A stretch of DNA of 35,649 nt. Origin: a virus. The notes beneath the pieces were generated by a model, which saw only the letters and a list, made by a program, of their open reading frames with translations, had not been told where the DNA came from and ran no database searches. Positions 1-35,649 of this stretch are shown piece after piece. Location: positions 1 through 35,649 of the IMG/VR virus record IMGVR_UViG_3300028925_002971. One strand, 5' to 3'. The position numbers and the translations under genes are program-made. Within the stretch, counting starts at the first letter, position 1. Every line of letters starts with the position of its first letter.

Positions 1-152
1 TGTTCTTTGGCTTTGTAGAAGGCATGGAGCGAGAATGGGGTAGCTTTAGACTGTCGGAACTTACCAGTGTAACTGGTCCGATGGGTCTCAAGATTGAGCG
101 AGACCGTTGGTTTGATACACCAGTCCAAGACTTCACACCTAATAGCATCTAA
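1..152 (+). CDS. C-terminal end of a DUF2958 family protein (5' end outside window)
   Basis: The reading frame is open from the left edge (first full codon at 3) to a TAA at 150-152, giving 49 residues. The order of motifs, FFGFVEG, then W-G-S-F-LSEL, then GPMGLKIERDRWF, matches the C-terminal half of DUF2958 proteins, small proteins of unknown function found on plasmids, integrative elements and phages. Only the C-terminus is present, so nothing can be said about the start or promoter. It leads directly into a run of small early genes. The family call rests on remembered motif spacing, not a search. Confidence 0.7.
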   Translation, partial: FFGFVEGMEREWGSFRLSELTSVTGPMGLKIERDRWFDTPVQDFTPNSI

Positions 153-162
153 GGATAAGCTA

Positions 163-309
163 ATGAGAACCCGTCCCACATGGGAACTGAGAAACATGGT
201 CAAGGCTTTGTCTATGCATCCTTGGCTCAACACGACCGAAGAAACTCATAGACTGGAAACTGCCAAGGAAGAACTTACCAAACGCACCAAAGGAAAATCT
301 AATGCGTGA
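163..309 (+). CDS. Small conserved phage protein (48 aa), function unknown
   Basis: A 48-residue basic protein beginning MRTRPTWELRNMVKAL. The ATG at 163 is chosen because AGGATAAG lies a few bases upstream and because it avoids overlapping the preceding gene; an in-frame TTG at 94 would overlap that gene by 59 bases. The pattern W-E-L-x-N-M-x-x-A-L-x-x-x-P-W-L-N-T resembles short proteins recurring in phages of proteobacteria, probably helical, but I know of no function. It overlaps the next gene by 8 bases, which suggests translational coupling. Confidence 0.65.
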   Translation: MRTRPTWELRNMVKALSMHPWLNTTEETHRLETAKEELTKRTKGKSNA

Positions 310-961
310 TGATCTAAAGTATACAAATATAATGTATAACCGTGACAATCTAATGATCCAGAAGTATGCGGATCAAGGCCCAATTCAGACCGTGATGGCA
401 GTAATATTTGTTATTGCAAGCATCAGAACTTTTACTTGGCTGTTGCCAGATATGCTGGACAATTATCGTGACAAAGGTATAAAATCATTCAATGACTTAA
501 TGTCTTTGCAAAGAGAAGGTATGAGATTTGTAATAAAAAACTCGCCTTGGCTGTACAATTTAGTACAGAGTCGAAGGGCTGGCGACATATATCCAGAAGA
601 GTTTCTGATATCTTTGCAGCGTATACCGTGCATTGGCTTGGTAAAAGCAGGGTTTATCATGCAGCTTACTACTGGTGAGGGAGGATGTCTTGACTGTCAT
701 AATCTTAGAGAGTATGATATCAATGAGAATACGTTCAAGACAAATGGGAAAGACAAGGGAAAAATGACTGCTGCTAACTTTAACAAAGCAAGAAAGTATC
801 TTGCAGTGTGTAAGGAAATCGGTGGCAGTGAAATGCTTTGGAATAACTGGTGCAATTTAGTAGCAGAAAAATATCCAAAGCATTTTGAAGCTGGCGACGA
901 TGTGTCTTGGTTGCATAGCAATGCTATCATGGGTATCCATCAGACAATGGCAAGGGCATAG
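302..961 (+). CDS. Protein with a helix-hairpin-helix-like motif (219 aa), possible DNA-binding protein
   Basis: Seen: a 219-residue protein starting within the previous gene, with AAAGGAAAA just upstream of the ATG. Around residues 104-135 it has LQRIPCIGLVKAGFIMQL followed by GGCLDCHN, which looks like the hairpin of helix-hairpin-helix DNA glycosylases and related DNA-binding proteins (I-P-G-I-G-x-x-x-A). The usual second glycine of the hairpin is a cysteine here. The segment near residues 32-47 is hydrophobic. I do not see a full glycosylase fold. Inference: a structure- or sequence-nonspecific DNA-binding protein acting early; function otherwise unknown. Confidence 0.6.
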   Translation: MRDDLKYTNIMYNRDNLMIQKYADQGPIQTVMAVIFVIASIRTFTWLLPDMLDNYRDKGIKSFNDLMSLQREGMRFVIKNSPWLYNLVQSRRAGDIYPEEFLISLQRIPCIGLVKAGFIMQLTTGEGGCLDCHNLREYDINENTFKTNGKDKGKMTAANFNKARKYLAVCKEIGGSEMLWNNWCNLVAEKYPKHFEAGDDVSWLHSNAIMGIHQTMARA

Positions 962-964
962 ACT

Positions 965-1189
965 ATGACAAGCGAAGCAATATCAATCGAACCTAATATG
1001 TATCAGGCTGTAGCTTTGAAGCATGGCTTGAAATTCTGGATTAGGCATGGTGAAAAAGTTAATACTAGATGGACTGTCACTAACATGCTGCGAACTATCG
1101 GCAAGTTTACTGGTAAAAGCTATAAGCGTAGTAAGCGAGGACAGGAAGAAGCATTGGCTGATATCATTGCAGTTATAGAGGGTAATTAA
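965..1189 (+). CDS. Hypothetical protein (74 aa)
   Basis: A 74-residue basic protein, beginning MTSEAISIEPNMYQAVALK and ending VIEGN. It starts 3 bases after the preceding stop, and its stop codon directly abuts the next ATG, so it belongs to the same transcription unit. The central part contains several Lys and Arg residues (GKSYKRSKRGQEEAL), compatible with nucleic-acid contact but not diagnostic. I do not recognise a family. Confidence 0.55.
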   Translation: MTSEAISIEPNMYQAVALKHGLKFWIRHGEKVNTRWTVTNMLRTIGKFTGKSYKRSKRGQEEALADIIAVIEGN

Positions 1190-1414
1190 ATGGAAGATTT
1201 TTCGACACTTATGTTCCATGAAATGAACGAAGATCAACACGCAGCATTTGAAGCAGCGTGGATCATAGGCTGGGCAAAAGATTTACAGGTCGAATGTGGT
1301 ATGTCCGCTGAAGAAGCAGAAGAGCAAGCACCCTATGATTATGAAACTTATCTTAATCAAGAGGGGTATACTTGCCGAGACATGTACATAGAATTAAACA
1401 GAAACAGAGGGTAA
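1190..1414 (+). CDS. Hypothetical acidic protein (74 aa)
   Basis: An acidic 74-residue protein beginning MEDFSTLMFHEMNEDQ. Its ATG follows the preceding TAA with no gap, and GAGGGTAATTAA just upstream provides a ribosome site inside the previous gene. It contains an Ala/Glu-rich helix (MSAEEAEEQAPYDYETYL). Small acidic early phage proteins often act on host targets, but nothing here shows that. No family recognised. Confidence 0.55.
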   Translation: MEDFSTLMFHEMNEDQHAAFEAAWIIGWAKDLQVECGMSAEEAEEQAPYDYETYLNQEGYTCRDMYIELNRNRG

Positions 1415-1418
1415 TTAA

Positions 1419-1622
1419 ATGCTTAGAGATATATCAGATGTAGTTTTACCAGACGTAAAGGAATTTCCTACAACTCCGCTGGAAATGGCTAACGTCCAAG
1501 CAATCAAGTTACTCCGTCAACTCCAATCCATGCAAGATGTCAAACAAGGGTCTATCTTTTGGAACGATATTAGCAATATTGGAAGCACCCTAATGAGTAT
1601 TGCAAAAGATGGGAGAGGCTAA
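1419..1622 (+). CDS. Hypothetical protein (67 aa)
   Basis: A 67-residue protein beginning MLRDISDVVLPDVKEF, 4 bases after the previous gene, with AGAGGGTAATTAA upstream of the ATG. The sequence is mixed helical with no cysteine clusters, signal peptide or membrane segment. The spacing and shared ribosome-site style (GGGTAATTAAATG, also before the gene at 1190) indicate the same operon. Function unknown. The 79 bases after it hold no convincing gene. Confidence 0.55.
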   Translation: MLRDISDVVLPDVKEFPTTPLEMANVQAIKLLRQLQSMQDVKQGSIFWNDISNIGSTLMSIAKDGRG

Positions 1623-1701
1623 AGCCATCAAGGGGAAGGATAATAACTGACTTCTACGTTGACGACGCCTGTAAACCAATATCAAAAACAAGGATAATTA
1701 A

Positions 1702-1887
1702 ATGAGTGCATATGTCACAGAAAAAATATGTAAAGTTTGCAAAGGCATGACAGAACGTATGGAATACATTCTAACTGTAGATAACACTGATATATATTAC
1801 TGTGATGCCTGTGAGACTGAACACCACGCTACTCCCGTTGAGATTATTGATCATGAGTCCATGTTAACTGAAATCTTTGGAGAATAA
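1702..1887 (+). CDS. Small zinc-ribbon protein (61 aa)
   Basis: A 61-residue protein with two CxxC knuckles, C10/C13 (ICKVCKG) and C34/C37 (YYCDAC), 20 residues apart. This is the layout of a short zinc ribbon, so zinc binding is likely. An acidic C-terminal tail follows (IIDHESMLTEIFGE). Such ribbons in phages can bind nucleic acid or host transcription proteins, but the partner cannot be told from sequence. AAGGATAATTAA lies upstream of the ATG. It is followed after 3 bases by the next gene. Confidence 0.65.
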   Translation: MSAYVTEKICKVCKGMTERMEYILTVDNTDIYYCDACETEHHATPVEIIDHESMLTEIFGE

Positions 1888-1890
1888 ATT

Positions 1891-2304
1891 ATGACCTTCG
1901 CATCTTATGTAAAAGAAATACAGATGACTTGTTGTTCTCAAAACTATAATGGTAGTACAGACTTAAACCAACTATTTCAGGCTGCTCAAAGTACTATCCA
2001 ACACAGACTAGAGCAAGCTAAAAAGAAGGATGCTTCGATCAAGGCGTACCCACAAGAATTCTTAGACATGATCGCTAAAGAATATGCTAAAACTGCACAA
2101 ATTCTTATGGAAAGTTATGAGGATCATCTTACAATAATACGCGAAAACATAGATGATTATGGAGAATTTATAGAAAAAGATGTGAAGCCAGCACCCACAA
2201 GGTCTGGGTTTGATACGCTTAACATTGATCCTAATTGTAATACAGACTTTGATATAGTTCCTGATGGATATACAAACTCAGAATATGTAAGCAAAATTAA
2301 CTAA
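1891..2304 (+). CDS. Hypothetical protein (137 aa) with a C-terminal tail shared with the phage SSB
   Basis: A 137-residue, largely helical protein beginning MTFASYVKEIQMTCC. Residues 119-131 read DFDIVPDGYTNSE. Almost the same peptide, DFDVVPDGYTNNE, sits near the C-terminus of the single-strand binding protein encoded at 11781-12284 (11 of 13 residues identical), and the rest of the two proteins shows no obvious similarity. Acidic C-terminal tails of gp2.5-type SSBs bind partner replication proteins, so this protein may share or compete for such a partner; that is inference. No catalytic motif seen. Confidence 0.6.
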   Translation: MTFASYVKEIQMTCCSQNYNGSTDLNQLFQAAQSTIQHRLEQAKKKDASIKAYPQEFLDMIAKEYAKTAQILMESYEDHLTIIRENIDDYGEFIEKDVKPAPTRSGFDTLNIDPNCNTDFDIVPDGYTNSEYVSKIN

Positions 2305-2326
2305 ACTTTATAAGGAATGTAAACAA

Positions 2327-2557
2327 ATGGTTATGTTATTTCTATATCCCAGTAAGAAAAATATGCGTGAGAACATAGGTAAGCCTCTGAAATATGAGGA
2401 AACTTCCATCTTTGGAGATCAGTACTTGACTGATGGCGAATTGTATGGTAGTAATAGACCATCAATTACAGGCATCAAGACCGATAAGGGTAAGAAAGCT
2501 ACTGAGTTTTTTGCTCAGGTTATTATGGAAAATTCTTTAATCAAAAAGGTAAACTAA
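2327..2557 (+). CDS. Conserved hypothetical protein (76 aa)
   Basis: A 76-residue protein beginning MVMLFLYPSKKNMRENIGKP and containing YGSNRPSITGI and EFFAQVIMEN. This series of motifs looks like a short conserved family seen in marine phages and proteobacteria, but I cannot name it. The start at 2327 has AAGGAATG 7-8 bases upstream; an in-frame ATG 6 bases later (2333) is an alternative. It is followed after one base by the next gene. Confidence 0.55.
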   Translation: MVMLFLYPSKKNMRENIGKPLKYEETSIFGDQYLTDGELYGSNRPSITGIKTDKGKKATEFFAQVIMENSLIKKVN

Positions 2558-2558
2558 A

Positions 2559-2798
2559 ATGTCTAAGACTGTGAAACTTACTGCTCGTGTCAATGCCAAG
2601 TCACCTAAGTATGGCTATGGTTTTCATTCAATCAATAATGGATGGCGTGTTGATGTTCCTTACCATAGCATTACTGTGTTTGGTAAGTCATCTGTTAAGC
2701 CTACCATTCGATCTAATAGGAGCGGCCTTCGCTGGATTGTGGAGAACAATCGTTCCCGCCTCGTTCGTGTGGCTCACAATGTAGCACAAGGAAACTAA
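2559..2798 (+). CDS. Hypothetical basic protein (79 aa)
   Basis: A strongly basic 79-residue protein beginning MSKTVKLTARVNAKSPKYG, with the Arg-rich segment RSNRSGLRWIVENNRSRLVR near the end. It likely binds nucleic acid by charge, but no fold is recognised. It starts one base after the previous stop. It ends 8 bases before tRNA-Leu, so the tRNA is probably cut out of the same transcript. An overlapping frame at 2587-2784 is only a shadow of this gene. Confidence 0.5.
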   Translation: MSKTVKLTARVNAKSPKYGYGFHSINNGWRVDVPYHSITVFGKSSVKPTIRSNRSGLRWIVENNRSRLVRVAHNVAQGN

Positions 2799-2806
2799 TA
2801 TAAACG

Positions 2807-2893
2807 GTGAGCGTGGTGAAATTGGTAAACACAACAGACTTAAAATCTGTCGCCAGCTATGGCTTGCGGGTTCAAGTCCCGCCGCTCACACCA
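2807..2893 (+). tRNA. tRNA-Leu (anticodon TAA), CCA encoded
   Basis: The acceptor arm is a perfect 7-bp pairing of GTGAGCG (2807-2813) with CGCTCAC (2883-2889), followed by discriminator A and encoded CCA. The anticodon stem ACAGA/TCTGT encloses the loop CTTAAAA, so the anticodon is TAA, reading TTA codons. The T arm is GCGGG-TTCAAGT-CCCGC. The gene has the longer variable region of a class II tRNA, as expected for leucine. A phage tRNA for an A/T-ending codon would support translation of its AT-rich genes. The ribosome site of the next gene follows directly after CCA. Confidence 0.95.
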
Positions 2894-2911
2894 AAGGAGA
2901 AACAAAAGAAA

Positions 2912-3052
2912 ATGTTTAAACTCTTACCGTTTGTAGTGTTGGCATTCTTCGCTATTGAACTAAGCTATATTGGTATTTCATATCTGTGTTATATTAACAC
3001 ATTACCAATGACAGATATTGAGGCAATGAAACAGCTATCAGAGGATATGTAA
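2912..3052 (+). CDS. Small single-pass membrane protein (46 aa)
   Basis: A 46-residue protein beginning MFKLLPFVVLAFFAIELSYI, with one long hydrophobic segment at about residues 4-27 and a short charged tail. It is probably an inner-membrane micro-protein. The ATG at 2912 is chosen over an upstream in-frame GTG at 2807 because that GTG is the first base triplet of tRNA-Leu. The ribosome site AAAGGAG (2893-2899) is 12 bases from the start, rather far. Its stop overlaps the next ATG (TAATG). Confidence 0.55.
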   Translation: MFKLLPFVVLAFFAIELSYIGISYLCYINTLPMTDIEAMKQLSEDM

Positions 3053-3294
3053 TGAATATTATTGACGACCTCATAGGTGCATCCCGTCAGGCTTCTCACA
3101 ACGCTCTTAGTAGCAGCGTACTTGTCCCTCGCGGACTGCTCGTCAAAGCAGCCGAGCGGATTGCTGAACTTGAGGTACTATGCGACCTTGAAGTACGCAC
3201 GGCAGAGGATATAGTGGAGTCTTTGCTCGCGGAAACAGATCAGGCAGCGCACGATATCGTTCAGGCACTCCGTAATGCTGGTATGCTAAGGTAA
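3052..3294 (+). CDS. Hypothetical helical protein (80 aa)
   Basis: An 80-residue protein starting at the previous stop (TAATG), with AGAGGA upstream. It begins MNIIDDLIGASRQASHNAL and includes VPRGLLVKAAERIAELEVL; heptad-like spacing of Leu, Ile and Ala suggests a helical coiled-coil protein. The DNA is clearly more GC-rich than its neighbours (for example around 3115-3170), hinting at separate ancestry. No family recognised. Confidence 0.55.
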   Translation: MNIIDDLIGASRQASHNALSSSVLVPRGLLVKAAERIAELEVLCDLEVRTAEDIVESLLAETDQAAHDIVQALRNAGMLR

Positions 3295-3343
3295 AAAAAA
3301 TAAATGATTAAACTAAGATTAATAAATACCAAGGAGAAAATAA

Positions 3344-3430
3344 ATGATTGAAATGATACTCACCCACGCTGTGGCGTTCATAGCTGGTGGTGTAACCGCA
3401 GTCGCATTCATGCTTTATAAGTACTGGTAG
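3344..3430 (+). CDS. Membrane micro-protein (28 aa)
   Basis: A 28-residue frame, beginning MIEMILTHAVAFIAGGVTAV and ending LYKYW, preceded by a clear AAGGAGAAAATAA ribosome site. Nearly the whole chain is one hydrophobic helix with a small-residue AGGVTA core and an aromatic/Lys end, so a single membrane span is likely. It is too short for family assignment. Its place in a row of similar micro-proteins with tight spacing supports it being real. Confidence 0.55.
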   Translation: MIEMILTHAVAFIAGGVTAVAFMLYKYW

Positions 3431-3436
3431 GTCTAA

Positions 3437-3580
3437 ATGATAAAATCTAAATCAAATGAAGTTATAGAAACGACCAAGAAGAAGACAAGTATAGGTGGTA
3501 ATCATGCTACAATATCAAGTAAAACCATGAATAAAAATAGACGCTCCCGATACAAGAAATACCGTGGACAGGGACGCTAA
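3437..3580 (+). CDS. Small basic protein (47 aa) ending in KKYRGQGR
   Basis: A 47-residue, very basic protein beginning MIKSKSNEVIETTKKKTSIG and ending RYKKYRGQGR. The K-T-S-I-G start and K-x-Y-R-G-Q-G-R end resemble short basic proteins found across T4-like and podovirus genomes; their function is not known to me. There is no strong ribosome site (only GGTAGGTCTAA), and it starts 7 bases after the preceding stop. Its stop codon overlaps the next ATG (TAATG), implying coupled translation. Confidence 0.6.
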   Translation: MIKSKSNEVIETTKKKTSIGGNHATISSKTMNKNRRSRYKKYRGQGR

Positions 3581-3675
3581 TGTATAAATTAATCGTAGCC
3601 TACGCACTCTTAGCCCTGCTTGTACTTTGTATGGGGGTAGTTAGTTATTATCTAACTGTGATTAACTATTGGTAG
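3580..3675 (+). CDS. Membrane micro-protein (31 aa)
   Basis: A 31-residue protein, MYKLIVAYALLALLVLCMGV followed by a short tail ending in NYW. It starts on the previous stop (TAATG) with GGGACG upstream. It is essentially a single hydrophobic helix. With the proteins at 2912, 3344 and 3669 it makes a group of four tiny predicted membrane proteins within 900 bases. Roles such as host membrane modulation or lysis timing are possible, but not shown. Confidence 0.5.
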   Translation: MYKLIVAYALLALLVLCMGVVSYYLTVINYW

Positions 3676-3782
3676 ACATCTTCACACTACTGGTAGAGTT
3701 TGTTGTGTTGCTTGGTGTGTGGATCAATACAATTATTAACTTAACTCTTTATAGAAAAAGGAAAAAGGATGCCAAAGTTTAG
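3669..3782 (+). CDS. Possible TTG-started membrane micro-protein (37 aa)
   Basis: An open frame of 38 codons, starting at TTG 3669 (overlapping the previous gene by 7 bases) and ending in the start of the next gene. It encodes a hydrophobic helix (DIFTLLVEFVVLLGVW and on) followed by a basic tail, LYRKRKKDAKV, the classic layout of a single-span protein with positive-inside tail. It fills an otherwise empty 93-base gap. No good ribosome site and no ATG are present, so initiation would depend on coupling to the previous gene. Less certain than its neighbours. Confidence 0.35.
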   Translation: MVDIFTLLVEFVVLLGVWINTIINLTLYRKRKKDAKV

Positions 3783-4002
3783 AGGCTGGGTTTTTCTTGA
3801 GGATGAGCTACCTTATATAGGATCAGGTGCTAGGCTAATAGAGGCTAAGGTAGGATGGAAGTGGGTAAGAGCTAAGTCAGCTACCTATCCTATCCCACAA
3901 AATTATTCACGTATTTCTTTAACTAAATGGAAAAATATCTTGAGGCGTACTGTAAAACGTGGTGTACCTTGGGACACAACATGGGAGACAGGCAATGAGT
4001 AG
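3769..4002 (+). CDS. Hypothetical basic protein (77 aa)
   Basis: A 77-residue protein beginning MPKFRGWVFLEDELPYIG. It is rich in Trp and Lys (VGWKWVRAKSATYP, TKWKNILRRTVKRG), predicted beta-rich and basic, so nucleic-acid contact is possible. A purine-rich GAAAAAGGAAAAAGG lies just upstream of the ATG. It overlaps the next gene by 8 bases. No family recognised. Confidence 0.5.
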   Translation: MPKFRGWVFLEDELPYIGSGARLIEAKVGWKWVRAKSATYPIPQNYSRISLTKWKNILRRTVKRGVPWDTTWETGNE

Positions 4003-4144
4003 TGCATTCTTTAATGATATAGAAGACCTAGCTAAGTACACAGCGGTTCTTGTAAGAGAAGGTATTATTTTTACAGTTGAAGCTATTACCAAAGACTATC
4101 CCCCCACTAATTATTATGAAGTAACTATGGAAGGTGGACATTAA
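3995..4144 (+). CDS. Hypothetical small protein (49 aa)
   Basis: A 49-residue protein beginning MSSAFFNDIEDLAKYTAVLV and ending TMEGGH. The ATG at 3995 is preferred over an in-frame GTG at 3959, because GGGAGACAGGCA precedes it and the shorter form limits the overlap with the previous gene. It probably forms an alpha-beta mini-fold (helix, then strands IIFTVEAI and YYEVTMEG). Its stop overlaps the next ATG (TAATG). Function unknown. Confidence 0.5.
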   Translation: MSSAFFNDIEDLAKYTAVLVREGIIFTVEAITKDYPPTNYYEVTMEGGH

Positions 4145-4380
4145 TGGTTAACGATGGATGGAAAACCAGAGTTAGAGACATCAGCAGTTTCTATGAACTC
4201 TTTAGTGCTGAGATAGAATACAATTTAAAAGAAGATAAAAACCCTATCGTTGTGGTCTATGGTTCATTGGCAGCAGCTATTGATGCAGCGTTCCTTCATG
4301 CGCCTTCCAATGAGGATGCTATGCTTGTGATCACATCGTTATTGAATAAGAAGTTAGAAGACTTGACAACAGCAGACTAA
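4144..4380 (+). CDS. Hypothetical protein (78 aa)
   Basis: A 78-residue protein beginning MVNDGWKTRVRDISSFYELF, with a hydrophobic strand-helix unit NPIVVVYGSLAAAIDAAFLH and an acidic C-terminal helix. The ribosome site GGAAGGTGGACATTA lies in the end of the previous gene and the start shares its stop codon. It ends 10 bases before tRNA-Arg. No family recognised. Confidence 0.5.
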   Translation: MVNDGWKTRVRDISSFYELFSAEIEYNLKEDKNPIVVVYGSLAAAIDAAFLHAPSNEDAMLVITSLLNKKLEDLTTAD

Positions 4381-4390
4381 TATGCGTATA

Positions 4391-4467
4391 CTCCACATAG
4401 CTCAACTGGATAGAGCAACAGCCTTCTAAGCTGTAGGTTGCAGGTTCGAGTCCTGCTGTGGAGGCCA
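4391..4467 (+). tRNA. tRNA-Arg (anticodon TCT), CCA encoded
   Basis: The acceptor stem CTCCACA (4391-4397) pairs perfectly with TGTGGAG (4457-4463), followed by discriminator G and encoded CCA. The anticodon stem ACAGC/GCTGT encloses CTTCTAA, giving anticodon TCT, which reads AGA (and AGG). The D arm GCTC/GAGC and T arm GCAGG-TTCGAGT-CCTGC are intact. AGA is used often in the neighbouring phage genes and is a rare codon in many GC-richer bacteria, so this tRNA probably supplements the host. It follows a protein gene closely and is probably cut from a longer transcript. Confidence 0.95.
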
Positions 4468-4479
4468 AGCAACTCTATT

Positions 4480-4519
4480 AGTAACTACTACTTAGCTTAC
4501 TACGTAAGCAGTAGTTACT
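4480..4519 (+). other. Stable hairpin directly downstream of tRNA-Arg
   Basis: The arm AGTAACTACT (4480-4489) pairs with AGTAGTTACT (4510-4519), and inside it GCTTAC (4495-4500) pairs with GTAAGC (4504-4509) around a TAC loop; a 5-base bulge ACTTA lies on the left side. That is 16 perfect pairs. There is no T tract after it, so a standard rho-independent terminator is unlikely. It sits between the tRNA and the ribosome site of the next gene and could protect RNA ends or guide processing. Confidence 0.6.
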
Positions 4520-4538
4520 TAATAGTAAGGAGAATGAA

Positions 4539-4721
4539 ATGTATAGTGAGACCACGAGTTTTAATGCTAGTAAGATCGTATGTAATACCCACCGTAACCC
4601 TTCTTATACTATTACAAAGGTAACTGTTACCGATATTGAAGGTAATGAGGTTGAGCATAAGATTTTCCACGATGACGACATGACTGTAGAAGTAGAATTA
4701 AAAGAAGAAGTATTGACATGA
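4539..4721 (+). CDS. Hypothetical protein (60 aa)
   Basis: A 60-residue acidic protein beginning MYSETTSFNASKIVCNTHRN. Alternating hydrophobic residues (ITKVTVTDIEGNEVEHKIF) suggest a small beta-sheet fold. A clear AAGGAGAATGAA ribosome site precedes the ATG, directly after the hairpin at 4480-4519. Its stop overlaps the next ATG (ATGA). No family recognised. The frame at 4438-4623 over the tRNA is a shadow. Confidence 0.55.
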   Translation: MYSETTSFNASKIVCNTHRNPSYTITKVTVTDIEGNEVEHKIFHDDDMTVEVELKEEVLT

Positions 4722-4741
4722 CAACCAAATGTTGCTATGAT
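4713..4741 (+). promoter_or_regulatory. Near-consensus sigma70 promoter inside coding sequence
   Basis: TTGACA (4713-4718), a 17-base spacer, then TATGAT (4736-4741), with TGC just before the -10 giving an extended -10 element. That is 11 of 12 consensus bases at the optimal spacing. It overlaps the start of the DUF1289-like gene, so transcripts from it (start about 4748) would omit that gene and begin about 90 bases before the gene at 4837. Coding constraint could produce it by chance, so activity is unproven. Confidence 0.45.
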
Positions 4742-4867
4742 TGTAAGCTTGATGACAATAAAGAATATTGTATAGGATGTGGAAGAACCGTTGAAGAAAT
4801 CAAGCAAGTAGGTTTAGAAAAGAAAAGGAGAGAGAAATCTTTGAAGCAAAAGAGTTCAGAAGCGTAG
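4718..4867 (+). CDS. Small DUF1289-like cysteine-rich protein (49 aa)
   Basis: A 49-residue protein with C5, C6, C9 followed by YCIGCGRTVEEI (C18, C21). The CxxC...YCxGCGRTxxEI pattern is that of DUF1289, small proteins of bacteria that probably bind a metal or an iron-sulfur centre through these cysteines. The tail is highly basic (LEKKRREKSLKQK). The ATG overlaps the preceding TGA (ATGA). Its 3' end overlaps the following gene, whose ribosome site AAGGAG lies inside it. Confidence 0.65.
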   Translation: MTTKCCYDCKLDDNKEYCIGCGRTVEEIKQVGLEKKRREKSLKQKSSEA

Positions 4868-5052
4868 AAGAAGTCTTAGATTTTATTGAACAAGAGTATG
4901 ATCCTTGGATCACACCAACACTTGAGGAGTATATGTCTAATGTAGAAGGAGTAGATGTTCAAGACTTAAATCGTTTTCTCAGAACTGAACAACTTGTAAT
5001 GGAGAATGAGTATGAGCAATGGATTGAAGACACCTACAGCACACCGGGTTAA
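4837..5052 (+). CDS. Hypothetical acidic protein (71 aa), apparently with an ATC start
   Basis: An open frame that reads as a coherent acidic protein (FEAKEFRSVEEVLDFIEQEY and on, ending TYSTPG). It has no ATG, GTG or TTG between the upstream in-frame stop and its first coherent residues. A strong AAGGAG (4825-4830) stands 6 bases before ATC at 4837, so ATC may be the start, as rare ATT/ATC starts are known (ATT in infC). An internal ATG at 4933 with GAGGAG upstream would give only 39 residues. A ribosomal slip from the overlapping DUF1289-like gene or a sequencing error is also possible. Function unknown. Confidence 0.45.
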   Translation: MFEAKEFRSVEEVLDFIEQEYDPWITPTLEEYMSNVEGVDVQDLNRFLRTEQLVMENEYEQWIEDTYSTPG

Positions 5053-5203
5053 TGAGCTTATGGCTAAGGGCAAGGCTTCAGCCCGATCAGCTTGGGTAAT
5101 GAGTGAGATTTTAGATACACTCCAGCAAGAAAGTGGAGAGGTTGCTAGAGAAGAGGCGCGAGAATATATTATTGAGTATTGTGGGATGAAGGAGGATGGT
5201 TGA
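5012..5203 (+). CDS. Hypothetical helical protein (63 aa)
   Basis: A 63-residue protein beginning MSNGLKTPTAHRVNELMAKG. GGAG at 5001-5004 lies 7 bases before the ATG at 5012; an in-frame ATG at 5006 is too close to that site. It overlaps the previous gene by 41 bases in another frame. The rest is helical (EILDTLQQESGEVAREEARE). Its TGA overlaps the next ATG (TGATG). No family recognised. Confidence 0.5.
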   Translation: MSNGLKTPTAHRVNELMAKGKASARSAWVMSEILDTLQQESGEVAREEAREYIIEYCGMKEDG

Positions 5204-5370
5204 TGTCTGACAATGTGATTCACATTGACTGGATAGCTAGTCCTAAACTAGATATCCCATTGGAAGCAGTCAGGAATTTTATATTCTCATTCGGATATGA
5301 CCCTGATAATACCGAAGAGTTGAATGAGTTTATTTATAAAGCTTTTGATCTTATAGTAACTGAGGATTAG
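5203..5370 (+). CDS. Hypothetical protein (55 aa)
   Basis: A 55-residue acidic protein beginning MSDNVIHIDWIASPKLDIPL. The start at 5203 is preferred over an ATG at 5179 because GGAGG (5191-5195) stands 7 bases before it and it avoids overlap. The sequence alternates a short strand, a helix (LEAVRNFIFSFGYD) and another helix. It is followed 3 bases later by the cupin gene. Function unknown. Confidence 0.55.
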   Translation: MSDNVIHIDWIASPKLDIPLEAVRNFIFSFGYDPDNTEELNEFIYKAFDLIVTED

Positions 5371-5373
5371 AAT

Positions 5374-5718
5374 ATGAACATTGAAGGTAAAGTGTGGGGC
5401 AAGACCCAGCCCTTACTGCTAAGTAGTGCTATTGAAATACACGAGATCAATGTGGACAAGGGTGGGTTTTGTAGTACACATGCACATCAGAGCAAGGTCA
5501 ATGCTTTCTATGTTGTCTCTGGTTGGCTGACTATTAAACGGCATAAGTCTTATGAACTTATAGATGAGACAGAGTTATTTTCTGGTGATATGTGCGTGGT
5601 TCCTGCTGGAGAGAAGCATTCTTTCCAAGCGTGTGAGGATACTCAGGCTCTAGAAATCTATTGGACAGAGTTAAACCATAATGATATCATTAGGGACAAC
5701 GTAGGTGGCGTGATATAA
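5374..5718 (+). CDS. Single-domain cupin protein (114 aa)
   Basis: A 114-residue protein that is one cupin beta-barrel. Motif 1 is present as GGFCSTHAHQ...FYVVSG at about residues 30-50; motif 2 as GDMCVVPAGEKHSF at about residues 70-83. The HxH pair and the second-motif histidine, metal ligands in this superfamily, are kept, but the usual motif 1 glutamate appears to be replaced by asparagine (SKVNAF). The layout is closest to small sugar-phosphate isomerase or oxygenase-like cupins, and no substrate can be assigned. GAGGATTAGAAT precedes the ATG. A link to surface-sugar chemistry encoded later is only a guess. Confidence 0.75.
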   Translation: MNIEGKVWGKTQPLLLSSAIEIHEINVDKGGFCSTHAHQSKVNAFYVVSGWLTIKRHKSYELIDETELFSGDMCVVPAGEKHSFQACEDTQALEIYWTELNHNDIIRDNVGGVI

Positions 5719-5754
5719 TATTCATAAAAATAAATAAATAAATGGAGATTGGTG

Positions 5755-6255
5755 ATGGAGGTCATTGAGCTAACTGATTTTGATAGAGCCTTGGCTGCTA
5801 AATTAGCAGAGGAGATGGGAGTTCTTAACAACTCTATAGAGTCAGGTGGGGGTAGTCTTGCCGGGTTTATAGGAGAGATAGCAGCACAGAAAATATATGG
5901 TGGTGAAATACAACATACCTACCAGTACGATCTAGTGCTACCAGATCAAACGACTGCTGATGTTAAAACAAAAAGAACATCTGTAGCACCCAAAGATTAT
6001 TATGAGTGTTCGGTATCTAACTTCAACCCTAACCAGAAGTGTGATGTCTATATTTTTACTCGTGTATCTTATGATAACCAAAGGTGCTGGGTACTGGGAC
6101 ACTACGATAAGAAAAAGTATATAGAAGATGCGCGCTTCCTTAAAAAGGGACAGACGGATGGAGATAATAACTTTACAGTACGTGCTGATTGCTATAACCT
6201 CCCCATCCTTGACCTAGAAAAGTGTCCAGAGGAGCGGCCATGTCATATATTATAG
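5755..6255 (+). CDS. PD-(D/E)XK-type endonuclease-like protein (166 aa)
   Basis: A 166-residue protein with the core FIGEIAAQKIYGG followed by YDLVLPDQTTADVKTKR. E41, D59 and D69-x-K71 fit the order of the PD-(D/E)XK nuclease active site (helix glutamate, then aspartate, then D/E-x-K on the next strand). The C-terminal half has aromatic strands and Cys residues but no second catalytic motif. ATG 5755 is chosen over TTG 5749 and GTG 5752 because GGAG (5744-5747) is 7 bases from it. Possible roles are host DNA breakdown, recombination or processing; the substrate is unknown. Confidence 0.65.
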   Translation: MEVIELTDFDRALAAKLAEEMGVLNNSIESGGGSLAGFIGEIAAQKIYGGEIQHTYQYDLVLPDQTTADVKTKRTSVAPKDYYECSVSNFNPNQKCDVYIFTRVSYDNQRCWVLGHYDKKKYIEDARFLKKGQTDGDNNFTVRADCYNLPILDLEKCPEERPCHIL

Positions 6256-6428
6256 TACAAGTTCCTGAAGAACCAGACCTTGAAGAAACAACCCCTCTCG
6301 TAGCAGAAGATGGGGATAGCCTCGAAACATTTGAGACTATGCTAGAAGCACAGATATTCATGCAAGAAATTCTTGAGCCTTTCTTCGGAAACCATATGTC
6401 TGGCCTTGAAATTCTAAGGATACATTAA
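6240..6428 (+). CDS. Hypothetical acidic protein (62 aa)
   Basis: A strongly acidic 62-residue protein beginning MSYIIVQVPEEPDLEETTPL and ending LEILRIH. The ATG at 6240 follows AGAGGAG by about 5 bases and overlaps the end of the nuclease-like gene by 16 bases; an upstream in-frame ATG at 6222 would overlap more. Acidic charge throughout could suggest DNA mimicry or an inhibitor for the preceding nuclease-like protein, but no evidence goes beyond charge and position. Its stop overlaps the next ATG (TAATG). Confidence 0.5.
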   Translation: MSYIIVQVPEEPDLEETTPLVAEDGDSLETFETMLEAQIFMQEILEPFFGNHMSGLEILRIH

Positions 6429-6901
6429 TGTTTAAATATATTTTAAGCAGTCTGTTGCTGCTCTTGCTTATCAGTCCTGTAAAGGCGGATGAGCGTACAT
6501 GCCTAGTCGAAGCAGTTTATTTTGAGGCTAGGTCAGAAACTTTCATAGGAAAATTAGCAGTGGCTAATGTGATCCTAGAAAGAATGCACAATAAATCTTT
6601 CCCAAATACTATATGCGGAGTAGTTAAACAAGGCAGGTATTGGGAAGGAAAACCAGTAAGAAACAAATGTCAATTCTCTTATTGGTGTGATGGTAAGACT
6701 GAGAGTATGCATAATAGCAAGGCGTTAGAAGAGGTTGTTAAAGTAGTTCAATTAACATTAAATGGTGCGATGCTCCGTAATACTTTAGGAGCTACACATT
6801 ATCATGCAGTATATGTCTCGCCATCGTGGGCTACGTCTAAAGAGTTTGTGCTTATGGACACAGTAGGTGAGCACATCTTTTATAAGAAAGCAAAGCGATG
6901 A
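6428..6901 (+). CDS. Secreted SleB-type cell wall hydrolase (157 aa)
   Basis: A lysozyme-like muralytic enzyme of the SleB (Hydrolase_2) family, which cuts peptidoglycan glycan strands. Residues 1-20 form a signal peptide (MFKYILSSLLLLLLISPVKA). Then comes CLVEAVYFEARSE, where E33 in the Y-x-E-A-R motif is the expected catalytic glutamate, and later FPNTICGVVKQ and CQFSYWCDG, typical of the family. Export would place it in the periplasm, either by Sec or as a membrane-held form released later. It lies in the early arm, far from the M15 peptidase of the late arm. It overlaps the DUF59 gene by 4 bases. Confidence 0.85.
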   Translation: MFKYILSSLLLLLLISPVKADERTCLVEAVYFEARSETFIGKLAVANVILERMHNKSFPNTICGVVKQGRYWEGKPVRNKCQFSYWCDGKTESMHNSKALEEVVKVVQLTLNGAMLRNTLGATHYHAVYVSPSWATSKEFVLMDTVGEHIFYKKAKR

Positions 6902-6906
6902 TTGAT
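6876..6906 (+). repeat. Direct repeat copy 1 (end of SleB-type gene)
   Basis: This 31-base stretch, covering the last codons of the wall hydrolase (FYKKAKR and stop) and the first bases of the DUF59 gene, matches 7210-7240 at 30 of 31 positions; the first 26 bases are identical. The copies are 334 bases apart and flank the DUF59 gene. Confidence 0.9.
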
Positions 6907-7200
6907 AAAGAACGTATAATAGCCAACCTAAGAGAAGTCTTTGATCCTGAAATTAGTATTAATATATATGATCTAGGTCTTATCTATGACATAGATATAA
7001 ACCAAGAAAATAAATGGGTAACGATAACACATACACTAACATCTGCATTCTGTGGATTTGCAGATATAATAGTTCAAGATATATCAGCAGCAGGATATAA
7101 AAACCAAGAAGTTCTGTATGTAGAAGTGATCACCACCTTTGACCCACCATTCACTATGGATAGTGTGTCAGAAGAAACAAAGATGATGATGGGATGGTAA
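6898..7200 (+). CDS. DUF59 / SufT-PaaD-like iron-sulfur maturation protein (100 aa)
   Basis: A 100-residue MIP18/DUF59 protein. The hallmark DPEISINIYDLGLIYDI is at residues 16-32, followed by a strand and HTLTSAFCGFADI with C52 at the position of the conserved cysteine of the family. DUF59 proteins (SufT, PaaD, MIP18) help assemble or deliver iron-sulfur clusters. Possible clients here are the Fe-S exonuclease at 12336 or host enzymes; this is inference. The gene starts inside the wall-hydrolase stop region (ATGA). The flanking repeat shows it was inserted there. No separate ribosome site is visible beyond weak AAAGCG. Confidence 0.8.
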   Translation: MIDKERIIANLREVFDPEISINIYDLGLIYDIDINQENKWVTITHTLTSAFCGFADIIVQDISAAGYKNQEVLYVEVITTFDPPFTMDSVSEETKMMMGW

Positions 7201-7209
7201 GTAAACATT

Positions 7210-7240
7210 TCTTTTATAAGAAAGCAAAGCGATGACTGAT
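7210..7240 (+). repeat. Direct repeat copy 2 (relic of SleB-type C-terminus)
   Basis: Read in frame, the stretch beginning at 7206 encodes HFFYKKAKR and a stop, almost the same as the HIFYKKAKR end of the wall hydrolase, yet it lies in the gap after the DUF59 gene with no hydrolase attached. It is therefore a leftover of a duplicated gene end, and it now supplies the start region of the small gene at 7232. Confidence 0.85.
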
Positions 7241-7366
7241 GCACAGAAAATTCTAAAGCTGGAGCAATATGTATTTACATTGAAGAAAGCTATAGAAGAT
7301 AAAGAAGAGACAATTAAAAAACTAAGCGCGCAACTAGGAATTAACAGAGGTAAGTGGGCAGAGTAA
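7232..7366 (+). CDS. Small coiled-coil protein (44 aa)
   Basis: A 44-residue protein beginning MTDAQKILKLEQYVFTLKKA and ending RGKWAE. Regular Leu/Ile spacing with Lys/Glu (LKLEQYVFTLKKAIEDKEET) predicts one long coiled-coil helix. Its ATGA start lies in the second copy of the direct repeat, in the same relation to the relic hydrolase stop as the DUF59 gene has to the real one, so it was probably the original downstream neighbour of the hydrolase. Its stop overlaps the next ATG (TAATG). Confidence 0.6.
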   Translation: MTDAQKILKLEQYVFTLKKAIEDKEETIKKLSAQLGINRGKWAE

Positions 7367-7551
7367 TGGCAAAAAATCTATGGGAAAAAGAACGTAACCA
7401 TTTGTTTCGTGATCTCACTAGACAGTACAGTGACGAAGGGTATACGGCCAAGGAAGCTAAGAAGCTTGCCAAGGAGGAGATCAACGAGATCATGGAGGAC
7501 AAGGAAAACTTTGTAGATAATCTATGGGAGGAAACTTTCAATGACAGCTAA
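7366..7551 (+). CDS. Hypothetical charged helical protein (61 aa)
   Basis: A 61-residue highly charged helical protein beginning MAKNLWEKERNHLFRDLTRQ. The ATG at 7366 shares the preceding stop (TAATG); an upstream in-frame GTG at 7354 would intrude into the coiled-coil gene. The middle is KEAKKLAKEEINEIMED. It overlaps the thyX start by 11 bases, so the two are likely translated together. Function unknown. Confidence 0.55.
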   Translation: MAKNLWEKERNHLFRDLTRQYSDEGYTAKEAKKLAKEEINEIMEDKENFVDNLWEETFNDS

Positions 7552-8185
7552 ACTTATAGACCACATGGGCAGTGATGTTACTGTTGTAAATGCAGCAAGG
7601 GTATCGTTCAACAAACGCTCACCCAAAAGCAAACCAATCTCTGACAAAGATGCTAAGTTAATTAACTATCTTGCCCAGCACAATCACTGGACACCGTTCG
7701 GACACTGCTCCGCACAGTTCCATATGAGAGCGCCTATCTTTGTAGCTAGACAACTTGGTAAGCATCAGGTAGGGTTAGTATGGAACGAGGTGAGCCGTCG
7801 CTACGTGTCTGATGATCCAGAGGTATGGTACACAGAAGAATGGCGTAAGGCTGCTGACGATAAGAAACAAGGATCATCAGAAGAATTACTAATGTCACCA
7901 AAAATTATGAGCAACATCTACGGAGACGCTATACGCCATGCGGTTGATGCTTATAAATCTTTACTCTCCCAAGGAGTATGTGAAGAACAGGCTAGGGCTG
8001 TACTACCACAAGGTATGTATACTGAATGGTACTGGAGTGGTAGCATCGCAGCCTTTGCTAGGGTGTGTAAGCTACGCCTAGCTAGTGATACGCAGAAGGA
8101 GACAAGAGATGTAGTTAAAGATATAAATAGACAACTCGAACAAAGATTTCCTGTATCATGGAAAGCTTTACAAGGAGCAATGTAA
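7541..8185 (+). CDS. thyX: Flavin-dependent thymidylate synthase ThyX (214 aa)
   Basis: ThyX makes dTMP from dUMP using methylene-tetrahydrofolate with FAD and NADPH. The protein has the usual length of about 210-220 residues and opens with the typical VVNAARVSFNKRS. The signature region is at residues 70-88: RQLGKHQVGLVWNEVSRRY. Compared with the cellular RHRxxSxNExSxRY motif, the first HR and the first Ser are changed, as in other phage ThyX proteins I recall, while NE-S-RY is kept. AVLPQGMYTEWYWSGS and the FARVCKLRL segment complete the family. With ribonucleotide reductase at 14187 it supplies DNA precursors. GGGAGG precedes the ATG. Confidence 0.93.
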   Translation: MTAKLIDHMGSDVTVVNAARVSFNKRSPKSKPISDKDAKLINYLAQHNHWTPFGHCSAQFHMRAPIFVARQLGKHQVGLVWNEVSRRYVSDDPEVWYTEEWRKAADDKKQGSSEELLMSPKIMSNIYGDAIRHAVDAYKSLLSQGVCEEQARAVLPQGMYTEWYWSGSIAAFARVCKLRLASDTQKETRDVVKDINRQLEQRFPVSWKALQGAM

Positions 8186-8364
8186 TGGTAAAAAAATGGG
8201 CAGTTAAAAATACCAATACAAATACTTTAGTGAGTGAGGGCATCAGAACAAAAAATGAAGCCGAAGAAACCCTTGACTATTATAGTAGATTGTATTATGC
8301 TATCTACTCAGAACGTCACGTAGATTATAAGAAACTCTATAAAATTGTATCTAGCAGCGAGTAA
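8185..8364 (+). CDS. Hypothetical small basic protein (59 aa)
   Basis: A 59-residue protein beginning MVKKWAVKNTNTNTLVSEGI and ending KIVSSSE. The start at 8185 shares the thyX stop (TAATG) and has AAGGAG upstream; the in-frame upstream ATG at 8158 would be inside thyX. The opening strand-turn-strand (W-A-V-K-N) and aromatic helix (DYYSRLYYAIYS) suggest a small alpha-beta fold. No family recognised. It lies between thyX and the primase-helicase. Confidence 0.5.
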   Translation: MVKKWAVKNTNTNTLVSEGIRTKNEAEETLDYYSRLYYAIYSERHVDYKKLYKIVSSSE

Positions 8365-8367
8365 AAC

Positions 8368-10026
8368 ATGACAGACACAGCAACTTTCGTGCAGCATCTT
8401 CCATGTGAATCCTGCGGCTCTTCTGATGCAAACTCTTTGTACTCAGATGGGCATCAGTATTGCCACAAATGTGAAGAATTTATTCCATCCAATGAGGAAA
8501 CAAGTATGCAAACTAATACAGTAGTATCTATTGATAAAACAAAACCTTTAAATAGTTATGACAATGCTGTTATCTCTGACCTTGGTGATCGTAAGATTGC
8601 TGCTGATACGGCCAAGCTTTATGGTGTATCAGTTATTAAAAACAATGCTACTATTACCCATCACCTATACTCTTATAGAGGGGCGGACGGGGAGTTGATT
8701 GCCCGGAAGATCAGAGGTGTTGAGGGTAAAAGGTTCTGGTCAGAAGGTGATCTCTCCAATGCAGGTTTGTTTGGACAACACCTGTTCCCTCGCAAGGGTA
8801 AGTATGTTACTGTCTGTGAGGGTGAGTTAGATGCTATGTCAGCCTATGAAATTCTAGGTTCTAAGTGGCCTGTTGTTTCTCTCAAGAACGGTGCTGGCGC
8901 AGCAGTAAAGAACTGCAAAGAATCATTTGCTTTCCTTAACATGTTTGATAATATTGTACTGTGTTTTGATAATGATAAAGAAGGACGTGAAGCAGCACAG
9001 AAGGTAGGCCAACTGTTCGAGCCTAACAAATGTAAGATTGTCTACCTCAACATGAAGGATGCTAATGAGTATCTGAAGACAGGGCAGCGCCAGCAGTTTG
9101 TTGAGGCATGGTGGAACGCTAAGTCTTACACACCAGCAGGTATCCTAAATCTCAATGAGCTAGGGTCTTCGTTGTATGACGAAGCATATTTTGAATCAGT
9201 CCAGTATCCTTGGTCTAAGCTCAATGACAAGACATACGGTATGCGTACAGGAGAACTAGTTACGTTTACTAGTGGTGCTGGTATGGGTAAGAGTAGTATC
9301 ATTCGAGAACTTATGCATCATATTATGACAACTACTAAGTATAATATTGGTGTACTAGCACTAGAGGAGAATGTTCGTAATACAGCGTTCAACCTTATGG
9401 CAGTAGAAGCTAACGCAAGATTGTATATTAAAGAGATTAGAGATCAATTCACACAAGAACAACTGAATGATTGGCAGGAGAAGACAGTAGGTACTGGTAG
9501 GTTCTTTGCCTTCGATCATTTTGGTTCTGTCTCTAACGACGAGATACTAGATCGTGTACGCTACATGGCTAAGGCTCTTGATTGTAAATGGATTTTCTTA
9601 GATCATCTCTCTATCCTTGTGTCAGGACAGGAAGACAACGGCGACGAGCGTAAGTCTATTGATATTCTTATGACCAAGCTACGTTCTCTTGTAGAGGAGA
9701 CAGGGATAGGGTTGCTGCTTGTCAGCCACCTACGTCGCCCTTCAGGTGACAAAGGCCATGAGGATGGCCGTGAGGTAAGCCTGTCACACCTTCGTGGGTC
9801 TGCCTCTATTGCACATCTTAGTGATAGTGTGATAGCATTAGAACGTAACCAACAAGCTTCCGACCCGGTAGAAGCCAACACAACTACAGTGCGTATCTTA
9901 AAGAACAGGTATACAGGAGACACAGGAGTAGCTACGCATCTACATTATGATACTGAGACAGGACGTATGACACAGATTGACAATCCTTTTATTGATAATG
10001 AAGATGACCAAGATGTTCCTTTCTAA
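8368..10026 (+). CDS. T7 gp4-like primase-helicase (552 aa)
   Basis: A fused enzyme that primes lagging strands and unwinds the fork. The N-terminal zinc ribbon has C13, C16, C32 and C35. The TOPRIM primase core follows with CEGELDAMSAYE (E151-) and FDNDKEGREAA. The C-terminal RecA-like DnaB helicase has Walker A GAGMGKSS at residues 303-309, Walker B WIFLDHLSIL, and LLVSHLRRP with HLRGSASIAHLSDSVIALER. The chain ends in an acidic tail, DNEDDQDVPF, as in T7 gp4, where the tail contacts the polymerase. The length is close to T7 gp4 (566). It is directly followed by the DNA polymerase. Confidence 0.95.
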   Translation: MTDTATFVQHLPCESCGSSDANSLYSDGHQYCHKCEEFIPSNEETSMQTNTVVSIDKTKPLNSYDNAVISDLGDRKIAADTAKLYGVSVIKNNATITHHLYSYRGADGELIARKIRGVEGKRFWSEGDLSNAGLFGQHLFPRKGKYVTVCEGELDAMSAYEILGSKWPVVSLKNGAGAAVKNCKESFAFLNMFDNIVLCFDNDKEGREAAQKVGQLFEPNKCKIVYLNMKDANEYLKTGQRQQFVEAWWNAKSYTPAGILNLNELGSSLYDEAYFESVQYPWSKLNDKTYGMRTGELVTFTSGAGMGKSSIIRELMHHIMTTTKYNIGVLALEENVRNTAFNLMAVEANARLYIKEIRDQFTQEQLNDWQEKTVGTGRFFAFDHFGSVSNDEILDRVRYMAKALDCKWIFLDHLSILVSGQEDNGDERKSIDILMTKLRSLVEETGIGLLLVSHLRRPSGDKGHEDGREVSLSHLRGSASIAHLSDSVIALERNQQASDPVEANTTTVRILKNRYTGDTGVATHLHYDTETGRMTQIDNPFIDNEDDQDVPF

Positions 10027-10028
10027 AT

Positions 10029-11660
10029 ATGAGAGCTATTGTAGATATAGAAACAGACGCCATTGATGCCACAGTTATCCACTGCATCGTGGCGAAAGAC
10101 TACGACAACGGTACTGAGTGGTCGTGGGTAGGTGAGAAGTGTCACGAGTTTGTTTCGTGGTCTAAGAATGTAGAACAATTTATAATGCACAATGGTATTA
10201 GCTTTGATGCACCTGTCTTAAACAGACTGTTAGGTTCTACAATACAGCTACGGCAAATTCGTGACACCCTCATTGAGTCACAGTTGTTCAACCCAGTTAG
10301 GGAAGGAGGACATTCTCTCAAGGCGTGGGGTGAGAGACTAAGTGATATTAAAATAGAGTTCAAAGAGTTTGATTATTATACACCAGAGATGCTAGAGTAT
10401 TGTAAGCAGGACGTTAGACTTACACATAAGGTGGCACAGCAACTAGACAAAGAAGGAGTAAGATTTTCTACAAAGAGTGTGCGACTAGAGAATTGTGTTA
10501 GAGCAATCGTAGATCAGCAGGAGAAGAATGGGTTTACTCTTAACCTTCGTGGAACCATGATGCTACTGTCTGAGCTACAAGAAGAAGAGGAAGTCTTAAT
10601 AGCTACAGCAACTGAGATGTTCCCACCTAAAGAATTACAACTAAAGACAAAGATTAAATACATACCCTTCAACATTGCTTCTCGTAAGCAGATAGCAGAA
10701 CGCCTGATGGCTAAAGGCTGGAAGCCTACTAAGCATACAGACAAAGGTAATGTTATTGTCAATGAAGAAACTCTAAGCCACATCAAGATGCCAGAAGCTC
10801 AGATGTTCAGTAGGTTTTTCCTGCTACAGAAAAGAACAGGTATGCTCAAATCGTGGATCAAAGAGTGTCACGATGACAACAAGGTACGAGGCAGGGTGAT
10901 GACGCTCAAGACTATCACGGGCCGCATGGCTCACAATAGTCCTAACATGGCACAGGTTCCTGCCTCTTACAGTCCGTATGGCAAAGAGTTTAGATCACTA
11001 TGGACCATCTCTGACCCAGACAACTACAACTTAGTAGGTACTGATGCTTCTGGTCTAGAGCTACGGTGCCTTGCACACTACATGCAAGATAAGGAGTATA
11101 TAAATGAAGTAGTTAATGGAGATGTACACACGGCCAACATGAAGATGGCAGGTCTAACCAACAGAGATCAGGCAAAGACTTTTATATATGCCTTTCTCTA
11201 TGGTGCTGGTCCTGCTAAGATTGGTAATGTTGTAGGCGGAAAGTCAGCGCAGGGTAGGCAGCTTATAGAAAAATTTTTAAACAACATGCCAGCCCTGAAA
11301 AGACTTCGTACACAAGTCACTGAAGCTGCAACCCAAAAGTCCATCAAAGGATTAGATGGTAGGTGGTTGCAGATACGGTCTGAACATGCTGTATTCAATA
11401 CCTTGTTGCAAAGTGCAGGAGCAATCATCTGTAAAGAATGGTTAGTTCAGATAACCAAACAAGTAAATCAGAAAAGATTAGACGCCAAGCTTGTGGCATC
11501 TATTCACGATGAGTATCAGTTTGAAGTTAGTATAGAAGATACTCCTCAGTTTTGTGAGATAACCAAGCAAGCTATTCTGGACACTGAGAAAATACTAGGA
11601 GTTTTATGTCCCTTAGATTCAGAATATAAAGTAGGAAAAACATGGGCAGAGACCCACTAA
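10029..11660 (+). CDS. Family A DNA polymerase, T7-like (543 aa)
   Basis: The replicative polymerase. The N-terminal 3'-5' exonuclease has D6 and E8 (VDIETDA), HNGISFDAPVL, and YCKQDVRLT with the motif III aspartate. The polymerase domain has GRMAHNSPNMAQVP, motif A with D339 (VGTDASGLELR), motif B RDQAKTFIYAFLYG from R379, and motif C HDE at 493-495. The motif B residue equivalent to E. coli F762 is tyrosine (Y387), as in T7. At 543 residues it is much shorter than T7 gp5 (704), so the thumb or processivity region is probably reduced. There is no clear ribosome site; it follows the helicase by 2 bases and may be translated by coupling. Confidence 0.95.
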   Translation: MRAIVDIETDAIDATVIHCIVAKDYDNGTEWSWVGEKCHEFVSWSKNVEQFIMHNGISFDAPVLNRLLGSTIQLRQIRDTLIESQLFNPVREGGHSLKAWGERLSDIKIEFKEFDYYTPEMLEYCKQDVRLTHKVAQQLDKEGVRFSTKSVRLENCVRAIVDQQEKNGFTLNLRGTMMLLSELQEEEEVLIATATEMFPPKELQLKTKIKYIPFNIASRKQIAERLMAKGWKPTKHTDKGNVIVNEETLSHIKMPEAQMFSRFFLLQKRTGMLKSWIKECHDDNKVRGRVMTLKTITGRMAHNSPNMAQVPASYSPYGKEFRSLWTISDPDNYNLVGTDASGLELRCLAHYMQDKEYINEVVNGDVHTANMKMAGLTNRDQAKTFIYAFLYGAGPAKIGNVVGGKSAQGRQLIEKFLNNMPALKRLRTQVTEAATQKSIKGLDGRWLQIRSEHAVFNTLLQSAGAIICKEWLVQITKQVNQKRLDAKLVASIHDEYQFEVSIEDTPQFCEITKQAILDTEKILGVLCPLDSEYKVGKTWAETH

Positions 11661-11692
11661 TATATGATACAAAAATAAAATACAGAAGAGTG

Positions 11693-11721
11693 TTGACTTC
11701 GTGTCAGCCTCATGTTATAAT
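11693..11721 (+). promoter_or_regulatory. Sigma70-type promoter for the SSB gene
   Basis: TTGACT (11693-11698), 17 bases, then TATAAT (11716-11721): 11 of 12 consensus bases at ideal spacing, in the 120-base non-coding gap between polymerase and SSB. Expected transcript start is about 11728, giving a leader of some 50 bases with AGGAGA before the ATG at 11781. This gives SSB its own host-polymerase promoter. Confidence 0.85.
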
Positions 11722-11780
11722 GTTTGTTCTTGTGTAGTAGACAAGGCAGAAACTAAACAGAAACTCTAGGAGAAATTAAA

Positions 11781-12284
11781 ATGACTAACGAATATGCAGA
11801 CCCTATCTTCCTCACTGGTGAAGCTTACTGGGCAAAAATCTTTGAGCCTAATATGATTAACCCGGAGAAGCCTGAGTACACTATTGATGTGTGTAACCTT
11901 GACTCCGACAACATGAAGATTGCGGAGGAAGCTGGTCTCTCTATTAAGAATGTTAGTAACGAAAAGCCAGACGATAAGCGTGGTAATTTTGTCACATTGA
12001 AGCAGTTTACCACTACATTTAAGGGTGATCCCCGTACTATTAGAGTTGTGGATGCGAAGCGTAATCCCTTCCCCTCTAATACCCTTATTGGAAACGGGTC
12101 TCAGGTATGTGCTAAAGCCTTCCCGAAGGCATGGACCTTTGGTGGTAAAGAAGGAGTTAAGGGATATCTTGATTCCTTGCAGGTACGTCAGCTTGTTGAG
12201 TATGCAAGCAACGGCCCTGATTTTGATGTGGTCCCTGATGGGTATACGAATAACGAGGCTGTAGACTTCCCCCTAGCTTCGTAA
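11781..12284 (+). CDS. Single-stranded DNA-binding protein, T7 gp2.5-like (167 aa)
   Basis: Coats single-stranded DNA at the fork. Recognised by the phage SSB layout: GEAYWAKIFEPNM near the N-terminus, then NPEKPEYTIDVCNLD, GDPRTIRVVDAKRNPF, LIGNGSQVCAKAFP, and GVKGYLDSLQVRQLVEY. The tail reads DFDVVPDGYTNNE and then AVDFPLAS, mildly acidic. In T7 gp2.5 the acidic tail contacts polymerase and helicase. The same tail peptide occurs in the early protein at 1891-2304. The gene has its own promoter and leader upstream and a terminator-like hairpin 12 bases downstream, consistent with high, separate expression. Confidence 0.9.
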   Translation: MTNEYADPIFLTGEAYWAKIFEPNMINPEKPEYTIDVCNLDSDNMKIAEEAGLSIKNVSNEKPDDKRGNFVTLKQFTTTFKGDPRTIRVVDAKRNPFPSNTLIGNGSQVCAKAFPKAWTFGGKEGVKGYLDSLQVRQLVEYASNGPDFDVVPDGYTNNEAVDFPLAS

Positions 12285-12288
12285 TTTG

Positions 12289-12338
12289 AAAGGAGAAGAG
12301 GGGCATCTATTAATTTAGATGTCCCTCTAATTTTTATG
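12289..12338 (+). promoter_or_regulatory. Split ribosome-binding site bridged by a hairpin (exonuclease gene)
   Basis: AAAGGAG (12289-12295) is a strong Shine-Dalgarno sequence, but the ATG it would serve (12336) is 40 bases away, and nothing suitable lies closer. The 32-base hairpin 12297-12328 fills the space. When it is folded, only 8 bases separate AAAGGAG from ATG. T4 gene 25 is known to use such a hairpin-bridged site. Confidence 0.6.
12297..12335 (+). terminator. Rho-independent terminator after the SSB gene
   Basis: AGAGGGGCATCT (12297-12308) pairs with AGATGTCCCTCT (12317-12328) over 12 pairs including one G-T wobble, with an 8-base loop, followed by AATTTTT. This is a convincing intrinsic terminator that would end SSB transcripts. 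It directly abuts the next start codon, so read-through RNA keeps the hairpin in the leader. Confidence 0.85.
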
Positions 12339-13196
12339 ACAAAAACAATTGATACTTTAGTTGAAGATATATATAATCTATTCACCTATAATCCTATTGA
12401 TATGGATGAAGCCGAGGTAGACAAGCACATTGATACCTTTGGAGAGATGTTGAAGACACACGTTAAAGAATTCATGAATGAAACTCCAAGGGATCGTAGG
12501 GGTCTACGGCTATCGGCTATTGGTAAGCCAAACAGACAGTTATGGTATGACTCAAGAGATGAAACACTTGAAGATTATATTGAACCAAGCACAAGAATTA
12601 AATTCTTATACGGGTATATCCTAGAAGAACTCTTATTGCTATGTGCTACTGTCTCAGGACACGAAGTCACCGACCAGCAGCGAGAGCTAACCCTAGAGGG
12701 CGTTAAGGGGCATCAAGATTCCCTTATTGATGGTGTTCTTATTGATTGTAAGAGCGCATCAGGCAGGGGCTTTGATAAGTTTCAGCGCAATGATCTAGTG
12801 AACGACGATCCCTTTGGATACATCGCACAGATTTCTGCTTATGCAGAAGCGAATGGCCTAGATGAAGCTGGCTTCTTGGTAATTGATAAATCAACTGGGA
12901 AGATATGTCTTTCAAAAATACATGCAATGGATATGATTAATGCTGGAGAACGTGTTAAAGAACTTAAAAAAGTTGTGGCCGCAGAAGCTGCGCTCCCTGA
13001 TAGGTGCTACTCTGCTATTCCTGATGGTAAGTCTGGTAACATGCGTCTTCCTATTGGTTGTGTGTATTGTCGCCATAATCGAGAATGTTGGAAAGACGCA
13101 AATCAAGGCCAAGGACTACGTACATTTAAATATGCGTCGGGTGAAAGACATCTTGTCCAAGTAAACAAGACACCTGATGTTGAAGAGGTTATATAA
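12336..13196 (+). CDS. Cas4-like PD-(D/E)XK exonuclease with Fe-S cysteine cluster (286 aa)
   Basis: A probable 5'-3' exonuclease. The active site is seen in GHQDSLIDGVLIDCKSAS: H126, D128, D137 and K139 match the Cas4/RecB nuclease motifs. The C-terminal cysteines C224, C242, C245 and C251 have the spacing C...C-x2-C-x5-C that holds a 4Fe-4S cluster in Cas4 and AddB. It occupies the place where T7 encodes its gp6 exonuclease, so it likely serves recombination, primer removal or host DNA breakdown. Its ATG stands right at the T tract of the SSB terminator, with its ribosome site upstream of the hairpin. Confidence 0.85.
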   Translation: MTKTIDTLVEDIYNLFTYNPIDMDEAEVDKHIDTFGEMLKTHVKEFMNETPRDRRGLRLSAIGKPNRQLWYDSRDETLEDYIEPSTRIKFLYGYILEELLLLCATVSGHEVTDQQRELTLEGVKGHQDSLIDGVLIDCKSASGRGFDKFQRNDLVNDDPFGYIAQISAYAEANGLDEAGFLVIDKSTGKICLSKIHAMDMINAGERVKELKKVVAAEAALPDRCYSAIPDGKSGNMRLPIGCVYCRHNRECWKDANQGQGLRTFKYASGERHLVQVNKTPDVEEVI

Positions 13197-13199
13197 TAA

Positions 13200-13598
13200 A
13201 TGCATTGGGAGTACGATAAGGACAACAACATCCACAAATACTTTGGATTTGTTTACTGCATTACAAACAAGAAAACAAAGAAAGCCTACATAGGGTGTAA
13301 GCAGTACTGGTCTTTCCGTAAGGGTAAGAAGAAGTCTGAATCCAACTGGAAAGTATATGCAGGTTCTAGTCGTCACCTCAAGGAAGACATTGATAAACAC
13401 GGCAAAGACAATTTTAGATTTGAAATTCTAGGAGAGTTTAAAAACAAGAGAAGTTTGAAGTATTATGAGTGTTACCATCAGGTGACACGACACGTACTAA
13501 CGGCGACACTGGAAGGCACAGACGAGCCAGCCTACTACAATAACTGGATAGGCGGTAAGTTCTACAGGCCGGTACAGGATTTTAATACAGATGGATGA
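13200..13598 (+). CDS. GIY-YIG-type endonuclease (132 aa)
   Basis: A 132-residue protein with GFVY (residues 16-19) and YIG (30-32), separated by the usual 10 residues, followed by a basic segment (SFRKGKKKSESNWKVY). This is the N-terminal core of the GIY-YIG nuclease fold; no added DNA-binding domain is evident. The place next to the exonuclease is where T7 carries its Holliday-junction resolvase gp3, so a junction or repair role is more likely than a homing one; that is inference. GAGG lies 11 bases before the ATG. It overlaps the next gene by 8 bases. Confidence 0.75.
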   Translation: MHWEYDKDNNIHKYFGFVYCITNKKTKKAYIGCKQYWSFRKGKKKSESNWKVYAGSSRHLKEDIDKHGKDNFRFEILGEFKNKRSLKYYECYHQVTRHVLTATLEGTDEPAYYNNWIGGKFYRPVQDFNTDG

Positions 13599-13908
13599 TA
13601 ACTTGTTTGATCCTCTGTACGATCAATTAAACAAAGACCCATATAAAGTTTTATACGTATCTGTTATCTTACAAGCCTTCTTAGATTTGTTTAAAGAGAA
13701 ACAAAGATATGAAGCCAGCAGCATAACACTTGAACGAGACCAAGCTAAGGCATGGTTCTTTGCGTCTATCGGTGTGACAAGTGAAGACTTTGAAACAATC
13801 TGCACCCATGCAGGGCTTGAACCACACAGGGTAAGAAGCTTTGCTCTGAAGGTCATGGAAACAGGAGACCAAGAGAATGCCAGAAGAAGAATTAACATCC
13901 TCCTTTAG
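13591..13908 (+). CDS. Hypothetical protein (105 aa), possible helix-turn-helix-like
   Basis: A helical 105-residue protein. The stretch AKAWFFASIGVTSEDFETIC and then HAGLEPHRVRSFAL resembles a recurring phage pattern (A-x-x-W-x-F...F-x-x-V/I-C...G-L-x-P-x-x-V-R) that looks like a helix-turn-helix; its function is not known to me. It lies between two replication-linked genes and overlaps the next gene by 32 bases, so co-translation is likely. DNA binding is only a suggestion. Confidence 0.55.
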   Translation: MDDNLFDPLYDQLNKDPYKVLYVSVILQAFLDLFKEKQRYEASSITLERDQAKAWFFASIGVTSEDFETICTHAGLEPHRVRSFALKVMETGDQENARRRINILL

Positions 13909-14167
13909 GAAAGAATCAGATGGTTACTATATAAAACACTCTAAAAAAGACACCACCAATACTCTGACCAAGCAGGTCGGAGGTAATCACTACAAAGACT
14001 GCGGTATCCAGCCAGTAGAATATATTCATGCTAATAAACTTGACTACTTTGAGGGTAATGTAGTAAAGTATATCACGCGCCATCGTACCAAAGGAGAAGG
14101 GGAGAAAGACATTAAGAAAGCTATTCACTATGCAGAACTAATTTTAGAATTATATTATAACAAGTAG
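13877..14167 (+). CDS. DUF3310 protein (96 aa)
   Basis: The C-terminal two thirds contain the DUF3310 signature: GGNHYKDCGIQPVEYI, then FEGNVVKYITRH, then GEKDIKKAIHYAELI. The family is widespread in phages and often annotated as putative nucleotide kinase, but its biochemical role is not established; its neighbourhood with nucleotide metabolism genes, here ribonucleotide reductase, is common. GGAG lies 9 bases before the ATG at 13877, within the previous gene. The first 30 residues are a low-complexity polar extension. Confidence 0.85.
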   Translation: MPEEELTSSFRKESDGYYIKHSKKDTTNTLTKQVGGNHYKDCGIQPVEYIHANKLDYFEGNVVKYITRHRTKGEGEKDIKKAIHYAELILELYYNK

Positions 14168-14186
14168 AAGTACAAAGGGGAAGTGT

Positions 14187-15863
14187 ATGTACAAGTCAAA
14201 TAGAAACCCACAGTTCAGGTCCAAGTTTAGTGAAGACATTTTTAATACTAAATACTCTCATACAGGTGCAGAGACTATGCATGAACTGGCATGTACTCTG
14301 GTTGAGGATGTGTGTCAGAACCATCTAACTCGTGACGAGAAGGACGAACTGATCGACCATATATCTAACCTTCGCTTCCTTCCGGGCGGTAGATATTTAT
14401 ATTATGCAGGACGGGAAAAGAAATTCTTTAACAACTGCTATCTGCTACGGGCAGAGGAAGACACCAGAGAAGACTGGGCCGATCTATCATGGAAATCTGA
14501 ATCTTGTTTGATGACAGGAGGGGGTATTGGTATTGATTACTCTATCTATCGTGGAGAAGGTGCGGCCCTTAAAAGTACGGGTGGCACAGCCAGCGGACCT
14601 ATCCCTAAGATGCAAATGATCAATGAGATTGGTCGTAGGGTTATGCAGGGTGGTAGCAGACGCAGTGCTATCTATGCCTCACTCAATCATCAGCATCCAG
14701 ACATCATGCAGTTTCTCAATGCTAAGAATTGGGATGAGATGCCCGTGGGAAAAACAGGTGCGACTTATTTTGATGTTAAGCAGGATGACTTTGACTTCCC
14801 CTGTCCTCTTGATATGACTAACATCAGTGTGAATTATGATACTGATTGGCTGTTGAACTACTGGGAGACAGGAGAAATTGGAGATGTCTTTAGGTACAAT
14901 GTACAACAGGCTCTTAGAAGCGCCGAACCCGGATTTAGTTTTAACTTCTTTGAGAAAGAAAACGAGACACTTCGTAATGCCTGTACTGAAGTTACGTCTG
15001 AAGATGACAGTGATGTCTGTAATCTTGGCAGTCTTAATTTTGCTAGGATTGACGATCTCGTCCAACTCAGAGATGTTGTACAACTCGCAACTAAGTTTCT
15101 CCTGTGTGGAACCTTACGAGCGCAGTTACCTTATGATAAGATTAAAACTGTTCGTGAGAAAAACAGGCGGCTTGGGCTTGGACTCATGGGGCTTCACGAA
15201 TGGCTTATCCAGCGAGGACACAAATATGAGACCACTCCAGAAATGCATCGCTGGCTTAAAGTTTACGAGGCAGAGTCCGACAGAACCGCCAGAGATTTTT
15301 CAAAGACGTTATCTGTTTCACGACCAGCGGCGGTTAGAGCGGTTGCACCTACTGGAACAATCGGCATTCTGGCTGGAACTTCCACAGGTGTTGAGCCTAT
15401 ATTCGCAGTATCATACAAACGACGCTACCTCAAGTCAAAGAAGTGGCACTATCAGTATGTGGTAGACAGTGCTGCTCAAGAGATGATTGATCTGTATGGC
15501 ACTAAGCCAGAGGAAATTGAATCAGCAATTGATCTTGCCACTGACTACGAACGACGACTAAGTTTCCAAGCTAATGTACAAGAGTACGTAGACATGTCTA
15601 TCTCTAGCACTATCAATCTCCCTGCATGGGGAACACCTAACAACAATGAAGATGGTGTAGAAGACTTTGCACAGACACTAGCTAAGTATGCACACAGGCT
15701 GCGCGGCTTTACCTGCTTCCCTGATGGGTGCCGTGGTGGTCAGCCTTTGACTGCTGTTCCTTATGAGGAAGCAGTTGAGAAGCTGGGCGAAGAATTTGAA
15801 GACAATGTACAGACACATGACATCTGCGACATCAGTGGCAGCGGTGGTGTGTGCGGTGTGTAA
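14187..15863 (+). CDS. nrdJ: Class II (adenosylcobalamin-dependent) ribonucleotide reductase (558 aa)
   Basis: Reduces ribonucleotides to deoxyribonucleotides. Active-site features are C84 (NNCYLL) and C278 (VCNLGSLN) as the redox pair, and NACTE with C266 and E268 carrying the radical. GGGIGIDYS, RRSAIYASLNHQHPDI and APTGTIGILAGTSTGVEPIF are typical of class II enzymes. No small beta subunit or activase gene is nearby, which fits a class II enzyme using B12. C547 and C556 at the C-terminus could pass electrons from thioredoxin. AAAGGGGAAGTGT precedes the ATG. Long frames at 14878-15465 and 14679-15083 are shadows. Confidence 0.9.
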   Translation: MYKSNRNPQFRSKFSEDIFNTKYSHTGAETMHELACTLVEDVCQNHLTRDEKDELIDHISNLRFLPGGRYLYYAGREKKFFNNCYLLRAEEDTREDWADLSWKSESCLMTGGGIGIDYSIYRGEGAALKSTGGTASGPIPKMQMINEIGRRVMQGGSRRSAIYASLNHQHPDIMQFLNAKNWDEMPVGKTGATYFDVKQDDFDFPCPLDMTNISVNYDTDWLLNYWETGEIGDVFRYNVQQALRSAEPGFSFNFFEKENETLRNACTEVTSEDDSDVCNLGSLNFARIDDLVQLRDVVQLATKFLLCGTLRAQLPYDKIKTVREKNRRLGLGLMGLHEWLIQRGHKYETTPEMHRWLKVYEAESDRTARDFSKTLSVSRPAAVRAVAPTGTIGILAGTSTGVEPIFAVSYKRRYLKSKKWHYQYVVDSAAQEMIDLYGTKPEEIESAIDLATDYERRLSFQANVQEYVDMSISSTINLPAWGTPNNNEDGVEDFAQTLAKYAHRLRGFTCFPDGCRGGQPLTAVPYEEAVEKLGEEFEDNVQTHDICDISGSGGVCGV

Positions 15864-15868
15864 AAAAG

Positions 15869-15897
15869 ACTTGCATTATATGTAAAAATACTATATA
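15869..15897 (+). promoter_or_regulatory. Sigma70-type promoter for the Hsp20 gene
   Basis: TTGCAT (15869-15874), 17 bases, then TATAAT (15892-15897): a full -10 and 4 of 6 -35 bases at ideal spacing in a 93-base non-coding gap. The leader contains a 6-bp hairpin, TGAAGC (15905-15910) with GCTTCA (15923-15928). The ribosome site AAGGAG (15944-15949) is not paired in it, so it does not look like a simple thermosensor. Confidence 0.75.
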
Positions 15898-15956
15898 ATA
15901 TATATGAAGCTGCTGAAGTAGGGCTTCACCAACTCGCTAAATAAGGAGAAAATATT

Positions 15957-16388
15957 ATGGCAAATGTCGCAATGGAAACATTACGTAACTATACAATTGG
16001 GTTTGATTCTTTGTTTAAAGAACTAGAAGCCATCACAGACCAGCTTAACAGAGGAGGCGACAAGTATCCTCCACACGGCATCGCTAAGATTGACGAAGAT
16101 AATTTTAAATTGCGTCTTGCTGTAGCAGGATTTGCAAAGGAAGATTTACAACTTACTGTTGAAGATGGATTGGTTGCCATCAAAGGACATAGAGATACAA
16201 AGGATAGAAGTGAAAATCTATATAACTCTAACTATCATGGTATTGCAGAAAGAGATTTTCTAAAGAAGTTTCAACTGAGTGATTATATGGAAGTTGTTGG
16301 TTCTGAACTCGTTAATGGTATTTTAACTATATCTATTCAGCGAGAGGTTCCGAAGGAAAAGCAACCCAAGACTATTACAATTAACTAA
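15957..16388 (+). CDS. Small heat shock protein, Hsp20/IbpA family (143 aa)
   Basis: An ATP-independent holding chaperone. The N-terminal IGFDSLFKEL, then DKYPPHGIAKIDEDNFKLRL, the alpha-crystallin core LAVAGFAKEDLQLTVEDG, and the tail NGILTISIQREVP match IbpA-type Hsp20 proteins. Length is usual for the family. Marine phages carry Hsp20 genes fairly often; a role in folding or protecting virion or replication proteins during infection is the usual assumption. It has its own promoter, a good AAGGAGAAAATATT ribosome site and a hairpin right after it, so it forms a separate expression unit between nrdJ and the glycosyltransferase genes. Confidence 0.93.
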   Translation: MANVAMETLRNYTIGFDSLFKELEAITDQLNRGGDKYPPHGIAKIDEDNFKLRLAVAGFAKEDLQLTVEDGLVAIKGHRDTKDRSENLYNSNYHGIAERDFLKKFQLSDYMEVVGSELVNGILTISIQREVPKEKQPKTITIN

Positions 16389-16390
16389 TG

Positions 16391-16440
16391 AGAGGATGTA
16401 GAGAGGGGGCCATAGCTTCCTCTCTACAACTATTTATATG
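16391..16440 (+). promoter_or_regulatory. Split ribosome-binding site bridged by a hairpin (glycosyltransferase gene)
   Basis: AGAGGA (16391-16396) lies 41 bases before ATG 16438 with the hairpin 16397-16428 in between. Folded, the gap is about 10 bases. A second purine run inside the stem (16401-16409) would be hidden by pairing. The arrangement copies that at 12289-12338. Confidence 0.55.
16397..16437 (+). terminator. Terminator-like hairpin after the Hsp20 gene
   Basis: TGTAGAGAGG (16397-16406) pairs perfectly with CCTCTCTACA (16419-16428); G-T, G-T and G-C pairs extend the stem to 13, with a 6-base loop. It is followed by ACTATTTAT, a poor T tract, so termination is probably partial. It could instead mainly stabilise the Hsp20 message. 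Confidence 0.65.
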
Positions 16441-17217
16441 TCTAAGAAATTACCTTTTACTGTGTACATAGGATACGACCCACGCGAACAGACAGCTTAT
16501 GATGTATGTAAGTTTGCTATTGAGCGCACGGCATCAGAAGCTGTAAGAATTATCCCTATCAAGCGCCCCACTGTTGAGCGCATGGGCTTGTTCTATCGGC
16601 AGTTTGACATTATTGATGACCAGTTCATTGATCTGAAAGATGGTCGCCCTTTCTCTACTGATTTTAGTTTTACGAGGTTCCTTGTACCAGCACTTAATAT
16701 GTATGAGGGGTGGGCCTTATACATGGATTGTGATATGTACATGCGTACAGATGTTAATGATTTATTTGAGGAATATACTACCCAAGAGTACTCAGACTTC
16801 TATCCTTTGTTTTGTGTTCAGCATGACTATGCTCCTCCAGAAACAGTTAAGATGGACGGTAAATTACAGGGGAACTATTTTAGAAAGAACTGGTCTAGCT
16901 TTGTGTTATGGAACTGTGCTCACCCTGCACATAAGAAGCTAACGATTAATGAGATCAATTCAAACAGTGGGTCTTGGCTACATAAGTTTGGCTGGCTCTC
17001 TGATAAGACATCTGATATTGGAAAGATCACAGAGGACTGGAACTGGCTTGATGGACATTCAGATGAGAAGCTAGAAGCCAAGAACGTCCACTTCACAACT
17101 GGTGGTCCTTGGTTTAAAGATTGGAAGTGCCAGAGAACTATTGATGCTCAGTACGCTGCCGAATGGAACATGGACTATTCTTATTTACTCTTACACGGAC
17201 TGACTAATGAAATATAA
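16438..17217 (+). CDS. Glycosyltransferase-like protein, GT8/GT-A fold type (259 aa)
   Basis: A probable GT-A glycosyltransferase. It opens with FTVYIGYDPREQTAYDVC, as in GT8-type enzymes, and has YMDCDMYMRTDVNDLF with a DxD motif at residues 96-98 (D-C-D), which binds the metal and nucleotide-sugar. NVHFTTGGPWFKDW near the end fits the family's closing His-Gly region. There is no signal peptide or membrane span, so it acts in the cytoplasm. It overlaps by 11 bases with the next gene, another transferase. Acceptor unknown: virion protein, phage DNA or host surface sugar are all possible. Confidence 0.8.
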   Translation: MSKKLPFTVYIGYDPREQTAYDVCKFAIERTASEAVRIIPIKRPTVERMGLFYRQFDIIDDQFIDLKDGRPFSTDFSFTRFLVPALNMYEGWALYMDCDMYMRTDVNDLFEEYTTQEYSDFYPLFCVQHDYAPPETVKMDGKLQGNYFRKNWSSFVLWNCAHPAHKKLTINEINSNSGSWLHKFGWLSDKTSDIGKITEDWNWLDGHSDEKLEAKNVHFTTGGPWFKDWKCQRTIDAQYAAEWNMDYSYLLLHGLTNEI

Positions 17218-19582
17218 AGTTGTAACTTGTTTTAATGAAGAGACATTAAATCAAACAGGGAATGTAGTATTAAATCAGTTTAAAGATTTATGGTCGCCAG
17301 ACATTGAGTTTCATTGTTATCATTATCAGATAGATATTAGTAAGTATTCTCTACCTACAGGGTCTAATATTTTTTATCATGACATTGAAAAGATGGAAGA
17401 GTATGCTGCCTTCAGTGAGGAGTATGCCGAGAACGACGGAACTGAGGGAGGACAGATACCATATCAGGACATCCTCGACCCTCATAAATACTTTCCCCGT
17501 GTCTTGGCACTATCAGAATGTGCATTCACCAATGCTGATGCATGGATGATCTGGATTGATCCTGATGTTATTGTAAAGAAAAAGATTACAGTTACAGAAC
17601 TTGATAAGCTTTTCCCTGAAGGAAACGAAAAGATTGACATGATGTGTCTGGAGGACTCAGGTCATTTTGTTGCATACAATCTTGCCAGAGAGACAGCGGT
17701 TGAACTGCTTGGAGATTTCAGAGGAGCATTTATTTCTGGAGAGTTTCTAAATTATCGTGAGTGGCACGATAGCTTTATCCTAAATAGATTACGTACCATT
17801 TATGTTGCACACGGTATGCGCGTACATGAGATTACCAATAAGGTATCATATGTCCATGATCTTTTTGCGTGTCTTAGAGATAGAAAGAATGTTGCATTAA
17901 GGGATAAAGAAGGCAATAGAATTATTCAGTTATCTGATACTGAAACATCCCCAGACATTCTCCCCAATAGATATCGCCAGCTTGCAGACTTAATTAGATT
18001 TTATAAGCCAAGCACAATACTAGAGACAGGTACATGGAATGCAGGACGTGCTATTGAAATGGCGTTAGCTGCTTTTGATAGCACCGACACTGTACACTAT
18101 ACTGGTTTTGATTTGTTTGAGGATGCTACCTCAGAGACAGATGCTCTAGAATTTAATGCTAAACCTCATAACACATTTAAGGCTGTAGAGGCTAGGCTTA
18201 TTGAGTTTCAAGAACACATTAAAAAGAAAGAAGATAAGAAATTTTCTTTTGAATTAGTTAAGGGAAATGTACGAGACACCCTGCCTAAGTTCATGGACAA
18301 GAGTAAAAAGGATTACGAGCTTGCTCTTATTGGTAGCGGCAACAGTAAAGAAACTGTAGAGATTGAATACCAGTCTTTAAAAGATATTTCAATTGTAATC
18401 ATGGACCATTACTTTACAGAGGATGATGACGACAAGCTCCCAGCAGAGGAAGCACAGGGGGTTAAGAAAGTTTTCGACGCCGTTGCTACACAAAAACTAG
18501 AGGAGAAGCCTAGCGTAGAGGATGGGTGGACTGTCTTCGATGAGAAGAGTACAATTAGAAAGTATATCCTTCCTTCTGGAGATAAGGTAGCTGATGGTGG
18601 ACATACCCACTTGACAGTTCTTTTAAGCAATGAAGAGACAGAAGAAGTCCCAGATTCTTTGAAGCGTGTTCCTATCATTGTCCATCCTAGAGATTCAGTT
18701 TCTAGAGAATATATTACCAATAATATTCAATCCAATATGAAACTTATTGGAGATAATAAATGGGTTACTAAACATCCTGCCAACAGAGAGATGGGTATAA
18801 TTGTTTCTGCTGGACCCTATTTAGATTATGATGCGTTGAAAGAGTTTATAAAGGACAATCCTCATGCTAAAATCCTTACAGTTAAACATGCATATCCACA
18901 CTTACTTGCTCATGGTATAAAGCCTTGGGGCTGTGTTGTCTTAGACCCTCGCCCCATCACAGGCAAGAGTACACATAATATTATACGTAAAGATTTATTT
19001 AAAAATCTTGACAAGAATACTAAATTCTTTGTTGCTTCCATGACCGATCCTTCTGTCACTGAGTTACTTGTAGAGAACAAAGCTTCTATCTATGGATGGC
19101 ATGCCTATACTGATTCCCTACGACAGGAAAAAGAACAAGGCACAGAGATTCATAATCAACAGGTTAAAGTAGAAGATAATCTAGGCATCCCAAAAGGGGC
19201 CACGCTTATTACGGGCGGTACTTGTGCAGCCATGCGAGCTATCGGAATCTTTCATACGATGGGATTTAGAAACATCCATCTATGGGGCTTCGACTGCTGT
19301 AGAGATGCGCCTAGCGATGAAGAGAAGACAGAGACTACAGGTGATGTAGAAGGAGGAGAAGTTCCTAAGCCTAAGTATATTGAGGTAAGTGTGGAAGATA
19401 TAACTTACTGGACTACAGGTGAGCTTCTGGCTATGGCGCAGGACTGTGAGAAAGTATTTGCAGATCAGGGCATGGATGGTGTGTTAGAATTTCACGGAGA
19501 AGATACAATGGTTGCTGATCTTTGGAAAATAAATAACAGCAGGGACAAGCGCCCTCAATTTAAGGACTACTACAATGACTGA
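17207..19582 (+). CDS. Three-domain protein: glycosyltransferase-like, methyltransferase-like and DUF115/MptE-like (791 aa)
   Basis: Residues 1 to about 230 look like a second GT-A transferase (VVTCFNEETLN; WIDPDVIV with D-x-D near 117-119). Residues about 255-430 look like a class I SAM methyltransferase (STILETGTWNAGRAIEMALA, VHYTGFDLF). In that domain the usual late D-G-x-H-S motif reads IGSGNS, so activity is doubtful. Residues about 525-700 match DUF115/MptE-like: GIIVSAGPYLD, HGIKPWGCVVLDPRP, ITGGTCAAMRAIGIF and LWGFDCC. DUF115 proteins include Maf factors for flagellin glycosylation. The fusion suggests coordinated glycan building, but the target is unknown. The weak ribosome site implies coupling to the preceding gene. 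Confidence 0.75.
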   Translation: MKYKVVTCFNEETLNQTGNVVLNQFKDLWSPDIEFHCYHYQIDISKYSLPTGSNIFYHDIEKMEEYAAFSEEYAENDGTEGGQIPYQDILDPHKYFPRVLALSECAFTNADAWMIWIDPDVIVKKKITVTELDKLFPEGNEKIDMMCLEDSGHFVAYNLARETAVELLGDFRGAFISGEFLNYREWHDSFILNRLRTIYVAHGMRVHEITNKVSYVHDLFACLRDRKNVALRDKEGNRIIQLSDTETSPDILPNRYRQLADLIRFYKPSTILETGTWNAGRAIEMALAAFDSTDTVHYTGFDLFEDATSETDALEFNAKPHNTFKAVEARLIEFQEHIKKKEDKKFSFELVKGNVRDTLPKFMDKSKKDYELALIGSGNSKETVEIEYQSLKDISIVIMDHYFTEDDDDKLPAEEAQGVKKVFDAVATQKLEEKPSVEDGWTVFDEKSTIRKYILPSGDKVADGGHTHLTVLLSNEETEEVPDSLKRVPIIVHPRDSVSREYITNNIQSNMKLIGDNKWVTKHPANREMGIIVSAGPYLDYDALKEFIKDNPHAKILTVKHAYPHLLAHGIKPWGCVVLDPRPITGKSTHNIIRKDLFKNLDKNTKFFVASMTDPSVTELLVENKASIYGWHAYTDSLRQEKEQGTEIHNQQVKVEDNLGIPKGATLITGGTCAAMRAIGIFHTMGFRNIHLWGFDCCRDAPSDEEKTETTGDVEGGEVPKPKYIEVSVEDITYWTTGELLAMAQDCEKVFADQGMDGVLEFHGEDTMVADLWKINNSRDKRPQFKDYYND

Positions 19583-20315
19583 GGATAGCTGGGAAGAAAC
19601 TAAAATTTCTAAGTGGGGGCATGTTCCAGACAGAGAGATTGATTATAAGTCAGCTACGTATAAATACAATGCGTCTGAAAAATACCATGAGCTTCTTTCT
19701 GAATATAAAATCATGCATAAAGCAGCCGATGGCATGTTTAATGGTAAGAGCCTTCTCAAATTTGTAGATATTATTGGAAGCTATCTAGAAAAGAATGACT
19801 GTATTAGCTTGCTAGACTACGGTGCTGGTAAGGGCATTCTCTATAGTGACAGATTTAAAGACTTATCCGATCTAATTGATAAGCCTCTCGGAGAGCTTTG
19901 GAATTTAGATTCTTATAAGTTATATGATCCCGCATTTGAGGAGCATAATACACTGCCTGATCCTTGGGAGAAAGGCACCTTTGATGCAGTGATTTGTACT
20001 GATGTGTTGGAACATATTCCAGAGACAGATTTGAAGTGGGTTGTGGATGAAATTCTATCCTATGCAGGTAAGATGGTGTTCTTTAATATTGCGTGTGTCC
20101 CTGCTTTGAAGAAGTTTGCTGATGGAACTAACGTACATATCTCTGTCTTCCAACCTAGAGCATGGCTAAATTTCTTTGCTGATATGTCCTTTAAGTATCC
20201 TGAATTAAAAATATATTTGTTCTTTGATACTATAGATAAAGAAACTGACGAATTAATTATGGATGGCTATAAGCTAGAGATGTATCCACAAGTTACAAAA
20301 CTTAAACAAAAGTAG
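19575..20315 (+). CDS. Class I SAM-dependent methyltransferase (246 aa)
   Basis: Methyltransferase motif I is seen as SLLDYGAGKGILY at about residues 78-90, and the later strand as FDAVICTDVLEHIPE, typical of small-molecule or sugar methyltransferases in the Methyltransf_11/23 group. AAGGACTACTACA precedes the ATG, which lies inside the end of the three-domain gene (8-base overlap). With the two upstream genes it makes a three-gene cassette for sugar transfer and methylation. DNA methylation is less likely, since no target-recognition motifs of DNA methylases are present. Confidence 0.8.
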   Translation: MTEDSWEETKISKWGHVPDREIDYKSATYKYNASEKYHELLSEYKIMHKAADGMFNGKSLLKFVDIIGSYLEKNDCISLLDYGAGKGILYSDRFKDLSDLIDKPLGELWNLDSYKLYDPAFEEHNTLPDPWEKGTFDAVICTDVLEHIPETDLKWVVDEILSYAGKMVFFNIACVPALKKFADGTNVHISVFQPRAWLNFFADMSFKYPELKIYLFFDTIDKETDELIMDGYKLEMYPQVTKLKQK

Positions 20316-20324
20316 GAGATCATA

Positions 20325-20723
20325 ATGATTGTAGATTCAATTATAGGAGTAGCGGGTAAAGTCCTTGATAAGTTTGTTGAGGATAAAGACCTGCGTGTTA
20401 AGCTAGAGTCAGAGCTTACTGCTCAGATTATCTCACTAGATATGGCACAGGCACAGGCTAACATTGAACAAGCCAAGCATCCTTCTGTCTTTGTAAGCGG
20501 AGCAAGACCTGCTATCATGTGGGTCTGTTGCTTTGCTTTAGCATGGCAGTTTATCTTAGCTCCCATGATTAGTTGGCTACTGTTAATGACTACACCTGAT
20601 ATTTACTTACCTGTGTTAGAGACAACAGAACTTACTGGCCTTATTATGGCGCTGCTTGGTTTGGGTGGTATGCGTACTGCTGAGAAGTGGAAGGGCGTTG
20701 CTCGTAACAACATGAAATATTAA
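20325..20723 (+). CDS. Three-helix holin, GTA holin type (132 aa)
   Basis: The pattern VSGARPAIMWVCCFALAWQF followed by PMISWLLLM, then ELTGLIMALLGLGGMRTAEK and KGVARN, is that of the 3TM holin family found in alphaproteobacterial gene transfer agents and related phages. The membrane segments are in the C-terminal two thirds; the N-terminal helix (DKDLRVKLESELTAQIISL) is amphipathic. It would open the inner membrane for release of the endolysin. TAGGAGATCATA precedes the ATG. It lies beside the small terminase gene, away from the M15 peptidase on the other strand. Confidence 0.85.
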   Translation: MIVDSIIGVAGKVLDKFVEDKDLRVKLESELTAQIISLDMAQAQANIEQAKHPSVFVSGARPAIMWVCCFALAWQFILAPMISWLLLMTTPDIYLPVLETTELTGLIMALLGLGGMRTAEKWKGVARNNMKY

Positions 20724-20725
20724 TC

Positions 20726-21223
20726 ATGAGTTTAAATGAGAAGCAATCAAAATTTGCACAGGCTTATGTGCTGCACCGCAATGCAACTGAGGCAGCTAAG
20801 GCCGCAGGGTATTCGGATAAGTCAGCTTATAACCAAGGCTACCGACTTCTACAGATGGACGAGGTTGTAGAGTTAGTTCATACATTAGAGAATGAACTTG
20901 AAACTAATGTGAATGTTATTGAAGAGATTGAAAAGCAGTACTCATATGCTGCCATTAATGGACACACTAATAGCGCCATCAAAGCACTTGAATTATTAGG
21001 TAGAGTACGAGGAGCTAATTCAGATACAGGCGTACCGAAAGATCGCGAAACACTGGAAACTGCAATTATAAAATGCCTTAACGTATTAGGCCAAGAAAAA
21101 CTAATCGACCTGATATCTAAGACAGAATATGCACATTTGTTCTTTGAAGAGGAAGAATCAGAGAATAACGCTGCTGAGGATGAGGCAGGAGAGCCTTTGG
21201 AGAGTGTTGGGGAGGCAACCTAG
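20726..21223 (+). CDS. terS: Terminase small subunit (165 aa)
   Basis: Recognises the packaging site and regulates the large terminase. The start MSLNEKQSKFAQAYVLHRNA followed by TEAAKAAGYSDKSAYNQGYRLLQ is the DNA-binding helix-turn-helix region of the Terminase_2 type small subunit. The middle helices (LETNVNVIEEIEKQYSYAAI) would form the oligomer. The tail is very acidic (FFEEEESENNAAEDEAGEP). It is the last plus-strand gene; the large subunit is not in the window. The ribosome site is weak and the gene follows the holin by 2 bases. Confidence 0.85.
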   Translation: MSLNEKQSKFAQAYVLHRNATEAAKAAGYSDKSAYNQGYRLLQMDEVVELVHTLENELETNVNVIEEIEKQYSYAAINGHTNSAIKALELLGRVRGANSDTGVPKDRETLETAIIKCLNVLGQEKLIDLISKTEYAHLFFEEEESENNAAEDEAGEPLESVGEAT

Positions 21224-21288
21224 CCTAAACAATCCACATGCTCTGTACGGCGCTCCCTACCCCCTTAACGTTGATATCGCTATTTCCT

Positions 21289-21669
21289 TTACTTATAACT
21301 CCACACCCAAGGGCGAGGATGGTCTTCACCGTTCATATCGTCTAGATGAATGAACCTTCTCTCAATTGCGCCTCTCTGGGCTACGCCAATACCAGTCATC
21401 CCTAACTCCATCGCAATACGAATTAAACGGTAAGCATCTTTACCTGACACAGCTACGTCAACTGCTCGACCATAAATATGTGGTGACCGAGTAGCACCGT
21501 TGATAGCAGAGTTATGAGCAGGATGTCTGTAACCTGAATTGATAATCATAGGAGTATTAAACTTTTCACGAACGGACACCAGCCTCCTCATGAAGTTGTC
21601 GTTCATCTCACATTCACCTGTACCGTGACAGGACATTTCTTTTCTTGTGAAAAACAAATTCTCTAACAT
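21289..21669 (-). CDS. M15 family peptidase, endolysin-like (126 aa)
   Basis: A zinc D-Ala-D-Ala carboxypeptidase-type muralytic enzyme (Peptidase_M15_3). The signature SGYRHPAHNSAINGATRSPH leads into IYGRAVDV: H64 and D71 are two zinc ligands, and H108 in RFIHLDDM is the third; the RPWVWSY end is typical. There is no signal peptide, so export needs a holin. The ATG shares the preceding stop (TAATG) and has AAAGG upstream. It cuts peptide cross-links and so complements the glycan-cutting SleB-type enzyme on the other strand. It is the last gene of the minus-strand arm. Confidence 0.9.
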   Translation of the reverse strand: MLENLFFTRKEMSCHGTGECEMNDNFMRRLVSVREKFNTPMIINSGYRHPAHNSAINGATRSPHIYGRAVDVAVSGKDAYRLIRIAMELGMTGIGVAQRGAIERRFIHLDDMNGEDHPRPWVWSYK

Positions 21670-21914
21670 TATTTTACCTTTATCAAAAACGAATCTAACT
21701 TAGCGTCTAGTCTATCAAACCTATCCATAATTTTACCAAGGTCTTTATCTACGTCTGCCTTAGTCGCATAGGTCTTGGCGGCTTCTTCTCGTGTGTCAGC
21801 GATACGCCGCTTAGTATCTTGCACCTGTTGGCTAATGCCACGTATCCACCATAGAAATGATCCACATGCGATACTTAATATCGCGTTCCAAATCATAGTG
21901 GGATCGCTAGGCAT
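21669..21914 (-). CDS. Membrane protein with coiled coil, spanin- or holin-like (81 aa)
   Basis: An 81-residue protein with one N-terminal membrane helix (MIWNAILSIACGSFLWWI) followed by a long charged coiled coil (VQDTKRRIADTREEAAKTYA). This layout fits inner-membrane spanin subunits or accessory lysis proteins, and it overlaps the M15 peptidase by one base, so a lysis role is likely but unproven. AAGGAGTATTTAAA precedes the ATG. No lipoprotein partner is visible next to it. Confidence 0.6.
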   Translation of the reverse strand: MPSDPTMIWNAILSIACGSFLWWIRGISQQVQDTKRRIADTREEAAKTYATKADVDKDLGKIMDRFDRLDAKLDSFLIKVK

Positions 21915-21926
21915 TTTAAATACTCC

Positions 21927-24900
21927 TTAATTTTTTTCTGCTTGAGGTCTTAAAGATATACCAGCATACTCTTGATATATGTTATACAAATCATTAACTA
22001 ATTCTCTAGGTAAACTTTTGCTTCTTATATATTGATTTAAAACTTCGTCGGTTGGATCATCGGGCATAAAGACACCTTCTTTAGCTGTACCTTCGCTAAC
22101 AATGTCAAGAGGTTGTCCAGCATATCCAGCATAAATAATGTCATCCTTAACATCATACCAGCCATCATCACTTACAATTCTATATAGCTTTTTACCATCA
22201 ATAGTTTTATCTTGTCCTTTTGCATCAGTATATTTTATTTGTTTAATACGATCTATTTTACCAGCAAGGTCTTGCATACCTTTATACTTTAAGTCTTGGT
22301 AGTATCTATACTTATCTAAGATATCTTGACGGCGTTCTGGACTATAGACTTCTCTAGGCAAATCTCTTAAATAGTTTACAAATTCATTACCAGTTTGCTG
22401 AATTGCTTTTACATCTTGAGACAAAGTATAACCAATAGATTTATCAACATTCATAGTCTGAGGTTTAATACCTGTACCTATGTGCCATTCAATATCTTTA
22501 CGTTCAAGCGGAAATCCTTTAGAAGTTGCAGCAGCTAGTTCTGCTTCTTCAGCTTGTTCTTCAGCATCAAGAGACAGCCAGTATTGTCTAATAATCTGCG
22601 TGGTTCCCGGTTCTAAAGACGAGGCTAATTCTAACAAAGCGCGTTGTGTATTTTCTAAGGACAGCCCTTGCTCACCAACAGAACCAGAATAAATACCTCC
22701 TTGATCTTTAGTATCGCCATCTACAATATTTAATAATGCTTGAGTTAAGAACTTTGGGTTAGTGTACGGACCAACAGCGGCACCAGCAAGACCGGATAAA
22801 GACTCTTCTACTTCTGTATCAGTTAGTTCTTTACCGCCCAGAAGGCTTCCCATTATAACTCTAAGAGGTTGCTTTGCAAAATCATAAGCATCATACTGAG
22901 AAGAGTTTCTAAAGTTAGTTATAATATCACCATCTTTATTTTCTACAAGAGCAGTGTTGTGCTGACGCACAGTATTTTTATACCAAGGAGCCATTACTTG
23001 CTCAAGACCAAAAGCAGTATCTTTATCAATACCTAAGCGATCATTAGAGTTATTAATCATAGCTTCTGTACCAGCAGTAACTGCTCCAAAAGCAGCTAGG
23101 CGGTTTAACCCTGCTCTAATCTGTGCAGCATTCTTATTTTTAATACCATCTCTGACATCAGTAACACCAAGCTTGATAACATTCTTTGATGTTCGTACAA
23201 TCTCAGAGGGGAACAAAGCATATGTACCAATAGGCAAACGAGATAGCTGACGAGCAAGAGGAGCCGCTGCATTGTATGTAGGTATGGTTGCCCTAACTCT
23301 ATCAATAGCTAACTTTTCTAATGCCGTAGTGTCTAAATCAGGAAACATTTTCTTTACAGAATTAAGTTCACTTTCAAAAGACAATAACTTAGCATAGGTA
23401 TCAGGCATACCATAAGCCTTACCAAACTTTTCAATACTTTTTCTATAACCAATGGTTAGAATATTCTTAGGATTAGTAAGCGATTGATTAACATTTCTTA
23501 TAATCATCTCCGCTGAAAGATCAGAGTCAATAAGCCCTGCTCTTTTAAGCATTTCTAATTTTGCAATAGCAGCAGGATTGTTTAACTTTATTTGTTCTAT
23601 AGTAGTCTTAACCGCTTCTCTAGCTGCTTTATAGACAAAAGGATTTAAGATGTGTCCGTTAGCAGCCGTCATGGTTATAGCGCCTACAGTGTTTAAAGCA
23701 TAGGCAGGTATATCAAAAATAGTTTGCGATGCCTGACCTAGTGCAGCAAGGTTCTGAACAGGAGCCATGAACTTATTAGCTTGCTTACTAGAATCAAACA
23801 GGTTCACACCGTTACGAATATAAGAAGCCATATTGTCGCTCATATACATGCCTTGCAGGACACGAGCATTGTTAGCCCTGTTACCAAGGTTTTCTCTTAC
23901 AAAATTATCTATGTTACTTTCAGGTCTAACATACTCAGTTTTTTTCTTATTCTGTCCTTTGCGTGGACCGCTTTTATATTTTACTTGATTGCCTTCAGCG
24001 TCAAGAACATCTACTCTTTTTGCTATAAGTTTTTTTCTTTCTATCTTTTCAATACGAGTAGGAAGCTTAGGAATTAAACCGCCCATAACAACAAGACCAT
24101 CTTTTGCCATAACTTCTCTAGCATACTTATCTACAGCAGCTAAGTACTGGGCTTGGCCTATAAGTCTTTGTTGAGTATCAAAAGTCTTTTGTATTTTCTT
24201 TAACGGATCATCTATCTCACCTAATAGTTCTCTTACTTCTTTGTCAAGGACTTTCTTTTTAAGAAGAGATTTAACGGCTGGTCTATTGGGAACACTTTCA
24301 GATAATCGTACAGCAGCATCAGTAAATAAATCACCGTCACTTTTGGCAAGGCTTTTAACCATAGCTATAATAGTGTCGTTCTGGTCTCCAGTTTCAGTAA
24401 TGCCCTGCTTGTCTAATAGCTTTCTCATGTTAGTAACTCTGCTGGCTATTACGTCGCTAGTACCCTTAGACCACGTAGCTCTATTACCGGCCACAGCATT
24501 CTTTATCTGTTGTAGGTATGCAGGATTGTTTTCTGCTGTATAGAAAGTAGTAAAATAAACTTCGCCATCCTTGTGACCAAAGCCTAACTTGTTCTTTCCT
24601 TTAAGCCCTGCTGCTGTATTAAATAATACTTCGTTTGCAGGAATATATTCTCTAATTTCATCTACAGCTTTTCGGAAGCCTTCTGAAAATTCATCTCCAC
24701 CTTCACCAGTACTTAAATAATTATTAACTTTATCTTTCTGAGCCTGACTTAATGTCTTGTATTCTTTTTTAAAAGCTTTAAATAATCTTTTACCTTGTAG
24801 TTGTAGAGCATTAATATTTTCTCTGGCTACTCCGGCATCTGCAAGAGGTTTAGCCACCGCGCCATCACTTCTCAGAAGCCTACCAAGGAATGTGTTTGCA

Positions 24901-26063
24901 TTACCAATGGTTTCAATTATTTTCCCACGGCTATCCATATTAGGACCAGAACCATCAAGGTCTTTGAAAGCAGCTTCTTCAGCATCTTCTAATCTTTTCT
25001 GAACTTCAGGGGTACGGAAGTTACTCTTCTTACGGAAAGCTGCCTCAGTACCTGCTTGCCCTACAATGTCGTCTTCAAACTTAGCTAGTTCAGATTGTTT
25101 GCCTCTGAGCTTGCTGATGCCTTTACCAACACCAGATAAACCAGCACCAGCCACAGCACCCGCTCCTGTCATTAGTGCAAATTGTCCATAGCTAAAGTCT
25201 TTGTCATCATCAATATTCATGCCAAACTGTTGTTCAGCAGCGTCATATGCTCCTGAATAACCAGCACCTATAGCAGAAGCCTTGCCAACTTTCTTAACAG
25301 CGGCTTTCTTAGCAGCAGACTTAGCGTGTGTTTTTAGAACTTCTGCTGGGATAGCACGAGACACGCCTTGGGCAACAGCACGATTAACCGCACCTTGTTT
25401 ATACCCTGCTTCCTTTAGGCTTTTAATCAGTTCTTTTTTAAATGCAGTGATTGCTACTTTAGACAAACCTTTTTGAGCAGCTATTTTAGCTAGACCGCCT
25501 ACACCAAAACCATATATCAAACTACCTACTGTAGTAGGATCAGATGCAACTTGTCTAAGTGCTCGGCCTCTTGAACCCCAATCACTTTCGGTCTTTTCAT
25601 ACATATCAATTGAGTCGATCCAAGCTTGCTGGGCCTCGGGCTTCATATCAAATGTAGTCAGGGCAGTCTCAACTATGCCTTTACCCTTTACATTTAAGAG
25701 GCTCCACCCAATCTCAGAGTGTCTTTCCTTCAGCCACTGAGCAAGCTTAGCTGGATCACGTTGCATTTCAATAGGTAATGCACCCTTCTCACTTTGATAA
25801 ATCTTCTTGGCATCGTTGATCCATTTTTCATTAGTATCAAGACTATCCATAGTAAATGCTGCATCAGTAGGCTGTGGACCTTCTGCTGCTGCCTGTGCCA
25901 TAGGACTAGGAACAAGATTGTCCCAATCAATTTTATTAACATCTATGTTATTAGGACTAGCCTTAGGAACAAGATTGTCAAAATCAATTTTATTAACATC
26001 TATGTTATTAGGACTAGCCTTAGGAACAAGATTGTCCCAATCAATTTTATTAATATCAACCAT
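21927..26063 (-). CDS. Very large virion protein, probable internal/ejection protein (1378 aa)
   Basis: The largest gene in the window. The N-terminus has three 19-residue repeats of the form INKIDWDNLVPKASPNN. Gly/Ala-rich segments around residues 175-195 and 265-315 (for example LMTGAGAVAGAGLSGVG) could be membrane-active; most of the rest is helical and charged. Size, order and strand fit the internal core proteins that T7-like phages eject to build a channel for DNA. I see no lysozyme or transglycosylase motif. The ribosome site is weak (AGGAATTTAATACTTT). Confidence 0.6.
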   Translation of the reverse strand: MVDINKIDWDNLVPKASPNNIDVNKIDFDNLVPKASPNNIDVNKIDWDNLVPSPMAQAAAEGPQPTDAAFTMDSLDTNEKWINDAKKIYQSEKGALPIEMQRDPAKLAQWLKERHSEIGWSLLNVKGKGIVETALTTFDMKPEAQQAWIDSIDMYEKTESDWGSRGRALRQVASDPTTVGSLIYGFGVGGLAKIAAQKGLSKVAITAFKKELIKSLKEAGYKQGAVNRAVAQGVSRAIPAEVLKTHAKSAAKKAAVKKVGKASAIGAGYSGAYDAAEQQFGMNIDDDKDFSYGQFALMTGAGAVAGAGLSGVGKGISKLRGKQSELAKFEDDIVGQAGTEAAFRKKSNFRTPEVQKRLEDAEEAAFKDLDGSGPNMDSRGKIIETIGNANTFLGRLLRSDGAVAKPLADAGVARENINALQLQGKRLFKAFKKEYKTLSQAQKDKVNNYLSTGEGGDEFSEGFRKAVDEIREYIPANEVLFNTAAGLKGKNKLGFGHKDGEVYFTTFYTAENNPAYLQQIKNAVAGNRATWSKGTSDVIASRVTNMRKLLDKQGITETGDQNDTIIAMVKSLAKSDGDLFTDAAVRLSESVPNRPAVKSLLKKKVLDKEVRELLGEIDDPLKKIQKTFDTQQRLIGQAQYLAAVDKYAREVMAKDGLVVMGGLIPKLPTRIEKIERKKLIAKRVDVLDAEGNQVKYKSGPRKGQNKKKTEYVRPESNIDNFVRENLGNRANNARVLQGMYMSDNMASYIRNGVNLFDSSKQANKFMAPVQNLAALGQASQTIFDIPAYALNTVGAITMTAANGHILNPFVYKAAREAVKTTIEQIKLNNPAAIAKLEMLKRAGLIDSDLSAEMIIRNVNQSLTNPKNILTIGYRKSIEKFGKAYGMPDTYAKLLSFESELNSVKKMFPDLDTTALEKLAIDRVRATIPTYNAAAPLARQLSRLPIGTYALFPSEIVRTSKNVIKLGVTDVRDGIKNKNAAQIRAGLNRLAAFGAVTAGTEAMINNSNDRLGIDKDTAFGLEQVMAPWYKNTVRQHNTALVENKDGDIITNFRNSSQYDAYDFAKQPLRVIMGSLLGGKELTDTEVEESLSGLAGAAVGPYTNPKFLTQALLNIVDGDTKDQGGIYSGSVGEQGLSLENTQRALLELASSLEPGTTQIIRQYWLSLDAEEQAEEAELAAATSKGFPLERKDIEWHIGTGIKPQTMNVDKSIGYTLSQDVKAIQQTGNEFVNYLRDLPREVYSPERRQDILDKYRYYQDLKYKGMQDLAGKIDRIKQIKYTDAKGQDKTIDGKKLYRIVSDDGWYDVKDDIIYAGYAGQPLDIVSEGTAKEGVFMPDDPTDEVLNQYIRSKSLPRELVNDLYNIYQEYAGISLRPQAEKN
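25908..26057 (-). repeat. Three tandem 57-bp repeats at the start of the 1378-aa virion protein gene
   Basis: On the minus strand the units encode residues 3-21, 22-40 and 41-52 (last one partial), each D-x-N-K-I-D-[WF]-D-N-L-V-P-K-A-S-P-N-N-I. The first two boundary units are nearly identical at DNA level, including TAGGACTAGCCTTAGGAACA on the plus strand, so the expansion is recent. Confidence 0.95.
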
Positions 26064-26069
26064 AAAGTA

Positions 26070-28481
26070 TTAAATTCCTAAAGCAGGTCTGCCCATATAA
26101 ATAAGAGCATTATTAAGTTTTTGTAACTTTTCAGGGCTTATTGAAGAAGGATCATTATTATAAGTAGCAACCGCTTGATCTAACATAGATGTATCAGCAG
26201 GTGCAGCAGAAGGAGAGTCGTCTAAAGTTATATTTTGTCCTGCTAAATCCATAGCTCTTAATCCCCCTGCGGCAGTTGGGTCTAAATTATACATTTGCCT
26301 ATATTCTGAAACAAACTTTTTATACATTGCTTCAGCAGCTTCTCTTTGATCTGGATTTAAATCTACTGGGTTGCCGTGTTTATCAAGCTTTGAAGTAAAC
26401 AAAGCGTTAATTCTTTTACGACCATTTTCTAATTGAGTTGTAGGATTAAACTGTTTACTACTACTAGCATCGGCTCTCATATCATCAATAATACTAGCAA
26501 GGCTTTCTGCATTGCTAAGATATTCTGATCTTGCTTTTGCAGGAAGAGCAGCAAGTTCTTTTTGTCCAGCACGGTCTAAGTTAAGAACAGATAAATCCTG
26601 TGCATTATTTTTTTGCATAGTCTCTAGATTTCTTGTTAGCTTTCTATCAATAATTAAAGTCTCTTTATCAAACTCTTCTCTATCTAGTTCACTAAGCTGT
26701 TCTCTTTTCAACAGTCTTTCAGCAACCATTGTCTCATTCATGCCACCCATAGCACCAGAGATTTGCTGAACAATACTTAAATTAGGATCACCAAATGATT
26801 TAGCACCTACACCGAAAGCCTTGGATAAAGTTATGTTCCAATCACGGCCAGTGACTTCTTCTCTACGTCTAGACATTTCATCAGCAAGACGTGTGGTCTG
26901 ACTATCAGATAATTTATTAAAGGCTGCTAACTCAGTATCACGATTTGCTTTCATAAGAGCATCACGATCTGTTTTATACGTTGTTTCTGCTAACCTTGCA
27001 GCAGCAACTCTTTCATTAACATTATCACGCATACCGTCTATTTGTCTACGAAGCGTTTCTTCCAGACTTATTCTTTGTTTAGCATTAGGATCAGCGGGAG
27101 GGGGAGCAGGTTTAGTACTCCTAGAAAGTCCTCCTTCATCTTCTGGAACCAGAAGACCTACGCCCTTATATAGATGAGGAGAAACAGTTCCTTTATTAGT
27201 ATCTGTATCAGGAACAACAGTATCTACAGGATTTTTAATGCTAGAAGATTGATCCATTAATCCTAAGACACCAGCTTGTCTAGCAGACGAACTTAAATTA
27301 TCTTGTAGCTGATAACCCTTACCCCTAAAGACTCGTTGGGATTCAATCTGTTTTGCTTTAGCGGCACCGTCAGGCTGATCTGATGCTCTTAAATCTGCTG
27401 CTAGTTGCGACAGAACTAATCCTATATCTTCTGAATTTCTATTATCAATAACTCTTTCTTCTTCTTCTCCAATTATCTTTCCTGCTTTCCGTCTATACAC
27501 CACGCCAGATAATCCTTCATCTATACGACCACCTTCTGCTGCTCCTTTAACGGCACCAGCACCGGCACCAAAGCCACCACCGTAATACATACTAGCAGCT
27601 TGCATACCAAGACCAAGTAATTGAGACCCTGCACTTGGTCCCTGCACCCCCGGCTTGGTATTTTGTTGGTTTAAAGAAGGAATAGTATTTAAAGGGTTAC
27701 CATAAATAGTATTAGAGTATTCCGCTAAAGCAGCCTGTGGTTCACCACGCTCTTCAAGAAATCTGAAGTATGCTTCATCTAAAGCTGACTGACCTAGTTC
27801 TCTACGTTGCTCACCAATACCTGTTAAGGCACCCTGCTCTGCTAAACCAGAAGCGAACATGGCCGGACCTGCTTTATTTAAATCCTGTGCTTGCTGGCGT
27901 TCTCTAATTTTCTGAGCATTAAATTCTGCACGACCTTGTAGAAAAGACTGCTGTAAGCCTTTAGACTGAATATCACCAAGACGCTGGCCCTGAGCCTCAC
28001 CAAGCAATGCTGCCTGTACACCTGCACGAGAACCTAGACCACTCATACCGCCAGCAGCTACACCTTGTTTTTCAAACTGCGGTAGGATTCTATTTGTAAA
28101 ATCTTCCTGAGCTTTACGTTTCTCAATATCAATAACAGCTTGCTGATAAGGATTCATATACTGCTGTGCTACATCACCAGTAAATTGTTCTCCAGCTTGA
28201 CGAGTAATTCCAAGAGCTTCCTGCTGAAGAGGTGCTGCCGTACCAACAAGACCTTCGATAGCCGCCTGAGCATCTAGCTCCTGCTGAGTAAAGGGAGCAA
28301 TAGTAGCTCCCGCAAAAGGAACATAGCCTTCAGCCACCCGCTCATCGTAAAGTCGTTTTGCTTCATCAGCAACTTCTGCAACTTTCGGAGCAATCTCTGG
28401 AGGTAGCTTTTGTGTTTGTTGAATCTGAGTAACTTGTGGTTGACTCTTGCTACTGCCGAATAATGAAGATAGGAAACCCAT
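26070..28481 (-). CDS. Large structural protein, probable internal virion protein (803 aa)
   Basis: An 803-residue protein beginning MGFLSSLFGSSKSQPQVTQI. The N-terminal 250 residues are Gln/Ala/Gly-rich and helical (EIAPKVAEVADEAKRLYDER, YVPFAGATIAPFTQQEL), a pattern I recall from virion proteins of marine phages. A Gly-rich patch follows near residues 295-320, then a long charged helical region (NVNERVAAARLAETTYKTDR). Position next to the 1378-residue protein suggests a second ejection or core protein. GAGGACATAACG precedes the ATG. No enzymatic motif seen. Confidence 0.6.
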   Translation of the reverse strand: MGFLSSLFGSSKSQPQVTQIQQTQKLPPEIAPKVAEVADEAKRLYDERVAEGYVPFAGATIAPFTQQELDAQAAIEGLVGTAAPLQQEALGITRQAGEQFTGDVAQQYMNPYQQAVIDIEKRKAQEDFTNRILPQFEKQGVAAGGMSGLGSRAGVQAALLGEAQGQRLGDIQSKGLQQSFLQGRAEFNAQKIRERQQAQDLNKAGPAMFASGLAEQGALTGIGEQRRELGQSALDEAYFRFLEERGEPQAALAEYSNTIYGNPLNTIPSLNQQNTKPGVQGPSAGSQLLGLGMQAASMYYGGGFGAGAGAVKGAAEGGRIDEGLSGVVYRRKAGKIIGEEEERVIDNRNSEDIGLVLSQLAADLRASDQPDGAAKAKQIESQRVFRGKGYQLQDNLSSSARQAGVLGLMDQSSSIKNPVDTVVPDTDTNKGTVSPHLYKGVGLLVPEDEGGLSRSTKPAPPPADPNAKQRISLEETLRRQIDGMRDNVNERVAAARLAETTYKTDRDALMKANRDTELAAFNKLSDSQTTRLADEMSRRREEVTGRDWNITLSKAFGVGAKSFGDPNLSIVQQISGAMGGMNETMVAERLLKREQLSELDREEFDKETLIIDRKLTRNLETMQKNNAQDLSVLNLDRAGQKELAALPAKARSEYLSNAESLASIIDDMRADASSSKQFNPTTQLENGRKRINALFTSKLDKHGNPVDLNPDQREAAEAMYKKFVSEYRQMYNLDPTAAGGLRAMDLAGQNITLDDSPSAAPADTSMLDQAVATYNNDPSSISPEKLQKLNNALIYMGRPALGI

Positions 28482-28483
28482 CG

Positions 28484-29296
28484 TTATGTCCTCTCATTTA
28501 TTGAAGATGTCAAGGAAGCCAAGCCATTAATTTCATTGGGCTGTCTAGTATTTCCATAAGCATCTTTACGAATATCTTTTACAACATTATCCATGACATC
28601 TGCACCTTCGTCTGCATTACCATTTCCTAGTGCTGCCATTGTATGACTATCAATCACGTACTCAGAAGGGCTAACTGCTAGTGTACCTACTTGTTTAGGG
28701 TTGTCAAGTGTACCTACTTGCTGTCCCATAGCCCGTTCAATAATAGGCATGTATACATTATCTTCCATACCACCACCATCTCCCTCAACTCTACCTGAGA
28801 ACTCTCCACCAGCCTTTAGTCCCATAATACCACCGCCATACTGAGCATTGAACTGTACTGGATCAGCATCTTCCATCATAGCCATTTCCATAAAAGGTTG
28901 GGCTGCTTGAGTATCGACTAAACTATACTGTGTTTCTACTGCTTCAGTAATATCTACACCGGCATTTTTAGTTAGAACCTCAAGTGCCTTGGCTGCTAGC
29001 GAGTCGCCATCAGGAAGTGTAGCAGTAAGAATCTCATTTACATTCTGCCTAACATCCATGTCTTCTTCCCCTCTGCCACCCGTAGGCTGAAAGACAGGGA
29101 TAGGAGCCTGTGTATTCATAGGCATACCAGCTAGTCCAGAAGGTGCTTGAGGAGCCATAGGAGCTTGCTGAGAAGCCATAGGATTAGGCATATTCTGCAT
29201 AGGGTTAGGCACCCCTTGAGCTACTTTCATAGCGTCTATAGGATTTTTGTTAGCCATGTCTCTATACTGCATAGCTTGATCTACTGGCATGTTCAT
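28484..29296 (-). CDS. Structural protein of the marine-phage tail/core module (270 aa)
   Basis: The N-terminal third is rich in Met, Pro and Gln (PNPMQNMPNPMASQQAPMAP). The C-terminal half holds GGGIMGLKAGGEFSGRVEG, then GTLAVSPSEYVIDSHTMAAL and GNGNADEGADVM, resembling a motif series (S-P-x-E-Y-V-I-D...A-L-G-N-G-x-x-x-x-G) common in structural proteins of marine podoviruses and siphoviruses. Function is probably virion assembly or a minor tail/core component. The segment QVGTL is duplicated 9 residues apart. It overlaps its upstream neighbour by 4 bases (ATGA). Confidence 0.65.
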   Translation of the reverse strand: MNMPVDQAMQYRDMANKNPIDAMKVAQGVPNPMQNMPNPMASQQAPMAPQAPSGLAGMPMNTQAPIPVFQPTGGRGEEDMDVRQNVNEILTATLPDGDSLAAKALEVLTKNAGVDITEAVETQYSLVDTQAAQPFMEMAMMEDADPVQFNAQYGGGIMGLKAGGEFSGRVEGDGGGMEDNVYMPIIERAMGQQVGTLDNPKQVGTLAVSPSEYVIDSHTMAALGNGNADEGADVMDNVVKDIRKDAYGNTRQPNEINGLASLTSSINERT

Positions 29297-29496
29297 GTAT
29301 TCTGTCCATAATCTGATTCAGGAGAACCTAAGTAATCATTACTATTATACTGTACTTTCTTTATATTCCCAAATGTCTGGTTCTTTTCATTTAAGTTATG
29401 TCGAGTAGGATCAATAAACTGCCCCGTATTAAGATTACCAAAATACGTACTACCGTTTACTAAATTAAAATGTGCGCCTAATTCAGATTTTGCCAT
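29293..29496 (-). CDS. Hypothetical protein of the structural module (67 aa)
   Basis: A 67-residue polar protein beginning MAKSELGAHFNLVNGSTYFG and rich in Asn, Tyr and Gly, with no membrane segment. Such Asn/Gly-rich short proteins are usually minor virion parts. It starts 19 bases inside the preceding gene and overlaps the next by 4, so it belongs firmly to the late operon. Function unknown. Confidence 0.5.
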   Translation of the reverse strand: MAKSELGAHFNLVNGSTYFGNLNTGQFIDPTRHNLNEKNQTFGNIKKVQYNSNDYLGSPESDYGQNT

Positions 29497-29753
29497 GATG
29501 TCTCTGCTCCTAAACTAACATACCCTTTAAACTTACCAGAGCTTGCTGAATATGCTATGTCACCTTTCCGTGGTCTTCCTATTTCTGTTACTGTGACAAC
29601 AGTATAAATATTTGTAGATGGTTTACTATTAACTTGTAAATCTCTTGAGTTTAATTCTTGTACTAAAACTGATCCCCATCTTTGAATACCATTATACATT
29701 TCAATAGGGTCTTTAAAATATCTTCTTTTAAATAAAGTAGGGTATCTTGCCAT
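29478..29753 (-). CDS. Hypothetical virion-associated protein (91 aa)
   Basis: A 91-residue protein beginning MARYPTLFKRRYFKDPIEMY. It ends in a beta-rich region (VVTVTEIGRPRKGDIAYSAS, YVSLG) that looks like a small tail-associated or neck protein; short proteins like this stand next to the large tail protein in several marine podoviruses as I recall. Its ATG shares the stop of the 722-residue gene (TAATG). No catalytic features. Confidence 0.5.
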   Translation of the reverse strand: MARYPTLFKRRYFKDPIEMYNGIQRWGSVLVQELNSRDLQVNSKPSTNIYTVVTVTEIGRPRKGDIAYSASSGKFKGYVSLGAETSWQNLN

Positions 29754-31921
29754 TATCTTTCACCATCACCTTGGATTGCTAGTCGGATTGATCCCCATCT
29801 CCAACTAGTATTATTTGAATTACAAGATACCCTTACTACCCCTTGCCTTCCTCTTGACCTTAAATCAACTTTTTCAGTTGTTTCTGTCACATCGAATTCT
29901 TTTGTGGTTTTTTCAGTACTCTCTGGATACTGTTTAGTAATAAGTTTTAGTTTAATCTTACCACCGCTTAAATCAAAATCAGGAATAAGTCTACTCATAT
30001 ACATGAGAGCATTGCCATCATCAATATCAAAATCACCTGACTCTACAAATGAAGTAAGTGTTTCACCATTAGCAGTGAAGACACTAGGCGGTTCATTATC
30101 ATATACTAAGTTACCGCCAACTGTAGCACCAGTTGTAATTGTATTACCAAATACTTCTCTATCAGCAAAGGTAGTAAAGATCATATCCCCATAGACCCAG
30201 TACCCTTCTTCAGGAGAATAGATAACATAACTATCACACTCAGTACTATCAGTAGAAGGATAAAGCCAAATAATTTCTTGGAACTCAGAGTTAGTACCAG
30301 CAAATACTTTATTAGTATAACTTTGGTTTATGTTTTCAAAAATATATCTTCTAACTGTACAGTTCAGTGTTTCTACTTGACCAGAAAAGGAATAGAAGTT
30401 ATCACTACCCATCCAATATGTTACACCATTATAATCAATAGCACCGTGTTGTCCTACTAATCCACAGTTAGAACCTACCTGTTCAAAGTTAAAAGTAAAC
30501 GGAGGACCAGCATAGCTCATTGTCCATAATGAATTATCAGTCCAAACATTAATAGCATTCTTGGATCGCACTGCACCTACAATTTCTGTACCATCAGTTA
30601 AGACAACTTCACCTGATGTGGTGCTTAATGAAGGAACCCAGTTTGTTCTGTTATCTTGGTCAGACCAACGAACTAACATAGGATCAAATGGTCCACTAAT
30701 TGTAGCAGTGGCTGAGTAAGAGTTACAACCCAATGCAACTAAGTGCCTATCATTAGGAGAAACGATAATAGAGTTTACACTTATAGGAGAAGTTGTAACA
30801 GTTGTTGCGTGTAAAGGTGTTGTACTAGCATCACTATCAAAATAGAAAATATTAGTACCCTTTCTATTTGCAACAATGTCTTCTCCCCAGTTATCAAGAC
30901 TCCAGTTAGCAAGTGTTAGATTAATATCACTAGCATCTACAGAAGAAGGACTATCCCATCCTCTGCCAACAGACTGCTGATAGATCAATGCAGTCATATT
31001 AAGATCGGCTGTTATAGCACTTGCTGCACTAGCTGCTGTTTGAGAACTTATAATAAGCTGAGTACTAGCAACAGATACAATAGTAAACTCTGGACCACCT
31101 ATACTAACTGTTGTTCCTGCACCATTAATAATAAACGGCTTAGATAGAATTAAATTACCACCTACCGTAGCAGGGACCACGCTTGTATTAGCTGGTCTAA
31201 ATACTACAAAGTCTCCAGCAGTACCATTATGAGCAGCAGCACAAGATACGGTAACTAGCACATTACTTTCTGTAGTTGATATTTTACTTATCCCTACCGA
31301 AGTAGGTTCAGTAGCATTAAATATAGCAGCAGAGTAACCTAATCCTTTTGTAGCTACTGATGCACCAGTAGGCATATAGTAGTTAAAGGTAGCGTCTCCA
31401 GTAGCTGCTGAAGTAGCACCTGCTGCGGATGTTACATCAATTGTAAAAACATTAGCACTGGCAATAGAGATAATTGGATAGACATTTCCTGTCAGACTAA
31501 CATTGCCACCAAAAACAGAAGCAGAAGTAAAATAAACATAATCACCTGTTGCTCTTCCATGTCCAGTATCAGACACACACACTCTTGTTGATCCAGCACT
31601 TGTTCCAAAAACACCTGCTAAAGTTACAGTAGAAGTGATAGGAGTAATATCATATATCTGATCTCCATTCATTTCATATAGTTTATCAGGTGTACCAAAA
31701 ATAGCACGAGCAATTCTATTTGTGTCGCGCCATGTAACTAAATCTCTAGCAGAACCATCAAAAGATGTGGCTACTCTAGTCGTATATCCCCGCATATTCT
31801 CAGGTTTCTGAGCACGGAAACGCACTCGATTACCATCGAACCATTTGTCACCTTCAGCAAACTGCGTGGTCTCCCTATGGAAACCCTGCTGAAATTCAAA
31901 TTTTGCAAGTTTACTTGTCAT
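29753..31921 (-). CDS. Large tail/neck structural protein (722 aa)
   Basis: A 722-residue, beta-rich protein beginning MTSKLAKFEFQQGFHRETTQ, with GDKWFDGNRVRFRAQKPENM soon after. This opening (F-x-x-G-x-x-R-E-x-T...W-x-D-x-x-x-V-R-F-R-x-x-x-P-E) is typical of tubular tail or DNA-stabilising proteins of marine podoviruses. The body contains many Ser/Thr/Ala/Val strands, then SDQDNRTNWVPSLSTTSGEV and a repeated-strand region like a beta-propeller. P22 gp10-like stabilisation is one possibility. It starts on the stop of the fibre-like gene (TAATG). Confidence 0.65.
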   Translation of the reverse strand: MTSKLAKFEFQQGFHRETTQFAEGDKWFDGNRVRFRAQKPENMRGYTTRVATSFDGSARDLVTWRDTNRIARAIFGTPDKLYEMNGDQIYDITPITSTVTLAGVFGTSAGSTRVCVSDTGHGRATGDYVYFTSASVFGGNVSLTGNVYPIISIASANVFTIDVTSAAGATSAATGDATFNYYMPTGASVATKGLGYSAAIFNATEPTSVGISKISTTESNVLVTVSCAAAHNGTAGDFVVFRPANTSVVPATVGGNLILSKPFIINGAGTTVSIGGPEFTIVSVASTQLIISSQTAASAASAITADLNMTALIYQQSVGRGWDSPSSVDASDINLTLANWSLDNWGEDIVANRKGTNIFYFDSDASTTPLHATTVTTSPISVNSIIVSPNDRHLVALGCNSYSATATISGPFDPMLVRWSDQDNRTNWVPSLSTTSGEVVLTDGTEIVGAVRSKNAINVWTDNSLWTMSYAGPPFTFNFEQVGSNCGLVGQHGAIDYNGVTYWMGSDNFYSFSGQVETLNCTVRRYIFENINQSYTNKVFAGTNSEFQEIIWLYPSTDSTECDSYVIYSPEEGYWVYGDMIFTTFADREVFGNTITTGATVGGNLVYDNEPPSVFTANGETLTSFVESGDFDIDDGNALMYMSRLIPDFDLSGGKIKLKLITKQYPESTEKTTKEFDVTETTEKVDLRSRGRQGVVRVSCNSNNTSWRWGSIRLAIQGDGER

Positions 31922-32868
31922 TATCTAGTCATATTGTTAAGCATTACCGCATCAATTGTGGTAGCACTTCTAGCCGTATAGAAAAGGATATCAGTTGATC
32001 CTGAAGCAGATGTTGCAGTAGGAACTGTTCCACCTGCAAACTTAAACACAGAATTAAAACCAACAGTTCTTCCACCAGTGGCATCTTGAATTAAATAATA
32101 GTGTCCCGTTTGACCAGCACCCATATTGCTAGGAGCAGCCAATGTTCTATTACCACCAAGCGTCACAAGGAAAATATTACCATCATTAGCATCTGAGGTA
32201 ATTGATGCTGCATCAGTAAGAGTTGTAATGAAAGACTTTACAGCACTAGAAACTTTAACCATTGCTGCATCACCGTAGGAAACTGTAGCAGCAAACCCAA
32301 CTTCAGCATTAAATGTTTTAGCAGCAGTAATAGTATCTGTAGCAGATACCTTTACATAACGAATATCACCAAGAGAGGTATCAGGGATGTTTGTAGCACA
32401 GACCCCTACAGTACGTAAAGAAGCATTTCCTAATCCTAGACCAGTACTATCTAGTTGGTAAACCGATGTTCCATTAGTAAAGAAATAACCATTACCACCA
32501 TTAGGAATTGTTACACCAGCATTACCAGCAACACGCATGATAACTGCATTGCTTGTAGCATTAGTTGATACTGCATTTCTAATTGCGTAGGTCTTAGAAT
32601 TATTAGGAATTAAAACAAAGATAGATGTATGAGCAGTCCCTATTGATCCAGAAAACTGTAGAACAGCAGATCGCGACTGATCGCCACTACCTTGATTTTC
32701 TGTTAGTGTGACAGTTGCAGCACTACCTAAACTTACCGTGGTATAGCCAGCAACAGCAGCATCAACAAGACTGATAACACCATCATTGAGAACTTGTCCC
32801 CAAGTGTTAGGATTATCACCATCGCCTTGTTTAGTTAGCCTAATGTTTGTTGTAAAAGTTGAGGCCAT
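31921..32868 (-). CDS. Tail fibre-like protein (315 aa)
   Basis: A 315-residue beta-rich protein beginning MASTFTTNIRLTKQGDGDNP followed by NTWGQVLNDGVISLVDAAVA, an N-terminal region typical of phage fibre and tail-spike proteins (T-x-L-x-K-x-x-x-G-D-N-x-N-x-W-G). The middle repeats Thr/Ser/Ala strands. It ends with TGGRTVGFNSVFKF and a DILFYTAR-x5-DAVML finish. ATG 32868 is chosen over an in-frame ATG at 32886 because GGAGAAGG then lies properly upstream and overlap is avoided. Likely host contact or fibre attachment. Confidence 0.7.
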   Translation of the reverse strand: MASTFTTNIRLTKQGDGDNPNTWGQVLNDGVISLVDAAVAGYTTVSLGSAATVTLTENQGSGDQSRSAVLQFSGSIGTAHTSIFVLIPNNSKTYAIRNAVSTNATSNAVIMRVAGNAGVTIPNGGNGYFFTNGTSVYQLDSTGLGLGNASLRTVGVCATNIPDTSLGDIRYVKVSATDTITAAKTFNAEVGFAATVSYGDAAMVKVSSAVKSFITTLTDAASITSDANDGNIFLVTLGGNRTLAAPSNMGAGQTGHYYLIQDATGGRTVGFNSVFKFAGGTVPTATSASGSTDILFYTARSATTIDAVMLNNMTR

Positions 32869-32869
32869 G

Positions 32870-33088
32870 TTAAGCACCTTCTCCATTGTTGCGTTTTAGT
32901 TTTTTAATTATTAATTTTCTAATTCGGTGCAGTGTGTCGGTTTCCCAAATGCGGATACCGAGCCAGACGATTGTAAACAGGCTTGCAAGCGCAGGTAATA
33001 ATTTAATTATTACGCCGACAGTGCCAAGGACAGCCACGCCGTCAGTAATATTTTTCATCGACTCTATACTCTCTTGTGAAATTGACAT
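32870..33088 (-). CDS. Small membrane protein, T7-like (class II) holin candidate (72 aa)
   Basis: A 72-residue protein with two hydrophobic stretches, GVAVLGTVGVIIKLLPALAS and LFTIVWLGIRIW, and a basic tail (HRIRKLIIKKLKRNNGEG). The motif LP-x-x-A-x-L-x-x-x-W-x-x-I-R-I-W-E resembles the small holin-type proteins of T7-like and cyanopodoviruses. It is therefore a second holin candidate besides the one at 20325. It lies between a tail-fibre gene and a secreted protein. Function as holin is inference. Confidence 0.6.
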   Translation of the reverse strand: MSISQESIESMKNITDGVAVLGTVGVIIKLLPALASLFTIVWLGIRIWETDTLHRIRKLIIKKLKRNNGEGA

Positions 33089-33089
33089 A

Positions 33090-33440
33090 TTAACCTAAAG
33101 CTTCATTAGTCGGTGAATAATTGTTAATCCAGAACATAATAAAAACTACAATCCCGTCAGTATACAGGGCAAACTGATCCCCCTCGTAATCTCGTAGTGG
33201 CCCCATAAAAGGAGGGGGAGCACCATTCATACTACCAACCGCCCGGCCTACTAGCGTGCACGACGGCCACCGTGGGTCTACTATAGGCGGCGAATACTCT
33301 GTCATCTCACCGGCTAGAACTTCCGCTTGATCTCTGTCTGTACAGATGAATGACAACACAGCCTCTTGTGCGCTGGCTGGGGCTGACAGTAACAGAACTA
33401 CTGTAGATATTAAACCTAAGAATACCATAGAAATTTTCAT
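33090..33440 (-). CDS. Secreted or periplasmic protein of unknown function (116 aa)
   Basis: A 116-residue protein with a classic signal peptide, MKISMVFLGLISTVVLLLSA then PASA before QEAV, so Sec export with cleavage near residue 24 is likely. The mature part has two cysteines (C33, C61) that could form a disulfide, a proline-rich patch (NGAPPPFMGP), and a hydrophobic C-terminal segment (GIVVFIMFWI). A role in lysis (outer-membrane step) or superinfection exclusion would fit an exported late protein, but there is no family match. Codon use is more GC-rich than its neighbours on the left. Confidence 0.55.
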   Translation of the reverse strand: MKISMVFLGLISTVVLLLSAPASAQEAVLSFICTDRDQAEVLAGEMTEYSPPIVDPRWPSCTLVGRAVGSMNGAPPPFMGPLRDYEGDQFALYTDGIVVFIMFWINNYSPTNEALG

Positions 33441-34129
33441 TATCCGACTGTCCCTGCAACGGTGCCACCGTCATTATCTAGAGTGATTGTTCTGCCGTTT
33501 TTACGAAGAGCATAACCTGCTGCGCCGCCCGCCTTGCCTGATCCGATTGATGTACTTATACAATGTTCTGATCCGCCGTCGTAGGTTCCGTTTGCGCCAG
33601 TGGCTCCCACTGCACCGAAAGCTCCTGCACTGCCTGTACTGCCGTTTGAGCCGGTATAAACTGGTGCCACACACGAATAGATACCCTCACCATCATGCTG
33701 TCGAGTAGCGCGAACACCTGCATGACCGCCACCACCACCGCCTCCACCACCGCCACGGAGGTTGCCAGTGAGGTTGATAGTATAGATGCCAATTCCGCCT
33801 GTGTCAGTCTCCCAATAGATAGCATCGCCACCAATCGCACCAACTGCATCTAAACCACCGTTCGCACCAGTGTAACCATCTACACTACCAGTGATGTTTA
33901 TAGTCAAGGTTGTATCAGCGTGTAGCGCCCCTGTTTGCATGGCGTAAGTACTTGTTCCACTTACTGTTACACCTGACGCTACATTTACAATAATCTTGGC
34001 CCCAGCACTGTTGTCATAACCTACTGACTGAGCCTGTGTCAAAATATTATACTGTGATGTATTCGCAGAAATATTAAGCACAAAAGCCTGTGCGCCCGCC
34101 GCTGCCATTATTATATTATGAAAACTCAT
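33440..34129 (-). CDS. Glycine-rich adhesin-like tail protein (229 aa)
   Basis: A 229-residue protein: an N-terminal beta region (INILTQ-type strands, ASGVTVSGTSTYAMQTGALH), a run of ten glycines after NLR near residue 125, a Gly/Ala/Thr repeat region (GSTGSAGAFGAVGATGANGT), and a C-terminal GSGKAGGAAGYALRKNG. Polyglycine sandwiches with exposed loops are the design of T-even gp38-type receptor-binding adhesins, so this may determine host range. No sequence family is certain. AAAGGACTGGTTT precedes the ATG. Confidence 0.65.
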   Translation of the reverse strand: MSFHNIIMAAAGAQAFVLNISANTSQYNILTQAQSVGYDNSAGAKIIVNVASGVTVSGTSTYAMQTGALHADTTLTINITGSVDGYTGANGGLDAVGAIGGDAIYWETDTGGIGIYTINLTGNLRGGGGGGGGGGHAGVRATRQHDGEGIYSCVAPVYTGSNGSTGSAGAFGAVGATGANGTYDGGSEHCISTSIGSGKAGGAAGYALRKNGRTITLDNDGGTVAGTVG

Positions 34130-34163
34130 AAACCAGTCCTTTAACTATTTTCCAAAGATAAGA

Positions 34164-34322
34164 CTACCCCTCATCTACTGGAACCTGCTCCTGCATTATA
34201 TTATTTTCTTCTGCCATTGTGGACAGTTCTTGCATTACTGCTACATATGCCTGTACTTCAGCACCTTTAAGATCAACACGATTTAAAAACGTCATGAGAA
34301 TCTGAATGGTTTCACTTTTCAT
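34164..34322 (-). CDS. Hypothetical acidic protein (52 aa)
   Basis: A 52-residue protein on the minus strand beginning MKSETIQILMTFLNRVDLKG and ending QEQVPVDEG. It has a clear AAGGAAAATAAA ribosome site and fills most of the gap between the adhesin-like gene and the next membrane protein. It is one amphipathic helix (AEVQAYVAVMQELSTMAEEN) with an acidic end, a layout of small chaperone-like or assembly proteins. No family recognised. Confidence 0.6.
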   Translation of the reverse strand: MKSETIQILMTFLNRVDLKGAEVQAYVAVMQELSTMAEENNIMQEQVPVDEG

Positions 34323-34350
34323 TTTATTTTCCTTTAGTATTCTGTTAAAA

Positions 34351-34686
34351 TTATGGTGTAACTGTTTTATTATATATTCTCGCCTCTAGTGTTAGTAGCC
34401 GAGTCTTTAATTCTCTAAGTTCGCGCTCATGTGCGAATAGAGTAGTGTTCTGAACATGATCACTTGGTATTGGCTTATCTTGATTCTCTTTTATGTCTGC
34501 TTCAATACCGCGTAACTTCTCAGCGTGAGTAGATGATATGTTTTGTACCTGACTTATTCTCGCATCCAGTTGCGAGTACCCCCATACAGCAAGTATCACT
34601 GTCCCTAAAATCTGAATGAGAAATGACAGAGAAAACTGCACTCCCGCTTTCTCGTTCAGTTCAAGGGCTGTATTCTTTGGAGACAT
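34351..34686 (-). CDS. Membrane protein with coiled coil (111 aa)
   Basis: A 111-residue protein beginning MSPKNTALELNEKAGVQFSL, with one membrane helix (FLIQILGTVILAVWGYSQL) and then a long charged coiled coil (HAEKLRGIEADIKENQDKPI, ERELRELKTRLLTLEARI). Such L-N-E-K-A-G-V-Q-x-S-L-S-F proteins occur in many phages near tail or lysis genes, with unknown function; they may act like spanins or as membrane anchors. It is structurally similar in layout to the 81-residue protein at 21669. No strong ribosome site is visible. Confidence 0.6.
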   Translation of the reverse strand: MSPKNTALELNEKAGVQFSLSFLIQILGTVILAVWGYSQLDARISQVQNISSTHAEKLRGIEADIKENQDKPIPSDHVQNTTLFAHERELRELKTRLLTLEARIYNKTVTP

Positions 34687-34719
34687 TTAACATATCGTTT
34701 AATAGTATTTCATTATCCA

Positions 34720-35088
34720 CTAGGCTGCTTCTGCTACCGAGACCGGGACCATCACAGGATTAAGGATCGCTGTGCATTGCTCTGCCAGAGACGCCTTCAT
34801 CACATCTAGAGCCGTCTCGCCGGTCTCTTCATCGACGACGTTCAACGCCTCGAATGCTGCGATCCACTCGTCGTAGACGGCATCGGTGATGTCAGCGTAG
34901 GGGAGAAACGGTGGGGAGAGGTCGGACGCTTTGTACTCGACGATCCGTGCATCCCGTGCCTTCGCGGCACCGTCTGTCGCAATCAGCGAGTACGGAATAA
35001 ACAGGATGATATCGTCGGAGCCGTCGATGGGGACCGGGTTTTTCATCAGCCCGCTGCGGCTTACTTCGTTTGTGTAGGTGGTAGTCAT
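34720..35088 (-). CDS. Hypothetical tail-region protein (122 aa)
   Basis: A 122-residue acidic protein beginning MTTTYTNEVSRSGLMKNPVP. It has no membrane segment and ends in a helical stretch (DVMKASLAEQCTAILNPVMV). The DNA is clearly more GC-rich than most of the window. Its ATG shares the stop of the tail-fibre end (TAATG) and AAGAAGGAAACAAAATA precedes it. Small proteins right after fibres are often chaperones or accessory proteins of the fibre, but nothing here proves that. Confidence 0.55.
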   Translation of the reverse strand: MTTTYTNEVSRSGLMKNPVPIDGSDDIILFIPYSLIATDGAAKARDARIVEYKASDLSPPFLPYADITDAVYDEWIAAFEALNVVDEETGETALDVMKASLAEQCTAILNPVMVPVSVAEAA

Positions 35089-35649
35089 TATTTTGTTTCC
35101 TTCTTAGGTTCAGTGATGACGCGACCATGTGCGTCTGTCCAATCGGCGTCGATCATTGTTTGATCGTGACGTTCGCCAATTACCAGCCACGACACAGTGT
35201 CGGTACAGGGTTTGCCCTGCGCTTCAATGCTCAAGGTTGATCCGCTGACTGTCGCGCGAACAGCAGTCCAGCCAGTTTTATTGTTGACCCAGCAATCGGT
35301 GTTCGTGTTGAGCGCAACAAATGTTCCGCCCGTGAGTCGCGCGGCCTCGTCGAGATCAACCGTCGCGACACCATCAACCAGATCGACGCAACCGCGATAT
35401 ATGTTGTCAGCCGTGGGAGCCTCGACAAATGAGTGGACAAGATGATGCGTGTTGGGTTTTAGCGGATGGTCAACCTTGAACGAGCCGCTGCCTTTGGAGA
35501 GCGCCCCGGCGATAGTGACCGATCCATTAGCCCACCGTAGAGCCTCTGCACCACCAGCAACCAACGATCCAATGTCAGCAGATACCCAGCCGACCCCTGT
35601 GTTTGCGTCGGTTTTGTTCGGAATTAGGGTCGGTACTGTGGCGGTAGGG
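35088..35649 (-). CDS. C-terminal part of a tail fibre protein (at least 187 aa, 5' end outside window)
   Basis: The frame is open to the right edge; the last 187 residues are present. TGVGWVSADIGSLVAGGAEA is the ending of fibre domains seen in many marine phages, and FKVDHPLKPNTHHLVHSFVE followed by GVATVDLDEAARL and VSWLVIGERHDQTM matches the conserved C-terminal region shared by tail fibres of ocean phages and prophages. The TTG-started frame at 35564 is only the in-window part; the real start lies to the right. It probably contacts the host surface. GC content is high, as in the next gene. Confidence 0.75.
   Translation of the reverse strand, partial: PTATVPTLIPNKTDANTGVGWVSADIGSLVAGGAEALRWANGSVTIAGALSKGSGSFKVDHPLKPNTHHLVHSFVEAPTADNIYRGCVDLVDGVATVDLDEAARLTGGTFVALNTNTDCWVNNKTGWTAVRATVSGSTLSIEAQGKPCTDTVSWLVIGERHDQTMIDADWTDAHGRVITEPKKETK

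Follow-up and report, generated by a model that had tools for sequence, protein, structure and literature searches.

How does translation of a phage exonuclease gene start when its only Shine-Dalgarno (SD) sequence lies far upstream of the start codon? This question is raised by the junction between ssb and the exonuclease gene in the DNA that we analyzed, a whole virus record of 35,649 bases that is called the window in the following. The window contains genes for a T7-type polymerase, a primase-helicase, ssb, the exonuclease, a GIY-YIG endonuclease and ribonucleotide reductase. The features of the junction, and of a second site with the same layout, are listed in Table 1.

Table 1. Positions of the features at the ssb-exonuclease junction and at the second site downstream of the Hsp20-like gene.
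Feature	Position	Strand	Basis
Sigma-70-like promoter of ssb, TTGACT-17-TATAAT, with TG preceding the -10	11693..11721	+	sequence
ssb, gp2.5-like ssDNA-binding protein gene; stop TAA 12282-12284	11781..12284	+	PHROG 112, E 6e-13
Exonuclease SD, AAAGGAG	12289..12295	+	predicted anti-SD duplex of about -7 to -9 kcal/mol
Predicted bridging hairpin with 13 bp and a loop of 6 nt; terminator-like as well	12297..12328	+	fold; stem compensation in relatives
AATTTTT, U-tract and single-stranded spacer up to the start codon	12329..12335	+	sequence
Cas4-domain exonuclease gene, ATG 12336	12336..13196	+	PHROG 1990, E 1.5e-42; first start codon in frame
Hsp20-like gene, upstream of the second site	15957..16388	+	PHROG 432, E 1e-30
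SD-like core, within GAGAGGA	16391..16395	+	distal SD -5.8 kcal/mol, folded gap 11
Second predicted bridging hairpin, 14 bp	16397..16428	+	z -6.05
Spacer ACTATTTAT preceding ATG 16438	16429..16437	+	sequence
Second-site gene, PHROG 28018, no assigned function	16438..17217	+	PHROG match

An earlier note on this DNA, made from the letters alone, had named AAAGGAG as the sole plausible ribosome site for ATG 12336, 40 bases away, with a 12-bp hairpin plus AATTTTT in the gap that reduces the spacing to 8 bases when folded. The coordinates of the SD proved to be exact and no second SD is present near ATG 12336; the energy of a proximal SD is 0 at the exonuclease. The position of the hairpin was also correct, but the stem has 13 pairs if the terminal A-U and a single G-U are included. 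By direct reading of the sequence 12297-12309 pairs with 12316-12328, and 12310-12315 form the loop. Recalculation of the gap gave 40 nt in the linear RNA and again 8 nt with the hairpin folded. The predicted structure is stable: the region 12280-12360 folds with -24.3 kcal/mol (z -4.5), a value that none of 200 shuffled sequences equaled, and the z score for 12284-12338 is -5.5. The ensemble prediction has part of the SD pairing with the U-tract; the unpaired probability of the SD is about 0.35. All SD energies refer to the usual anti-SD, which was assumed for the host.

A start of the exonuclease further upstream was considered and rejected, since the open frame of the window contains no ATG, GTG or TTG upstream of ATG 12336 and an in-frame codon of this kind is also missing in 79 of 109 relatives. 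A three-codon ATG frame within the stem (ATGTCCCTCTAA, about 12319) was likewise discarded; it is absent from the other groups of relatives. Most window genes without overlap with the preceding gene have an SD 4-9 nt upstream. Among the 52 plausible window genes, only the exonuclease gene and the gene at 16438 combine the lack of a proximal SD with a fold near -25 kcal/mol in the 70 nt upstream. No Rfam family matched the hairpin at gathering score, the matches in the window being two tRNAs only; a local Rfam search returned a single chance match (E 0.24), far below its cutoff. Directly 3' of the exonuclease gene, at 13200-13598, lies the GIY-YIG (SegE-like, PF19835) endonuclease gene. The same slot is occupied in the cultured relatives SIO1, P12053L and CRP-13 by a gene annotated as endonuclease; for SIO1 and CRP-13 the annotation is T7 endonuclease I-like.

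The relatives of the locus were collected by searching viral contigs with the exonuclease. As some contigs recurred in several scans, each 75-nt upstream sequence was counted only once, which left 111 distinct upstream regions. Hairpins were located without reference to the SD and were searched for only 3' of the ssb stop. The order ssb stop, SD, hairpin, ATG was found in 110 of the 111 regions, including L058, which the stop-codon rule of the script excluded and whose layout was confirmed by eye. The only exception is L072, in which another gene lies upstream, the hairpin is missing and the SD is proximal. The gene order ssb-exonuclease is constant throughout the clade. The 89 distinct hairpins have energies from -15 to -35 kcal/mol, and the sequences of their stems and loops are fully divergent. 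They are 24-76 nt long, apart from one larger insertion (L064), and the enlarged ones still bridge the gap (64 nt in L076, 76 nt in L043, about 95 nt in L064). The insertion in L064 (3999-4105) comprises roughly 75 nt within the hairpin loop and leaves both arms intact.

The spacing is retained as well. In linear coordinates the SD affinity of the relatives is zero at gaps 0-9. After removal of the hairpin it peaks at a gap of 8-10, with a mean of -3.1 at a folded gap of 9, and most folded gaps are 8-14 nt; some relatives have a weak SD of the GTGAG type. Ordinary genes in the same contigs peak at a gap of 6-7, so the folded spacing is near normal yet about 3 nt longer. The distance from the end of the stem to the ATG is 7-14 nt with a median of 9 in 91 distinct cases, a count that leaves out rows whose fold extended into the SD or the spacer. 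Furthermore, the stems show compensatory changes. In group A2 every one of the 121 cells is paired (100%) and four pairs have changed on both sides; the covariation score of this group was reached by none of 500 shuffles and by no slid register. Changes on both sides of the stem also occur in groups A3, A4 and A5; in A3 alone the covariation is weak against shuffles. In G009, a near relative of the window, a C-G pair has become U-A (GGGGCATCTA/TAGATGTCCC to GGGGTATCTA/TAGATACCCC). On this comparative evidence it is the pairing, rather than the sequence of the stem, that is conserved.

A second bridged case, which the earlier note did not contain, is present in the window at 16391-16440, 3' of hsp20. 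Relatives of this site have GGAAAGGA or GGAGAGGA in place of GAGAGGA, and in L097 the stem carries a compensated change from U-A to C-G. The hairpin clade (L082-L099, L117) has GAGAGGA or GGAAAGGA, then the hairpin, ACTATTTAT and the ATG. In the hairpin-less relatives (L101-L115, L118, L119), TAAGGAGACTCTATG or a closely similar sequence immediately adjoins the hsp20 stop; their SD is 5-6 nt from the ATG and aligns with the SD of the hairpin clade. As aligned, the second-site hairpin occupies precisely the point at which SD and ATG adjoin in the relatives that lack it. When 665 genes of 11 contigs were scanned for this layout, hairpins below -16 kcal/mol were confined to the exonuclease and hsp20-downstream sites, while layouts with weaker hairpins occurred in about the number expected from shuffles. 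A relative of the 16438 gene in L100 (upstream of 1501) is preceded by a promoter-like sequence of its own and by a proximal SD, with neither hsp20 nor a hairpin. Directly 3' of the second bridged gene, 17207-19582 encodes a protein of 791 aa whose residues 504-698 match an MptE-like (PF01973) domain; this protein has no PHROG match.

Judged by its sequence, the hairpin in this phage and in most relatives is also built as an intrinsic terminator: the GC-rich stem at 12297-12328 is followed by the U-tract of AATTTTT, an arrangement that several relatives lack. A promoter that matches at 10 or more of 12 positions is present 5' of ssb in 77 of the 89 distinct regions compared, against 4% of shuffles. 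The U-tract together with this strong promoter makes a short ssb transcript likely. The ssb leader that carries the promoter (11693-11780 in the window, and in relatives L019-L064) contains small inverted repeats that are conserved in the relatives (GGGGAATGATCCCC; GGCTGCAATGGTGCAG; TAGTAGACAA), and it may be a regulatory leader of ssb.

Together, these data suggest, with a probability of roughly 0.83, that the element is a hairpin-bridged (split) ribosome-binding site of the type known from T4 genes 25 and 38. The SD is too distant in the linear RNA and none exists at normal distance; the predicted stable structure in between would restore a functional spacing; and arrangement and pairing are retained among relatives. 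The positions, the stability, the conserved layout, the compensatory changes and the presence of normal SDs wherever the hairpin is absent all point to this reading. The earlier note had proposed that a single element both bridges the SD to the start and terminates ssb, with T4 gene 25 as a known hairpin-bridged case and a comparison of related phages for stem and spacing as a check. The precedent could be confirmed (PMC3014915), and the relatives keep stem and spacing while sequence, loop size and U-tract change. The bridging part is well supported by the layout of the relatives and by the natural exceptions, which carry a normally spaced SD; the terminating part is plausible here and in most relatives, but is not constant in the lineage.

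In the mechanism that we propose, the 30S subunit would bind AAAGGAG just 3' of the ssb stop, and the GC-rich hairpin would remain folded outside the mRNA channel. With the hairpin folded, its base joins the SD to the spacer, and 8 unpaired nt instead of 40 would precede the AUG. The spacer, 7-14 nt in the relatives, would then thread the channel and ATG 12336 would reach the P site. By analogy with T4 genes 25 and 38, we infer that initiation takes place on the folded RNA. The hairpin would also end most transcripts from the strong ssb promoter, and the minority that reads through would carry a working exonuclease start; with lower confidence, we consider that such termination probably occurs and that the read-through is used for the exonuclease. 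A more general proposal, to which we give an even chance, is that intrinsic terminators serve as structural spacers of ribosome-binding sites (terminator-RBS fusions) at two genes in one genome, and that gain and loss of the U-tract in evolution tunes the ssb-exonuclease polarity while downstream translation is undisturbed.

The hairpin could be only an intrinsic terminator or 3' stabilizer of ssb, in which case the purines would be an A-tract and the exonuclease would be started without an SD. The strong promoter of ssb fits this account, as do the ability of the SD purines to pair with the U-tract and the presence of a U-tract (5 or more T in 8) in about 80% of the variants. However, variants without a U-tract, namely L021 (CACTCCA), L023, L027 and L031 (TATCTCAC), L037, L041, L203 and L213, retain the hairpin, the purine motif and the distance to the ATG. 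When presence of the U-tract is mapped onto the exonuclease tree, it changes at least 9 times while the bridge is constant; in eight rows of this mapping the fold entered the tail, which was then counted by eye. Because the U-tract comes and goes while hairpin and SD persist, termination alone is insufficient. At this site 9 of 10 stems have an SD-like motif on their 5' side, whereas among the other terminator-like hairpins of these contigs only 2 of 36 do (p 5e-7; full contigs were compared, with a duplicate-free list compiled by hand). The narrow range of stem-to-ATG distances, and the fact that most non-coupled genes of the phage use an SD, also argue against this explanation, which we regard as unlikely.

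Translational coupling is a very unlikely source of the whole arrangement. Ribosomes that finish ssb would reinitiate at ATG 12336 and the SD would merely retain them; the SD is indeed only 4 nt 3' of the ssb stop, a terminating ribosome would presumably cover the SD and not the stem, and the gene order is constant in the clade. Yet the distance from stop to ATG is 47-96 nt in most relatives, longer than the distances over which most studies find coupling to be efficient, and structure immediately 3' of the stop codon reduces it (PMC12548453). Coupled translation of ssb could still contribute, but it leaves the retention of a stable stem with constant flanks unexplained. A repressive switch, in which the hairpin and pairing between SD and spacer hide the SD until a ligand, a protein (e.g. 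the ssb protein) or temperature opens it, is highly improbable. The minimum-energy fold does lengthen the stem by pairing the SD purines with the spacer, and the median unpaired probability of the SD is 0.25. However, native spacers pair with the SD (mean -4.3 kcal/mol) little better than swapped (-3.9) or shuffled ones (-3.9), so the pairing looks compositional, and sequestration of the SD as a designed lock was rejected. There is also no Rfam match, and since the loop and stem sequences are unconserved, no common protein site is visible. According to the fold model, SD-spacer pairing may lower the efficiency of initiation, and it seems not to be selected beyond composition.

A DNA search of named phages gave no match, and in a protein search all relatives among them were below 47% identity. 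The Roseobacter phages CRP-13 and CRP-9 likewise have ssb followed by a Cas4-like exonuclease, with a G+C-rich possible hairpin in the gap; they differ in having a conventional SD (AGGAGG and AAGGA, respectively) between the G+C-rich stretch and the ATG. The fold of the CRP-13 gap is no better than shuffles (z -0.7). In CRP-13 (MW514247.1, our L125) the annotated TTG start of the exonuclease overlaps the G+C-rich intergenic stretch at 1465-1498; in comparison with homologues, ATG 1498 behind AGGAGG is the better fitting start. The hairpin was not found in the distant isolates SIO1, P12053L, ICBM1, CRP-4, HMO-2011 and Pelagibacter phages, and in several distant isolates the exonuclease start abuts or overlaps the upstream gene. 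Within the collections searched, the device is thus specific to one uncultivated clade, which is probably marine judging from its cultured relatives.

At one gene, the locus provides more than 100 natural versions that have diverged; hairpin-less controls exist too, and the same genomes contain a second gene of this kind. The folded SD-AUG geometry becomes testable in this way, with 7-14 nt from stem to AUG, a folded gap of mostly 8-14 nt and free loop size. The element also shows a way in which one hairpin could limit transcription yet allow translation. Gene callers that score the SD at a fixed distance may miss hairpin-bridged starts.

The element resembles a rho-independent terminator in that ssb, which has a strong promoter, is followed by a GC-rich stem and a U-rich run. 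Unlike such terminators, some of the hairpins in the relatives have no U-tract, and the stem has an SD on its 5' side and a start codon 7-14 nt after it. In the literature searched, T4 genes 25 and 38 are the only precedents for hairpin-bridged ribosome sites; reporter and probing work on both genes stands behind the split-site model (PMC3014915). In gene 38 a hairpin shortens the SD-AUG spacing from 22 to 5 nt; this structure is shorter than the one described here, and the review describes no terminator role for it (PMC3014915). In gene 25 folding shortens the spacing from 27 to 11 nt (PMC3014915). The gene 25 site, a split (accommodated) ribosome-binding site, resembles the present one in being intercistronic, with the SD 5' and the AUG 3' of the hairpin, and in its distribution, since close relatives retain it and distant ones lack it (PMC3014915). 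We claim no sequence kinship between the two. The present site differs in its larger change of spacing (40 to 8 nt), in its longer, more stable and GC-rich stem, in the terminator-like U-tract that mostly accompanies it, and in being represented by over 100 divergent versions.
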